From: Pseudomonadota bacterium | Lineage (GTDB): Bacteria; Pseudomonadota; Gammaproteobacteria; Steroidobacterales; Steroidobacteraceae | Assembly: GCA_021851405.1 (NCBI GenBank) | Contig: JAJZDW010000006.1 | Span: forward strand, 1 to 64,000 | Direction of reading: 5' to 3' | DNA length: 64,000 nt | Part shown: one piece after another, positions 1-64,000 of the stretch | Position numbering within the stretch: the first letter of the stretch is position 1 | How the letters are laid out: the number at the start of each line of letters is the position of its first letter | The notes under the pieces: generated by a model | Database searches by the model: none | What the model saw: the letters and a program-made list of their open reading frames with translations, nothing else | What the model was told of the DNA's origin: nothing | Position numbers and translations under genes: made by a program

Positions 1-2636
1 CCGTCGCGGTCGGTGATGTAGAAGACGTCCTCGGCCCGCTCCCCGACGGTCATGATGCGCGCGGCCTGCAGCAGCACGTGCTCGGCGGTGAGCACCTTGC
101 CGACGTCGCACAGCAGCCCCGGCCGGTCCCCGGCGATGAGCTCGAGCACCGAGCGGCCGTTCGGCTCATCGGTGCTGATGGCGATCTGCGTGGGCGTATG
201 GAACATGCGCGCCTGGCGCGGGACGCGCCGGTGCACGGCGATGGTGGCCTGTGGCTGCTGCAGCGAGCGCCACAGCGCCTCCTCGATCTCCTCGCGCCGC
301 TCACCGTCGGCGATGGGCGCCCCGTCGTCCTCCAGGACGTGGTAGAGGTCGAGGCTGAACCCATCGCCGGTGGGCGTGATGCGCGCATCGACGATGTCGA
401 GCCCGAGCTGATCGAGCACGGCGGTGGTGCGGCCGAAGCCGTGCTCGAGCCCGCGGGTGTAGATCAGGACCGCGGTCGTGCCGCGCACGCTCCGTGGGTC
501 GAGCGCCACCAGCGGCTCGATGCTGCGCGGATCGCGCTCGGCGAGCAGGCGCATGTGCCAGGCGAGCTCCTCCGGGGAGTGACGCAGGAAATAGGTCGCC
601 GAGAAGCGCTCCCAGACCCGCTCGATGGCCTCCCCGGGCACGCCGCGCTCGATGAGCAGCCGGCGGGCCGCCTCGCGCGTCTCCCCGACCAGCTGCTCCT
701 GGTCGATCGGCGACTCGAGCCCGCGGCGCAGCGCGCGGCGCACGCGCTGGTAGAAGTCATCAAACAGTGAGGCCTTCCACGAGTTCCACAGCTTCGGGTT
801 CGTGGCGCGCACGTCGGCGCAGGTGAGCACGTACAGGTAATCGAGGTGCGCCTCATCCCCGATGCTCTGCGCGAACGCGTTGATCACCTCCGGGTCGGAG
901 ATGTCCTGTTTCTGCGCGGTGAGGGAGAAGGTCAGATGCTGGCGCACCAGCCAGGCCACCAGGCGCGCATCGTACGGGGAGAGCCCCTGCTCGAGACAGA
1001 ACGCCTCGGCATCGACCGAACCGAGTTTGGAGTGATCCCCGCCGCGGCCCTTGGCGATGTCGTGAAACAGCGCGGCGAGGTAGGCCACTTCGGGTCGCGG
1101 CAGCTGCTGCATGATGCGCGAGGCCTGCGGCAGCTCCTGATCGTAGCGCGGGATGGCGAAGCGCCTGAGGTTGCTCACCACGAACAGCGTGTGCGCATCC
1201 ACGGTGTAGGCGTGGAACAGATCGTACTGCATGCGCCCGACGATGCGCCCGAACGCCGGGATGTAGCGGCCGAGCACCCCGTAGGTGTTCATGCGGCGCA
1301 GCTCGTGGGTGACCCCGACCGGGGAGCGCACGATCTCGAGGAACAGCCGGTGATGGCGCGGGTTCTGGCGGAACTCCTCGTCGATCAGCCACAGGCTGCG
1401 GCCGACGGCGCGCATGGTCGAGGCGCGCACGCCCTTGATCTCCGGGTGGCGCTGCAGCAGCGCGAACAGCTCGAGCAGCGCCGAGGGGGTGCGCGCGAAG
1501 ACATCGTCGCTCACCGCCTCGAGCGAACCGCAGCGCACCTGGAAGCGCGCATTGAGCGGGCGGGGCGGTTCGCTCTCGGTGAGGATCGCCTCGCGAAACA
1601 GCTGCAGCAGCAGCTCATTGAGCAGGCTCACGTCCTTCACCGTGCGGTAGTAGCGCTGCATCAGCTGCTCGACCGCGAGGGTGTAGGAGGCGTCCTCGTA
1701 ACCGAAGGTCTGCGCGAGGCGGATCTGGTGATCGAACAGCAGCCGGTCCTCGCGCCGCCCGGTGAGCACGTGCAGCCCGAAGCGCACCTTCCAGAGGAAG
1801 GCCTGGGCCTGCTGCAGGCGGCGGAACTCCGCGACCGAGAGAAATCCGTGCCGCGCCAGCTCATCGAGCGTTTCGGCACCGAAGTGCCGCTTGGCCACCC
1901 AGGCGATGGTCTGGATGTCGCGCAGGCCCCCCGGTCCGGTCTTGACGTTCGGCTCGAGGTTGTAGGCCGTGTCGTTGGCCTTCAGGTGCCGCTCGGACTG
2001 CTCGCGCACCTTCGCCTCGAAAAATTCGCGCACCGGCCAGAGGTGCTCCGGGGCGAGCGCGGCGCGCAGCTCGGCGAGCAGCCCCGCATCGCCGGCGAGC
2101 AGCCGCGCCTCGATCAGCGTGGTCATGACGCTCACGTCAGCGACACTCTGCTCGAGACATTCCTCGACGGTGCGCACGCTGTGGCCGACCTCGAGCCCGA
2201 TGTCCCAGAGCAGCGCGAGCAGGCGCTCGAGTGCGGCGCGCGCCTCGCCCTGCGGGGCACTGCGCACGAGCAGCAGCAGATCGATGTCCGAGCAGGGCAG
2301 CAGCTCACCGCGGCCGTAGCCCCCGACCGCCACCAGCGCCCAGGGGCGCGCCGGCGTGCCGAGGTGCGCAGCCCAGAGCGCCTGCAGCACCCGGTCGATG
2401 AGCAGCGCGCGCGCCTGCACCAGCGTCTCAATGGGCTCATCGGCGAGGAAGCGGGCCTTCAGCTGCTCGTGCGCCTCGGCGAGCAGCTCGCGCAGCGCCG
2501 CGGGTGGGCCGCCGATGAGCTCGGGCAGCCGCTCGAGCAGCGGCCAGTGTCCGGGCTCCGGCGGCGAGTCGGTGCGCACCGCGCCGTGCTCGCCCGAGGC
2601 CTCGGACTCCTCCGCTTCGCTGTCTCCGGCGGCCAT
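1..2636 (-). CDS. glnD: Bifunctional uridylyltransferase/uridylyl-removing enzyme GlnD (3' end cut by the window edge)
   Basis: GlnD uridylylates PII proteins when glutamine is low and de-uridylylates them when it is high, so it is the primary nitrogen sensor in the cytoplasm. The minus-strand frame starts at the ATG at 2636-2634 and stays open for 878 codons to the window edge. The nucleotidyltransferase motif GGYGRGEL with D117 and D119 lies at residues 105-119. The HD hydrolase motif (LFHDIAKGRGGDHS) is at about residue 523, with the pair H525-D526. The last visible residues (TVGERAEDVFYITDRDG) match the C-terminal ACT domain. The E. coli protein has 890 residues, so only about 20 are probably missing. 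The start lies 4 bp after the map stop codon, which implies co-transcription from map. Confidence 0.96.
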   Translation of the reverse strand, partial: MAAGDSEAEESEASGEHGAVRTDSPPEPGHWPLLERLPELIGGPPAALRELLAEAHEQLKARFLADEPIETLVQARALLIDRVLQALWAAHLGTPARPWALVAVGGYGRGELLPCSDIDLLLLVRSAPQGEARAALERLLALLWDIGLEVGHSVRTVEECLEQSVADVSVMTTLIEARLLAGDAGLLAELRAALAPEHLWPVREFFEAKVREQSERHLKANDTAYNLEPNVKTGPGGLRDIQTIAWVAKRHFGAETLDELARHGFLSVAEFRRLQQAQAFLWKVRFGLHVLTGRREDRLLFDHQIRLAQTFGYEDASYTLAVEQLMQRYYRTVKDVSLLNELLLQLFREAILTESEPPRPLNARFQVRCGSLEAVSDDVFARTPSALLELFALLQRHPEIKGVRASTMRAVGRSLWLIDEEFRQNPRHHRLFLEIVRSPVGVTHELRRMNTYGVLGRYIPAFGRIVGRMQYDLFHAYTVDAHTLFVVSNLRRFAIPRYDQELPQASRIMQQLPRPEVAYLAALFHDIAKGRGGDHSKLGSVDAEAFCLEQGLSPYDARLVAWLVRQHLTFSLTAQKQDISDPEVINAFAQSIGDEAHLDYLYVLTCADVRATNPKLWNSWKASLFDDFYQRVRRALRRGLESPIDQEQLVGETREAARRLLIERGVPGEAIERVWERFSATYFLRHSPEELAWHMRLLAERDPRSIEPLVALDPRSVRGTTAVLIYTRGLEHGFGRTTAVLDQLGLDIVDARITPTGDGFSLDLYHVLEDDGAPIADGERREEIEEALWRSLQQPQATIAVHRRVPRQARMFHTPTQIAISTDEPNGRSVLELIAGDRPGLLCDVGKVLTAEHVLLQAARIMTVGERAEDVFYITDRD

Positions 2637-2640
2637 GGTG

Positions 2641-3414
2641 TTAATGCGTGCTGCGCTCGGTCGCCCCGAGGGTGAGGACCTCGTGGCCGGTCGCGGTCAC
2701 GAGAATGGTGTGCTCCCACTGCGCCGAGAGCGAGTGATCCTTGGTGATGACGGTCCAGCCGTCCGGCAGCAGCCGCACGTGGCGCTTGCCGGCATTGATC
2801 ATCGGCTCGATGGTGAAGGTCATGCCCGGCTCGAGGGTGAGCCCCGTGCCCGCCTCGCCGTAATGCAGCACCTGCGGATCCTCGTGGTAGATCCGCCCGA
2901 TGCCATGGCCGCAGTACTCGCGCACCACGGAGTAATTGTGCTGCTCGGCGAAGGTCTGGATGGCGTGTCCGATGTCCCCGAGCCGCACCCCGGGGCGCAC
3001 GATCTCGATGCCGCGCCACATCGCCGCGAAGCAGGTCTCGGCGAGGCGCTGGGCGTGCGCCGGCGGCGTGCCGACGTAGTACATGCGGCTGGTGTCGCCG
3101 TGGAACCCGTCGCGGATCACCGTCACGTCGATATTGACGATGTCGCCCGCCTTCAGGCGCTTGTCATTGGGAATGCCGTGGCAGACCACGTGGTTCACCG
3201 AGGTGCAGATCACCTTCGGGAAGCCGTGGTAGTTGAGGTTCGCCGGGATCGTGCCTTGGACGTTCACGATGTATTCGTGGCAGATGCGGTCGAGTTCCTC
3301 GGTGCTCACCCCCGGCACCACGTGCGCGCCGATCATGTCGAGCACCTCGGCGGCCAGGCGGCCGGCGATGCGCATTTTCTCCTGCTCGTCGGGTGATTTG
3401 ATCGTTACGGCCAT
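2641..3414 (-). CDS. map: Type I methionine aminopeptidase
   Basis: This cytoplasmic enzyme removes the initiator methionine from nascent proteins. The product has 257 residues, normal for a type Ia enzyme. All five metal ligands are visible: D96, D107, H170 (in CGHGIGR), E203 (in TIEPM) and E234 (in QWEHT). H79, in the VCHG motif, is the substrate-contacting histidine. The ATG at 3414 is chosen because the usual N-terminus ([10 protein letters not shown]) begins there. The gene is divergent from rpsB with 237 bp between the two starts, the classical arrangement in proteobacteria, and glnD follows after 4 bp. Confidence 0.97.
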
Positions 3415-3487
3415 GGGCTATCCAGAGTGACTCAATCGGGAGCGCCGCGCGGCGCCGGAACGCACCGGCCGCTGCGCGCGCAAGACA

Positions 3488-3516
3488 TTGTTCGGGCGAG
3501 GCCTTCATGGTATAAA
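3488..3516 (+). promoter_or_regulatory. Sigma-70 promoter of the rpsB-tsf operon
   Basis: A -35 box TTGTTC at 3488-3493 is separated by exactly 17 bp from a -10 box TATAAA at 3511-3516. Transcription would start near 3523, leaving an rpsB leader of about 130 nt. The match and spacing suit a strong ribosomal-protein promoter. The site lies in the map/rpsB divergent region. Confidence 0.75.
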
Positions 3517-3521
3517 GCGCG

Positions 3522-3651
3522 GCCTTTTTTGGCAATCAACCCACACGCGCATCGCATTATCCGCAGACTGGGTGTTCCGCTCGCGGCCCTCGGGCCGCCC
3601 TCGGGATGGCTGCGGAGATGCGCGGAGGCTCAACCCAACGAGGAGTTTCTC
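3522..3651 (+). promoter_or_regulatory. Structured rpsB 5' leader, candidate S2 autoregulatory element
   Basis: The leader can form a tight hairpin, GCGGCC-CTCG-GGCCGC at 3583-3598. This is enclosed by a longer-range helix CCGCAG (3561-3566) with CTGCGG (3610-3615). The Shine-Dalgarno sequence AGGAG (about 3640-3644) lies 25 nt downstream of the outer helix. In gammaproteobacteria ribosomal protein S2 is known to repress its own operon through the rpsB leader. Assigning that role here is inference from position and pairing, not from a recognised consensus. Confidence 0.45.
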
Positions 3652-4650
3652 ATGCCTGGCGTATCCATGCGGCAGATGCTGGAAGCGGGTGTCCATTTCG
3701 GACACCAGACCCGCTTCTGGAACCCGAAGATGGCTCAGTTCATTTTCGGCGAGCGCAACAAGATCCACATCATCAATCTCGAGAAGACCCAGCCGATGTA
3801 CGCGCAGGCTGCGGCCTTCGTGAAGGGCGTGGCCTCCGATGGCGGCACGGTGCTGTTCGTCGGCACCAAGCGCTCGGCGCGCGAGGCGATCCAGAAGGAG
3901 GCCGAGCGAGCCGGCCAGCCGTTCGTCAACCAGCGCTGGCTGGGCGGCATGCTCACGAATTTCAAGACGATCCGCCAGTCGATCAAGCGGCTCGAGGACA
4001 TCTCCGAGCTCGCCGCCTCCGGGGCGCTCGAGCGGCGCGGTAAGAAAGAGGCGACGCAGCTGCGCCGCGAGCGCGAGAAGCTCCAGCGCAGCCTCGGGGG
4101 CATCCGGACGATGGATGCGCTGCCCGATGCGCTGTTCGTGGTCGACGTCGGTCACGAGAAGCTCGCCATCGACGAGGCGCGCAAGCTCGGCATCCCGGTG
4201 GTCGCCGTGGTGGATACGAACTGCTCCCCGGACGGCATCGATTACGTCGTGCCGGGCAACGACGACGCCATGCGCGCGATCCTGCTGTACGCCGCCGGCA
4301 TGGCCGATGCGGTCCTCGAAGGGCGTGAGTCGGTCCCGGCCGTGGTGGTCGGGGAAGACGAGTTCGTCGAGCTCGACGAGGCCGGCAACCCGCGCCGCAG
4401 GGCCCCGCGAGGCCCGCGCAAGGGCGCCGCGGCCGCACGGCCGAAGAAGAATGCCTCCCGGCGCCGTCTGCCGCCGGTGAAGGCCCCGCGTGCCGAGGGC
4501 ACCGAGGTGGTCGATGATATCGGCACCGAGGAAGAGTCGATGGAGGCGGTGCCCGAAGTGGCCGCGTCCGGTGGCTCGAACACCACGCCGGCACCGACGA
4601 GCGCCCGTCGCCCCACGGGTCCGGCGCGCCGCAAGGGCCGCGGCGAATGA
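3652..4650 (+). CDS. rpsB: 30S ribosomal protein S2 with a long C-terminal extension
   Basis: S2 binds the 30S subunit on the solvent side at the head-body junction and is needed for S1 recruitment. Residues 1 to about 226 match the family throughout ([51 protein letters not shown]). The product has 332 residues against about 241 in E. coli. The extra roughly 106 residues are a low-complexity tail: first basic and proline-rich (about 246-280), then acidic (about 282-303), then basic again (319-331). The ATG at 3652 follows AGGAG at good spacing; an open frame extends upstream but lacks family similarity. tsf follows after a hairpin. Confidence 0.96.
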
Positions 4651-4655
4651 GCCGC

Positions 4656-4679
4656 GCGCGGCCGCTCCTGCGGCCGCGC
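4656..4679 (+). terminator. rpsB-tsf intergenic hairpin, probable attenuator
   Basis: This is a perfect 10-bp inverted repeat, GCGCGGCCGC and GCGGCCGCGC, with a TCCT loop. It starts 6 bp after the rpsB stop codon and is followed by only a short TTT. Partial termination between rpsB and tsf is known in E. coli. Here the weak U tract suggests attenuation or mRNA stabilisation rather than full termination. Confidence 0.5.
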
Positions 4680-4753
4680 CTGCGGTTTGGCTCCGGTGAG
4701 GACGACCGGGGCGGAGGCAGCGTCCAGGGATGGCGCAACCGGATGAGTGCGAT

Positions 4754-5635
4754 ATGAGTATCACAGCAGAGATGGTCAAACAGCTCCGCGAGCGCACCGG
4801 CGCGGGGATGATGGAGTGCAAGAAGGCGCTGGTGGAGAGCAGCGGCGACCTCGATGCCGCCGCTGAGCTGATGCGCAAGCAGGGCCTGGCCAAGGCCGAC
4901 AAGAAGTCCACGCGGGTGGCCGCCGAGGGCGTCATCGTCATCGAGCGTGCCGCCGACGGGCGCGCCGCGGCCATGGTCGAGGTCAACTGCGAGACGGACT
5001 TCGTGGCGCGTGAGCAGGACTTCACCGCGTTCGCGAGCGCCGTGGCCGAGCAGGCGCTGGCGCAGCGAGCGCAGAGCCTCGAGGCGCTGCTCGGCGCGCG
5101 CGTCGGTGCCGAGACGGTCGATGAGCGCCGTCGGGCGCTGGTGGCCAAGATCGGTGAGAACATCACCGTGCGGCGCTTCACGGTGCTCGCCTCGGAGCAG
5201 CACCTCGGGGCGTACCGCCACGGCACGCGCATCGGCACGCTGGTGGCCCTGAAGGGCGGCAGCGCCGAGCTCGCGCATGAACTCGCCATGCACGTCGCGG
5301 CGAGCAATCCGAAGTACCTCTCGATGCAGCAGGTGCCGGCGGACGTGATGGCCAAGGAGCGCGAGATCCTCACCGAGCAGGCCCAGGGCGAGGGCAAGCC
5401 GGCCGAGATCGTCGCCAAGATGGTCGAGGGGCGGCTGCGCAAGTCGCTCGGGGAAATCACGCTGCTTGGCCAGCCGTTCGTGAAGGACCCGGACGTGACG
5501 GTGGAGAAACTGCTGAAGAGTGCCGGCGCGACGGTGATCGCTTACGAGCGGTTCGAGGTCGGTGCCGGCATCGAGAAGAAGCAGGAGAACTTCGTCGCCG
5601 AGGTGATGGCGCAGGTCAAGAGCGCCGGCGGCTGA
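4754..5635 (+). CDS. tsf: Elongation factor Ts
   Basis: EF-Ts is the nucleotide exchange factor that releases GDP from EF-Tu. The 293-residue product starts with the family N-terminus [20 protein letters not shown] and carries the conserved TDFVAR segment (about residues 80-85) and the dimerisation core. It is slightly longer than the 283 residues of E. coli. The ATG at 4754 is chosen over an upstream ATG at 4730 because homologues begin here. It belongs to the rpsB-tsf-pyrH-frr cluster. Confidence 0.96.
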
Positions 5636-5707
5636 CCCCGGCGCGCCTCCGGGTCGCCGCTGCGAAAGAGGCGGCCCGGCCTCCTGAAACGAGTGTAAGG
5701 ATTGCCC

Positions 5708-6442
5708 ATGGCGACTGAAACAGCGAAGACCGCCCGCTACTCGCGCATCCTGGTGAAGCTCTCCGGGGAGGCGCTCATGGGTCAGGCCGACTACGGCGTC
5801 GACCCGGCGATCATCAAGCGCATCGCCGGGGAGCTCGAGGACATCGCCGGCCTCGGCGTCGAGCTCGCCGTGGTGATCGGGGGCGGCAATATCTTCCGCG
5901 GCGCGGGACTCGCGCGGGCCGGGATGGATCGCGTCACGGCCGATCACATGGGCATGCTCGCCACCGTGATGAATGCGCTGGCGATGCAGGATGCGTTGGA
6001 GAGCCGCGGTCTGCACGCGCGCGTGATGTCGGCGATCCGCATCAACGAGGTGTGCGAGGACTACATCCGCCGCCGCGCCGTGCGGCACCTGGAGAAGGGT
6101 CGGGTGGTGATCTGCGCGGCCGGTACCGGCAGCCCGTTCTTCACCACCGACACCGCGGCGGCGCTGCGCGCCATCGAGATCAACGCCGAGGTGCTGCTGA
6201 AGGCGACCAAGGTCGACGGGGTGTACTCCGACGATCCGGTGCGCAACCCGGCGGCGACGCGCTATCGGCATCTGACCTTCGATCGGGTGCTGACCGATAA
6301 GCTCAACGTCATGGACGCCACGGCGATCGTCATGTGCCGCGACAACCGCCTGCCGCTGCAGGTGTTCAACCTCAACAATCCAGGTGACCTCACCCGCAGC
6401 GTCCGTGGCGACGAAGTGGGCACGGTCGTGACCTGCGAGTGA
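5708..6442 (+). CDS. pyrH: Uridylate kinase
   Basis: PyrH phosphorylates UMP to UDP, feeding pyrimidine nucleotide and UDP-sugar synthesis. The 244-residue protein is of the amino-acid-kinase fold. The nucleotide-binding KLSGEAL and GGGNIFRG motifs are clear, as are the UMP-binding [12 protein letters not shown] segment and the final catalytic-domain part KATKVDGVY. The ATG at 5708 has TAAGGA six bases upstream; a TTG six bases earlier is less well placed. The 72-bp gap from tsf contains an imperfect hairpin (GGGTCGCC with GGCGGCCC) and no gene. Confidence 0.96.
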
Positions 6443-6467
6443 GCCGAGCCGGCTCGGAGAGTGATCC

Positions 6468-7025
6468 ATGCTCGATGACCTGAAGAAAGACGCGCGCGAG
6501 CGCATGGCCAAGTGCGTGCAGAGCTTCCAGACGGATCTGAAGAAGCTGCGGACCGGACGGGCTCACCCGAGCCTGATCGAGCACCTGAAGATCGATTACT
6601 ACGGCTCGGACGTGCCCCTGCAGCAGGTGGCGAGCATCGCCGTGGAAGAAGGGCGCACGCTCGTGATCTCCCCGTGGGAGAAGGGCGTCGTACAGGCGAT
6701 CGAGAAGGCGATTTTCAAGTCCGATCTGGGCCTCACGCCCATGACCGCCGGCACCGTGATCCGCATTCCGATGCCGCCGCTCACCGAGGAGCGCCGCCGC
6801 GAGATCACCAAAGTGCTCAAGGCCGACGCGGAGAATGCGCGCGTGGCGGTGCGCAACGTGCGCCGCGACGTGATGAACGACATCAAGGATTTGCTGAAGG
6901 AAAAGCAGATCGCTCAGGACGAGGAGCACCGCGCCGAAGGGGACATCCAGAAGCTCACCGACAAGCACATTGCCGACATCGAGCAGATTCTGGTGGCCAA
7001 GGAAAAGGAAATCATGCAGGTGTGA
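6468..7025 (+). CDS. frr: Ribosome recycling factor
   Basis: RRF works with EF-G to split post-termination ribosomes. The 185-residue length is exactly that of the family. The conserved LRTGRAHPSLIEHL region lies near residues 27-40, and the C-terminal helix ends in the usual IMQV. A 14-bp palindrome (CCGAGCC-GGCTCGG, 6444-6457) lies between the pyrH stop codon and the frr ribosome binding site; it could form a small hairpin that tunes frr translation. Confidence 0.96.
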   Translation: MLDDLKKDARERMAKCVQSFQTDLKKLRTGRAHPSLIEHLKIDYYGSDVPLQQVASIAVEEGRTLVISPWEKGVVQAIEKAIFKSDLGLTPMTAGTVIRIPMPPLTEERRREITKVLKADAENARVAVRNVRRDVMNDIKDLLKEKQIAQDEEHRAEGDIQKLTDKHIADIEQILVAKEKEIMQV

Positions 7026-7036
7026 GGGCGCACGCC

Positions 7037-7792
7037 GTGTCCGACAACGTCGCGCCCGCACCGCTTCCGCGTCACATCGCCATCACCATGGACGGGAATG
7101 GTCGCTGGGCCGCCGCGCGCGGCCTGGCGCGCTCGGCCGGGCACAAGGCCGGGCTCGAGCCGGTCCGCCTGTGCGTGCGCGAGTGCTCGCGGCTCGGCGT
7201 CGAGGCGCTCACGCTGTTCGCCTTCTCGAGCGAGAACTGGTCGCGACCGGCGGAGGAGGTGGCGAGTCTGATGGGGCTGTTCTTCGAGGCCATCGAGCGC
7301 GAGATCAGCGATCTGGAGCGCCAGGGGGTGGTGCTGCGCATCATCGGTCACCGTCAGGCGCTCTCGGTGCGACTGCAGGCGCAGATCGCCGCCGCCGAGG
7401 CGCGTACCGCGGGCAACACCGGTTTGAAGCTGCAGGTGGCGGTGAGCTACGGCGGGCGCTGGGACATCGTCCAGGCCGCCCGCACGCTCGCCGCGCAGTG
7501 CGTCAGCGGGGCGCTGCCGGTGGCCGCGATCGACGAGACGCGCTTCGCCGCGGCACTCGAGCTCGGCACGCTGCCGGACCCGGATCTGCTGATCCGCACC
7601 GGCGCGGAGCGGCGCATCAGTAATTTTCTGCTCTGGAACCTCGCCTACGCGGAGCTGTATTTCTGCGATCGGCTCTGGCCGGACTTCGATGCCGCCGAGC
7701 TCGAGCGCGCCCTGGCGTTCTTCGCCGGCCGCGAACGGCGCTTCGGGCACACCGGCGGGCAGCTCGGCGCGGCCCCGAAAGCGGTGCCGTGA
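7037..7792 (+). CDS. uppS: Undecaprenyl diphosphate synthase (cis-prenyltransferase)
   Basis: UppS condenses eight isopentenyl diphosphates onto farnesyl diphosphate to give the C55 lipid carrier for peptidoglycan and LPS. The [13 protein letters not shown] motif with catalytic D19 is near the N-terminus, and the [15 protein letters not shown] substrate motif is in the C-terminal third. The 251-residue length matches E. coli (253). The GTG at 7037 is chosen because GAGGG lies about 8 bases upstream and homologues start at this point. It is the first of a chain of four-base overlaps (uppS-cdsA-dxr-rseP). Confidence 0.95.
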
Positions 7793-8601
7793 GCGATTCG
7801 CTGCGTCATCGGGTCGCCACCGCGGCGGTGCTGATCGGGCTGCTGCTGGCGGTGTTGTTCGCGCTGCCGGCCCGAGCCACGCTCGGGGTGCTGACGCTGA
7901 TCGTGCTGCTCGGGGCGTGGGAATGGTCGGCGTTTCTCAAGAGCGGCCGGCGCATCGTGCGCATCGGCTACGTGGTGCTGATCGGCGCGGCGCTGCCGCT
8001 CGCCTGGCGCGCCGCCGCGACGCGCGCCGGTCTGGTGTGGCTGCTCGGCGCTGCGGCGCTGTGGTGGGTCGTGGCGCTCGGTTGGATCGTGTTCGCGCCG
8101 CGGCGCGCGGCGGCCGGTCCCGCGGCGCTCGCGGGCCTGTGCGCGCTGGTGCCGGCATGGCTCGCGCTGGCGCGCTTGCGCCTCGGCGGGCCGCGCGGTG
8201 CCGAATGGGTGCTGTTCTGCCTGCTGCTGGTGTGGATGGCGGACATCGGGGCGTACTTCGCTGGCCGGCGTTTCGGGCGGCGGCGGCTCGCCCCCGAGGT
8301 GTCCCCGGGCAAGACCTGGGAAGGGGTGCTCGGGGGGGTCGCGGCCTGCATTCCAGTGGCGGTGGGCGGCAGTTTCTGGTTCAGTGTGCCCCTCGGAGGA
8401 TTTCTGGTGCTGTGTCTGGCGGCGGTGGCCTGCTCCATCGTCGGGGATCTCACCGAGAGCCTGTTGAAGCGCTTCGCGGGAGTGAAGGACAGCGGCACGC
8501 TGTTCCCCGGACACGGAGGGGTCATGGACCGTATCGACAGCCTGACCGCAGCGGCGCCCGTGCTGCTGCTCGGCCTGACAGTTTTGGGAGTGCTGGCATG
8601 A
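7789..8601 (+). CDS. cdsA: Phosphatidate cytidylyltransferase (CDP-diacylglycerol synthase)
   Basis: CdsA makes CDP-diacylglycerol from phosphatidate and CTP, the branch point of membrane phospholipid synthesis. The 270-residue polytopic membrane protein has about seven hydrophobic segments. It ends with the CDS signature, LKRFAGVKD followed by [12 protein letters not shown], whose aspartates bind metal. The GTG start overlaps the uppS stop codon as GTGA. Confidence 0.95.
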
Positions 8602-9812
8602 TCGGTGTGGTCGTTCTCGGTTCTACCGGCTCGATCGGCGAGAGTACCCTCGATGTGCTCGCTCGCCATCCGGAGCGGTTTCGCCTGATCGGGATCGGGG
8701 CGAATCGCAACGTGGAGAAACTCGCCGCGCAGATCCTGAAGTATCGCCCGGCGTACGCGGCGCTGGCCGATCCGGCCGCGGCGCGCGAACTCGCCGCGCG
8801 TCTGGGCCAGGGCGCGCCGGACACTCGGCTGCTCGCCGGCCCCGAGGCGCTCACCGAGCTCGCCACGCTCGAGGACGCCGAGTGCGTGATGGCCGCCATC
8901 GTCGGGGCGGCGGGTCTGCCCTCGACGCTCGCGGCCGCCCGCGCCGGCAAGCGCCTGCTGCTCGCCAACAAAGAGTCGCTGGTGATGTCCGGCCCGCTGC
9001 TGATGCAGGCGGTGCGCGATGCCGGTGCGACGCTGCTGCCGATCGACAGCGAGCACAATGCGATCTTCCAGTGTCTGCCGGCCGGTACTCGCGCCGGCAG
9101 CACGCCCGAGGGCGTGCGGCGCGTGCTGCTCACCGCCTCCGGCGGCCCGTTTCGCGATTGGAGCGCCGAGCAGATCGCCGCGGCGACGCCCGAGGCGGCC
9201 GTGGCGCATCCGAACTGGGTCATGGGACGGAAGATCTCGGTCGACTCCGCGACGCTCATGAACAAGGGCCTGGAGCTGATCGAGGCCTGTTTCCTGTTTG
9301 GCCTGCCGCCGGAACAGGTCGACATCGTCGTGCACCCGCAGAGCATCATCCACTCGCTGGTGGAGTACGTGGACGGCTCGGTGCTGGCGCAGTTGGGCTC
9401 GCCCGACATGCGCACGCCGATCGCCTATGCGCTCGCCTGGCCCGAGCGCATGGACTCGGGCGTGGCGTTCCTCGACCTGGTCAAGACCGCGCGCTTGGAG
9501 TTTCGTGCACCGGATCCGCAGCGCTTCCCCTGCCTCGCTCTGGCGCAGGCGGCGGCGAGCACCGGCGGGCTCGCACCGGTGGTGCTCAACGCCGCCAACG
9601 AGATCGCCGTGCACGCCTTCCTCGAGCAGCGGTTGAACTTTCCGGGGATCGCTTCGGTCATTGAGGATGTGATCACACACTCGAGCGCGGGGCCCATTGG
9701 CGGATTGGACGATGTGCTGGCCGCCGACGCGGAGGCACGCCTGCGCACGCAGGAGCGCATCGAGAGGCGCCGCGGCGCCGGTTCGGGTGCCCGTGCAGGG
9801 GCGCGCGGATGA
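8598..9812 (+). CDS. dxr: 1-deoxy-D-xylulose 5-phosphate reductoisomerase
   Basis: Dxr (IspC) converts DXP to methylerythritol phosphate with NADPH, the committed step of the MEP isoprenoid pathway, whose ispD and ispF are also in this window. The NADPH motif GSTGSIG is at residues 8-14. The metal-binding pair D150 and E152 is in [12 protein letters not shown], and the [15 protein letters not shown] segment supplies the remaining ligands. The 404-residue product is of normal length. Its ATG overlaps the cdsA stop codon (ATGA), and it overlaps rseP in the same way. Confidence 0.96.
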
Positions 9813-11176
9813 CGGTGCTGTGGTACCTGATGTGGTTCGCCGTCGCCGTGAGTCTGCTGGTCACGGTGCACGAATTCGGCCACTTCTGGGTCGCGCGGCG
9901 GCTCGGCTTGAAGGTGCTGCGCTTCTCCGTCGGGTTCGGTAAGCCGCTGCTCTCGCGCCGCGGGCGCGACGGGGTGGAGTACTGGCTCTGCCCGATCCCG
10001 CTCGGCGGGTACGTGAAGATGCTCGATGAGCGCGAAGGGCCGGTGGCGCCCGAGGATCTGCCGCGCTCCTTCACCCGCCAGCACCCACTGCGCCGCGTGC
10101 TGGTGCTGCTCGCCGGTCCGGGGGCGAATTTCCTCTTTGCGCTCGTGGTGCTCGGCGCGATGTTCTGGGCGAGCGGTGTGACGCGCTGGCGGCCGATCGT
10201 CGGGCGGGTCGAGCCCGGCTCGATCGCCGCGCGCGCCGGTCTGCAGCCCGGGGAGCGCATCCTCACGGTCAACGGGACGCCGGTCGACAGCCAGAGCCAG
10301 GTGCGCATGCGGCTGCTCGAGGTGATGAGCGGCAGCGGCCAAGTCACCCTCACGGTGCGCGCCCACGGGCAGACGCACCCAATCGCCTTCGCCGTCAGCA
10401 ATCCCGAGGCGCGCCGCAAGCTCACCGGACCGGCCGGTCCGCTGGCGGGTCTCGGCCTGCGTTTCGCCGCCCCGACGCTGCCGGCAGTGCTCGGCCGGGT
10501 GCTGCCGGGCGGTCCGGCGGCGCGTGCCGGACTCATCGCCGGGGACCGCATCGTGGCGGTCGATGGGCGGCCGATGAAGAATTTTGAGGACGTGGTGCGC
10601 GCCATCAGCCCGCATCCGGGCAAGACGCTCGCGATCACCTATCGGCGCGGCGGTGTCGAGCACACCGTCGAGGTGAGCGTTGCGAGCGTGACCGCGCAGG
10701 GTGAGAGGATTGGGCGCATCGAGGCCGAGGCGCCCGCGACGCTGCAGTACCCGCCGAACCTCGTCCGCCACGATCGGCTCGGCCCGCTGGCGGCCCTGCA
10801 GCAGGCCTCGGGACGCATCTGGACGCTGACAGTGCTGCAGGGACGGCTGCTGTGGCGCATGATGCTCGGGCGGGTCTCGATTAAGAATCTCGGCGGGCCG
10901 CTCACCATTGCCCAGGAGGCTGGGCAGTCGGCCAGCGCCGGGGCCGGCTCGTTTCTCGGGTTCCTGGTGCTGATCTCCCTTGAGATCGGGTTCCTGAACC
11001 TGCTGCCGATCCCGCTGCTCGACGGCGGGCAGGTCGTGTTCCAGCTGGTGGAGTGGGTCAAGGGCGCACCGCTGTCGGAGCGGGCGCAGATCATCGGTCA
11101 GCAGGTCGGGATCGCGCTGCTGATCGTGCTGATGGGAGTGGCGTTGTTCAATGACATCGCCCGCCAGTTCGGCTGA
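9809..11176 (+). CDS. rseP: Site-2 intramembrane zinc protease RseP
   Basis: RseP cuts anti-sigma factor RseA within the membrane after the first periplasmic cut, releasing sigma-E, and also clears signal peptides. The zinc motif HEFGH (H21, E22, H25) lies in the first membrane helix. Two PDZ-like regions follow, and the third ligand is D405 in [10 protein letters not shown]. The length of 455 residues matches E. coli (450). Its substrate system, rpoE-rseA-rseB, is encoded at about 51-53 kb in the same window. bamA follows after 148 bp. Confidence 0.95.
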
Positions 11177-11324
11177 GAACCGTACACACTAGAGTCGGAC
11201 CGCTTGAGAGGTCCGCGCGTCCCCGCGCCGCATACGCGGCCGGGGCACCGGGGGTTGCATACGTGATTGATGGTAAAAATTGGGTCCAAATGCTTCGCTA
11301 CGTGACAGATCGGATGGTTGCCGT

Positions 11325-13769
11325 ATGAAGGGTCGTATTGCGCTTGCTGCGGTGGCGCTCGCCGTGCACTCGGCGCTCGCGCTGGCCGGCAACGGCACGG
11401 CATCGTCCGCTGCGGCGGATTTCACCGTCGGCAACATCAAGCTCGAGGGGCTGCAGCGCATCTCCCAGGGCACGGTATTTAACTACCTGCCGGTGAACAT
11501 TGGCGACACGCTCGATCCGCGCAAGATTCGCGAGGCGATTGAAGCGCTCTATGCGACCGGGTTCTTCCGCGACGTCGAGATTCGCCGTCAGGGCAACACG
11601 CTGATCGTGGTGGTGGCCGAACGGCCCTCGATCGAGAGCTTCCAGATCTCCGGCAACAAGGCGATCAAGACCAAGGCGCTGATGAAGTCGCTGCGCAATG
11701 TCGGACTTGCGCCGGGGAAGATTTTCGATCGCTCCGTGCTGCAGCAGGTCACCGAGTACCTCACCGACATGTACTACGGGCGCGGCAAGTACGGCGTGCG
11801 CATCAATACCAAGGTGATCCCCGATACCGACAATCGGGTGAAGATCCAGATCAAGATCGTCGAGGGGTCGCGCGCGGTGATCCGCTCGATCAACGTCGTC
11901 GGCGCCACCCATTTCTCCCAGGCGCGCATCCTCAAGCACTTTCACCTGCGCACGCCGGACTGGCTGTCCTGGTACAAGGACGATGACCGCTACTCGCGCT
12001 CGACGCTGAAGGGCGATCTGGAGCGGCTGCGCGATTTCTACATGGATCGCGGCTACGCGAACTTCGAGATCCGCTCGACGCAGGTGCAGATCAGTCCGGA
12101 CAAGAAGAACATCTACATCAACGTGGCGATCAAGCAGGGCGGGGTGTTTCGCATCTCCGCGGTCAAGCTCGCCGGCACGTTCGTGGTCCCCGAGGCGCAG
12201 CTGCAGAAGCTGGTGGTGGTCAAGCCCGGTCAGGTGTTCGACCGCGAGCGCATCACGACCACTCAGAAGCTGATCCAGGACCGCTTGGGCGCGTACGGTT
12301 ACGCATTCGCCAAGGTCGATCCGGTGCCGACGCCCGATCCGAAGACCCACAAGGTCGCGCTCACCTTCTTCGTCGATCCGGGCGACAGAGTGTACGTGCG
12401 CAAGATCACCTTCTCCGGGGAAACCGCGATCAACGACGTGGTGCTCAGACGCGAGCTGCGTCAGCTCGAGGGCGGGTGGCTCTCGAACCTTGCGCTCGAG
12501 CGCTCGAAGTTCTTCCTGCAGCGTCTGCCGTACATCAAGCACGTCAGCTACAGCACGCACAAGGTGCAGGGCTCCCCGGACGAGGTCGACGTCAACTACA
12601 AGATCAAGCAGGGTCCGGCCGCGCAGCTCTCCGGCGGCATCGGCTACTCGGCGATGTACAAGTTGATGCTCAATGCGAACTTCGCCGATGCGGACTTCCT
12701 CGGCACCGGCAACCGCCTCTCGGTGGACCTACAGGGCGGGGCGTTCGACAAGCTCTACAGCGTCAGCTACACCAACCCGTACATCACCCAGAACGGGGTC
12801 TCGCAGACGCTCTCGCTGAGCTACAACGATGCGACCCAGTTCGTCTCCTCCTCATCGAACTTCTCCTCCAAGACCATCAACATCGGACCGGAGTGGAGCT
12901 ACCCGATCAGCGAGTTCCAGTACGTGTCTTTCGGCGCGGCGTTCGAGGATGCGCAGCTGCTCACCAGCTCGATCGGCAGCGCCGAACAGGCTCAGCAGTG
13001 GGTGCAGCAGAACGGCAATCCGTACAACCGTCTGGTGCACGAGGATTACAGCAACAACGACTTCGTGTTCTACGGCACGAACTACCACGACGTGCAGCTG
13101 CTGCTCGGCTGGCAGATCGATGACCGCAACCGCACGCTGTTTGCCGACCGCGGCATGCGCGCGGCGCTGAACGTGAGTGCCACCATCCCCGGCTCGAGCT
13201 CGGTCAAGTACTACGTGGCGAGCGCGCTGTTCCAGCAGTACGTGCCGCTGTGGCGCCACTACCTCACGTTCTCCTTCCACGAGCGGGTCGATTACGGCAA
13301 CGGCTTCGGCGGTACCACGGGCTTGCCGCCATACCGGCTGTTCTTCGGCGGCGGACCGGACTCGGTGCGCGGCTTCCGTGAGAGCTGGCTCGGCCCGCGC
13401 GATCAGTTCGGCAACCCCTACGGCGGCAACTTTGACATCATCAGCCAGAACGAGCTGCTGCTGCCGATCCCGGCGAAGTGGCGCCAGACGGCGCGCGTCA
13501 GCCTGTTCTTCGACATGGGCAATGTGTTCTATACCGGCAGTCGGGTGAAATTCTTCGAGCCGAACAACGTCACCCCGGTGTACTACCACCTGAACGGCTG
13601 GGGCTCCCTGAAGCGCTCGGTGGGTCTGGCGGTCGAGTGGCTCTCGCCGATGGGGCTGTTCCGCTTCAGCTATGGCGTGGCCCTGAATGCCTCGCGCAAC
13701 CTGGCCAATCCGAACGTCTGGCAGGACCAGACCAGCGGCTTCCAGTTCACGGTCGGACAGGCCTTCTAG
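11325..13769 (+). CDS. bamA: Outer membrane protein assembly factor BamA
   Basis: BamA is the Omp85-family insertase that folds beta-barrel proteins into the outer membrane. The 814-residue product has a signal peptide (MKGRIALAAVALAVHSALALA), five POTRA repeats to about residue 350 and a C-terminal barrel ending in phenylalanine (VGQAF). The barrel loop motif VRGF is at about residue 681. The ATG at 11325 is chosen because it starts directly at the signal peptide. The 148 bp upstream contains no gene and no clear sigma-E promoter; TTGCAT at about 11255 has no properly spaced -10 box. Confidence 0.96.
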   Translation: MKGRIALAAVALAVHSALALAGNGTASSAAADFTVGNIKLEGLQRISQGTVFNYLPVNIGDTLDPRKIREAIEALYATGFFRDVEIRRQGNTLIVVVAERPSIESFQISGNKAIKTKALMKSLRNVGLAPGKIFDRSVLQQVTEYLTDMYYGRGKYGVRINTKVIPDTDNRVKIQIKIVEGSRAVIRSINVVGATHFSQARILKHFHLRTPDWLSWYKDDDRYSRSTLKGDLERLRDFYMDRGYANFEIRSTQVQISPDKKNIYINVAIKQGGVFRISAVKLAGTFVVPEAQLQKLVVVKPGQVFDRERITTTQKLIQDRLGAYGYAFAKVDPVPTPDPKTHKVALTFFVDPGDRVYVRKITFSGETAINDVVLRRELRQLEGGWLSNLALERSKFFLQRLPYIKHVSYSTHKVQGSPDEVDVNYKIKQGPAAQLSGGIGYSAMYKLMLNANFADADFLGTGNRLSVDLQGGAFDKLYSVSYTNPYITQNGVSQTLSLSYNDATQFVSSSSNFSSKTINIGPEWSYPISEFQYVSFGAAFEDAQLLTSSIGSAEQAQQWVQQNGNPYNRLVHEDYSNNDFVFYGTNYHDVQLLLGWQIDDRNRTLFADRGMRAALNVSATIPGSSSVKYYVASALFQQYVPLWRHYLTFSFHERVDYGNGFGGTTGLPPYRLFFGGGPDSVRGFRESWLGPRDQFGNPYGGNFDIISQNELLLPIPAKWRQTARVSLFFDMGNVFYTGSRVKFFEPNNVTPVYYHLNGWGSLKRSVGLAVEWLSPMGLFRFSYGVALNASRNLANPNVWQDQTSGFQFTVGQAF

Positions 13770-13780
13770 CCGGCCATCCC

Positions 13781-13802
13781 GGGGCGCGGGCATCTGCGCC
13801 CC
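13781..13802 (+). other. Hairpin between bamA and skp
   Basis: GGGGCGC (13781-13787) pairs with GCGCCCC (13796-13802) around an 8-nt loop, 11 bp after the bamA stop codon. No U tract follows, so it is more likely an mRNA processing or stabilising stem than a terminator. The rest of the 128-bp gap holds a second short GC-rich stem (CCCC-AAGA-GGGG) and the skp ribosome binding site. Confidence 0.4.
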
Positions 13803-13897
13803 GGTGGTGGTAGGATGGTGCGCTCAGCCGCCCCCCAAGAGGGGCGGGTGCGCATTAGAGTCATCAATTTCCCTGAAATTTTTCGAGGTAGGTGTCC

Positions 13898-14437
13898 GTG
13901 AAGCGCTTGAGCAGAAGCCATTCAGTCGTTTGGATGATCGCCGCCGGTTTGCTGGTGACGGGGCTGGCCACCGCGAACGTGCGGGCCGCGGCCATGAAGA
14001 TCGGGGTGGTCAACTTTGGGGTGCTGGTGCAGTCCTCCCCGCAGTACAAGGCCGCCATCATCGCCCTGCGCGCCGAGTTCCTGCCGAAGCAGAAGACGCT
14101 GCAGGCCGAGGCGAAGACCCTGCAGCTGAAGCAGCAAAAGCTGCAACGCAACCAGGCCACCATGACCCAGGATCAGGTCGCCCAGGCCGAACTCGACCTG
14201 CGCGAGAAGGTCGAGTCGTTCCGCCAGGAGTCGGGCAAGGTGCAGGAGGCGCTCAATACGCGCCGCAACGAGCTGTTCAGCAAGGTGCAGAGCTCGATCG
14301 ACCTGACCGTGCAGAGCTACGCCAAGCAGCACGGCTTCACCCTGGTGTTGATGAACGACGGGGTGATTTACGGCGACCCGGCGCTGGATCTGACGCCGTC
14401 GATCCTGCGCATTTTGAAGGCCTCACCGGCCAAGTAA
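13898..14437 (+). CDS. skp: Periplasmic chaperone Skp/OmpH
   Basis: Skp holds unfolded outer-membrane proteins in the periplasm for delivery to BamA. The 179-residue precursor has a signal peptide with a hydrophobic core (VVWMIAAGLLVTGLA) ending near VRAAA. The mature part begins with the family strand MKIGVVNFGVLVQSSPQYK, then a long Q/K/E-rich coiled-coil, then the closing strand (FTLVLMNDGVIYGDPALDLT). The GTG at 13898 is preferred to the GTG at 13892 because the GAGGT ribosome binding site is 8 bases away from the former and only 2 from the latter. Confidence 0.93.
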   Translation: MKRLSRSHSVVWMIAAGLLVTGLATANVRAAAMKIGVVNFGVLVQSSPQYKAAIIALRAEFLPKQKTLQAEAKTLQLKQQKLQRNQATMTQDQVAQAELDLREKVESFRQESGKVQEALNTRRNELFSKVQSSIDLTVQSYAKQHGFTLVLMNDGVIYGDPALDLTPSILRILKASPAK

Positions 14438-14447
14438 CCGCCGCGCC

Positions 14448-15491
14448 ATGAGCGTCTCGATCGGGGAGCTCGCAGTCCGGTTCGGCTGCGAGCTCAGAGG
14501 CGATCCGGGCGTTGAGGTCGAGAGGGTGGCGACGCTGGCCGATGCCGACGCGCAGTCGGTGGCCTTCGTCGCCAATCCCCGCTACCGGACCCAGCTCGCC
14601 GCGACGCGCGCTGCGGTCGTGGTGCTCGATGCGGCGAGCGCTGCCGGGTGTCCTTGTGCGGCACTGATCAGCGCCAACCCGCATGCGACCTTTGCGCGCA
14701 TCGCCGCCGTGCTGCACCCGGCCCCCGCGGGGCCCCCGGGCGTGCATCCCTCGGCGATCCTCGGGCACGGCGCGCAGATCGACCCCACGGCCCACATCGG
14801 AGCACTCTGCGTCATTGGCGCAGGGGTACGCATCGGCGCGCGCGCCTATATCGGGCCGCAGTGCCTGATCGAGGACGGCGTGCAGGTGGCGGCGGATGTG
14901 CGCCTGGTCGGGCGGGTGACGCTGTGCCGCGGCGTGTCCATCGGGGAGCGCACGGTGATCCAGCCGGGCGCAGTGCTCGGGGGGGACGGCTTCGGGTTCG
15001 CGCAGGATGCCGGCCGGTGGCTGAAGGTGCCGCAGACCGGTGGCGTGCGGGTTGGGGTCGACGTCGAGATCGGCTCCAACACCACCATCGACCGCGGTGC
15101 GATCGAGGACACCGTGATCGACGAGGGCGCCAAACTCGACAACCTGATCCAGATCGGCCACAACGTGCACATCGGCGCGCACACCGCGCTCGCCGCCTGC
15201 GTCGGGGTCTCCGGCAGCACCACCATTGGGCGGCGCTGCATGATCGGCGGGCAGGTCGGCATCGGCGGGCACCTGACGATCTGCGACGATGTGATGATCA
15301 CTGGCTGCACCATGGTCAGCCATTCGGTGAGCCGCCCCGGCGTATACTCCGGCGGCATTCCGCTCGAGGAGGCGCACACGTGGCGCCGTCTGGTCGGGCG
15401 CTTCAAACGCCTCGAGGCGCTCGCCACGCGGCTGAAGTCGCTCGAGCGCCGCTCGGGCTCCGCTGAGGATCTGGACGAGGACGATGACTGA
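14448..15491 (+). CDS. lpxD: UDP-3-O-(3-hydroxyacyl)glucosamine N-acyltransferase
   Basis: LpxD adds the second hydroxyacyl chain during lipid A synthesis. The 347-residue product has an N-terminal uridine-binding domain (about 1-100), then a left-handed beta-helix of hexapeptide repeats (about 100-315), and a helical C-terminus ending in acidic residues (DLDEDDD). The last codons overlap the fabZ start by 8 bp. The gene lies directly after skp, the standard order. Confidence 0.95.
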
Positions 15492-15936
15492 CTCGCAAAT
15501 CGACATTCACGGCATCCTGAAGCTGCTGCCGCACCGCTATCCGTTCATGCTGGTCGACCGCGTGCTCGAGTGGCACGCGGGGCAGAGCATCCGGGCGTTG
15601 AAGAACGTGACGTACAACGAGCCGTTCTTTCCGGGACATTTCCCGAGCCGCCCGGTGATGCCCGGGGTGATCATCATCGAGGCGCTGGCGCAGACCGCCG
15701 GCATCCTCACGTTCCTGAGCGCTGACCTCGTGCCGCACGAGGACAGCCGGTTTTATTTCGTCGGCATCGACAAGGCGCGTTTCCGCAAGCCCGTCGAGCC
15801 CGGCGATCAGCTGCTGCTCAGTGCCACCGTGGATCGCCGTCTGCGCGGCATCTGGCGCTTCTCGACCCGTGCGCTGGTCGGGGACAACGAGGTGGCCCAC
15901 GCGGAGATCATGGTGACGCCGGAGGCCGGCAAGTGA
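15484..15936 (+). CDS. fabZ: 3-hydroxyacyl-[acyl carrier protein] dehydratase FabZ
   Basis: FabZ dehydrates beta-hydroxyacyl-ACP in fatty acid elongation and competes with LpxA/LpxD for hydroxyacyl-ACP, which explains its place among the lpx genes. The 150-residue hot-dog-fold protein has the [12 protein letters not shown] segment and catalytic H52 (in FPGHFP) and E66 (in IIIEALAQ). It overlaps lpxD at its start and lpxA at its end (GTGA). Confidence 0.96.
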
Positions 15937-16703
15937 TCGATCCGCACGCCATCGTCTCGCCGCGGGCGCACCTCGCCGCGGATGTCTCGGTGGGGCCCTT
16001 CAGCGTCATCGGCCCCGAGGTCGTGATTGGCCCGGGCACGGTGATCGGCCCGCACGTGGTGATCAACGGCCCGACCACCCTCGGGGCGGACAACCGGATC
16101 TTCCAGTTCGCCTCGCTCGGGGATGCCCCGCAGGACAAGAAGTATCACGGTGAGCCGACCCGGCTCGAGATCGGCGATCGCAACGTGTTTCGCGAGAACA
16201 CCACCGCCAATCGCGGTACGACCCACGACCGTGGCGTGACGCGCATCGGCCACGACAACCTGTTCATGGCCTACGCGCATGTCGCGCACGACTGCACCGT
16301 CGGCAGCAACACGGTGTTTGCCAACTGCGCCGCCCTCGGCGGGCACGTGGAGATCGGCGACTGGGTGATCCTCGGCGGGCTCACCGCCGTGCACCAGTTC
16401 ACCAAGGTCGGCGCGCACGCGTTCCTCGCCGGCGGAGCCATCGTCACGCGCGACGTGCCGCCGTACGTCATGGTGGCCGGCAACCCGGCCGAGCCGCACG
16501 CCGTGAACAGCGAAGGGCTGAAGCGGCGCGGGTTCACGCCCGAGCAGGTGCGCAACATCCGCAACGCCTACCGCACCGTCTACCGCAGTGGACTGCGCCT
16601 GGTCGAGGCGCTCGAGCAACTCGAGGCCGACGCGCCCGAGCGGCCCGAAATCGCGCTGTTCTGCGCCTTCATCCGCACCTCCGGCCGCAGTATCGTTCGA
16701 TGA
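15933..16703 (+). CDS. lpxA: UDP-N-acetylglucosamine 3-O-acyltransferase
   Basis: LpxA is the first enzyme of lipid A synthesis, transferring a hydroxyacyl chain to UDP-GlcNAc. The 256-residue protein is a hexapeptide-repeat beta-helix (about 1-185) with a helical C-terminus. The catalytic histidine is H119 in AYAHVAHDC, followed by the conserved GGLTAVHQF. The GTG start overlaps the fabZ stop codon, and the end overlaps lpxB by ATGA. Confidence 0.95.
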
Positions 16704-17908
16704 CCGCCCCGTCGCTGAGCGCGTGCGAGGCCACCCTTGCGCGCCCGGCGCTGCGCGTGGGGATCGTGGCCGGGGAGGCCTCGGGCGATCAGCTCGGCGC
16801 GGCGCTGATCGAGGCGCTGCGTGCGCGGGTCGGACACCTGGAGTGCTTCGGGGTGGCCGGACCGAAAATGCAGGCGGCCGGGTGCGAGGCGTGGGCGCAG
16901 GCCGAGGTGCTCTCGGTCATGGGTTTCACCGAGGTGCTGCCGCATCTGCCCCGGCTGCTGCACCTGCGCGGGGCACTCGTGCGTCGCTTCCGCGAGGCGC
17001 GCCCTGACGTGTTCATCGGTATCGATGCCCCGGCATTCAACCTGGGCCTCGCGGCGCGTCTGCATGCCCAGGGGATTCCCACGGTGCAGTACGTTGCACC
17101 ACAGGTGTGGGCGTGGCGACAGAGTCGGGTCCACAAGATCGGCCGCGCCTGCGACCTGGTGCTGTGTCTGTTGCCGTTCGAACCGCAGTTCTACTCACGC
17201 TACGGAGTGGCCGCCGAGTTCGTCGGTCATCCGCTGGCCGATCAGATCCCGCTCGAGATCGATCGGGCCGCGGCGCGCTCCGCGCTCGGATTGCCGGCCG
17301 AGGCGACCGTCGTGGCGCTGCTGCCGGGCAGCCGGATGGGGGAGGTGGGCCGGCTCGCGGCGGACTTCCTCACCGCCGCGGCATGGATCGCCGCGCGACG
17401 GCCCGAGCTGCGGTTCGTGGCGCCGATGGCGAGCGCCGGTGCCCGTGAGCTGTTTCTGAGAAAACGAGCAGAAGTACCGGATTGTCCAGAGATTTTAATC
17501 ACCGATGGACAGGCCCAGCGGGTGCTGGCCGCCTGCGACGGTGCGCTGGTGGCCTCGGGAACCGCTACACTGGAAACGCTGCTGTCGCGGCGCGTGATGG
17601 TCGTGGCCTATCGGCTGGGCGCGATGACGGCATTTCTCCTGCGGGGGCTTCGTCTGGTGAAAGTCCCGTATTTCTCACAACCGAATCTGCTGCTCGGGCG
17701 AGCGTTCGTACCCGAGTTCCTCCAGGAGAGCGTCAATGGCGCGGCGCTCGGTGCGGCGCTGCTTGAGCATCTGGAGGATCCGGCCTACGGGCAGACGCTG
17801 GCGCGCGAGTTCGACCGCGTGCACCGCGAACTGCGCTGCGGGGGGGCGGGCCTCGCCGCCGAGGCCATCCTGCGCCGGGTGGGGCACGCTCACGAGGCGC
17901 GCGCATGA
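16700..17908 (+). CDS. lpxB: Lipid-A-disaccharide synthase
   Basis: LpxB joins UDP-diacylglucosamine and lipid X to make the beta-1,6 disaccharide of lipid A at the inner membrane. The 402-residue GT-B glycosyltransferase (family 19) begins with [20 protein letters not shown] and carries the conserved PQVWAWR and FVGHPLAD motifs. Coupled ATGA overlaps link it to lpxA and rnhB. A short stretch near 17460-17510 is locally less GC-rich, but the frame is intact. Confidence 0.95.
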
Positions 17909-18495
17909 GTGCGCTGGCGTGGACCGCCGGGGTCGATGAGGCCGGCCGCGGACCGCTCGCCGGACCGGTCATCGCCGCGGCGGTGATTCTCGATCCGGCC
18001 CGCCCGATCGAGGGTCTGGCCGATTCCAAGGCGCTGAGCGAGGCGGCCCGCGAGCGGCTCGCGCCGCTGATCCGCGCCCGCGCGATCGCCTGGGCGATCG
18101 GCAGCGCCGAGCGCGCCGAGATCGACGCGATCAACATCCTCGAGGCGACGCTGCTCGCCATGCGGCGCGCGCTGCTCGGCCTCGCGGTGCGTCCGGCACA
18201 CGTGCAGATCGACGGCAACCGCGCCCCGAGGCTCACCGATCTTGACTGCAGCGTCGAGACCGTGGTGCGCGGCGATGCCACGGTGGCGGTGATCGGCGCG
18301 GCCTCCATCCTCGCCAAGACCCACCGCGATGCGCTGATGCGCGAGTTGGATCGGACCTGTCCGGGCTACGGCTTTGCGCGCCACAAGGGCTACGGCACCG
18401 CGGCGCACCTGGCGGCGCTGAGCCGCCTCGGGCCCTCGTGCGAACATCGTCTCTCGTTCGCCCCGGTACGCGCCGCGGCGCAGGCGCGCCGCTGA
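17905..18495 (+). CDS. rnhB: Ribonuclease HII
   Basis: RNase HII cuts the RNA strand of RNA-DNA hybrids and removes misincorporated ribonucleotides. The [14 protein letters not shown] motif near the N-terminus supplies catalytic D11 and E12, and later acidic residues are in the IDGNRAP region. The product has 196 residues, typical for the family. It overlaps lpxB by 4 bp and is followed by dnaE after 4 bp. Confidence 0.95.
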
Positions 18496-18499
18496 ACTC

Positions 18500-22012
<3,513 letters not shown>

Positions 22013-22084
22013 GGCGGGGTGCTTGCACCGCGCTCGCCCCGCCCGTACCCTCGCGCCCAGCACGAGACAACCCCGGGAAACCGC

Positions 22085-23050
22085 ATGGCCGTCGCCTTTC
22101 TCGATTTCGAACAGCCCATTGCCGAGCTCGAAGCGAAGATCGAGGAGCTCAAACACGTCACCTGCGACCCCGAGGTCAACATCCAGGAGGAGATCACGCG
22201 GTTGCAGGCCAAGAGCCGCCAGCTCACCACCAGCATCTTTGCGAATCTCACCCCCTGGCAGATCACGCAGCTGGCGCGCCATCCGCAGCGGCCGTACACG
22301 CTCGATTACATCGGCGCGATCTGCACCGACTTCATCGAGCTGCACGGCGATCGGATGTACGGGGACGATCCGGCGATCGTCGGGGGCCTGGCGCGCATCG
22401 ACGGCCGCCCCATCATGGTCATCGGCCACCAGAAGGGCCGTGACACCAAGGAGCGCGTGCGGCGCAACTACGGCATGCCGCGCCCCGAGGGCTATCGCAA
22501 GGCGCTGCGCTTGATGCAGCTCGCCGAGCGCTTCGAGCTGCCGCTGGTGACCTTGATCGACACCCAGGGCGCCTACCCCGGCGTCGGCGCCGAGGAGCGC
22601 GGCCAGAGCGAGGCGATCGCCCGCAATCTGCTCGAGATGTCGACGCTCGGCGTGCCGATCGTCACGGTGGTGACGGGCGAGGGCGGTTCGGGCGGCGCGC
22701 TCGCGATCGGGGTCTGCGACCGTCTGTTGATGATGCAATTCAGCACCTACTCGGTGATTTCCCCGGAGGGCTGTGCCTCGATCCTCTGGAAGAGCCAGGA
22801 TAAGCGCGAGGCCGCCGCCGAGGCGCTGAACCTCACGGCCGACCGGCTCGAGAAGCTCGGGCTGCTCGATCAGGTGATCGAGGAGCCGCTCGGCGGCGCG
22901 CACCGCGATCCGGCCGCGACGGCCGCGAGTCTCAAGACGGCGCTGCTCACCCATCTCGATGCCCTCACGCCGCTCTCCCGCGAGCAGCTGCTCGCGGCGC
23001 GCGCCGAGCGTATCGCCGGGTTCGGCGTGTACGAGGAGAGCGACTCGTGA
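22085..23050 (+). CDS. accA: Acetyl-CoA carboxylase carboxyltransferase subunit alpha
   Basis: AccA with AccD transfers the carboxyl group from biotin to acetyl-CoA, the first step of fatty acid synthesis. The 321-residue product (E. coli 319) starts at the family N-terminus [16 protein letters not shown] and contains the crotonase-like core ([31 protein letters not shown]). The ATG at 22085 is chosen over upstream codons for this reason. The 72-bp gap after dnaE has no obvious promoter. Confidence 0.96.
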
Positions 23051-23066
23051 ACGAGTCGCCGCGCCG

Positions 23067-24458
23067 GTGAGCGCTTCGCGGGCGCGCGCTCGCGAGGCGG
23101 GCTACTCGCCCGAGCGGCTCCGTGCCGCGCTCGCGCCTCTGCTGCCCGACGGGTCCAGCGCACGCCTGTGCGTTGCGTTCAGCGGCGGGGTGGACTCCAC
23201 CGCGCTGCTTGCCGGTCTCGCCCGTCTGCGTGCGCCCCCGGTGGCGCTGCTGCGCGCCGTGCACGTCGATCACGGCCTGCACCCGCAATCCAGGCGCTGG
23301 AGCGGGGAGTGTCGCGCGCTGGCGCGTCGGCTCGGCGTGCCGCTGACGGTGGTGCGCGTGCGGGTGGAGAATCCCCCGGGCGGCTCGCTCGAGGAGGCCG
23401 CGCGCACGGCGCGCTACGGGGCGCTCGCGGCCGGACTGAAGCGCAACGAGGTGCTGCTCACCGCCCACCACCAGGATGATCAGCTCGAGACCGTGCTGCT
23501 GCAGCTGTTTCGCGGCTGCGGCCTGGCCGGATTGGCGGCCATGGCGCCGAGTGCGCCGTTCGGGACGAGCGTGCTGCTGCGCCCGCTGCTCGGCTTCAGC
23601 CGAGCCGAGCTTGCCGCCTGGGTCGGCGCCGAGGGGCTGGCGGTGAGCGAGGACGTCTCGAACCTCGATGAGCGCTTCGATCGCAATTACCTGCGCCACC
23701 AGGTGCTGCCGGCGGTGCGCGCCCGCTGGCGCGGCGCGGCGGGCGCGGTGGCCCGCACCGCGCGGCTCGCCGCCGAGGGCCAGCACTTGCTCGAGGCGCT
23801 CGCTCGCAGCGATCTTGAGCCCGCCAGCGACGGCGCTGCGCTCTCGGTCAAGGCGCTGCGCAGGCTCTCCCCGGCCCGGCGGCGCAACGCGCTGCGCCTG
23901 TGGATCGGGACGCGCGGCGCCCCGCTGCCCGATGCACGCCGGCTCGAACAGATCGCCGGTCCCGTGCTCGCCGCGCGCCCCGATGCGCATCCGCAGGTCC
24001 GCTGGGGCGGCACGCGCCTGCTGCGCCACGCCGACCTGCTGTGGCTCGAGCCGCTCGCCGCGGTGTCAGGTCCCGTGCACCCCGGGGCCGAGGTGCCCTG
24101 GGACGTGCGGGCCTCGGCGCGGTGCACGCTGCCGGCCGATTGCGGCGTGCTCGAACTCATCGCCGATGCGCACGGGCCGCTCGATCTCGATGCGCTCGGC
24201 CCGGTGCTCACGGTGCGCTGGCGCAGCGGCGGGGAGCGTCTGCGGCTGCGTCCCGGCGGGGCCCGCCGCGCACTGAAGAGTCTGCTGCAGGAGGCACGCG
24301 TGCCGCCGGCGCAACGCGCTCGCCTGCCGCTCGTCTATCAAGGAGAGCGGCTGCTGGCGGCGGCGGACCTGTGGCTCGATGAGAGCGTGCGCGCGCGCCG
24401 CGATACCCGGCGCCGGGCGCGGTTGCGGTGGAAGAAGGCGCCCCACGCCGGCCGCTGA
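23067..24458 (+). CDS. tilS: tRNA(Ile)-lysidine synthase
   Basis: TilS puts lysine on C34 of tRNA-Ile(CAU) so that it reads AUA codons. The PP-loop ATP-binding motif SGGVDS is at residues 39-44, followed by HVDHGLHPQS and the TAHHQDDQLET motif. The C-terminal substrate-binding domain gives a total of 463 residues (E. coli 432). The GTG at 23067 is the best in-frame start after accA, with 16 bp between the genes, but it has only a weak ribosome binding site and the true start could differ by a few codons. Confidence 0.92.
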   Translation: MSASRARAREAGYSPERLRAALAPLLPDGSSARLCVAFSGGVDSTALLAGLARLRAPPVALLRAVHVDHGLHPQSRRWSGECRALARRLGVPLTVVRVRVENPPGGSLEEAARTARYGALAAGLKRNEVLLTAHHQDDQLETVLLQLFRGCGLAGLAAMAPSAPFGTSVLLRPLLGFSRAELAAWVGAEGLAVSEDVSNLDERFDRNYLRHQVLPAVRARWRGAAGAVARTARLAAEGQHLLEALARSDLEPASDGAALSVKALRRLSPARRRNALRLWIGTRGAPLPDARRLEQIAGPVLAARPDAHPQVRWGGTRLLRHADLLWLEPLAAVSGPVHPGAEVPWDVRASARCTLPADCGVLELIADAHGPLDLDALGPVLTVRWRSGGERLRLRPGGARRALKSLLQEARVPPAQRARLPLVYQGERLLAAADLWLDESVRARRDTRRRARLRWKKAPHAGR

Positions 24459-24480
24459 TGTGATAGTCTGCGTGCCCGTC

Positions 24481-26191
<1,711 letters not shown>

Positions 26192-26206
26192 GCAAGGGGT
26201 ACGGGC

Positions 26207-27049
26207 ATGCAGCTCGCCGGGGCGCACATCGGGATCGACCAGCCGCTGCTCGTGATCGCAGGGCCGTGCGTCATCGAGAGCGAGACGCTGGTGCACGAGG
26301 TCGCCGGGCGGCTGCGCGAGATCACGCAGCGGCTCGCCCTGCCGTTCGTGTTCAAGTCCTCCTTCGACAAGGCCAACCGCTCCTCGAAGAAGAGCTTCCG
26401 CGGGCCGGGCCTCGAGCAGGGGCTGAAGGTGCTCGAGGGGGTGCGGCGCACGTTCGGCGTGCCGGTGCTCACCGATGTGCACGAGGACACCCCGCTCGCC
26501 GAGGTCGCCGCGGTGGTCGATGTGTTGCAGACGCCGGCGTTTCTCTGCCGGCAGACGAATTTCATCCTGAACGTGGCGGCCTGCGGCAAACCGGTCAACA
26601 TCAAGAAGGGCCAGTTCCTCTCCCCCTGGGAGATGCGCAACGTCGTCGAGAAGGCGCGCTCGACCGGCAACGAGCACATCATGGTGTGCGAGCGCGGCTT
26701 CAGCTTCGGATACAACAACCTGGTGGCCGACATGCGCTCCCTCGCGGTGATGCGCGAGTGCGATTGCCCGGTGATCTTCGATGCCACCCACTCGGTGCAG
26801 CTGCCGGGCGGGCGCGGGGAGAGCTCGGGGGGCCAGCGCGAGTTCGTGCCGGTGCTGGCGCGCGCGGCCGTGGCTGCGGGCGTCGCCGGAGTGTTCATGG
26901 AGACGCATCCAGACCCCGCGCGCGCGCTGTCCGATGGGCCCAATGCCTGGCCCCTCGATCGCATCGAGCCGCTGCTCGAGACGCTCAAGGCGCTCGATGC
27001 GGCCGCCAAGGCCCGACCGTTCGAAGAGACTTTGCTGGCACAAAAATAG
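26207..27049 (+). CDS. kdsA: 3-deoxy-8-phosphooctulonate synthase (KDO8P synthase)
   Basis: KdsA condenses arabinose 5-phosphate with phosphoenolpyruvate to KDO 8-phosphate for the LPS inner core. The 280-residue product carries [23 protein letters not shown] and [12 protein letters not shown], all characteristic of the family. Its PEP substrate is made by enolase, encoded 10 bp downstream. An AAGGGG ribosome binding site precedes the ATG. Confidence 0.96.
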
Positions 27050-27056
27050 GAAGTGA

Positions 27057-28352
<1,296 letters not shown>

Positions 28353-28410
28353 TCGGCGCGATCGCTCGCCGTAAGCTCCGCTCTGGGCACCGCCCCGGGC
28401 CACGCACCGC

Positions 28411-28710
28411 ATGAAAATCCTCCTCGCCGCTCTGATCGCCGTCCTGGTGCTGCTGCAGTACCGCATCTGGATCTCCGGCGAAGGGGTTCGCCCGGTCGCG
28501 CGTCTCGAGCGGGTGGTGGCGGCGCAGGAGAAGCTCAATGCGCACCTCAGCCGGCGCAACGCGCGCCTGGCGGCGGAGGTGGCCGATCTGAAGACCGGCA
28601 CCGGCGCGATCGAGGAGCGCGCGCGCAGCGAGCTCGGCATGATCGGCCCGCACGAAACGTTCTACATGGTCGTCGAGCCGCCGCGCTTCCCGCCGGCCGG
28701 ATCGCGCTGA
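28411..28710 (+). CDS. ftsB: Cell division protein FtsB
   Basis: FtsB is a bitopic divisome protein that forms a coiled coil with FtsL and binds FtsQ. The 99-residue product has one N-terminal membrane helix (LLAALIAVLVLLQYRIWI), then a heptad-rich segment (about 30-65) and the conserved IEERARSELGMIGPHETF region. Its place between eno and ispD is the standard one. Confidence 0.94.
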   Translation: MKILLAALIAVLVLLQYRIWISGEGVRPVARLERVVAAQEKLNAHLSRRNARLAAEVADLKTGTGAIEERARSELGMIGPHETFYMVVEPPRFPPAGSR

Positions 28711-28714
28711 TCTC

Positions 28715-29395
28715 ATGCGCTACTGGCTGGTGATGCCGGCCGCCGGAATCGGCCGGCGGTTCGGGACCGAGCGGCCCAAGCAGTACGCGCCGCTCTGCGG
28801 GCGCACGGTGATCCAGTGGGCGCTCGCGCCGTTTCTCACCGATGCGCGCTGCGCCGGGGCCATGGTCGCGCTCGCGGCGCACGATCCGTACTGGCCCGAG
28901 GTGGCCCCGCCCGGGGTCATGACGGTGCCGGGCGGGAGCGAACGCAGTCACTCGGTGCGCCATGCGCTCGCGGCGCTCGCCCCGCGCGCGCGGGCCGAGG
29001 ACTGGGTGCTGGTGCACGATGCGGCCCGGCCCTGCCTGGAGGGGCGGGATCTGGAGCATCTGCTCGGGACGCTTGCCGAGCACCCGCTCGGCGGTCTGTT
29101 GGCGGTGCCGGCGGCCGACACGTTGAAGCGTGCCGATGCGCACGGAGCCGTCGCGGCCACGGTGGATCGCAGCGGGCTGTGGCGCGCGCTGACCCCGCAG
29201 ATGTTCCGCTACGGCGCGCTCTGCGGCGCGCTCGATGCGGCGCACGCGGCGGGCCGGCTGCCCACCGATGAGGCGCAGGCGCTCGAGTGGCTCGAGGAGC
29301 ACCCGGTGCTCGTGGCCGGTTCGGCGGGTAACCTGAAAATCACCACCGCGGCGGATCTGACTCTCGCGGCGGCTTTGCTGGAGGCCTCGGCATGA
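28715..29395 (+). CDS. ispD: 2-C-methyl-D-erythritol 4-phosphate cytidylyltransferase
   Basis: IspD makes CDP-methylerythritol in the MEP pathway. The 226-residue product has the nucleotide-binding motif [10 protein letters not shown], with the catalytic arginine and the following PKQYAPL lysine, then [10 protein letters not shown] and the late TTAADLTLA motif. The end overlaps ispF by ATGA, so the two consecutive pathway enzymes are translationally coupled. Confidence 0.95.
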
Positions 29396-29868
29396 GAGTG
29401 GGGACGGGTTTCGATGTGCACGCGTTCGGTCCCGGTGAGTCCGTGATGCTCGGCGGGGTACGGGTGGCGCACAGCCAAGGGGTGCTCGCGCATTCCGACG
29501 GGGACGTGCTGCTGCATGCGCTCACCGATGCGCTGCTCGGGGCGGCGGGACTTGGGGACATCGGGGAGCATTTCAGGGACACCGATCCGCGCTGGAAGGG
29601 CGCCGACAGCGCCGGTTTCGTGACCCATACCCTCGGGCTGCTGCGTGCGCGCGGCTGGCGCGTCGGCAATGCGGATCTGACCCTGCTCGCCGAGCGGCCG
29701 AAGGTCGGCCCGCACCGCGAGGCGATTCGCGCGCGCATCGCCGAGCTGCTCGAGGTGCCCCCCGATGCGGTCAACGTCAAGGCGACCACCACCGAGAAAC
29801 TCGGCTTCCTCGGCCGTGCCGAGGGCATCGGCGCTCAGGCCGTGGTGCTGCTGCTGCCGGCACGCTGA
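29392..29868 (+). CDS. ispF: 2-C-methyl-D-erythritol 2,4-cyclodiphosphate synthase
   Basis: IspF cyclises CDP-methylerythritol 2-phosphate, releasing CMP. The 158-residue trimeric enzyme shows the metal ligands in GTGFDVHAF and [12 protein letters not shown] and the [11 protein letters not shown] motif. After it comes a 124-bp gap to the next gene that contains GC-rich palindromes (around 29883-29898 and 29974-29985) but no clear promoter. Confidence 0.96.
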
Positions 29869-29992
29869 GCGCAGACTGGCCGCGCCGCGCGGCGCGTGCT
29901 AGCGTGGCCCCCAGGTCGCCGTCGAACCACAACAGCACATCGGGCTGGCCTTCCCCGCGCGGGGATCGCGGTCCGCACCATCAGGGGTCGCC

Positions 29993-31771
29993 ATGCGTAT
30001 GCAACTGAAATCAGCCCTGCGCTCGGTCCTGCTCGGCATGCTCGCCGCGCTTGCACTGCCGCTCGCAACGGCCCTCGCCCGCGATGGCGGCCGCGGGTTG
30101 AACATCCCACCGAAGCCGCTCATCGGTCAGCAGAACGTGGCGAGCGCCGATCTGCTCGTGTCCCATCCGCCGACCGAGCCGTGCATCGTCACGCTCTTTC
30201 AGTCCGACACGTTCAACGTGTATGCGCCGCTGCCATTCACCTACAGCCCGCCGGCCAACTGCCCCGGTCCGTGGGCGAAAGTCGTGTTCGTGGCGCACTT
30301 CAACGAGAACTCCGGGGTGCAGTACGACCGCAGCGCGTACGTGTTTCTCGGCAACGCCGCGCTTTATTTCGGTACCACGCCCGAGCCGAGCTCGAGCGTC
30401 GCTCCCGTCTGGACCGTCGAGCGCGATGTGACCGATTTCAGCGCGCTGCTCGCGCAGCCGCAGTCTGGGGCCGCGACGATCTTCAACATCGTCAACAGCA
30501 CCTACACCGGCGTCATTCACGGCAGCGGCTATCTCTACTTCTATCCGGCCGGCGGCCGCGAGGACGGTGAGCGGCAGGGCGCGAGCGCTCACGGTCGTGA
30601 TCGGAGCGCGCGGCCCTCGGCGGTCTATCCGCTGAACAGCGGCAATCAGCCGACCTACCTCGACACGCCCGCGCAGCAGCTGGCGCAGCAGATCACCTTT
30701 CCGACCAACATGACGCGCATCGACCTCGAGATCACCGCGCAGAGCCAGATCGGGGACGAGTTCTGGTACACCTGCGTGCCCAATCAGTACGTCCAGGAGC
30801 TGCAGAGCTGCGGCAACAGCGGCTACCGCCAGGTGGTGGTGCAGGTCGACGGGCGCACCGTCGCCTACGCGCCGGTCTCGCCGTGGATCTACACCGGGGG
30901 CATCGATCCGTTCCTCTGGCAGCCGACCCCGGGAGTGCAGACGCTGAACTTCACACCCTACCGGGTCGATCTGACGCCGCTTGCCGCCGAGCTCGATAAC
31001 GGCAAGCCGCACACCGTCGCGGTGAGCGTCTACAACGACGGCAATTACTTCTCCGTGGCCGCGACGTTGCTGGTGTACCAGGATACGCACGTGCGCGCGA
31101 TCAGCGGTGCGGTCACCGACATCGACGTCCCTGCGCTGGCGCCGACCGTCACGGCGAATCTCGCCAGCGGCGCCGGCGGCAGCGTCAGCGGCTCGGTCAC
31201 GGTCAGCTCCGCGGTGCGCACGCGCCTGGCCGGCTACCTCGAGCTGCCGGACGGACTGCGCAGCACGGCCGTCGAGCAGAACTTCCAGTTCGCCAATGCG
31301 CAGAACTACACGATCAACAACAGCGTCTACGACCAGCAGATCGCGCTCACCAGCGCCGTGCACACCGTCACGCAGGTGAGCGGCGCGGGCCGGGAGGCCC
31401 GACGCCGGGTGAGCACCTGGCGCTTCCCGCTCGCGGTCAACTACGATCAGGTGCAGCAGGCGAACGGCGACTACGCCATCACCACCTCGGTGCGGCAGCA
31501 CTTCAGCACGCGCACTGGCCCGGCCTGGGACAGCGACGCGGGGCGCGCGCTCAGCGATCGCGTGCGCGCGATCGACACGCTGCAGTTCGACTCGGGCTTC
31601 AACTTCCTCGGTCATTCGGGCATGTCCGGCTCGCAGCGCTACGAGTTCGAGCGCCGCGGCGAGGGCGCGCCCGAGTGCTACGTGCGCACCATCGTCAACA
31701 GCGCCAATGCGGTCAGTGCCGTCCTCGACGGTGAGCATTGCGATTTGCTCGGCGGGGCGCGATGGCATTGA
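29993..31771 (+). CDS. Secreted peptide-N-glycosidase A-type glycoamidase homologue (PNGase A family)
   Basis: Plant and fungal PNGase A removes whole N-glycans from asparagine. The 592-residue product has a signal peptide ending near A29 (LALPLATALA), so it is exported. Family features in order: PCIVTLF and a YSPPANCPGPW segment (about 50-90), YDRSAYVFLG, VWTVERDVTDF, NSTYTGVIHG with YFYPAGG, then DEFWYTCVPNQY, VVVQVDGRTVA, YTGGIDPFLWQP and the VDLTPLAAELDNGKPH strand. These segments correspond closely, in order, to the almond enzyme as I recall it. Acid-active bacterial relatives (PNGase H+) are known in Terriglobus and Dyella. The ATG follows AGGGG. The gene interrupts a run of core genes, and its end overlaps truD. 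Activity is inferred from the family only. Confidence 0.8.
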   Translation: MRMQLKSALRSVLLGMLAALALPLATALARDGGRGLNIPPKPLIGQQNVASADLLVSHPPTEPCIVTLFQSDTFNVYAPLPFTYSPPANCPGPWAKVVFVAHFNENSGVQYDRSAYVFLGNAALYFGTTPEPSSSVAPVWTVERDVTDFSALLAQPQSGAATIFNIVNSTYTGVIHGSGYLYFYPAGGREDGERQGASAHGRDRSARPSAVYPLNSGNQPTYLDTPAQQLAQQITFPTNMTRIDLEITAQSQIGDEFWYTCVPNQYVQELQSCGNSGYRQVVVQVDGRTVAYAPVSPWIYTGGIDPFLWQPTPGVQTLNFTPYRVDLTPLAAELDNGKPHTVAVSVYNDGNYFSVAATLLVYQDTHVRAISGAVTDIDVPALAPTVTANLASGAGGSVSGSVTVSSAVRTRLAGYLELPDGLRSTAVEQNFQFANAQNYTINNSVYDQQIALTSAVHTVTQVSGAGREARRRVSTWRFPLAVNYDQVQQANGDYAITTSVRQHFSTRTGPAWDSDAGRALSDRVRAIDTLQFDSGFNFLGHSGMSGSQRYEFERRGEGAPECYVRTIVNSANAVSAVLDGEHCDLLGGARWH

Positions 31772-32841
31772 GCGAATCGAGCGCGGCGGCGGATCGAGCG
31801 CCGCGCCCCGACGCCGCGGCGCTCGATCCGCCGCGCGCGTACGGTGCGCCGCTCACTCGCGTGCGGGTGCGCACCGAGCCGGAGGATTTCTGTGTCGAGG
31901 AGTGCCTCGGGTTCGCGCCCGCCGGCGCCGGCGCGCACGTCCTCCTCCAGGTGCGCAAGCGCGACGCCAACACTGCGTGGGTGGCCGGGGAAGTCGCGCG
32001 CCTCGGCGGCTGCCGGCCGTTCGAGGTCGGTTACGCCGGGCTGAAGGACCGGCGCGCGGTGGCGGTGCAGTGGTTCACGGTGCCGCGCGGGTCGCGTGCG
32101 CCCGAGCAGTGGCGGGGCGTGAGCGGGGAGGGCTTCGAGGTGCTCGAGGCACACGGCCACACGCGCAAGCTGCCGCGCGGGGCGCTCGAGGGCAACCGCT
32201 TCCACATCCTCGCGCGCGGGGAGCCGCCGGCGGCGCAGGCGCTGCAGGCGCGACTCGAGCACATCGGTGCGCACGGCGTGCCGAACTACTTCGGGCCGCA
32301 GCGCTTCGGGCGCGAGGGTGGCAACCTCGCGCACCTGCCGGCCGATCCGGGGGCGCTGCGGCCGGCCGAGCGCGGCTTCGTGCTCTCGGCGGTGCGCAGC
32401 CTGCTGTTCAATGCCGTGCTCGCCGAGCGGGTGCGCACCGGACGCTGGTGCGAGCTCGAGGCGGGCGATCGTGCCCAGCTCGATGGACGCGGCAGTCATT
32501 TCGCGGTCGAGGCGCCGGATGCGACGCTGCGCGAGCGCGCCGCGCGGCTCGAGATTCACCCCAGCGGGCCGCTCTGGGGGCAGGGTGAGCTCGACTGCCA
32601 GGGCGCGGTGCGGGAGTTCGAGACGGACATCGTGCGCGCCTATCCGGCGGCCTGCGCGCTGCTCGAGGCCGCCGGCCTGCGCCAGGAGCGGCGCAGCCTG
32701 CGCCTGGCGGTGCGCGACCTCGAGGCACGGATCGAGCCCGACGGGGTGCGGCTGCAATTCCGGCTGACCCGCGGGGCGTACGCCACCGCCGTGCTGCGCG
32801 AACTGTTCGGGCTCGAGGACTACGAGCCGAGCAGCACGTAG
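31762..32841 (+). CDS. truD: tRNA pseudouridine(13) synthase TruD
   Basis: TruD isomerises U13 of tRNA-Glu. The 359-residue product (E. coli 349) carries the catalytic aspartate D96 in YAGLKDRRAV, the motif NYFGPQRFGREGGN and the C-terminal FRLTRGAYATAVLREL. The ATG at 31762 lies 10 bp inside the preceding gene; a TTG eight codons earlier is also in frame but less likely. The N-terminus up to residue 28 is an Ala/Asp/Arg-rich extension. The end overlaps the convergent Smr-domain gene by 22 bp. Confidence 0.93.
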   Translation: MALSESSAAADRAPRPDAAALDPPRAYGAPLTRVRVRTEPEDFCVEECLGFAPAGAGAHVLLQVRKRDANTAWVAGEVARLGGCRPFEVGYAGLKDRRAVAVQWFTVPRGSRAPEQWRGVSGEGFEVLEAHGHTRKLPRGALEGNRFHILARGEPPAAQALQARLEHIGAHGVPNYFGPQRFGREGGNLAHLPADPGALRPAERGFVLSAVRSLLFNAVLAERVRTGRWCELEAGDRAQLDGRGSHFAVEAPDATLRERAARLEIHPSGPLWGQGELDCQGAVREFETDIVRAYPAACALLEAAGLRQERRSLRLAVRDLEARIEPDGVRLQFRLTRGAYATAVLRELFGLEDYEPSST

Positions 32842-33353
32842 ATGGCGCCCGTGCCGCCATCGACCGCGCGAGCCGAGACGAACGCCAGCACCGGCCCGAC
32901 GCGCCGCAGCAGAGCGGCCACCAGCCCCTTGAGCACCGGACCGCGATGACCGGAGCGCAGCCCCTTGCCGTGGACGATGCGCACGCAGCGCCAGTCGCGG
33001 GCCAGCGCTTCGGTGAGAAACTCGCGCAGCGCCTGCTTCGCCTGCGGCACGGTCAGTCCGTGCAGGTCGAGTTCGCCCTGCACCCGGTACTCGCCCCGGC
33101 GCAGGCGCCGCAGCACCCCGAGCGGCACCCCTTCGCGACGAAACACCAACTCATCGCCGGCGGCGAGCGCCGGATCGAGCGGGCTGTCGCTCAGGCTCTC
33201 CTCGAGCACGGCCAGCCGGTCGGCGCGCGAGAAACGCGCCGCGGGCGGGGGCTTCGGCCGCTGCGGGCCTGCGGCCGCTCGCGCCAGCGGCTTCACCCCG
33301 CGCACGGCGGCGCGGAACAGCTGCCGATCCTCATCGCGATCCGATACGCACAC
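32820..33353 (-). CDS. Smr-domain protein (SmrA/YdaL-like putative endonuclease)
   Basis: Small MutS-related domains nick DNA or RNA. The 177-residue product has a basic, proline-rich N-terminal part (1-60) and a C-terminal Smr domain (about 90-177) with [15 protein letters not shown] and [17 protein letters not shown], matching the standalone proteobacterial SmrA type. The GTG start at 33353 is supported by GGAGG five bases upstream. It lies between truD (tail to tail) and surE (head to head). Confidence 0.88.
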
Positions 33354-33430
33354 GCTACCTCCGCCGAATTTGCTTCCAGTATAGTCGCGCCCTTCCCGAG
33401 GATCGTCCTCGCCGAGTCGCCCCCCTGCCT

Positions 33431-34189
33431 GTGAAAATTCTGCTCAGCAATGACGACGGTTATCTTGCCACCGGGCTCCGCGTGCTGCGCCGTCGGCTCG
33501 CCGATCTCGGCGAGCTCACCGTCGTCGCCCCGGACCGCAACCGCAGCGGCGCGAGCAATTCGCTCACGCTCGACATGCCGCTGCGGGTGATGGAGATCGA
33601 ACCGGGCCTCTACTGCGTGCAAGGCACGCCGACCGACTGCGTGCATCTGGCGATCACCGGGCTGTTCGAGACCGAGCACGACATGGTCGTCTCGGGGATC
33701 AACGAAGGGGCCAATCTCGGCGATGACGTGCTCTATTCCGGCACCGTGGCGGCGGCCATCGAAGGGCGCTTCCTCGGGCTGCCGACGCTCGCGGTGTCGC
33801 TGTGCCTGCGGCCCGGCAGCGGCGGGCACTACGAGACGGCGGCAACCGTGGCGCACCGGCTGGTGAGCGAAATGCTCACCCGTCCGCTCGAGTCCTCCCT
33901 CATCCTCAACGTGAACGTGCCGGACGTGCCGCTCGAGGCGCTGCGTGGCTTTCGCGGTACGCGGCTCGGGCACCGCCATCGTTCCGAGCCGATCGTGCCG
34001 GCGCACGATCCGCGCGGCCGCCCCGTGTACTGGGTGGGGCCGGCGGGCCCGCAGCAGGATGCCGGGCCAGGCACCGATTTTCACGCCGTGGATGGCGGGT
34101 ACGTGTCGGTCACGCCCCTGCAGGTCGATCTGACCCGCCACGCCGCCCTCGGCTCGCTCAGCGAGTGGCTGGAGGGGCTCGATGGCTGA
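33431..34189 (+). CDS. surE: 5'/3'-nucleotidase SurE
   Basis: SurE dephosphorylates nucleoside monophosphates and short polyphosphates and is linked to stationary-phase survival. The 252-residue product has the metal motif SNDDG (D8, D9), the [14 protein letters not shown] segment and [20 protein letters not shown]. The GTG at 33431 is the start. A possible -10 box TATAGT lies at 33380-33385 with no good -35 box. pcm overlaps its end by 8 bp. Confidence 0.95.
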
Positions 34190-34844
34190 TCTGCGCATGG
34201 CCGGGATCGGCATGACCTCTGCGCGCACGCGCGATCGGCTGGTACAGCGGCTGCGCGAGCAGGGCATCAGCAACCTGACGGTGCTCGATCGGATCCGCAA
34301 CACCCCGCGGCACATCTTCGTCGACGAGGCGCTCGGCAGCCGGGCCTACGAGGACACGGCGCTGCCGATCGGATTCGGCCAGACCATCTCCCAACCGTAC
34401 ATCGTGGCGCGCATGACCGAGGCGTTGCTCGAGGGCGGGCCGCTCGGCAGCGTGCTCGAGGTCGGCACGGGCTGCGGATACCAGAGCGCGGTGCTGGCGC
34501 CGCTGGTGGAGCGGCTGTACACCATCGAGCGGATCGGGGCGCTGATCGATCGGGCCAAGGAGCGGCTGAAGGAGCTCGAGATCCGCCACGTGAAGTTCCA
34601 GCACGGCGACGGGACGCAGGGCTGGAAATCCCAGGCACCGTTCGAGGGGATCCTGGTGGCGGCCGCCCCGCTGGTGGTGCCGCCGGCGCTGCTCGAGCAG
34701 CTCGCCCCGGGCGGACGACTGATCGTGCCGGTGGGTGAGGAGGGTAAACAGGAACTGATGCGCTACACGCGACGTGAGCAGGGCGTGATGCGCGAGTCGC
34801 TCGGACGCGTGGCGTTCGTGCCACTGCTCGGAGGCCGCAGCTGA
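34182..34844 (+). CDS. pcm: Protein-L-isoaspartate O-methyltransferase
   Basis: Pcm methylates isoaspartyl residues so that damaged proteins can be repaired. The 220-residue product has the SAM-binding motif [16 protein letters not shown] (about residues 91-106), the family segment [16 protein letters not shown] and the C-terminal [16 protein letters not shown]. surE-pcm is a conserved pair, normally followed by nlpD and rpoS; here it is followed by a 236-bp gene-free stretch. Confidence 0.95.
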
Positions 34845-34849
34845 GCCGC

Positions 34850-34879
34850 TTGCCACGGGGTGTCCCACGCCGTTAACAT
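34850..34879 (+). promoter_or_regulatory. Promoter candidate reading into the gene-free stretch after pcm
   Basis: TTGCCA (34850-34855) and TAACAT (34874-34879) are separated by 18 bp, matching five and four consensus positions. No rightward gene starts in the next 590 bp, so if active this promoter would make a non-coding transcript or one reading antisense to the Mth938-domain gene. Confidence 0.35.
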
Positions 34880-34885
34880 AGCGTC

Positions 34886-35066
34886 CGTCTCCTGGCGGCG
34901 ACAGTCTGGCGTTCGCGATGAGACGAGGGAGAGGGCACAGGGAGGAGGGGGCGCTGACACAAAAGCAACACCCGGATCGCGACCTCGAAAGCAACAATAA
35001 CCCACGCAGCGCTGCCGCAGGCGGCGCTCGGTCGTAGAGTCCTGAGTTCCTCCCCCTGTGCCTTCT
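34886..35066 (+). ncRNA. Candidate structured RNA between pcm and the Mth938-domain gene
   Basis: This 236-bp gap (34845-35080) codes for nothing recognisable on either strand. It contains a closing helix GGCACAGGG (34934-34942) with CCCTGTGCC (35054-35062), followed by TTCTTT. Inside is a 9-bp hairpin, AGCGCTGCC-GCA-GGCGGCGCT (35008-35028), and a twofold AAAGCAACA repeat. The upstream promoter candidate faces this way. No known RNA family (6S, tmRNA, SRP, RNase P) is matched. The alternative is a decayed remnant of the nlpD-rpoS region. Confidence 0.25.
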
Positions 35067-35080
35067 TTGTCCGGTGCGGA

Positions 35081-35452
35081 TTATGCGAGAAACAGCGCCG
35101 CCGCCACCCGGCGGTCCTCGTGCACCAGGACGTTGAAGGTGCGGCAGGCCGCCCCGAGATCCATCACTTCGAGCCCGATGGCCTGCGCCCCGAACGCCGC
35201 GCGCACCGCCGCCGAGGCGAAGCGCTGGCGCGGCCCGGTGCCGATCAGCACCACTTGCGGCTCGAGCGCGAACAGAGGCTCGAGGTGTGCCACCTCGAGC
35301 TCCTCGATCCGCTGCGGTGCCCAGGCGCTCACCAGCTGCTCGGCGGTGACGATGCAGCTGGCGCGCACCACCTGCTCGCCGATGCGCAGCGCCTCGGCCG
35401 AATAGGCCCGCACCGTGTTGACGTGCGTTCCGTTCTCTAATGTGAATCGCAT
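35081..35452 (-). CDS. Mth938-domain (DUF498) protein
   Basis: The 123-residue product belongs to the small Mth938/NDUFAF3-like alpha/beta family, whose bacterial function is unknown. Supporting segments are GTGPRQRFAS, the GLEVMDLGAACRTFNVL block and the late conserved pair R-V before AAALFLA. The ATG at 35452 is chosen because the open frame further upstream lies inside the opposite gene. The start codon is 18 bp from the divergent RpfE-like gene, so the two share a very small regulatory space. In Xanthomonadales such genes often lie near sec or recJ clusters. Confidence 0.8.
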   Translation of the reverse strand: MRFTLENGTHVNTVRAYSAEALRIGEQVVRASCIVTAEQLVSAWAPQRIEELEVAHLEPLFALEPQVVLIGTGPRQRFASAAVRAAFGAQAIGLEVMDLGAACRTFNVLVHEDRRVAAALFLA

Positions 35453-35470
35453 GACGGTACGATACCGCCG

Positions 35471-36484
35471 GTGAGCGAACTCGTCATCGTCATTACGGAT
35501 CTGTACCTCGGCGCCGAGCCCGAGACCGCGCCGGTGCCGCGCGGCACGCTGCCCGGCCTGGAGACGTTCGGACGCTTTGCGCACGCCGAGCCGCTGCCCG
35601 AGAGCTGGCGGCCCTGGGCCGCGCACTGGCTCGATCTGCCCCGCTACGGCGCGCTGCCGGTGGCGAGCGTCGCGGCGGTGGCGGCCCGCGAAGTGCCCGG
35701 ACCTGCGCTGTGGCTGGCCGAGCCGCTGAGCCTCACCGAAGGGGTGGGGAGAGTGCATCTGGAGCGGCACGGTCGGCTGCGGCTCACGCCCGCCGAGTCA
35801 CTGCGCCTCGCGCAGGATTTCAATGCGCTCTACGCCGGCTCCGGGTTCGCCCTGACGGGGCTGCCGGGCGGGACGCTGCTGCTCGGGGGCCCGGCCGGTG
35901 CGCCGGTGCGCACCTGGGACCCGGCCCGCCTGCCCGTCGAGACCCTCGCCGAGCGCCTCCCCAGCGGTCCCGGGGCCGGAGCCCTGCGGCGCCTCGGCTC
36001 GGAGCTGGAGATGTGGCTGCACACCCATCCGCTGAATGCCGAGCGCGCCGCGCGCGGCGCACCGCCGGTCTCGCAGCTGTGGCTCTGGGGCGGCGGGGCG
36101 GGCGCGGCGGTCCCTCTCGCCGGTGCGCCGCTGCGTGCCGAGGTGTACGGCGAGGAGGCCTATCTGGCCGGGCTCGTCACGCTCGGCGCCGGCGCTCTGC
36201 GGGCGCTGCCCGATGAGGCGGCGGGTGTGCTCGGCGCGGCGAGCGGACGGACGCTGTGCGCGCTCGAGGTGAGCGAGACGATGGGCCGTGTGCGTCAGGC
36301 GGATCTGCTCAGCGCGCTCGCCGATCTCGATCAGCGCTGGATCGCCCCGGCGGTGGCGGCGCTCGGCGCCGGGACGCTCGAGCGGCTCTGGCTGCTCGCG
36401 AATGATCGGGCGTGGGGTCTGCGCCGGCGCGATCTGTGGCGGCGCTGGCGGCGCGGCCGCACGGCGCTGGAGGCATTGGCGTGA
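35471..36484 (+). CDS. RpfE-like conserved protein upstream of recJ
   Basis: The 337-residue product resembles the Xanthomonas RpfE family, often mis-annotated as phosphoglycerate mutase-like. The telling segment is MWLHTHPLNAERAARG followed by VSQLWLWGGG (about residues 180-212). The N-terminal part (1-100) has no catalytic motif that I recognise, and the function is unknown. The GTG at 35471 is the first in-frame start after the divergent Mth938-domain gene and has little ribosome binding site. The end overlaps recJ by GTGA. RpfE next to recJ and near prfB-lysS matches the Xanthomonas rpf region as I remember it. Confidence 0.7.
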   Translation: MSELVIVITDLYLGAEPETAPVPRGTLPGLETFGRFAHAEPLPESWRPWAAHWLDLPRYGALPVASVAAVAAREVPGPALWLAEPLSLTEGVGRVHLERHGRLRLTPAESLRLAQDFNALYAGSGFALTGLPGGTLLLGGPAGAPVRTWDPARLPVETLAERLPSGPGAGALRRLGSELEMWLHTHPLNAERAARGAPPVSQLWLWGGGAGAAVPLAGAPLRAEVYGEEAYLAGLVTLGAGALRALPDEAAGVLGAASGRTLCALEVSETMGRVRQADLLSALADLDQRWIAPAVAALGAGTLERLWLLANDRAWGLRRRDLWRRWRRGRTALEALA

Positions 36485-38202
36485 CGCTGCGCGTGGTCCG
36501 GCGCACGGTGCCGCAAGACGTCGGCGGGCTCGGCGACGCCTTCCATCCGGTGCTGCGGCGCGTGTACGCCGCGCGCGGCGTTCGCAGTGCGAGCGAACTC
36601 GATACGAGCCTCGAGCATCTGACCCCGGTCGGCACCCTGGAGTCGGTCGAGGCCGCCGCGCAACTGCTGCTCGCCCAGCGCGACGGCGGGCGCATTCTCG
36701 TGATCGGGGATTTTGATGCCGACGGCGCGACCAGTACGGCGCTGATGCTGCGCGCGCTGCGCGCCTGGGGGTTCACGGCGGACTTCCTGGTGCCGAACCG
36801 ATTCGAGTTCGGCTACGGACTGACGCCCGAGATCGTGCGCGTCGCCGCGGAGCGCAAACCGACGCTCATCGTCACGGTCGACAACGGCATCGCCTCGCTC
36901 GCCGGCGTCGAGGAGGCGCGCGCGCACGGCATCGAGGTGCTCATCACCGATCATCATCTGCCCGGTGAGCAGCTTCCCGCCGCCCGCGTCATCGTCAATC
37001 CCAACCTGCCCGGGAGCCGCTTCGCCAGCGGTTCACTCGCCGGCGTGGGTGTGGCGTTCTACGTGCTCGCCGCGCTGCGCCGCCAGCTCAGCGCCGCGGG
37101 GCTGCTCGAGGCCGCGGCACCGGGCGTGGCCGAGTGGCTCGATCTGGTCGCCCTCGGCACGGTCGCCGATCTGGTGCCGCTCGATCACAACAACCGGGTG
37201 TTGGTCGATCAGGGCCTGAAGCGCATTCGTGCCGGGCGCTGCGTCGCCGGCATCCGCGCGCTGCTTGCGCTCGCGTCCCGCCAGCCGGCGCGCCTGGTGA
37301 GCGCGGATCTGGGGTTCACCGTCGGGCCGCGCCTGAATGCCGCCGGCCGGCTCGAGGACATGTCGATCGGCATCCAGTGCCTGCTCGAGGACGACCCGGC
37401 GGCGGCGGCGGCCCTCGCCGAGCGGCTCGATGCGTTGAACCGCGAGCGGCGAGAGATCGAGGCACGCATGCAGACCGAGGCGCTCGCGGCCGTGCGCGGG
37501 CTGGCTGAACGCGATCCGAACGCCGAGCAGCGCAGCGCGGTGTGCCTGTTCGATGCGCAGTGGCACCAGGGCGTCGTCGGGCTGGTCGCCAGCCGCGTGA
37601 AGGACCGGCTGCGCCGGCCGGTCATCGCCTTTGCCGCCGCCGGGGATGATGAGCTGCGCGGGTCGGCGCGCTCGGTGCCCGGCATCCACATCCGCGACGT
37701 GCTGGCGCAGATCGATGCGCGCCATCCGGGCCTGATCGGGCGCTTCGGCGGGCATGCGATGGCCGCGGGGCTGTCGCTCCCGCGCGCCGCGCTCGATCCC
37801 TTCGCGGCGTGCTTCGATGCCGCAGTGGCGGCCTGGCCCGAGCGCAGCGCACTGCGCGATGTGATCGAGACCGACGGGGCGCTCGCGGTGCAGGAGATCG
37901 CGCTCGAGACCGCCGAGGCGCTGCGCGCCGGCGGACCGTGGGGGCAGGCGTTTCCCGAGCCGAGCTTCGATGGGGTGTTCACGGTGCGCACGGCCCGGGT
38001 GGTCGCAGAGCGGCACCTGAAGATGTGGGTGCACGGGGAGCGCAACCGCGCCTTCGATGCGATCGCGTTCAACAGCCTCGATCCGCAGGCCGCAGTGCCT
38101 CTGCCGCAGGGCGAGCGGCGGCTGGTGTACCGTCTGGACATCAACGAATACCAGGGCGAGCGGCGGCTGCAGCTGCTGGTCGATCACATTCTCGACCCCT
38201 GA
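36481..38202 (+). CDS. recJ: Single-stranded-DNA-specific exonuclease RecJ
   Basis: RecJ is the 5'-3' single-strand DNA exonuclease of recombination and mismatch repair. The 573-residue product (E. coli 577) contains the DHH-phosphoesterase motifs DFDADG, VTVDNGI and TDHHLPG. The DHHA1 domain carries GRFGGHAMAAGLSL. The GTG start overlaps the preceding stop codon. There is no terminator after it. Confidence 0.96.
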   Translation: MTLRVVRRTVPQDVGGLGDAFHPVLRRVYAARGVRSASELDTSLEHLTPVGTLESVEAAAQLLLAQRDGGRILVIGDFDADGATSTALMLRALRAWGFTADFLVPNRFEFGYGLTPEIVRVAAERKPTLIVTVDNGIASLAGVEEARAHGIEVLITDHHLPGEQLPAARVIVNPNLPGSRFASGSLAGVGVAFYVLAALRRQLSAAGLLEAAAPGVAEWLDLVALGTVADLVPLDHNNRVLVDQGLKRIRAGRCVAGIRALLALASRQPARLVSADLGFTVGPRLNAAGRLEDMSIGIQCLLEDDPAAAAALAERLDALNRERREIEARMQTEALAAVRGLAERDPNAEQRSAVCLFDAQWHQGVVGLVASRVKDRLRRPVIAFAAAGDDELRGSARSVPGIHIRDVLAQIDARHPGLIGRFGGHAMAAGLSLPRAALDPFAACFDAAVAAWPERSALRDVIETDGALAVQEIALETAEALRAGGPWGQAFPEPSFDGVFTVRTARVVAERHLKMWVHGERNRAFDAIAFNSLDPQAAVPLPQGERRLVYRLDINEYQGERRLQLLVDHILDP

Positions 38203-38362
38203 GCGTTTCCCCTCCGCGCCGCTGCTGCGTCACTCCTCTTTGAGTGCGGCCCGAGGAGGCCGTGCGTCGCACGCCGGCTGAGTCGGTGCGCGGCGGATTG
38301 GCCGGGACGAAGTGTTGTGTTGGCGCATCACCGGACACGGACCGATGAGGTGCGACGGGCGG

Positions 38363-38391
38363 CTGCCAAACACTGCGCAACGCGGTATGAT
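38363..38391 (+). promoter_or_regulatory. Promoter candidate of the LuxR-type regulator
   Basis: CTGCCA (38363-38368) and TATGAT (38386-38391) are separated by 17 bp, giving four and five consensus matches. The transcript would have a leader of about 135 nt. The rest of the 333-bp gap after recJ (38203-38535) holds no gene that I can support. Confidence 0.45.
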
Positions 38392-38434
38392 CGACGGCAA
38401 TCCTCCTTCGGTCGGTGCGGAAGGGGTTCGCCTC

Positions 38435-38449
38435 ATTCCGCGCCGGAAT
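38435..38449 (+). promoter_or_regulatory. Dyad ATTCCG-CGC-CGGAAT ahead of the LuxR-type gene
   Basis: This perfect 6-bp dyad with a 3-bp centre lies 86 bp upstream of the chosen start codon, within the presumed leader. It has the size of a dimeric regulator site, possibly for autoregulation. Inferred from symmetry alone. Confidence 0.3.
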
Positions 38450-38535
38450 AACGTCATATCTCAAATAACACGCGGGCCGTGGCTCGCGCCGTCCTTTCCG
38501 GTCGGCGCGCCAGTCCGCACCGGGCGGGGTGTGTC

Positions 38536-39531
38536 TTGGAAGCGATTCTGCAGTTCGCGCAGCAGCTGTACCGCATGGCGCAGCGGGCCGTGTCGGAGCC
38601 GTTCGAGGACCTGGCGCTCGCGGCACTCACCGGACAGGTGCCCTTCGATGCCGCGTTGTGGTTCACCGGTCAGATCGACGGCGGCCGCCTGCAGGTGCAT
38701 CGCCTGCACGCCTACCGCATGCCGCCGGCGGCGCTCGAGCCGCTGGTGACCCTGGTACGGCAGCGGCCCGAGACGCTCGTGGCGACCGCCGGGGCGCACG
38801 GGGCGGCGCACCTGGAGGATGCCGCGGCGCTGCTCGAGCGCGGGCTCGATGCGAGCGCGCACGAACAGCTGTGCCGCGGACGGATCGAGCGGCAGCTGCT
38901 GATCGGCACCGCCGCCTGCGGAACCCCGGGCGGGGAGTGGCTCTCCCTGCACCGCGCGCAGAGTGGTGCGCCGTTCGATGCCCAGGACTGCGAACGCGCG
39001 CAGGTGTTGATGCCGCACCTGTCCGAGTCGCGTGCCGTGCACCGGGCGCTGTGCCTGCGGCACGCCTCGGCCGAGCCGGGCATCGCGCCCGGTCCGCATC
39101 GGGCGCTGACGCTGTGCGACGGTACGGTGCTGCACTGCGGCGGGCAGCTCGGGGAGGCGATCGGTGCGCGCTGGCCGGAGTGGAACGGACTGCGACTGCC
39201 GCCGGGGCTGCTGGCCCGGGCGCAGCGCGAGGAGGCCGTGCCGCTCGAGGGGCTCGGGGAGATCATCCAGGCGCGCCGCTTCACCGATGCGCTCGTGCTG
39301 AGCCTGCGCTGGACGGCGCCGCAGGAGCGGCTCACGGCGCGCGAATACGAGGTGGCGCGGCGGTTCGCCGCCGGGGAGGACTACCACGCCGTGGCGCGCC
39401 GCTGCGGACTTGCGCCGGCCACGGTCCGCAATGTGCTGCGCTTCGCGTACCGCAAGCTCGGGATCAACAGCCGTGCGCAGCTGGTGCGGCTGATGCGCCG
39501 CGCCGAGACGGGCGGTAGTGGGTCAGTTTGA
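38536..39531 (+). CDS. LuxR-type helix-turn-helix regulator with an unrecognised N-terminal domain
   Basis: The 331-residue product ends in a LuxR/GerE-type DNA-binding domain (about residues 268-325): RLTAREYEVARRFAAGEDYH, then LAPATVRNVLRFAYRKLGI. The N-terminal 260 residues match no sensor domain that I recognise; no receiver aspartate or autoinducer-binding tryptophan pattern is evident. No ATG is available. The TTG at 38536 starts a plausible protein (LEAILQFAQQLYRMAQRA); a GTG at 38479 would add 19 Arg-rich residues without a ribosome binding site. The final codons (GSV and the stop) lie inside the left border repeat of the island, so the original C-terminus may have been altered. Confidence 0.8.
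   Translation: MEAILQFAQQLYRMAQRAVSEPFEDLALAALTGQVPFDAALWFTGQIDGGRLQVHRLHAYRMPPAALEPLVTLVRQRPETLVATAGAHGAAHLEDAAALLERGLDASAHEQLCRGRIERQLLIGTAACGTPGGEWLSLHRAQSGAPFDAQDCERAQVLMPHLSESRAVHRALCLRHASAEPGIAPGPHRALTLCDGTVLHCGGQLGEAIGARWPEWNGLRLPPGLLARAQREEAVPLEGLGEIIQARRFTDALVLSLRWTAPQERLTAREYEVARRFAAGEDYHAVARRCGLAPATVRNVLRFAYRKLGINSRAQLVRLMRRAETGGSGSV
39519..39529 (+). repeat. Left border inverted repeat TGGGTCAGTTT
   Basis: This 11-bp sequence is the perfect reverse complement of AAACTGACCCA at 41207-41217, so the pair brackets the small KGG-rich gene and the TAC operon. It includes the last codons of the LuxR-type gene. Confidence 0.6.
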
Positions 39532-39539
39532 ATTTGACC
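39527..39539 (+). repeat. Left copy of the 13-bp border direct repeat
   Basis: TTTGAATTTGACC here and TTTGAAATTGACC at 42633-42645 agree at 12 of 13 positions in the same orientation. Together they bracket the entire accessory island. Confidence 0.55.
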
Positions 39540-39568
39540 GATCCTAGCGGGTATGGCAGCGTAGGCCT

Positions 39569-39808
39569 ATGCAAGACCGCTCAAGCAATCTCCCTCGAGA
39601 CGTGAATGTCTTGGCCAAGGTCATAGCAGACGTCGCCACTGGGCAGGCGGAGTTGCCCAGGACCGAGGAGGGGAAGGACCCCGCTGCTGTCGCCTTGGGT
39701 AGGAAGGGTGGCCTCAAGGGTGGGAGAGCGAGGGCGGCCCGCATGTCGCCCTTGCGGCGTTCAGAGATTGCAAAACAGGCGGCAGCAGCGCGCTGGAAGA
39801 AGAGCTAA
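39569..39808 (+). CDS. Small KGG-rich conserved hypothetical protein
   Basis: The 79-residue product is strongly basic in its second half, with the pattern ALGRKGGLKGGRARAARMS followed by EIAKQAAAARWKKS. Small proteins of this type are widespread in accessory regions, and I know of no established function; nucleic-acid binding is plausible from the charge. It starts at the first ATG after the left border repeats. Its stop codon overlaps that of the SecB-like gene on the other strand (39805-39808), so the two units are tail to tail. Confidence 0.65.
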   Translation: MQDRSSNLPRDVNVLAKVIADVATGQAELPRTEEGKDPAAVALGRKGGLKGGRARAARMSPLRRSEIAKQAAAARWKKS

Positions 39809-40287
39809 TCAGGCGTCGCTGCTTCCTCCTCCTCGGCCACTTTCGTTGCAATAGGGCGGAAGACAGGAATCACAATCCCCGCCAGGCCAACGCGACCGGT
39901 AGTGGTTTGAACGATTTCTCGCCAATACGGCCACGCATTGTATGCACCGTTTAACTCCGCGAAGTGCTGGATGCATTTAGGCTCCAGAGTAACGCTCTCA
40001 GGCAGACCATAAACCAGCACGAATGCGGCATCGAGCGTCACGAGATTCCCGTCGTCATCGTCGTCTTTGGAAGCGCGCAGCTTGAATTCCGCAAGGACGT
40101 GAATTTCACGCTCACCCTGCCCGGTCTTCTCTTGATAGGTACAGCGATGCTGCTGCGTAATCGATATTTCTCCCTGCAATGCCAGCTCAGGCGCCAGGAA
40201 TGACTCTACCTGCGCTCTCCTTAACGTGATCGCTTTGAGCTGCACATGCTTCGCCACTTGCCGAGCAAACTGGATGTTTGTCGTCAC
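39805..40287 (-). CDS. SecB-like chaperone of a toxin-antitoxin-chaperone (TAC) system
   Basis: In TAC systems a SecB-like chaperone binds the antitoxin C-terminus, protects it from proteolysis and lets it neutralise the toxin. The 160-residue product shows the SecB pattern: alternating beta strands (about 12-100), a helix with the AYNAWPYWREIVQTTTGR segment (115-132), then hydrophobic LAGIVIPVFRP, comparable to the SecB helix and the PPLLLAPINF strand. It has an acidic tail (EEEEAATPD) but no zinc-binding Cys/His tail, unlike housekeeping SecB. The GTG at 40287 overlaps the antitoxin stop codon as GTGA and has GGGAG six bases upstream. Gene order (toxin, antitoxin, chaperone) equals M. tuberculosis Rv1955-Rv1957. 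Confidence 0.8.
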   Translation of the reverse strand: MTTNIQFARQVAKHVQLKAITLRRAQVESFLAPELALQGEISITQQHRCTYQEKTGQGEREIHVLAEFKLRASKDDDDDGNLVTLDAAFVLVYGLPESVTLEPKCIQHFAELNGAYNAWPYWREIVQTTTGRVGLAGIVIPVFRPIATKVAEEEEAATPD

Positions 40288-40703
40288 ATGCAACTCCCGG
40301 ACGCCAAGAGTTCAATTGCGTCGTCATGGGCGTTTTCCCACTGCTGGGATGTTGTTTCCTTAAAGTTCACAACTCGACGTTTCGGCTCGACAACCATTAC
40401 GGGACTGGAGATGTAATCTCCAGTCCGGAGCGGCTCGGTCTTCAAGCAAAGCCTTACACCGCAGGCCCAAGCAAGATCGGAGAGGGTGCGCAAGGTGAGA
40501 TTGCGAGATCCAGAAAAAATCTGAGTAATATTGGCGCGACTGGTACCGAGCGCTCGCGCGATATCAGCTTTCGTAAGGTCGCTTCGCTCCATCGCCTCGT
40601 AGAGTTCGTCCAACACCCAAATCGCCAAGCGCTCGTACTCGTAGTCTCGCCGGCGCTCAGTGGTCTTTTGCTGCCGGTCGATCCATTCTCTATTGGCGCT
40701 CAT
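40284..40703 (-). CDS. higA: HigA-like antitoxin with C-terminal chaperone-addiction-type tail
   Basis: The antitoxin neutralises the HigB-like toxin and probably represses the operon. The 139-residue product has an XRE-type helix-turn-helix at about 41-85 (LTKADIARALGTSRANITQI). A tail of about 50 residues (90-139) follows, which ordinary HigA proteins lack; it contains the hydrophobic stretch YISSPVMVVEP and W122. In TAC systems the equivalent tail (ChAD) makes the antitoxin unstable and chaperone-dependent. The ATG at 40703 is chosen because AGGA lies 7 bases upstream; the ATG at 40709 would be too close. The start overlaps the toxin end by 14 bp. Confidence 0.85.
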   Translation of the reverse strand: MSANREWIDRQQKTTERRRDYEYERLAIWVLDELYEAMERSDLTKADIARALGTSRANITQIFSGSRNLTLRTLSDLAWACGVRLCLKTEPLRTGDYISSPVMVVEPKRRVVNFKETTSQQWENAHDDAIELLASGSCM

Positions 40704-41115
40704 GGTCATTTCCTGTCTCTGCCTGATTCAAGTAATCTGTCCTAAGCTTCTCTGCGCGATCTAAATCGCGCTTCTGATGCTTATCCTGTTTCTTTCGCAA
40801 CGCGTGGCATATGACCACTCGTTTGTTCGAGGTGTAGAAACAGATCAATCTAATTTGATGTCGTTTAAACTCGAATAATTTCGTGCCCTCTATTTTTTTA
40901 AACAGCTCTTTGTTGCTGATGCGGCCTTGATTTCCAAGTCGCTCAAAAAGAACGTCAACCTTTCCACGCTCCTGTTCTGTGAGCTGTCCAAGGAAGTCGG
41001 CGACGGGGCTTGCCTCGTTGTCCAAGACGAGTAGCTCGATAGCTAACTGGTTGCCTCTGTACTCGCACCTCGTGCGCAACGCCGGCTCTCCATTGATGAC
41101 CGGCCCATCGTTCAA
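40690..41115 (-). CDS. higB: HigB/Gp49-family toxin (RelE-superfamily mRNA interferase)
   Basis: HigB toxins cut mRNA in the ribosomal A site. The 141-residue product has the Gp49-like pattern: an N-terminal strand (AIELLVLDN), two helices (SPVADFLGQLTEQERGK, VDVLFERLG), then the core LFEFKRHQIRLICFYTSNKR and VVICHALRKKQDKHQKRDL, whose basic residues fit the RNA-binding surface. The ATT/TTG region offers only a TTG start at 41115, about 16 nt after the predicted transcription start; the first 20 residues are not family-like, so the true start may be later. It is the first gene of the TAC operon. Confidence 0.83.
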   Translation of the reverse strand: MNDGPVINGEPALRTRCEYRGNQLAIELLVLDNEASPVADFLGQLTEQERGKVDVLFERLGNQGRISNKELFKKIEGTKLFEFKRHQIRLICFYTSNKRVVICHALRKKQDKHQKRDLDRAEKLRTDYLNQAETGNDHERQ

Positions 41116-41137
41116 TCCTAGGCCATGTCGAAATCAA

Positions 41138-41166
41138 ATTGTTAATTTATAAATTAACGTTGTCAA
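41138..41166 (-). promoter_or_regulatory. TAC operon promoter with an 18-bp palindromic operator
   Basis: On the minus strand a perfect -35 box TTGACA (41166-41161) is followed after 17 bp by AACAAT (41143-41138). The spacer and the first three bases of the -10 box are covered by GTTAATTTATAAATTAAC (41141-41158), a perfect 18-bp palindrome. A HigA dimer bound there would block RNA polymerase, giving the usual autoregulation of such operons. Confidence 0.7.
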
Positions 41167-41206
41167 GACGAGAGGGGCTATTCGTGAAAGCTCGACAGAA
41201 AATCTG

Positions 41207-41217
41207 AAACTGACCCA
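41207..41217 (-). repeat. Internal repeat AAACTGACCCA
   Basis: It is the inverted partner of 39519-39529 and lies between the TAC promoter and the transposase promoter. The TAC operon with its convergent small gene therefore forms a unit of about 1.7 kb with matched ends. Confidence 0.55.
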
Positions 41218-41222
41218 TATGC

Positions 41223-41251
41223 TTGAGCGATCAAGGAATTTAGTGTATTAT
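41223..41251 (+). promoter_or_regulatory. Transposase promoter, probably giving a leaderless transcript
   Basis: TTGAGC (41223-41228) and TATTAT (41246-41251) are separated by 17 bp. Transcription would begin near 41258, only about 2 bases before the ATG at 41260. A perfect 12-bp palindrome ATTTACGTAAAT (41250-41261) spans the -10 end and the start codon. Confidence 0.55.
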
Positions 41252-41259
41252 TTACGTAA

Positions 41260-42111
41260 ATGAATCGCCTTCCTATCGCTGTTCGTTCCCGAGTTCTCGC
41301 ATGCCTCGTCGAAGGCAATTCCATCCGGGCGACTGCCCGAATGACCGACACGGCCAAAAATACAGTGGCGAAGCTGCTGGCTGAGGTCGGTGCGGCGTGT
41401 GCGGAGTACCAGGATAAAGCCCTCCGGTATCTTCCCTGCAAGCGTATTCAGTGCGACCAGATTTGGTCATTCGGCTGTGCGAAGGTTGCGAGCGTCGCGA
41501 CAGCGAGAACCGCTGCGCAAGGCGCAGGGGATGCTTGGACGTGGATCGCCCTTTGCGCCGATACGAGGCTTGTCCCATGCTGGATGATCGGTCCTCGGGA
41601 TGCGGGGGGAGGCTACGACTTCATGCAGGACTTGGCATCCCGAATGACCAATCGCATCCAGCTCGCCACTGACGGCCATAAGGTTTGCGTAGAAACTGGA
41701 GCAGGCGCGTTAGGCGCGAATATCGACTACGCCATGTTGGTGAAGCTTTACGGCGAGGCTCCTAATAAAAGGCCAGAGCGCAAGTACAGACGGAATACCT
41801 GCCTTGGTGCGGAGCCGACCACGATCACCGCGAACCGGGATGTCGGAACCGAAAGCACTTCCTGCGATGAGAGCCAGAATCTCACAATGCGAATGTCTCG
41901 GCGGGGGGGGGCTCGGCTGACCACTGGTTTCTCGAATAAGATCGAAAGCCTCGGTCACGCGGTCGCATTGCACTTCATGTGGTATAACTTTGGCCAAATT
42001 CATCAATCTCTGCAGATCACCCCGGCAATTGCGACTGGCGTCTCGGATCATGTTTGGTCATTAGCGGAAATAGCGGATTTGGCAGATCCTAGCGAAGAAG
42101 ATCGAGATTAA
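41260..42111 (+). CDS. IS1-family-like transposase, probably degenerate
   Basis: The 283-residue product matches the single-frame IS1-like transposases common in proteobacteria: an N-terminal helix-turn-helix (SIRATARMT, NTVAKLL), then a DDE core with D66 (CDQIWSF), D138 (LATDGH) and E204 (DESQNLTMRM), and a C-terminal HQSLQITPAIATG. The usual VERQNLTMRMSMRRFTRLTN block is distorted around a run of nine G (about 41903-41911), reading RRGGARLTTGF, which suggests decay through compensating indels. Its promoter is leaderless-type. The two following genes may be read from the same transcript. Confidence 0.75.
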   Translation: MNRLPIAVRSRVLACLVEGNSIRATARMTDTAKNTVAKLLAEVGAACAEYQDKALRYLPCKRIQCDQIWSFGCAKVASVATARTAAQGAGDAWTWIALCADTRLVPCWMIGPRDAGGGYDFMQDLASRMTNRIQLATDGHKVCVETGAGALGANIDYAMLVKLYGEAPNKRPERKYRRNTCLGAEPTTITANRDVGTESTSCDESQNLTMRMSRRGGARLTTGFSNKIESLGHAVALHFMWYNFGQIHQSLQITPAIATGVSDHVWSLAEIADLADPSEEDRD

Positions 42112-42128
42112 GAATAAAGGGGAAGGGA

Positions 42129-42431
42129 ATGTACGGCAGCGGCTGGCCCACTCGAGGCGCCTCGAGATCGTCTGTGTTTTGGCGCTCAATTCTTCTGCTG
42201 CTCGGTCATCTGCTTGCGACCGCTGCCGTGTTCGTGGCGCTATTCACATTGGGGTGGTTGGTCTCGTGCGCGTTCAACTATTTGAATTCCATCCATAAAT
42301 TTCCTTCCACAATTCTGATACTACTTACTCACTTAGAGGTCGGGCTGGTGTATATAGATGCTGGTTTGAGCGGCGCGGTGCTCCTGGCTGGTATATTTCG
42401 CTTCATTCGGGATGTATTGGAGAGCTACTAA
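42129..42431 (+). CDS. Small putative membrane protein of unknown function
   Basis: The 100-residue product has a short polar start and then strongly hydrophobic segments at about 16-43 (FWRSILLLLGHLLATAAVFV and on) and about 72-92 (GLVYIDAGLSGAVLLAGIF), so probably two membrane helices. The ATG is preceded by AAGGGA at suitable spacing. It begins 17 bp after the transposase and is followed without a gap by another small gene. I do not recognise the family. Confidence 0.55.
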   Translation: MYGSGWPTRGASRSSVFWRSILLLLGHLLATAAVFVALFTLGWLVSCAFNYLNSIHKFPSTILILLTHLEVGLVYIDAGLSGAVLLAGIFRFIRDVLESY

Positions 42432-42587
42432 ATGGCAACGAACTCTCTAGGTGCGTTCGCAGAGGGATTCCGAGACGCGTTGCGGCTTTTCGTCGCAATG
42501 ATTGCAGCGCCATTGGCGGTTCTTTCTTCGTTCACCCGCCATGGTTTAGGCAAATCGCATCACGGAGGCACGACACATCCGTGCTGA
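42432..42587 (+). CDS. 51-residue peptide with one hydrophobic segment
   Basis: The ATG follows the stop codon of the preceding gene with no spacing (TAAATG), which suggests translational coupling. The product begins MATNSLGAFAEGFRDALRLF, has a hydrophobic stretch (LFVAMIAAPLAVLSSF, about residues 19-34) and a His/Gly-rich end with a terminal cysteine. A strong terminator follows 23 bp later, so it is the last gene of a unit. Function unknown; a membrane-active peptide or partner of the upstream protein is possible. Confidence 0.45.
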   Translation: MATNSLGAFAEGFRDALRLFVAMIAAPLAVLSSFTRHGLGKSHHGGTTHPC

Positions 42588-42610
42588 GCGTTGCGAAATT
42601 GATTATGGAA

Positions 42611-42635
42611 GGGCGCCACTAGGCGCCCTTTTTTT
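42611..42635 (+). terminator. Rho-independent terminator at the right end of the island
   Basis: GGGCGCC and GGCGCCC form a perfect 7-bp stem with an ACTA loop, followed directly by seven T. It ends rightward transcription from the transposase/small-gene unit before prfB. The last three T belong to the border repeat. Confidence 0.9.
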
Positions 42636-42645
42636 GAAATTGACC
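42633..42645 (+). repeat. Right copy of the 13-bp border direct repeat
   Basis: TTTGAAATTGACC matches the left copy at 12 of 13 positions. It contains a TTGACC at 42640-42645 that, with TAGTGT at 42663-42668 (17 bp apart), could serve as a -35 box for prfB. Confidence 0.55.
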
Positions 42646-42737
42646 CGCGACCGGGTCGAAGCTAGTGTGGAAATTCCACCGGCGGGCCGCTAGCATGGTA
42701 GATCCCTTCCCGCATTTCACCCGGACGGCACCGCACG

Positions 42738-43833
42738 ATGGAACTCAATCCTCTGAAGCGCCAGCTCAAAGACCTCGAGGAGCGCATGAGCTCCCTACGG
42801 GGGTTTCTTTGAGTACGACCTGAAGAAAGAGCGTCTGGAGGAAGTTTCCCGCGAGCTGGAGGATTCGCGCGTGTGGTCGCAGCCCGAACGGGCCCAGCAG
42901 CTCGGCCGGGAGCGGGCGAACCTGAGCACGGACATCGAGGCGATCGCCCGGGTCGACGGGGGCATCAGCTCGGCCACGGAGCTGCTCGCGCTCGCCGAGA
43001 GCGAGCAGGACGAGGCGACGGCTGCGGATCTGACCCGCGAGGCGGGCAGCCTCGAAGCCGCGGTGCGCCGACTGGAGCTCAAGCGCATGTTCCGCGGGGA
43101 GATGGACTCGCACAGCGCGTTTCTCGACATTCAGGCCGGCGCCGGCGGCACCGAGGCGCAGGACTGGGCGCAGATGCTGCTCAGGATGTATCTGCGCTGG
43201 GGCGCGGCCCGCGGTTTCGAGTGCGAGGTGATCGATTCGAACCCGGGCGAGGTCGCCGGCATCAAGAGCGCCACCGTCCAGGTGACGGGCGAGTTCGCCT
43301 ACGGCTGGCTGCGCACCGAGACCGGGGTGCATCGCCTGGTGCGCAAGTCCCCGTTCGACTCGGGCAACCGCCGCCACACCTCCTTCGCCTCGGTGTTCAT
43401 CTCCCCGGAGGTCGATGAGGACATCGCCATCGACATCAACCCGGCGGATCTGAAGACCGATGTGTACCGCTCCTCTGGCGCCGGTGGCCAGCACGTCAAC
43501 AAGACGGAGTCGGCGGTGCGCATCACGCACATGCCCTCCGGCATCGTCGTGGCCTGTCAGGCGGAACGCAGCCAGCACAAGAACCGCTCCACGGCGATGA
43601 AGATGCTGAAGGCGAAGCTGTACGAGCTCGAGGTGAACAAGCGCAACGCCGCCGCCAAGGTGCTCGAGGATTCCAAGTCCGACGTCAGTTGGGGCAATCA
43701 GATCCGCTCCTACGTGCTCGATCAGTCGCGCATCAAAGACCTGCGCACGGGTGTCGAGGTCGGCAACACCACCGCGGTGCTCGATGGGGATCTGGATCAA
43801 TTCTTGGAAGCCTCACTCAAGGCGGGGCTATAG
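42738..43833 (+). CDS. prfB: Peptide chain release factor 2, made by programmed +1 frameshifting
   Basis: RF2 terminates translation at UGA and UAA. The first 24 codons (42738-42809, [20 protein letters not shown] and on) end at an in-frame UGA at 42810-42812. After a +1 shift on CTT the frame resumes with GAG at 42811 and runs to 43833, giving 364 residues (E. coli 365). The codon-recognition motif SPF is in VRKSPFDSG, and the catalytic GGQ is in [14 protein letters not shown]. lysS follows after 7 bp, the usual pair. Confidence 0.97.
42798..42813 (+). promoter_or_regulatory. RF2 autoregulatory frameshift site
   Basis: CGG GGG TTT CTT TGA G reproduces the RF2 recoding site: an internal Shine-Dalgarno-like GGGGG three bases ahead of the slippery CTT, then the UGA stop in a poor context. 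Low RF2 slows termination at UGA and favours the shift, so RF2 controls its own level. Confidence 0.95.
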
Positions 43834-43840
43834 GCAGCAC

Positions 43841-45355
43841 ATGACCGACATGCATCCAGACCCGGCCGAGCGGACCGATGAGAACAAGCTGATCGCCGAG
43901 CGGCGCGCCAAGCTCGACGCGCTGCGCACCGAGGGCGAGGCGTATCCGAACGATTTCCGCCGCGATGCACTCGCCGGCCAGTTGCAGGAGGCCTTCGCGC
44001 CCCGCGACGAGAAGTGGCTCGAGTCGAATCCGACGCGGGTGACGGTGGGCGGGCGGATGCTGCTGAAGCGGGTGATGGGCAAAGTGAGCTTTGCCAACAT
44101 CGTTGACCGCACCGGACAGATTCAGCTGTTTCTGCACAAGGACACCGTCGGGGCCGAGGTGTACGAGGCGTTCAAGGGCTGGGACGTCGGGGACATCATC
44201 GGGGCCACCGGCATGCTGTTTCGCACCAAGACCGGGGAGCTCTCGGTGCGCGTCGAGCGGCTGCGCGTGGTGGTGAAGTCGCTGCGCCCGCTGCCGGACA
44301 AGTGGCACGGGCTCGCCGATGTCGAGACGCGCTATCGGCAGCGCTACGTCGATCTGATCGTCAACGAGACCAGCCGCAACGTGTTCCGCACGCGGGCGCG
44401 CATCGTGCGTTACCTGCGCGACTTCCTCGATGCGCTGGATTTCATCGAAGTCGAGACTCCGATGATGCAGCCGATCCCCGGCGGCGCTGCGGCGCGTCCG
44501 TTCGTGACGCATCACAATGCGCTCGATCTGCAGATGTACCTGCGCATCGCCCCGGAGCTGTACCTGAAGCGCCTGGTGGTCGGGGGCTTCGAGCGCGTCT
44601 ACGAGATCAACCGCAATTTCCGCAACGAGGGGCTCTCGACCCAACACAACCCAGAGTTCACGATGCTCGAGTTGTACCTCGCGTACGCCGATTACCGTGA
44701 CCTCATGGACTGGATCGAGAAGGCGATCCGCGGCCTGGCGCAGACGATCCACGGCGCGGAAGTGCTCACCTACCAGGCGCGCCGCTACGATCTCGGCCGT
44801 CCCTTCCGGCGAGTCACGGTGGAGGAGGCGATCCTCGAGCACAACCCGGATCTTGAGCGCGACCGGCTGCGCGATCCGGCCTACCTGCGGGAGGTGTGCG
44901 CGCGGCTCGGCATCACTGCGCAGGCGCACGATGGTCCGGGCAAGCTGCAGATCGAGATCTTCGAGAAGACCGCCGAGCACACCTACATGGACCCGACCTT
45001 CGTGTGCGCCTACCCGGCGGAAGTGTCCCCGCTCTCGCGCGCGAATGATCAGGATCCGTTCATCACCGATCGGTTCGAGCTGTTCATTGCCGGCCGTGAG
45101 CTCGCCAACGGCTTCTCCGAGCTCAACGATCCGCAGGATCAGGCGGCACGCTTTCGCGCCCAGGTCGCGCGCAAGGATCACGGCGACGAGGAGGCGATGT
45201 TCTACGACGCCGATTACGTGCGCGCGCTCGAGTACGGCATGCCGCCGACCGCCGGTCTCGGTGTCGGGATCGACCGGCTGGTGATGTTCTTCACCGATTC
45301 GGCCTCGATCCGCGACGTCATTCTCTTCCCGCACCTGCGCCCGGAAGCGACCTGA
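43841..45355 (+). CDS. lysS: Lysyl-tRNA synthetase (class II)
   Basis: LysS charges tRNA-Lys. The 504-residue product (E. coli 505) has the N-terminal OB anticodon-binding domain ([20 protein letters not shown]) and the class II motifs 2 ([16 protein letters not shown]) and 3 ([16 protein letters not shown]). The ATG at 43841 is the first in-frame codon after prfB that gives the family N-terminus. Confidence 0.97.
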
Positions 45356-45363
45356 GGCGCCCC

Positions 45364-46170
45364 GTGATCGGAGTGTTCGACTCCGGCGTCGGCGGGCTGA
45401 CGGTGCTGAAGGCGCTGCTGCGGGAGCTGCCGGCCGAGCGATTCGTCTATCTCGGGGATACGGCGCGGCTGCCGTACGGCACGAAGAGTGCCGAGACGGT
45501 GGGCCGCTATGCGCTGCAGGCGGCCGAGGCGCTTGCCGGCTACGGACTGAAGTGTCTGGTGATGGCCTGCAATACCGCCTCGGCGGTGGCCCTGCCGGCG
45601 GTGCGGGCGCAGCTTGCGGCATTGCCGGTCATCGGCGTGATCGAGCCCGGCGCCGAGGCGGCCGTCGCCGCCTCGGCGAGCGGGCGCATCGCGGTGCTCG
45701 CCACCGAGGGCACGGTGCGCGGGGGCGCGTATCAGCAGGCGATCCTCAGGCGTCGCCCCGAGGCCGAGGTGTACGCACTCCCGGCGCCGCTGTTCGTCGC
45801 ACTCGCCGAGGAGGGCTTGAGCGACGGGCCGATCGCCGAAGCGGTGGCCCATCATTATCTCGATGCGCTGTTTGCCCCCGCCGGGGGCGCGAGCGCGCCC
45901 GATACGCTGGTCCTCGGCTGCACGCACTTCCCTATGGTGGCCGCGGCGATCCGGGCTGCGGTCGGTCCTGGGGTGCGCATCGTCGATTCGGCCGAGACCA
46001 CGGCGCGTCACGTGCGCGCTGCGCTCTGTCAGGCGGGGCTCGCGCAGGCCGGCGGGCAGGGCGGGCTGCGTCTGCTTGCCACCGATGCCCCCGAGCGTTT
46101 CGCGCGCATCGGGGCGCGCTTCCTCGAGCGGCCGATCGGCATCCGCGAGGTCGAACTGATCGATCTGTGA
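45364..46170 (+). CDS. murI: Glutamate racemase
   Basis: MurI makes D-glutamate for peptidoglycan. The 268-residue product carries FDSGVGGLTV, YLGDTARLPYG, and the two catalytic cysteines in VMACNTASA and LGCTHFP. The start is a GTG, 8 bp after lysS. The stop codon lies in the palindrome TGAGCC-GGGC-GGCTCA (46168-46183), whose other arm carries the stop codon of the convergent ygfZ; the small hairpin could weakly end both transcripts. Confidence 0.95.
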   Translation: MIGVFDSGVGGLTVLKALLRELPAERFVYLGDTARLPYGTKSAETVGRYALQAAEALAGYGLKCLVMACNTASAVALPAVRAQLAALPVIGVIEPGAEAAVAASASGRIAVLATEGTVRGGAYQQAILRRRPEAEVYALPAPLFVALAEEGLSDGPIAEAVAHHYLDALFAPAGGASAPDTLVLGCTHFPMVAAAIRAAVGPGVRIVDSAETTARHVRAALCQAGLAQAGGQGGLRLLATDAPERFARIGARFLERPIGIREVELIDL

Positions 46171-46180
46171 GCCGGGCGGC

Positions 46181-47095
46181 TCACGGCTCGAGCGCGTAGG
46201 GCAGTGCGAGCGGCTCGACCTCCAGGCGCTGCGCTTCGGCACGCTCGGCGTGCGCCTCGTCCGGCAGGGCCGTGACCGCCAGAAACTCCGCGCGCCCGTC
46301 CGGCAGCTGCGCCGACTCGAGCACCTCGAATGCGCGACCGTCGCTGAGCACCCCGCTCGCCCCCGGGGCGAGCACGAGCGGCTCGCGTGAGCGGAATCGC
46401 TGCGCGCGGCGTTTCACGCGCCCGCGATAGTGGGCGCGTGCGATGACTTCCTGACCGGTGTAGCAGCCCTTGTCGAACGCGATCGCATCGAGCGCATCGA
46501 GATTCAACATCTGCGCGACGAAGTGCTCGCTGGTGGGCGCGTACACCTGCGTGAGGCCGGCGCGCACATCGAGCAGCCGCCACTCTTGGCGAGCAGCCGG
46601 TGCCGGTTCGCTTGGTGTTTGATCCGCCGCGATCTCGAGCCAACGCGCCGGCGCCGCACCGATGCACAGGTAATGCGCGGCCTCGAGCCGCGTGCACTGG
46701 CCGGGCTCGGCCGCGAGCCCCTGCGGCGCAAGCCCCGCGGGCGTCCCGCTCGCCAGGTGCTCGGCCGGCGCCAGGGCGCTGATGCGCCATTCGGCCGAAA
46801 CGTCGGTCAGCGTGACCTTGGCGCGCAGCACGTACCTCGCGAGCCGATCTTTGACGATTGTCACCAGTTCGCGCGGCAGCAGCGCGAGCAGTTCGTCCTC
46901 GGCGAGTGCCACGAGCCGCAACAGCGCGATCGTGCGCCCCTGTGGGGTGTGGTAGCCGGCGAGCAGCGTGCGCTGCGGGCCGAGGCGGGTCAGGTCGTTC
47001 GACACCTGTCCCTGCAGAAAACGCGCCGCGTCGGCGCCGCCGATGCGCAGCACGCCGAGATCCGTCAATGGGGTGCGATGCAGTTGTGAATTCAT
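46181..47095 (-). CDS. ygfZ: tRNA-modifying/iron-sulfur repair protein YgfZ (GcvT-like folate-binding)
   Basis: YgfZ is a folate-dependent factor for repair and assembly of certain Fe-S enzymes such as MiaB. The 304-residue product (E. coli 326) has the signature KGCYTGQEVIAR, with the essential cysteine, and the N-terminal GADAARFLQGQVSNDL. The ATG at 47095 is chosen because the longer upstream frame has no family similarity. It is divergent from the Fe-S-containing succinate dehydrogenase cluster. Confidence 0.92.
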   Translation of the reverse strand: MNSQLHRTPLTDLGVLRIGGADAARFLQGQVSNDLTRLGPQRTLLAGYHTPQGRTIALLRLVALAEDELLALLPRELVTIVKDRLARYVLRAKVTLTDVSAEWRISALAPAEHLASGTPAGLAPQGLAAEPGQCTRLEAAHYLCIGAAPARWLEIAADQTPSEPAPAARQEWRLLDVRAGLTQVYAPTSEHFVAQMLNLDALDAIAFDKGCYTGQEVIARAHYRGRVKRRAQRFRSREPLVLAPGASGVLSDGRAFEVLESAQLPDGRAEFLAVTALPDEAHAERAEAQRLEVEPLALPYALEP

Positions 47096-47129
47096 ACGAC
47101 TATATCTTAGCCGACGGGAGCGCCCGCAA

Positions 47130-47151
47130 GCTGTGCCGTGGCGGGCACAGC
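47130..47151 (+). promoter_or_regulatory. Dyad between ygfZ and the succinate dehydrogenase cluster
   Basis: GCTGTGCC and GGCACAGC form a perfect 8-bp dyad with a 6-bp centre, 25 bp before the first gene of the cluster. It could be an operator or a leader hairpin. No convincing -35/-10 pair was found in this 80-bp gap. Confidence 0.35.
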
Positions 47152-47175
47152 GCAATTCTGGCAAACTCACCGGAC

Positions 47176-47358
47176 ATGCAGGACGATTCGAATACCCCCC
47201 CACCGCCGTCCGCAACTGAAACCGGCGCAGGGGCCGCAGCACAGGCACCCGCCGCGCACGAGCCGCCGCCGACGCCCCGGGAGATCGGCGGACCGGCCGG
47301 CCCCGAGCCGACGCGCTTCGGCGACTGGGAGCGCAAGGGCCGCTGTATCGACTTTTGA
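47176..47358 (+). CDS. SDHAF4/DUF1674-family succinate dehydrogenase assembly factor
   Basis: Mitochondrial SDHAF4 binds flavinylated SdhA and promotes SDH assembly. The 60-residue product has a disordered Pro/Ala-rich start and the diagnostic C-terminus PTRFGDWERKGRCIDF. The ATG at 47176 begins after the ygfZ promoter region. Its place as first gene of the sdh cluster, overlapping the extended sdhC frame, strongly supports the assignment. Such short genes are often missed. Confidence 0.85.
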   Translation: MQDDSNTPPPPSATETGAGAAAQAPAAHEPPPTPREIGGPAGPEPTRFGDWERKGRCIDF

Positions 47359-47372
47359 CCCCTCGAGCACTT

Positions 47373-47762
47373 ATGGCTGAACGACCCACTTCGCCGCATC
47401 TGTCCGTGTACCGGATGCACCGCTACACGCTGCTCACCTCTGTGTTGAACCGCGCCACCGGGCTCGTACTCGCACTCGGGCTCCTCGTGCTGGTGTACTG
47501 GCTGATGGCCGTCGCCGGTGGGCCGCTCGCCTACGCGCGCGCCGCGGCGCTGCTCGGAGGCGGGATCTTCAAGATCCTCTGGCTCGCGCTGCTCGCGGTG
47601 TTCGCCTATCACCTGTGCGCGGGCCTGCGCCACCTGGTGTGGGACAGCGGCCGCGGCCTCGAGCGCGCGCAGTCGCGCGCCAGCGCCTACCTGGTGCTGA
47701 TCGGCAGCGCGGTGTTGTTTGCGGCGCTGGCGGCGTGGCTGCTCACCGGGAGACACGCATGA
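47373..47762 (+). CDS. sdhC: Succinate dehydrogenase cytochrome b556 subunit
   Basis: SdhC and SdhD anchor the complex in the membrane and bind heme b and ubiquinone. The 129-residue product has three membrane helices. It shows [16 protein letters not shown] at the start, the SVLNRATG quinone-site segment, and heme-ligand candidate histidine in [13 protein letters not shown]. The ATG at 47373 is preferred over a TTG at 47355 because homologues start MAERP. Confidence 0.94.
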
Positions 47763-48145
47763 GTCTGCGCAGTCCGCTCGGCCAGGTCCTCGGCCACGGC
47801 GCGGCCAAGGCCGGCGTGCACCACTGGTGGGTGCAGCGGCTGACGGCCGTCGCACTGGTGCCGCTCGCCGTCTGGTTCGTCGTCTCGGTGCTCTCGCTGC
47901 CGACGCTCTCCTATCCGGCGGTGAGCGCCTGGATGGGCGAGCCGTGGACGGCGGTGCTGCTGATGCTGTTCGTGCTGAGTGCGGCCTGGCATTCGCAGCT
48001 CGGAGTGCGTGTGGTCATCGAGGACTACGTGCACGCTCGTGGCATGCGCACCGTGGCGCTTGCGCTGCTGACCTATCTGCACGTGCTCGCCGCTGCCGCC
48101 GGCGTGTTCGCAATTATCAAAGTGGCGTTGGGAGGCGCCGCATGA
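47759..48145 (+). CDS. sdhD: Succinate dehydrogenase hydrophobic membrane anchor subunit
   Basis: The 128-residue product has three hydrophobic helices and the family motifs [16 protein letters not shown] and the heme-proximal [15 protein letters not shown]. It overlaps sdhC and sdhA by ATGA on both sides, so the subunits are translationally coupled. Confidence 0.93.
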
Positions 48146-49926
48146 GCACATACGAATTCATCGATCATACGTACGACGTCATCGTCGTCGGCGCGGGCGG
48201 CTCCGGACTGCGTGCCACCCTCGGCCTCGCCGAGGCGGGTCTGTCCACCGCCTGCATCAGCAAGCTGTTCCCGACGCGCAGTCACACCGTGGCCGCCCAG
48301 GGCGGCATCAGTGCCGCGCTCGGCAACATGGGCGAGGACGACTGGCGCTGGCACATGTACGACACCATCAAGGGTTCGGACTGGCTCGGCGACCAGGATG
48401 CGATCGAGTTGATGTGCAAGGAGGCCCCGGCGGCGGTCATCGAGCTCGAGCACTACGGCGTGCCGTTCTCGCGCACCGAGGAGGGCCGGATCTACCAGCG
48501 TCCCTTCGGCGGTATGACCACGCACTACGGCAAGGGCATCGCGCAGCGAACCTGCGCGGCGGCCGACCGCACCGGACACGCGTTGCTGCACACGCTCTAT
48601 CAGCAGTCGATCCGCCGCTCCGCGACGTTCTTCGTCGAGTACTTCGCGATCGACCTGATCATGGAGAACGGGGTGTGCCGCGGCGTGGTCGCCCTCGACA
48701 TGACCGAAGGCAAGGTGCACCGCTTCCGCGCGCACATGACCATCCTCGCCACCGGCGGCTACGGCCGGGCGTACTTCTCGTGCACCTCGGCGCACTCGTG
48801 CACCGGGGACGGCAACGCCATGGCGCTGCGCGCCGGGCTGCCGCTGCAGGACATGGAGTTCGTGCAGTTCCATCCGACCGGCATCTACCGCGCCGGCTGT
48901 CTGATCACCGAAGGGGCACGCGGCGAAGGCGGCTATCTCACCAACGCCAAGGGCGAGCGGTTCATGGAGCGCTATGCGCCGAACGCGAAGGACCTCGCCT
49001 CGCGCGACGTGGTGAGCCGCGCCATGACCATTGAGATCCGCGAGGGTCGCGGCGTCGGCGCCGAGCACGATCACATTCACCTGCACCTCGAGCACCTCGG
49101 TCCCGAGGTGATCCACGAGCGGCTGCCGGGCATCGCCGAGACCGCGCGCATCTTCGCCGGCGTCGATGTGACCCGCCAGCCGATCCCGGTGCAGCCGACC
49201 GTGCACTACAACATGGGCGGCATCCCCTGCAATTACCACGGCGAGGTGGTCCGGTTTCGCGACGGCGATCCGGACAGTGTCGTGCCGGGGCTGATGGCGG
49301 TGGGTGAGGCGGCATGCGTCTCGGTGCACGGGGCGAACCGGCTCGGCTCGAATTCGCTGCTCGATCTGGTGGTGTTCGGCCGCCAGGCCGCACGCCGCTG
49401 TGCCGAGCTGATCAAGCCCGGCACGCGCCATGCGGCGCTGCCGAAGGACGGCGCGGAGCTCGCCGTGTCGCGCCTGGATCGACTGCGCAACGCCAACGGC
49501 TCGCGCTCGACCGCCGAGATCCGTCTGGAGATGCAAAAAACCATGCAGCTCGATGCGGCGGTGTTTCGGACCGGGGAGTCCCTCGCCGAGGGGGCGCGCA
49601 AGCTCGGGGAGACCTACCAGTCCTTTGCCGACGTGCGGATCAACGACCGCTCGCTGGTGTGGAACTCCGATCTGCTCGAAACGATGGAGCTGGAGAACCT
49701 GCTGATGCAGGCGACCGCGACCATCCGCTCGGCGGTGAACCGCACCGAGAGCCGCGGCGCGCACGCGCGCGAGGACTATCCGAATCGCGACGATCAGAAT
49801 TGGATGAAGCACACGCTGGTGTCGGTCGATGGGCCGAGTCAGGTGCGCTTCGAATACCGGCCGGTGCACCTCAATACGCTCACCGACGACGTCGAAACCG
49901 TTCCGCCGAAGGCGCGGACTTACTGA
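48142..49926 (+). CDS. sdhA: Succinate dehydrogenase flavoprotein subunit
   Basis: SdhA oxidises succinate to fumarate and carries covalent FAD. The 594-residue product has the dinucleotide motif [11 protein letters not shown] and the FAD-attachment histidine H48 in [12 protein letters not shown]. The substrate-binding HPTGIY and the late [18 protein letters not shown] follow. The start was placed at the ATG overlapping sdhD. Confidence 0.97.
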
Positions 49927-49939
49927 GCAAGGGTTTCCG

Positions 49940-50722
49940 ATGGCTGAGTTCCGACTGCCTCCCAACTCGCGCATCCGCGGTGGTGTCACGCACAGAGCGC
50001 CCGCCGGGGCGCAGGAAGTGCGCACCTTTCGCATCTACCGCTTCGATCCGGACTCCGGGGAGAACCCGCGGGTCGACACCTTCGAGCTTGACGTCTCGGG
50101 GTGCGGGCCGATGGTGCTCGACGGACTGATCAGCATCAAGGCGAGCGTGGATTCCTCGCTGACCTTCCGCCGCTCCTGCCGCGAAGGCATCTGCGGCTCG
50201 TGCGCGATGAACATCAACGGGATCAACCGGCTCGCGTGCACCACCTCGATGCACGAACTCGGCCGCGAGATCCGCATCTACCCGCTGCCGCACATGCCGG
50301 TGGTGAAGGACCTGGTGCCGGATCTGACCCAGTTCTACGCCCAGTACGCCTCGGTCAAACCCTGGCTGCAGACCGAGACGCCGCCGCCGCCGGACCGCGA
50401 GCGGCTGCAGTCGAAGGAAGAGCAGGAGCAGATCGACCGCCCGGCCGCGTGCATTCTGTGCGCGTGCTGCTCGACCGCCTGCCCGAGCTACTGGTGGAAC
50501 AGCGATCGGTATCTCGGACCGGCCGCGCTGCTGGCGGCGTACCGCTGGATCATCGACAGCCGCGATGAGGCCACCGGCGAGCGGCTCGATGCACTCGAGG
50601 ACCCGTTCAAGCTGTATCGCTGCCACACCATCATGAATTGCACGGACGTGTGCCCGAAGGATCTGAATCCCGCCAAGGCCATTGCCGAAATCAAGAAAAT
50701 GCTCATCGAGCGGCAGAGCTGA
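49940..50722 (+). CDS. sdhB: Succinate dehydrogenase iron-sulfur subunit
   Basis: SdhB passes electrons from FAD to ubiquinone through [2Fe-2S], [4Fe-4S] and [3Fe-4S] clusters. The 260-residue product shows the plant-ferredoxin motif [21 protein letters not shown] and the two C-terminal cysteine clusters [15 protein letters not shown] and [17 protein letters not shown]. The stop codon shares a base with the sdhE start (TGATG). Confidence 0.97.
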
Positions 50723-51060
50723 TGGGCGTGTGCGCCCCGCTCGATGCCGAGGGACGGCGGTTGCAGTGGCGCTGCCGGCGGGGCATGAAGGAACTTGACG
50801 TTCTGCTCGAAGTCTACTGTAACGTGGCCTTGGCCAGCGCAGGGGCGCAGGAGCGTGCGGTGCTGACGAGGCTGCTTGAGCTGCCGGACCCTGAGCTGGC
50901 CCGTTACCTGCTGGCCGGCGAGGTGGCGGATGATCCGGCCATCGCCGCGCTCATCGAGCGGATCCTCGCGGCGGCTGGCGCGGCGCCCCCCGGTGGGGGC
51001 ATGATGGGGGGTCCACCCCCCGATACCGCACCGGGCGTAGAGACTTCTGAACTTATCTAA
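50722..51060 (+). CDS. sdhE: FAD assembly factor SdhE
   Basis: SdhE (SDHAF2 homologue) promotes covalent flavinylation of SdhA. The 112-residue product carries the RGMKE motif at residues 20-24 within WRCRRGMKELDVLLE and the conserved LLELPDPELARYLL. It has a Gly/Pro/Met-rich C-terminal extension (about 88-112). The stop codon overlaps the -35/spacer region of the rpoE promoter. Confidence 0.92.
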   Translation: MGVCAPLDAEGRRLQWRCRRGMKELDVLLEVYCNVALASAGAQERAVLTRLLELPDPELARYLLAGEVADDPAIAALIERILAAAGAAPPGGGMMGGPPPDTAPGVETSELI

Positions 51061-51075
51061 AGATTCAGTGTCTAT
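51049..51075 (+). promoter_or_regulatory. Sigma-E-type promoter of rpoE
   Basis: GAACTT (51049-51054) and GTCTAT (51070-51075) are separated by 15 bp, close to the E. coli sigma-E consensus GGAACTT-N15-GTCTAA. The transcript would have a leader of about 45 nt before rpoE. This indicates positive autoregulation. Confidence 0.75.
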
Positions 51076-51126
51076 TCAGGTCGCGGTGCGGGCGGCCTTC
51101 GAACATTCAGGAACAGAGGGCGCGCA

Positions 51127-51735
51127 ATGAGCGCCGATGTCAGTGATTTGAGCCTGGTTCGCCGGGTACAACGGGGCGACAAGGGTGCTTTTGATGCGCT
51201 GGTGCTCAAGTACCAGCACAAATTGGTCAAGCTGGTGACGCGCTATGTTCGTAACCCGGCCGAAGCCGAGGACATTGCTCAAGAAGCCTTCATCAAGGCC
51301 TACCGGGCATTGCCGCAGTTTCGCGGCGACAGCGCGTTTTACACCTGGTTGTACCGCATCGCGATCAACACCGCGAAGAACGCGGTGGTCTCTCGCGACC
51401 GCAGCCCTGTCGATTACGACTTTGACCGTGACAGCATCGATGAGTCCTACGATATGCAAGGCCGACTGAAGGATTCTGAAACCCCCGAGGGACTGGTGCT
51501 GACCGATGAGATCCGCCAGACCGTCAACGCAGCCATCGAACAGCTGCCGGAGGATCTGCGGACCGCCATCGTGCTGCGTGAGCTCGAGGGGCTTTCCTAC
51601 GAACAGATCGCCGCCTCGATGGGCTGTCCCGTCGGCACGGTGCGGTCGCGGATTTTCCGGGCCCGCGAGGCGATCGACGGTCGCTTGCGCGAAGTGTTCG
51701 AGGGAGGACTGGGCCGGACGGAGGAACTCGGATGA
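51127..51735 (+). CDS. rpoE: RNA polymerase sigma-E factor (RpoE/AlgU)
   Basis: Sigma-E directs the envelope stress response. The 202-residue ECF sigma factor has region 2 (about 20-90, VRNPAEAEDIAQEAFIKAYR) and region 4 (about 130-190, LPEDLRTAIVLRELEGLSYE). The sequence DRDSIDESY in the linker resembles other RpoE/AlgU proteins. It overlaps rseA by ATGA, and an autoregulatory promoter lies upstream. Confidence 0.96.
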   Translation: MSADVSDLSLVRRVQRGDKGAFDALVLKYQHKLVKLVTRYVRNPAEAEDIAQEAFIKAYRALPQFRGDSAFYTWLYRIAINTAKNAVVSRDRSPVDYDFDRDSIDESYDMQGRLKDSETPEGLVLTDEIRQTVNAAIEQLPEDLRTAIVLRELEGLSYEQIAASMGCPVGTVRSRIFRAREAIDGRLREVFEGGLGRTEELG

Positions 51736-52400
51736 ACGAGGAACTCGACAGTCAGTTGTCCGCGATGTTCGATGACGAGCTGCCCGCGGGCGAGTGCGAG
51801 CTGCTCGCCCGTCGCCTCTCGCGCGACGAGGGTCAGAAGGCGCGCTGGGGACGCTACGCGCTCATCGGGGCGGTGATCCGCGCCGAGCGCGGAGTGGTGC
51901 TGCAGAGCGCAGTGGCCGGCCGGGTGAACGCCGCGCTCAGCCACGAGCCGCAGCTCGCCACGGGCACCGACGGGGTGCCGCTCGCCTCGGCCCCCTGGGT
52001 GCGCATGCTCTCGGGCGTGGGACTGGCGGCGGGCGTTGCGGCGCTGTCGATCCTGTGGTTGCGCGCCCATCATGGCGGTCCGCTGCTCGCGGCCGCGCCG
52101 ATGACCGTCGCGAGCGTGACGGCGGCGCCGGTCGTCGACGGTGGGGTGCGCCGGCGCAGCCGCGGTCCGGACAGCTATGTGGTGCCCCCGAGCACCTCAG
52201 GTCTCATGACCCCCATGCCGCCCACCCAGTTGGCGGATTATGTCGTGGCGCACAGCGCCTATTCCTGGCCGATCAGCGGCGGCAGCCTGCTGTCCTCGCT
52301 GATGGTCAGTGAGGCGGCGGCGAGTCCGCCGGCGGCGCCCCGGCGCCGTACGGTCCGGGCGCTCGCCCGCCATGGCCATGGCACGTCGCGGCCGCACTAG
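51732..52400 (+). CDS. rseA: Anti-sigma-E factor RseA/MucA
   Basis: RseA holds sigma-E at the membrane until cut by a periplasmic protease and RseP. The 222-residue product has an N-terminal sigma-binding domain (ELDSQLSAMFDDELPAGECE), one membrane helix at about 90-112 (LSGVGLAAGVAALSILWL) and a periplasmic part. Its C-terminus (RRTVRALARHGHG) overlaps the rseB start by 29 bp. Confidence 0.92.
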   Translation: MNEELDSQLSAMFDDELPAGECELLARRLSRDEGQKARWGRYALIGAVIRAERGVVLQSAVAGRVNAALSHEPQLATGTDGVPLASAPWVRMLSGVGLAAGVAALSILWLRAHHGGPLLAAAPMTVASVTAAPVVDGGVRRRSRGPDSYVVPPSTSGLMTPMPPTQLADYVVAHSAYSWPISGGSLLSSLMVSEAAASPPAAPRRRTVRALARHGHGTSRPH

Positions 52401-53415
52401 CAGGGCGTTCGGCGCCTGGGCACTGGTGTGGGCGATCGGCAGCGCCGCGGCGCTCGCCGGCGAGCCGGCGGTGCTGCTCGAGCGGATGAATCACGCTCTG
52501 AGCACCCTGGACTATGAGGGTACGTTCGCGCACTGGGAGGGTGGGCAGGTGCAGATGCTGCGCATCGTGCACCGCATGAAGAATGGCGTGGTCTCCGAGC
52601 GGTTGCAGTCGCTCGATGGTTCGGGGCGGGAGTTCATCCGCATCGGCTCGAATCTGACCTGCTACCTGCCCGACAAACGCGAGGCGCTGGTCGAACAGAT
52701 GCCCAAGGGCAGCTCGCTGATCGGCACCATGCCGGTGCTGAACAAAAACACCGAGCGGTTCTATCGGTTGCACGAGGGGCCGCGCGAGCGCATCGATCAG
52801 CACCTGACGCGCCTCGTGACGGTGATGCCGCGCGATGATTACCGCTACGGCTACCGGCTGTGGATCGACCGGCGCGGCCTGCCGCTGAAGATTCAGCTCT
52901 GGGACGCCCGTCACGGCGGGGAGGTAATCGAGCAGATCGCCTTCGCCACGCTGAAAATCAAGCCGAATATCCCGGATGCGGCGTTCGCGCCGCAACTGTC
53001 CACGGCCGGCTACCGCTGGCTGCGCAACCACCACACACCGCCGCCGAAGCAGGGCGGTCTGGTGTGGAATGCGCTGTGGCTGCCGCCGGGTTTTCACATG
53101 GCCACGCACGTGGCGCAGAGCATGCCGGGGACCCTGGGCCCGGTCGAGCACCTGGTGTACACCGACGGGCTGGCGTCGGTCTCGGTGTTCGTCGCCCGCC
53201 ACGCGCAGCGCAAGCCGGCCCATCCGGCGGTAGAATCGGCGCATATGGGTGCGTCCTACGTGTTCTCCACATTCGTCGATGGGCATCGCGTGACCGCGGT
53301 GGGTGAGGCGCCGGCGCGCACCGTGCGCTCGATCGCCGACTCGGTGCGGGCCCAACCGGCCTCGTTCCCGGCACTCTCGGGCGGTGCGTTCGCCCATTCG
53401 GTGCCCCCGCCTTGA
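52372..53415 (+). CDS. rseB: Sigma-E regulatory protein RseB/MucB
   Basis: RseB binds the periplasmic side of RseA, blocks its cleavage and senses LPS intermediates. The 347-residue precursor has a signal peptide (AFGAWALVWAIGSAAALA), then the family segment LDYEGTFAHWEGGQVQMLRI, and a C-terminal MucB domain (LPPGFHMA, HLVYTDGLASVSVFV). The ATG at 52372 is chosen; a second ATG two codons later is equally possible. The downstream DegP/MucD-type protease gene seen in some relatives is absent. Confidence 0.92.
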   Translation: MAMARRGRTSRAFGAWALVWAIGSAAALAGEPAVLLERMNHALSTLDYEGTFAHWEGGQVQMLRIVHRMKNGVVSERLQSLDGSGREFIRIGSNLTCYLPDKREALVEQMPKGSSLIGTMPVLNKNTERFYRLHEGPRERIDQHLTRLVTVMPRDDYRYGYRLWIDRRGLPLKIQLWDARHGGEVIEQIAFATLKIKPNIPDAAFAPQLSTAGYRWLRNHHTPPPKQGGLVWNALWLPPGFHMATHVAQSMPGTLGPVEHLVYTDGLASVSVFVARHAQRKPAHPAVESAHMGASYVFSTFVDGHRVTAVGEAPARTVRSIADSVRAQPASFPALSGGAFAHSVPPP

Positions 53416-53660
53416 GCGCCCCGACGCTGACCTTGATCTCGCGGCGGGACTGCCTGCTGTGCGATGAGATGCTCGCGGCGCTGCGCGAGTTCGATGCGCA
53501 GGGGACACTGCCGCCGCTGCGCCAGCTCGACGTCGACTCCGACCCGGAACTGACTCGCCGCTACGGGCTGCAGGTGCCGGTGCTGCTGCTCGGGGAGACG
53601 CTCGTGTGCCGCTTCCGATTCGACCCCGCGGCGCTGCGGCGCCACCTCGGCGCCGGCTGA
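53412..53660 (+). CDS. Glutaredoxin-like protein (DUF836 family)
   Basis: The 82-residue product is a thioredoxin-fold protein with a CLLC redox motif (residues 14-17), the cis-proline in VPVLLLGE and the family ending FRFDPAALRRHL. No ATG is available; the TTG at 53412 overlaps the rseB stop codon as TTGA. Its target is unknown; the context suggests envelope-linked redox work. Confidence 0.83.
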   Translation: MSAPTLTLISRRDCLLCDEMLAALREFDAQGTLPPLRQLDVDSDPELTRRYGLQVPVLLLGETLVCRFRFDPAALRRHLGAG

Positions 53661-53726
53661 GCACACTGCGCCGCCGCGTCCCTCCGGACGGGGTGAAGTA
53701 GGTCATATTCGGCGCCGATCTGCAGG

Positions 53727-53732
53727 TATAAT
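53727..53732 (+). promoter_or_regulatory. -10 box of a lepA-lepB promoter
   Basis: A perfect TATAAT lies 48 bp before the lepA ATG in a 120-bp gap. The -35 region at 17 bp (CATATT) is weak, so activity would depend on other contacts. It is the only good promoter signal between rseB and lepA. Confidence 0.45.
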
Positions 53733-53780
53733 CCGCCCGCCGCTGACAATCTGGCGCGGCGGAACACGCGGCCCGGATTC

Positions 53781-55574
53781 ATGCGGCTCATACGTAATTT
53801 TTGCATCATCGCTCATGTCGATCACGGCAAGTCCACGCTTGCCGATCGCTTCATCCAGTTGTGCCGCGGGCTCGATGCCCGTGAGATGCACGAGCAGGTC
53901 CTCGATTCGATGGACCTCGAGCGCGAGCGCGGCATCACCATCAAGGCGCAGAGCGTCACGCTCTTCTACGACGCGCGGGACGGTCAGCGCTACCAGCTGA
54001 ACATGATCGACACCCCGGGGCACGTGGATTTCTCCTACGAGGTGTCCCGCTCGCTGGCGGCCTGCGACGGGGCGCTGCTCGTGGTGGATGCCTCCCAGGG
54101 CGTCGAGGCGCAGAGCGTCGCGAACTGCTACACGGCCCTCGAGCAGGGCCTGACGGTGGTACCGGTCATCAACAAGATCGACCTGCCCTCGGCCGATCCG
54201 GAGCGCGTCATGACCGAGATCGAGGAGATCATCGGTATCGAGGCGCACGATGCTCTGAAGGTCAGCGCCAAGACCGGCGAGGGCGTGGATGCGCTGCTCG
54301 AGGCGTTGATCCAGAAGATCCCGGCGCCGCAGGGCGATCCCGAGGCGCCCCTGCAGGCGCTGATCATCGATTCCTGGTTCGACAACTATGTCGGGGTGGT
54401 CTCGCTGGTGCGGGTCATGAACGGCAGCGTCTCGACGGGGGAGAAGATCCGAGTGATCTCCACCGGACGGGCGCACAGCGTCGATCGGCTCGGCCGCTTC
54501 ACGCCGAAGCCGCTCGTCGCGCAGACCCTTGCCGCCGGCGACGTTGGCTTCATCGTCGCGGGCATCAGGGAAATCGACGGGGCGCCGGTGGGCGATACCA
54601 TCACGCTTGAGAATCGGCCGACCACCGAGGCGTTGCCCGGGTTCCGGCAGATCAAGCCGCGCGTGTTCGCGGGGGTCTTCCCGGTGAACGCCGAGGACTA
54701 CGAGAGCTTCCGCGATGCGCTCGCCAAACTGCGCCTGAACGACTCGGCGCTGCACTACGAGCCGGAAGTCTCCGGGGCGCTCGGCTTTGGCTTTCGCTGT
54801 GGCTTTCTCGGCCTGCTGCACATGGACATCGTGCAGGAGCGGCTCGAGCGCGAGTACCACCTCGATCTGATCACCAGCGCCCCGACCGTGGTGTACGAAG
54901 TCGAGCGCACCGACGGGGAGGTGGTCTACGTCGACAACCCCTCGAAGCTGCCGCCCTTGAATGAGGTCGAGCAGATCCGCGAGCCGATCATCGTGGCGAA
55001 CATCCTGGTGCCGCCCGATCACGTCGGGGCGGTGCTGCAGCTGTGCACCGACAAGCGCGGCGTGCAGAAGAAGATGCTCTACCTCGGCACCCAGGTCTCG
55101 CTGCAGTACGAACTGCCGCTCGCCGAGGTGGTGCTCGATTTCTTCGACCGGCTGAAGTCGGTGAGCCGCGGCTACGCCTCGTTCGATTACGAGTTCTCGC
55201 ATTTCCAGGCCGCCCCGCTCGTGAAGCTCGACATCCTGATCAACGCCGAGCGGGTCGATGCGCTCTCGATCATCGTGCACCGCGACAATGCCTATCACCG
55301 CGGCCGCGAGCTGGTCGACAAGATGCAGGAGCTGATCCCGCGGCAGATGTTCGAAGTCGCCGTGCAGGCGGCGATCGGCAGCGCGATCGTGGCGCGCGCC
55401 ACGGTCAAGGCGCTGCGCAAGAACGTGCTCGCCAAGTGCTACGGCGGTGACATCAGCCGCAAGCGCAAGCTGCTCGAGAAGCAGAAAGAGGGCAAGAAGC
55501 GCATGAAGCAGGTCGGCCGGGTCGAGATTCCCCAGTCGGCGTTCCTCGCGGTGCTCCAATTGGGCCGCAAGTAG
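53781..55574 (+). CDS. lepA: Translation factor LepA (EF4, back-translocase-type GTPase)
   Basis: LepA is a ribosome-binding GTPase that acts in initiation/assembly. The 597-residue product (E. coli 599) has G1 in [14 protein letters not shown]3 in DTPGHVDF and G4 in [10 protein letters not shown]. The LepA-specific C-terminal domain ends in [19 protein letters not shown]. The lepA-lepB pair is conserved. Confidence 0.97.
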
Positions 55575-55685
55575 CGTGCCGCCGCGATGTCTGCCCCCAC
55601 GATTCCCTCGCTGCCCGGCAACGGATTGGCGCACTCGAGCGCCCAGTGCTGCCGGTTCGTGCCCAAACTCGTCAATGGAGCCGCT

Positions 55686-56780
55686 ATGCCGTCTGTCGTG
55701 ATGCAGCTGATCATCGTTCTGTCCTGGCTCGCCATCCCGGTGGGCCTGGTGTGCGTGGTCGATGACTGGTTGCTCAAGCCGCGCCGGCTGCTCGCCGCCG
55801 AGCCGGCTCGCGAGGGCGTCTTCGTCGCCTGGTGCTACCGGGCGCTGCCGGTGCTGCTGGTGGCGGTGGTGCTGCGGATCTTCGCCGCCGAGGCACTGAA
55901 CTTCAGCGCCGTGCTGCTGCTGATCTCAGTGGTCACCGGCATCGTGTGGCTGATCGATGCGCTGTGGCTGGTTCGGCGGCGTGCCGCCGCGGCGAGCGCC
56001 GCGGGCCGCGACCCGCGCGGCGAGCCGGAGCCGACCACCGTCGACTATGCACGCAGCTTCTTCCCGGTGGCGCTCGCGGTGCTGCTGGTGCGCTCGTTCC
56101 TGTTCGAGCCGTTTCGCATTCCGTCGGACTCGATGATGCCGACGCTGCTCGACGGGGACTTCATCGTGGTGGAGAAGTTCGCCTACGGGCTGCGCCTGCC
56201 GATCACGCACACCAAGATCCTCTCCACCGGTGAGCCGCACCGCGGCGATGTGGTGGTGTTCCGCTATCCGCTGAAGCCGAGCGAGGATTACATCAAGCGC
56301 GTGGTCGGGCTGCCGGGGGATCACGTCGTGGTGCACGATGATCGCCTGACGATCAACGGGCAGAAGATTCCGCTGCGCATCGTGGGCACCTACAACGACG
56401 GCTGCTACCAGAATATGCAGCTCGGCAGCGAGGACCTCGATGGTCACGTGCACCACGTGCTGCTCTGCCCGGTGCCGCTCGAGGTCACCGCCGATCCTCT
56501 GCCGAGCTGTCCGCGCTCGGATGCGCGCGGATACATCTGCGGCGGCAACCCGCCGCCCGATGCGCTGCCGCTGTACGAGCAGAAACTGGTCGAGATGGAT
56601 GTCCCGGCCAAGCGCTACGTCATGATCGGCGACAATCGCGACAACAGCGATGACAGCCGGGTGTGGGGCTTCGTGCCACAGCGCAATCTGGTCGGTCGGG
56701 CCACCTACATCTGGTTCAATTGGGACATCGATCGCAAAGGTGGCCCGCTCTGGAGTCGGATCGGCAAGAAGATCAAATAG
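55686..56780 (+). CDS. lepB: Signal peptidase I
   Basis: LepB cuts signal peptides from exported proteins on the periplasmic side of the inner membrane. The catalytic serine is S149 in IPSDSMMPTLLDGDF and the lysine is K204 in DYIKRVVGLPGDH; the late GDNRDNSDDSR box is present. The N-terminal 140 residues contain about four hydrophobic segments. The ATG at 55686 has GGAG six bases upstream; an upstream ATG at 55587 would add 33 residues without family character. At 364 residues it is longer than E. coli LepB (324). Confidence 0.94.
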   Translation: MPSVVMQLIIVLSWLAIPVGLVCVVDDWLLKPRRLLAAEPAREGVFVAWCYRALPVLLVAVVLRIFAAEALNFSAVLLLISVVTGIVWLIDALWLVRRRAAAASAAGRDPRGEPEPTTVDYARSFFPVALAVLLVRSFLFEPFRIPSDSMMPTLLDGDFIVVEKFAYGLRLPITHTKILSTGEPHRGDVVVFRYPLKPSEDYIKRVVGLPGDHVVVHDDRLTINGQKIPLRIVGTYNDGCYQNMQLGSEDLDGHVHHVLLCPVPLEVTADPLPSCPRSDARGYICGGNPPPDALPLYEQKLVEMDVPAKRYVMIGDNRDNSDDSRVWGFVPQRNLVGRATYIWFNWDIDRKGGPLWSRIGKKIK

Positions 56781-56793
56781 CGGAGGTTGAGCG

Positions 56794-57162
56794 ATGCACC
56801 GAGAACGCGGGATCACTCTGATCGGCTGGCTGGTGTTGCTGACGCCACTGGTAATCTGTCTGTACGCCGGACTGCGCTTAGCGCCGGTGTACCTGAATTA
56901 CATGAAGGTGTCGCACACGCTCGATGAGGTGAGCCACCAGTTCCGCAGCGGCGGCGGCAGCGTGTTTAAGATCCAGACCTCTATTTCGCGCCATTTCGAG
57001 ATCGACAGCGTCAATTACCCCACGGTGCAGGACGTGAGCATCCGGCGCAGCGGCACGGGCTACCAGGTCGAAGCCGCCTACGTGTCCTATGCGCCGCTGT
57101 TCGGCAACGTCGAGCTGCGCGTGGCGTTCGACAAGGCGGTGCACGTGAGCGGCGGTGGATAA
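56794..57162 (+). CDS. DUF4845 membrane protein
   Basis: The 122-residue product begins like a type IV pilin-like or minor membrane protein (RERGITLIGWLVLLTPLVIC, one helix). A soluble domain follows, with APVYLNYMKV and VSYAPLFGNVELRVAFD. This is the DUF4845 family, regularly found between lepB and rnc in proteobacteria. Function is unknown; the conserved place suggests a link to LepB. The end overlaps rnc by 8 bp. Confidence 0.85.
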   Translation: MHRERGITLIGWLVLLTPLVICLYAGLRLAPVYLNYMKVSHTLDEVSHQFRSGGGSVFKIQTSISRHFEIDSVNYPTVQDVSIRRSGTGYQVEAAYVSYAPLFGNVELRVAFDKAVHVSGGG

Positions 57163-57859
57163 CGCAGAGTGGCCCGAGCGCTGGGTGCGCATGCACCTTC
57201 AGCACACGCCGCGAGACGCGGCGCTGTTTCGTGCCGCACTGACGCACCGCAGCGCGTCGGGGGAGAACAACGAGCGCCTGGAGTTCCTCGGCGACTCGGT
57301 GGTCAATCTGGTCATCGCGCGGCATCTGTTCGCGCGCTTCGGCCAAGCGGACGAGGGCGATCTGAGCCGCCTGCGCGCCCGGCTGGTCAGCGCCGAGCCG
57401 CTGGCCGAGGTGGCCGCGGCGCTCGGCATCGGTGAGGTGCTGCAGTTGGGCTCCGGGGAGCTGAAAACCGGCGGTTTTCGCCGCCAGTCGATTCTCGCCG
57501 ATGCCTTCGAGGCGCTGTGCGGGGCGCTGTTTCTCGATGCCGGGCTCGAGGCCGCCGCCGAGTTCATTCTCGCGTCGCTCGCGGCGCACATCGAGGCGCT
57601 GCCGCCGCCGGCGGCGCTGAAGGATCCGAAGACCCGCCTGCAGGAGTACCTGCAGGGGCGCGGGCTCGCGCTGCCGCTGTATGCGGTCGAGCGCGTCGAG
57701 GGCGAGCCGCATGCCCAGACCTTCGAGGTCAGTTGTGCGGTCGAGGACCTCTCGTTGTGCACGCGCGGCCGCGGCTCAAGCCGCCGGCGCGCCGAACAAG
57801 AGGCGGCAGAACGTATTTTGGACACGATTGGAAAACACTCCGATGAGCGATCAGCCTGA
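57155..57859 (+). CDS. rnc: Ribonuclease III
   Basis: RNase III cuts double-stranded RNA, including rRNA precursors. The 234-residue product shows the signature ERLEFLGDSVVNLVI with its acidic residues, the second acidic site in ADAFEALCGALFLD, and a C-terminal double-stranded-RNA-binding domain (DPKTRLQEYLQGRG to the RRRAEQEAAERIL motif). The start is a GTG inside the preceding gene. era overlaps its end by 17 bp. Confidence 0.96.
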   Translation: MDNAEWPERWVRMHLQHTPRDAALFRAALTHRSASGENNERLEFLGDSVVNLVIARHLFARFGQADEGDLSRLRARLVSAEPLAEVAAALGIGEVLQLGSGELKTGGFRRQSILADAFEALCGALFLDAGLEAAAEFILASLAAHIEALPPPAALKDPKTRLQEYLQGRGLALPLYAVERVEGEPHAQTFEVSCAVEDLSLCTRGRGSSRRRAEQEAAERILDTIGKHSDERSA

Positions 57860-58757
57860 AGGCGCCGAGCCGCTGCTGCGCTGCGGCTTCGCGGCGCTCG
57901 TCGGCCGGCCCAATGTCGGCAAGTCGACGCTGCTCAACGCGCTGGTGGGCACCAAGGTGAGCATCGTCACGCCGCGCCCGCAGACCACCCGTCACCGCAT
58001 CCTCGGCCTGGTGCAGCGCCCCGACGCCCAGATCGCCTTCCTCGACACCCCGGGACTGCACCGCCAGGCGCGCCGGGCGCTGAACAAGGCGATGAACCGG
58101 ACGGCGACCTCCGCGCTCGCCGATGCGGACGTGGCGGTGCTGGTGCTCGAGGCAATGCGCTGGAACGGGGAGGACGACCTCGCGCTCGAGCGCATCGCGC
58201 ACGCGCGCCGCCCGGCGATCGCCGTGGTCAACAAGGTCGATCAGGTCCGCCCGCGCGATCGGCTGCTGCCGTATCTGGCCGAGCTCAACGCGCGCCATCC
58301 GTTCATCGCGCTCGTGCCGGTCTCGGCGCTGAAGGGGCAGGGCGTTGAGGATCTGATCCGCACCCTCGCGGCGCAGCTGCCCGAATCCCCGCCGCTCTTT
58401 GCCCGCGACACGCTCACCGACCGCGGCACGGCGTTTCGCATCGCCGAGACGGTGCGCGAGAAGCTCACCCTGGAGTTGAACCAGGAGGTCCCCTACGGCG
58501 TTGCCGTCGAGGTCGAGCGGATGCACCCTGAGGAGGGCCAGCTCGCGGTCGACGTGGTGATCTGGGTCGATCGCGAAGGCCAGAAACCGATCGTCATCGG
58601 CGCCGGTGGGGAGCGCTTGAAGCGCGTCGGCAGTTCCGCGCGGCGGACGCTGAACGCGCTGCTCGGGGAGCGACTGCACCTGACGCTGTGGGTCAAGGTG
58701 CGCGAGAACTGGGCCGACAATGCGCGTGCGCTGAAGGATCTGGGCCTCGATTCATGA
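57843..58757 (+). CDS. era: GTPase Era
   Basis: Era binds the 3' end of 16S rRNA and promotes 30S maturation. The 304-residue product has G1 GRPNVGKST, G3 DTPG, G4 NKVD and a C-terminal KH domain (KPIVIGAGGERLKRVGSSAR). The rnc-era-recO order is conserved and the overlaps indicate coupled translation. Confidence 0.96.
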   Translation: MSDQPEGAEPLLRCGFAALVGRPNVGKSTLLNALVGTKVSIVTPRPQTTRHRILGLVQRPDAQIAFLDTPGLHRQARRALNKAMNRTATSALADADVAVLVLEAMRWNGEDDLALERIAHARRPAIAVVNKVDQVRPRDRLLPYLAELNARHPFIALVPVSALKGQGVEDLIRTLAAQLPESPPLFARDTLTDRGTAFRIAETVREKLTLELNQEVPYGVAVEVERMHPEEGQLAVDVVIWVDREGQKPIVIGAGGERLKRVGSSARRTLNALLGERLHLTLWVKVRENWADNARALKDLGLDS

Positions 58758-59506
58758 GCGCCCCGGCCCGCCGCGTCCAGCTCGCGCCGGCCTACCTGCT
58801 GCATCACCGGCCGTACCGCGAGAGCGGACGGATTCTCGAGGTTCTGGTGCGCGCCGAGGGGCGCTTGACGCTGTTCGCCCGCGGCGTGAGCGGGCCGAAG
58901 TCGCGCCTCGCCGCGGTGCTGCAGCCGTTTCAGCCGCTGCTCGTGTCCTTTACCCAGGGTCGCGACGCCGGGCAGCTCACCGGGGCAGAGTGCGTCGCGC
59001 CGGCCGCGCCGCTGCCGGCCGGGTGCGTGATGAGCGCGTTCTATCTCAATGAGCTGTTGCTGAAGTTGACGCTGCGGCACGATGCGGCCCCGGAGCTGTT
59101 CGACGCCTATGCCGGTGCACTGGCGCGGCTGCGGGCCCATGAGGCGATCGAAGCGGCGCTGCGCCGCTTCGAGCTCGAACTGCTGAGCGCCGTCGGCTAC
59201 GGGCTCGATCTGGCCACCGAGGTCAGCGGGCAGGCGATCGAGCCGGAGGGGTTCTACCGCTTCCGGCCCGCCCAGGGACTCTTCCGGGTGCCCGGCGAGG
59301 AGCCCGGAGCGCTCGCCGGACACTCGCTGCAGGCGCTGCAGTGCGGGGACCTGGAGGCGGCGCGCACGCGTGCCGATGCCCGGGTGCTGCTCGCCGCGGC
59401 GCTCGCCGAGTGTCTCGAGGGGCGCGAACTGGCCACGCGCCGCGTGGCCCGGGCGATGAAGCAGGGGTCGCATCCGGCGGCCCGCTACGGGAAAATGCCG
59501 CCATGA
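58754..59506 (+). CDS. recO: DNA repair protein RecO
   Basis: RecO works with RecF and RecR to load RecA on SSB-coated gaps. The 250-residue product has an N-terminal OB-fold ([20 protein letters not shown], then [13 protein letters not shown]) and a helical C-terminal domain ([15 protein letters not shown]). Zinc cysteines are not evident, as is usual in gammaproteobacteria. It overlaps era by ATGA. Confidence 0.93.
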
Positions 59507-59546
59507 GCCCCCGCTGCGGGGGTGCCTCGGTCCGGCGGAGAACCCC

Positions 59547-60281
59547 GTGAGCCATGCCCCGATCGCCCTTGGCGTGAACATCGATCACGTCGCGACGCTG
59601 CGCCAGGCGCGCCGCGGCCGCGAGCCCGACCCGGTGCACGCGGCGCTCGAGGCCGAGCGCGCGGGTGCCGACAGCATCACGCTGCATCTGCGCGAGGATC
59701 GCCGCCACATCCAGGATGCGGATGTGCGCACCTTACGCGGACTGCTCAAGACCGCCATGAATCTCGAGATGGCCGTCACCGAGGAGATGATCGGCATCGC
59801 CTGCGAGGTCCGCCCACAGCATTGCTGCCTGGTGCCGGAGAAGCGTCAGGAACTCACCACCGAGGGCGGACTCGAGGTCGCCGGTCAGTTCGTGCGAGTG
59901 CGCGAGGCCGTCGCGCGGCTCGGCGCGAGCGGCGTGCGGGTGTCGCTGTTCATCGATCCGGACCCGGCCCAAATCGAATCGAGTGCGCGCACCGGCGCCC
60001 CGGCGATCGAGCTGCACACCGGCGCGTATGCCCAGGCGAGCGGTGCGGCGCGGGCCCGCGAGCTCGAGCGGCTCGCCGCCGGCGCTGAGCTCGCGGCACG
60101 GCTCGGCCTCACGGTGCATGCCGGCCACGGGCTCGACTACCACAACGTGCAGCCCGTGGCCGCGATCGGCCCGATCGTCGAGCTGAACATCGGGCACGCC
60201 CTCATCGCGCGTGCGCTGTTCGACGGACTGCCCGCCGCCGTGCGCCAGATGCGCGCGCTGCTCGATGCGGCGCGCGCATGA
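59547..60281 (+). CDS. pdxJ: Pyridoxine 5'-phosphate synthase
   Basis: PdxJ closes the pyridoxine ring from 1-deoxyxylulose 5-phosphate and aminoacetone phosphate; DXP is also the substrate of Dxr encoded here. The 244-residue product begins with [16 protein letters not shown] and contains [21 protein letters not shown] and the late [11 protein letters not shown]. The GTG start at 59547 lies 40 bp after recO. It overlaps acpS by ATGA. Confidence 0.96.
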
Positions 60282-60679
60282 TCTTCGGCATCGGCATCGA
60301 TGTCCTCAAGGCCGAGCGGATCGACGGGGTGCTCGAGCGACACGGCGAGCGTTTCATCGAGCGACTGCTGATGCCCGTCGAGCGCACCCAACTGGCGCGC
60401 ACGCGCCGGCCGCAGCGCTTCCTCGCGATGCGCTTTGCCGCCAAGGAGGCGATCGTCAAGGCGATGGGGACGGGCTTTGCCAACGGGGTGTGGATCCGCG
60501 ACGTCGGGGTGGTGCAGAACCGACTCGGCAAGCCCGAAGTGGTGTATTCGGAACGCGGCGAGCGGGTGCGCCGCGCGCTCGGCATCGGCGAGGGCCACGT
60601 GACGCTCACCGATGAGGCCGGACTCGTCGTGGCGGTCGCGGTGCTGCTGCGCGCCTCCGCGAGCGCACCCACGGAGTGA
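60278..60679 (+). CDS. acpS: Holo-[acyl-carrier-protein] synthase
   Basis: AcpS attaches phosphopantetheine to ACP. The 133-residue product has the magnesium-binding [12 protein letters not shown] at the start and [15 protein letters not shown] in the middle. pdxJ-acpS is a conserved pair. The protein overlaps the next frame slightly if that begins at the GTG at 60676. Confidence 0.95.
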
Positions 60680-60696
60680 GAGGATCTACGGAATCT

Positions 60697-61473
60697 ATGA
60701 ACTGTCTGGTGTTCGACATCGAAACGGTGCCGGACGTCGCCCTCGGGCGGCGGCTGTATGGCCTTGAGGGGCTGAGCGACGCGGCGGTCGCCAAGGCCAT
60801 GTACGCGCTGCGCCGTCAGGCCTCGGGCGGGGAGTTCCTCTCCCACGAGCAGCATCGGATCGTGGCGATCTCCTGCGTGCTGCGCCGTGGCGATGCGCTC
60901 AAGGTGTGGAGCTTGGGCGATGAGCAGGCCGCCGAGCCCGAGCTCATCGAGCGCTTCTTCGATGGCCTCGAGCGCTTCTCCCCGGAGCTGATCTCCTGGA
61001 ACGGCTCGGGGTTCGACCTGCCGGTGCTCACCTATCGGGCGCTCGCCGCCGGGGTGCAGGCGCCGCGCTTCTGGGAGACCGGGGATTCCGATCCGGCGTT
61101 TCGCTACAACAATTACCTCAGCCGCTTCCACTGGCGCCATATCGACCTGATGGACGTGCTGTCGGGCTTTCAGGGCCGCGGGCGCGTCTCGCTCGAGCAC
61201 ATCGCGCAGCTGCTCGGCTTCCCGGGCAAGCTCGGCTTCTCCGGGGCGCAGGTGTGGGACGCCTATCAGGCGGGGAACCTCACCGGGATCCGCCGCTACT
61301 GCGAGACCGACGTGCTCAACACCTACCTGGTGTACCTGCGCTTCGAGTTGCTGCGCGGCCGTGTGAGCCGTGAGGCGCATCAGGGCGAACTCGAGCGCGT
61401 GCGCGCACTGCTGCGCGGCGCCGAGGAGCCGCACTTCGCACAGTTCCTCAAGGCGTGGGACGCGCTCGCATGA
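60697..61473 (+). CDS. Predicted PolB-like 3'-5' exonuclease
   Basis: The 258-residue product belongs to the DnaQ-like exonuclease superfamily, in the subfamily related to the B-family polymerase proofreading domain. It carries the first acidic motif in VFDIETVPD, the second in LISWNGSGFDLPVL, and the last in YCETDVLNTYLVYLR. Its substrate is not established. The ATG at 60697 is preferred to a GTG at 60676 that overlaps acpS. Its end overlaps rlmD by ATGA. Confidence 0.87.
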   Translation: MNCLVFDIETVPDVALGRRLYGLEGLSDAAVAKAMYALRRQASGGEFLSHEQHRIVAISCVLRRGDALKVWSLGDEQAAEPELIERFFDGLERFSPELISWNGSGFDLPVLTYRALAAGVQAPRFWETGDSDPAFRYNNYLSRFHWRHIDLMDVLSGFQGRGRVSLEHIAQLLGFPGKLGFSGAQVWDAYQAGNLTGIRRYCETDVLNTYLVYLRFELLRGRVSREAHQGELERVRALLRGAEEPHFAQFLKAWDALA

Positions 61474-62807
61474 GCCGCTCGCGCCACGCGCGCCCGGTGC
61501 CGGCCGCGGAGGAGTGCGCCCGCGTGATGGCGCTGACTCACGAGGGCGAGGGGATCGTGCGCGAGGGCAAGACCGTCTTCATCCCCGGTGCGCTGCCCGG
61601 AGAGTCGGTGCGCTTCGTGCGCACACGGCGCCATCGGCAGCACGACGAGGGTCGACTGTTGGAGGTGCTCGAACCCGCCGCGACGCGCGTGACCCCGCGC
61701 TGTGCGCATTTCGGGGTGTGCGGCGGCTGTCTGCTGCAACACCTCTCGAGCGAAGCGCAGCTCGCGTTGAAACAGACCGAGCTGGCGGACAACTTCGAGC
61801 GCGTGGCGCGCGTGTCGTGTCCGCGCTGGCTCGCGCCGCTCGCCGGCCCGGTGTGGGGGTATCGGCGCCGGGCGCGCCTCGGGGTGAAGTACGTGCCGAA
61901 GAAAGGCCGCGTCGTGGTCGGTTTTCGCGAGCGCAGCGCGCCTTACGTCGCGGACGTGCATCACTGCGAGGTGCTCGCGGCCCCGGTGAGCGAGTGGATC
62001 GAGCCGCTCGCCGAGCTCATCGGGGCGCTCGAGATCCGGCAACAGCTGCCGCAGATCGAAGTGGCGGTGGCGGACAACGTCACCGCGCTGGTGCTGCGGG
62101 TGCTCGCGCCGCCCTCGGCGGCCGACCGGGAGCGGTTGCACGCGTTTGCCGCACGTCACGGCGCGCGCATCTACCTGCAGCCGGGCGGGCTCGAGAGCAT
62201 CGAGCCGCTCGAGCCGGGCGCATCGAGCGAGCCGCTCTTCTACGCGCTGGCGCAATTTGACCTGCGACTGGAGTTCCAGCCGAGTGATTTCGTGCAGATC
62301 AATGGTCCGATCAATCGCGCGCTGGTGGCACAGGCGGTCGAGCTGCTCGCGCCGGCACCGGGCGATGCGGTACTCGATCTGTATTGCGGACTCGGCAACT
62401 TCACGCTGCCGCTCGCCCGCTCGGGGGCGCACGTAGTCGGGGTGGAGGGCGAGGCGGCATTGATCGAACGGGCGCGCACGAACGCGGCGCGCAACGGCAT
62501 CACCACCGCACAGTTCCACGTGGCGGATCTGTCCGTCGCACCCGACCCGCAGGTGCCCTGGCTGCGCGGCGCGTACCGGCATGTGTTGCTCGATCCGCCG
62601 CGAGTCGGCGCCCGCGAAGTACTCGGCACGGTCGCGGCGCTGCGGCCGCAGCGCGTGCTGTACATTTCCTGCCATCCGGGCAGTCTCGCCCGCGACCTCG
62701 GCATCCTGGTGCACGAGCACGGGTTTACGCTCGAGGCCGCCGGCGTCATCGACATGTTTCCGCACACCGGACATGTCGAGTCGCTGGCATTGCTGTCCGG
62801 ACCGTGA
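61470..62807 (+). CDS. rlmD: 23S rRNA (uracil(1939)-C5)-methyltransferase RlmD
   Basis: RlmD (RumA) methylates U1939 of 23S rRNA. The 445-residue product has a TRAM domain (1-70), four Fe-S cysteines (C78, C84, C87 and C166), the SAM motif VLDLYCGLGNFTLPLA, the LDPPRVGARE motif and catalytic C401 in YISCHPGSLARDL. The start is the ATG overlapping the preceding stop codon. Confidence 0.95.
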   Translation: MSRSRHARPVPAAEECARVMALTHEGEGIVREGKTVFIPGALPGESVRFVRTRRHRQHDEGRLLEVLEPAATRVTPRCAHFGVCGGCLLQHLSSEAQLALKQTELADNFERVARVSCPRWLAPLAGPVWGYRRRARLGVKYVPKKGRVVVGFRERSAPYVADVHHCEVLAAPVSEWIEPLAELIGALEIRQQLPQIEVAVADNVTALVLRVLAPPSAADRERLHAFAARHGARIYLQPGGLESIEPLEPGASSEPLFYALAQFDLRLEFQPSDFVQINGPINRALVAQAVELLAPAPGDAVLDLYCGLGNFTLPLARSGAHVVGVEGEAALIERARTNAARNGITTAQFHVADLSVAPDPQVPWLRGAYRHVLLDPPRVGAREVLGTVAALRPQRVLYISCHPGSLARDLGILVHEHGFTLEAAGVIDMFPHTGHVESLALLSGP

Positions 62808-62818
62808 GGAGCACACCG

Positions 62819-63868
62819 ATGACCCTCGGCCCGCTGATGATCGATCTGACCGGAACGGCGCTGACGGACGAGGAGCGCACCTTGCTCGCCCATCCGCTCG
62901 TCGGCGGGGTGATTCTCTTCACGCGCAACTACGTCGAGCCGCAACAGCTGACCGATCTGGTGCAGGCCATTCACGCGCTGCGCACCCCGAGGCTCTTAGT
63001 CGCGGTCGATCATGAGGGCGGTCGGGTCCAGCGATTCCGCCCGGGGTTCTCGGCGCTGCCGGCGGCCCGGCGCATCGGCCGCCAGTTCGATCTCGAGCCG
63101 CGCGCCGCTCTTGTGCTCGCCCGGGAGATGGGGTGGCTCATGGCCGCCGAGCTCGCCGCCTGCGGAATCGATCTGTCGTTCGCCCCGTGCGTGGACATCG
63201 ATTACGGCGTGAGTTTCATTACCGACCGGGCCTTCCACAGCCGCCCGGAGGCGGTCAGCTCGCTCGCCGGCGCCTACGCCCACGGCATGCGCGAGGCCGG
63301 GATGGCGGCGACCGCCAAGCATTTTCCGGGTCACGGGGCGGTCACGGCCGACTCGCATGCGCAACTGCCGCTCGACCGGCGCGAGTGGGCCGACCTTGAC
63401 GGTGACCTGATGCCGTACCGGCGCCTGATCGCCAATGGTCTGCCGGCGGTGATGGTGGGGCACCTGCTGTTCCCGGCGGTGGATGCGGCGCCGGCGAGTT
63501 TCTCGCCCCGCTGGATCGGGGAGGTCCTGCGCGGGGAGCTCGGCTTCCAGGGCGCGGTGTTCGCCGATGATCTGTCGATGGGCGGCGCGGTGGCTTATGG
63601 CGGGGTGCTCGAGCGGGCCGCGCGCGCGCTCGCCGCCGGCTGCGACATGCTGCCGGTGTGCAACGACCGCGCGGCGGTGCAGCAGCTGCTGGCCGGACTG
63701 AAGGTGACGCCCGCGCCGGCGTCCGCGGTGCGTCTGGCCCGTCTGCACGGCCGTGAGCATCTCGATGCGGTGGCGCTTCGGGCCTCGCGGCGCTGGCGCG
63801 AGGCGCAGGCGCTGCTGGCGGCCTGCACGGCCGCGCCGTTGCTCGAACTGGATCCCACCCAGCCCTGA
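62819..63868 (+). CDS. nagZ: Beta-N-acetylhexosaminidase NagZ
   Basis: NagZ removes GlcNAc from anhydromuropeptides during cytoplasmic peptidoglycan recycling, producing the signals that induce AmpC-type beta-lactamases where present. The 349-residue GH3 enzyme has VGGVILFTRNY, the AVDHEGGRVQRF and TAKHFPGHG motifs (catalytic histidine region) and the nucleophile aspartate in FADDLSMGG. GAGGA lies before the ATG. A strong hairpin follows. Confidence 0.95.
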   Translation: MTLGPLMIDLTGTALTDEERTLLAHPLVGGVILFTRNYVEPQQLTDLVQAIHALRTPRLLVAVDHEGGRVQRFRPGFSALPAARRIGRQFDLEPRAALVLAREMGWLMAAELAACGIDLSFAPCVDIDYGVSFITDRAFHSRPEAVSSLAGAYAHGMREAGMAATAKHFPGHGAVTADSHAQLPLDRREWADLDGDLMPYRRLIANGLPAVMVGHLLFPAVDAAPASFSPRWIGEVLRGELGFQGAVFADDLSMGGAVAYGGVLERAARALAAGCDMLPVCNDRAAVQQLLAGLKVTPAPASAVRLARLHGREHLDAVALRASRRWREAQALLAACTAAPLLELDPTQP

Positions 63869-63870
63869 AG

Positions 63871-63902
63871 CGCACGCGGGTGACAACTGTCACCCGCGTG
63901 CG
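63871..63902 (+). terminator. Long perfect hairpin after nagZ
   Basis: A 14-bp perfect stem (CGCACGCGGGTGAC paired with GTCACCCGCGTGCG) with an AACT loop begins 2 bp after the nagZ stop codon. It lacks a U tract, so it is either an unusual terminator, a 3' stabilising stem, or part of a regulator site. The remaining 98 bp to the window edge contain no gene. Confidence 0.55.
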
Positions 63903-63961
63903 GTGACGCATCGCACTGGGTTGCCGCCGTGCGAGGCGCGATGCTGCGTGCATGTCGCGGA

Positions 63962-63990
63962 TTTACCTCGCCCTTGTGCTGCCGTAGAAT
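63962..63990 (+). promoter_or_regulatory. Promoter candidate for a gene beyond the right edge
   Basis: TTTACC (63962-63967) and TAGAAT (63985-63990) are separated by 17 bp, with four and five consensus matches. It reads out of the window. Confidence 0.5.
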
Positions 63991-64000
63991 GCGCTCACCG

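What the first reader, a model, noticed from the sequence alone, without database searches (positions are those of the whole stretch)
39805..41166. Three-gene toxin-antitoxin-chaperone (TAC) operon with a SecB-like chaperone
Seen: three overlapping minus-strand genes (14 bp and 4 bp overlaps) encode a HigB/Gp49-type toxin, an XRE-type antitoxin with a tail of about 50 residues, and a 160-residue SecB-like protein lacking the zinc tail of housekeeping SecB. Known: in the M. tuberculosis Rv1955-1957 system a SecB-like chaperone protects the antitoxin through such a tail (ChAD). Inferred: this is a chaperone-addicted TA module carried on a mobile island. Tail sequences of TAC antitoxins vary greatly, so this tail-chaperone pair may be a new specificity.
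Basis: partly seen in the sequence, partly recalled or inferred. Interest (0 to 1): 0.78.

Follow-up and report, generated by a model that had tools for sequence, protein, structure and literature searches.

The report
Chaperone-guarded toxin-antitoxin operon on island
Three overlapping bacterial genes look like a known kind of self-poisoning switch in which a dedicated SecB-like chaperone keeps the antidote usable; here the antidote lacks the degradation-tag ending that most of its relatives carry.

Summary
The three overlapping minus-strand genes are real: a HigB/Gp49 toxin (Pfam 8.7e-12), an XRE antitoxin and a SecB-like protein that Pfam SecB misses. The SecB-like family profile finds one solved structure, the tuberculosis TAC chaperone Rv1957 (1.9e-12); AlphaFold2 gives the SecB layout (pLDDT 91). 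Of 80 relatives kept, 65 follow a HigA-like antitoxin. A long tail marks chaperone-linked antitoxins: median 52 residues against 9 in 27 chaperone-less homologues, 54 here. It is predicted disordered. A palindrome GTTWA-N8-TWAAC precedes the toxin in 37 of 65 regions (0.14 expected). The operon lies in a ~3.15-kb low-GC insertion not seen at this site in 19 congeners. The TAC reading stands; toxicity and chaperone dependence are inferred. One departure: 59 of 65 relatives' antitoxins end in two small residues, like the ClpX degron of HigA1 (PMC8165232). The window and its three closest relatives do not.

The parts
41161..41166 (-). TTGACA, -35-like box of the operon promoter
   Evidence: read; a TTG[AC][CT]N box lies just before or at the palindrome in 22 of 37 palindrome-bearing regions
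41141..41158 (.). 18-bp perfect palindrome GTTAATTTATAAATTAAC, candidate operator for the antitoxin
   Evidence: GTTWA-N8-TWAAC in 37 of 65 upstream regions, 0.14 expected from dinucleotide shuffles, 0 in the control regions
40690..41079 (-). toxin gene, HigB/Gp49 type, 129 aa from TTG 41079 (longest frame starts at 41115)
   Evidence: Pfam PF05973 8.7e-12; family profile finds HigB toxin 6af3 at 9.3e-9; start
40284..40709 (-). antitoxin gene, XRE/HigA type, 141 aa (or from ATG 40703)
   Evidence: HTH_3 7.8e-9; relatives; AlphaFold2 HTH core confident
40287..40436 (-). C-terminal tail of the antitoxin (residues 92-141), candidate chaperone-addiction tail, ending ELLASGSCM without a terminal ClpX-type degron
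   Evidence: tail length 54 against median 9 in 27 chaperone-less homologues; low confidence in the model; first part EPLRTGDYISSP shared with three closest relatives
39805..40287 (-). SecB-like chaperone gene, 160 aa, GTG start
   Evidence: profile match to Rv1957 1.9e-12; AlphaFold2 pLDDT 91.0; hhalign to housekeeping SecB 89.5%, 1.9e-6
39515..42660 (.). insertion of about 3.15 kb holding the operon, an IS1-like transposase and small ORFs
   Evidence: three closest congeners have the flanks 39512-39514 and 42661-42668 joined within 1-6 bp; GC 0.48-0.60 in windows 39500-42499 against 0.64-0.78 around

Best explanation
A horizontally acquired type II toxin-antitoxin-chaperone (TAC) operon of the HigBA-SecB kind. 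The toxin is probably a ribosome-dependent mRNA endonuclease that stops growth when free (inferred from family). The XRE antitoxin binds it and represses the operon at the palindrome (inferred; the palindrome is conserved). A disordered tail of about 50 residues makes the antitoxin need the SecB-like protein encoded next to it to fold and last (inferred from the tail-chaperone link across the family). When the chaperone is drawn off by another client, such as stalled exported proteins or a phage protein, the antitoxin fails and the toxin acts (inferred). Shown here: gene order, family assignments, predicted SecB layout, tail specificity, operator conservation, insertion. Not shown: toxicity, neutralisation, chaperone requirement, trigger.
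For: Gene order with overlaps; toxin Gp49 8.7e-12 and antitoxin HTH_3 7.8e-9; SecB-like profile finds Rv1957 alone at 1.9e-12; AlphaFold2 SecB layout; profile-profile match to housekeeping SecB; 65 of 80 kept relatives lie behind a HigA-like antitoxin; long tail only in chaperone-linked antitoxins, predicted disordered; operator in 37 of 65 regions; insertion. Three further TACs of HigA, MqsA and HicB families were shown to need their chaperone by others (PMC5105189).
Against: No direct test of toxicity, binding or dependence. Pfam SecB does not match the protein and reaches only 5 of 57 relatives. The ClpX-type ending common in TAC antitoxins is absent. Fold search against PDB was never served. 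Twenty-eight of 65 regions lack the strict palindrome.
Confidence: 0.8

Rival explanations
1. The operon is a TAC whose selected role is anti-phage defence: a phage protein draws off the SecB-like protein, the antitoxin collapses and the toxin aborts infection, as for CmdTAC and MqsRAC. This adds a role to the best explanation rather than replacing it.
For: CmdTAC is triggered by a phage capsid protein (PMC11618068, passages) and MqsRAC protects against T2 (PMC9519451, passages); mobile setting; the antitoxin resembles PADLOC candidate models PDC-M64B at 1.6e-9.
Against: Neither the toxin nor the SecB-like protein matched a PADLOC model convincingly (toxin best 0.0029, SecB-like none); no defence gene among the neighbours scanned; PADLOC hit may rest on the common HTH.
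Confidence: 0.35
2. An ordinary two-gene HigBA pair with a SecB-like passenger gene that the antitoxin does not need.
For: The terminal degron typical of TAC antitoxins is missing, and chaperone need is untested.
Against: 65 of 80 kept relatives keep the pairing across several phyla; the long tail goes with the chaperone; overlapping genes and a shared start region.
Confidence: 0.08
3. A decayed, inactive remnant of a TAC operon.
For: One copy in the genome searched and none in the 20 congeners listed; a deletion remnant exists elsewhere (L030, antitoxin codons running into SecB-like codons).
Against: Three open frames with family-invariant residues kept; promoter box and palindrome present.
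Confidence: 0.05

Closest known systems
Mtb-TAC, Rv1955-Rv1956-Rv1957 (HigB1-HigA1-SecB-TA)
   Same: HigB-type toxin, XRE antitoxin with C-terminal tail, SecB-like chaperone; Rv1957 is the only PDB sequence found by the family profile.
   Different: HigA1 ends Val-Ala, its ClpX degron (PMC8165232, passages); the window ends SGSCM. Aligned tail-binding pocket residues differ (my reading). Tail motif WHRLSSYRG of HigA1 is not present.
Glov-TAC of Geobacter lovleyi (HigBA-SecB)
   Same: Same antitoxin family; shown by others to need its chaperone (PMC5105189, Results part 2).
   Different: Sequence not compared here.
CmdTAC and MqsRAC of E. coli
   Same: Toxin, antitoxin and SecB-like chaperone; anti-phage (PMC11618068, PMC9519451, passages).
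   Different: Other toxin and antitoxin families; CmdA ends LAA.
   Same: All three genes (antitoxin 41, 49, 47% identity), tail start EPLR-x-G, stop/start overlap, no terminal degron, operator.
   Different: Distal tail unlike the window's; L018 lies in an element with integrase and TrbL genes.
PaHigBA and GraTA operators
   Same: Half-sites TTAAC/GTTAA (PMC6987408, PMC6393540, passages).
   Different: Half-sites stand in the other order there; chaperone neighbours of those systems were not examined here.

Membership tests
TAC, HigBA-SecB type | HigB/RelE-superfamily toxin | tested here: met
   Gp49 8.7e-12; HigB 6af3 9.3e-9 by family profile
TAC, HigBA-SecB type | XRE antitoxin with a C-terminal extension absent from chaperone-less homologues | tested here: met
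   54 residues against median 9 in 27 homologues, three outliers above 200
TAC, HigBA-SecB type | SecB-family gene in the same operon | tested here: met
   4-bp overlap
TAC, HigBA-SecB type | neutralisation needs the chaperone | not testable with these tools
   bench test needed
TAC, HigBA-SecB type | chaperone binds the tail | not testable with these tools
   no complex prediction on offer
TAC antitoxins with a terminal ClpX-type degron (common, not defining) | two small or hydrophobic residues at the C-terminus (VA, LAA and the like) | tested here: not met
   window ends SCM; 59 of 65 relatives end small-small
SecB family PF02556 | score over the Pfam cut-off | tested here: not met
   no match at 0.1; 5 of 57 relatives match at 0.01; 33 TAC chaperones outside PF02556 are in print (PMC4257090, section 12)
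SecB family PF02556 | SecB fold: N-terminal helix in TAC forms, four strands, long helix | tested here: met
   order of elements in the AlphaFold2 model, pLDDT 91.0; no structure search could be run
SecB family PF02556 | SecA binding and export role | not testable with these tools
   bench test needed

The most novel reading that the evidence does not exclude
The SecB-like protein then works as a folding gate alone, and the toxin is freed without ClpXP. This separates two roles that share one tail in HigA1.
Probability: 0.28. Interest if true: 0.62.

Novelty: new member of a known kind. Interest (0 to 1): 0.42.

Why it matters
What frees the toxin of a TAC system is only partly known. In CmdTAC release goes through ClpP-dependent degradation of the antitoxin, and in HigA1 the chaperone site and the ClpX degron share one tail (PMC11618068, PMC8165232, passages). 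A natural system with the long tail but without the terminal degron would let folding control and degradation control be tested apart. The survey also shows a chaperone family, largely missed by Pfam SecB (5 of 57), in many Planctomycetota and Gemmatimonadota genomes with a shared operator, which helps annotation.

Tried and rejected
Viral and plasmid collections: no relative of the SecB-like protein was confirmed in viral contigs with the single-sequence query; the antitoxin query gave one HTH match whose locus showed no TAC by eye (L017). Plasmids gave 11 records with distant SecB hits, 24.8-40.4% identity, 8 of them Acinetobacter.

Transposon ends: a 13-of-16 inverted repeat at the insertion edges (2 of 300 shuffles) and an exact 11-nt pair, 39519-39529 with 41207-41217. 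The second is matched by other exact 11-nt pairs in the region. Neither is claimed as an element end.

Overlap as the cause of degron loss: rejected as sufficient, since 17 overlapping loci keep the small-small ending.

Hairpin inside the antitoxin tail: not found in L018, L021 or six other relatives; not used.

Errors of mine: the L020 toxin row was in a wrong frame; it was dropped and the alignment rebuilt. A first regex for antitoxins found 30 of 80 and was replaced by an HMM built from those 30 and the window (65 of 80). In one search the housekeeping SecB set held 13 of 21 loci and missed the own SecB; the script stopped on that missing sequence after the hhalign result was printed. The operator pattern was chosen after looking at ten loci and the window, so its count is not blind. 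My note names L030 and L031 as antitoxin-SecB fusions; only L030 shows antitoxin codons.

Fold search: asked ten times, never served.

Full report
What is there. On the minus strand, in order, lie a toxin gene (40690-41079, or from 41115), an antitoxin gene (40284-40709) and a SecB-like gene (39805-40287), with overlaps of 14 or 20 bp and 4 bp. The toxin matches PF05973 Gp49 at 8.7e-12 and the antitoxin HTH_3 at 7.8e-9; the third protein has no SecB hit in Pfam or NCBIfam. The likely toxin start is TTG 41079, with GGAGAG six bases upstream and an N-terminus that fits its relatives.

The third protein. Its best single-sequence PDB match was Rv1957, the TAC chaperone of M. tuberculosis, at only 0.074. 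With 56 relatives (alignment A4) the profile finds Rv1957 alone at up to 0.01, with 1.9e-12. AlphaFold2 on A4 gives mean pLDDT 91.0 and pTM 0.83, with helix 5-12, four strands and helix 103-132. This is the order described for Rv1957 (PMC6377645, Results parts 1 and 2 of 4 read). hhalign against 13 housekeeping SecB sequences gives 89.5% and 1.9e-6 over 120 columns. Pfam SecB reaches only 5 of the 57 rows, so such genes are easily missed; a 2014 review also counted 33 TAC chaperones outside PF02556 (PMC4257090, section 12 read). A Foldseek check was never served.

Relatives. A scan of genome contigs found 213 relatives through one conserved motif and kept the best 80. By their titles they come mainly from Planctomycetota and Gemmatimonadota, with others from Acidobacteriota, Pseudomonadota and more. 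An HMM puts a HigA-like antitoxin directly upstream in 65 of 80. Among the other 15, a simple pattern flagged three as MqsA-like (L045, L059, L088). Searches of the window's own order and class gave MqsRA-SecB (L003, L004, L007, L008), HicAB-SecB (L010, L012, L014) and HigBA-SecB operons (L009, L011, L013), assigned by eye. The closest to the window are Rhodanobacter sp. DHB23 (42%), a Gemmatimonadetes MAG (41%), a Bryobacterales MAG (40%) and Pseudoxanthomonas beigongshangi (40%). In a tree of 65 SecB-like proteins the window falls in a 12-row group with L018, L021, seven Gemmatimonadota rows, L020 and L088 (support 87/99, below the tool's star), apart from the seven rows of its own class; the order inside the group is not resolved.

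The tail. Twenty-seven HTH homologues from the same class without a SecB-like gene in the fetched locus end a median of 9 residues after a fixed point of the antitoxin HMM. Sixty-five chaperone-linked antitoxins, window included, run a median of 52 residues and the window 54. Five of the 27 are outliers of 45 residues or more, so the split is strong but not absolute; the HMM was built from chaperone-linked antitoxins. The predicted window antitoxin has a confident HTH core (residues 21-90, block means 90-98) and a low-confidence tail (block means 44-68). In the four closest systems the first part of the tail is shared (EPLR-x-G-x-[FY]-[IM]-x-x-P) and the rest varies.

The operator. GTTAATTTATAAATTAAC lies just after a TTGACA box upstream of the toxin and occurs once in the window. 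The pattern GTTWA-N8-TWAAC occurs in 37 of 65 upstream regions (64 loci and the window; one locus had too little sequence), with 0.14 expected from dinucleotide shuffles and none in the control regions at the end of the antitoxin gene. The other 28 lack the strict pattern. Known HigA and GraA operators use TTAAC/GTTAA half-sites in the other order (PMC6987408, PMC6393540; passages). Autorepression is likely, not shown.

The missing degron. HigA1 of M. tuberculosis ends Val-Ala, its ClpX degron (PMC8165232, passages), and CmdA ends LAA like other known TAC antitoxins (PMC11618068, passages). Here 59 of 65 antitoxins end in two residues out of A, V, S, G and P, with 6.5 expected from their own composition; the SecB-like proteins of the same loci do so in 10 of 64, and the chaperone-less homologues in 8 of 27, with 2.4 expected. 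The six exceptions are L018, L021, L077, L079, L087 and L096. The window ends ELLASGSCM, L018 RLTAAGGL, L021 QLEAKCG. In these three the antitoxin stop overlaps the SecB-like start and the last codons are its presumed ribosome-binding site. A fourth close system found after this was noticed (L186) has the same overlap, ends ARAGAMW and carries the operator. Overlap alone is not the cause: 17 loci overlap and keep the ending. The four are related, so this may be one event, and another degron is not excluded.

Mobility. In the three closest congeners the end of the luxR gene (39512-39514) is joined within 1-6 bp to the region before prfB (42661-42668). In the 19 congener loci examined (of 25 other congeners searched), none has a match to the operon, the transposase or the small flanking genes within the 1.5 kb or so fetched before prfB. 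The inserted windows have 0.48-0.60 GC against 0.64-0.78 around. Of 296 genomes of the order two matched the SecB-like protein, the window's own and an MqsA-type TAC; all 20 congeners in that sample had none. In Rhodanobacter the operon lies between a tyrosine integrase (1.6e-21) and a TrbL/VirB6 gene (1.4e-25).

How it likely works. Shown: genes, families, predicted layout, tail specificity, operator, insertion. Inferred from TAC systems tested by others (PMC5105189, Results parts 1 and 2 of 3 read): the SecB-like protein binds the tail, lets the antitoxin fold and so keeps the toxin silent; loss of free chaperone activates the toxin. The toxin keeps residues that I align with the active site of HigB proteins (E70, K72, R77, K96 invariant and K100 nearly so in ten relatives; catalytic residues as in PMC9098466, passages; alignment to 6af3). 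The trigger is unknown; phage defence is possible by analogy with CmdTAC and MqsRAC (PMC9519451, passages).

Verdict. A sound new member of the HigBA-SecB TAC kind, from a subgroup poorly covered by databases. The point a specialist would pick up is the absent terminal degron in the window and its nearest relatives. I saw no paper on this in the listings, which cover open-licence papers only.

Noticed in passing
window 41260-42111 (+); L181-L184: IS1-like transposase beside the operon (51.6% to an IS1 family transposase of a Mesorhizobium plasmid; NCBIfam IS1 5.3e-7, below cut-off). In the four relatives fetched of 12 records, the neighbour is an HTH or XRE gene, in Acidiphilium a RES/Xre toxin-antitoxin pair.
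   Followed up: partly
window 40402-40426: Perfect 11-bp hairpin with 3-nt loop inside the antitoxin tail coding sequence; 1 of 1000 shuffles of the operon reaches it; not in L018 or L021.
   Followed up: partly
window 39513-42653 edges: Imperfect inverted repeat, 13 of 16, at the edges of the insertion; 2 of 300 shuffles reach it.
   Followed up: partly
window 39569-39808 (+): 79-aa ORF with a KGGRARA...AAARWKK end, no Pfam or NCBIfam match, inside the insertion.
   Followed up: no
window 38479-39531 (+): LuxR-type regulator gene (GerE 2.7e-10) before prfB; matched in 7 of 19 congener loci, while in 10 others recJ is the match before prfB and in two neither was matched.
   Followed up: partly
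window 42738-43833 (+): prfB with the usual programmed frameshift site CTTTGA (read).
   Followed up: no
L030 3845-4291 (+): Gemmatimonadetes locus in which antitoxin N-terminal codons run in frame into the SecB-like C-terminal part, a likely deletion remnant.
   Followed up: no
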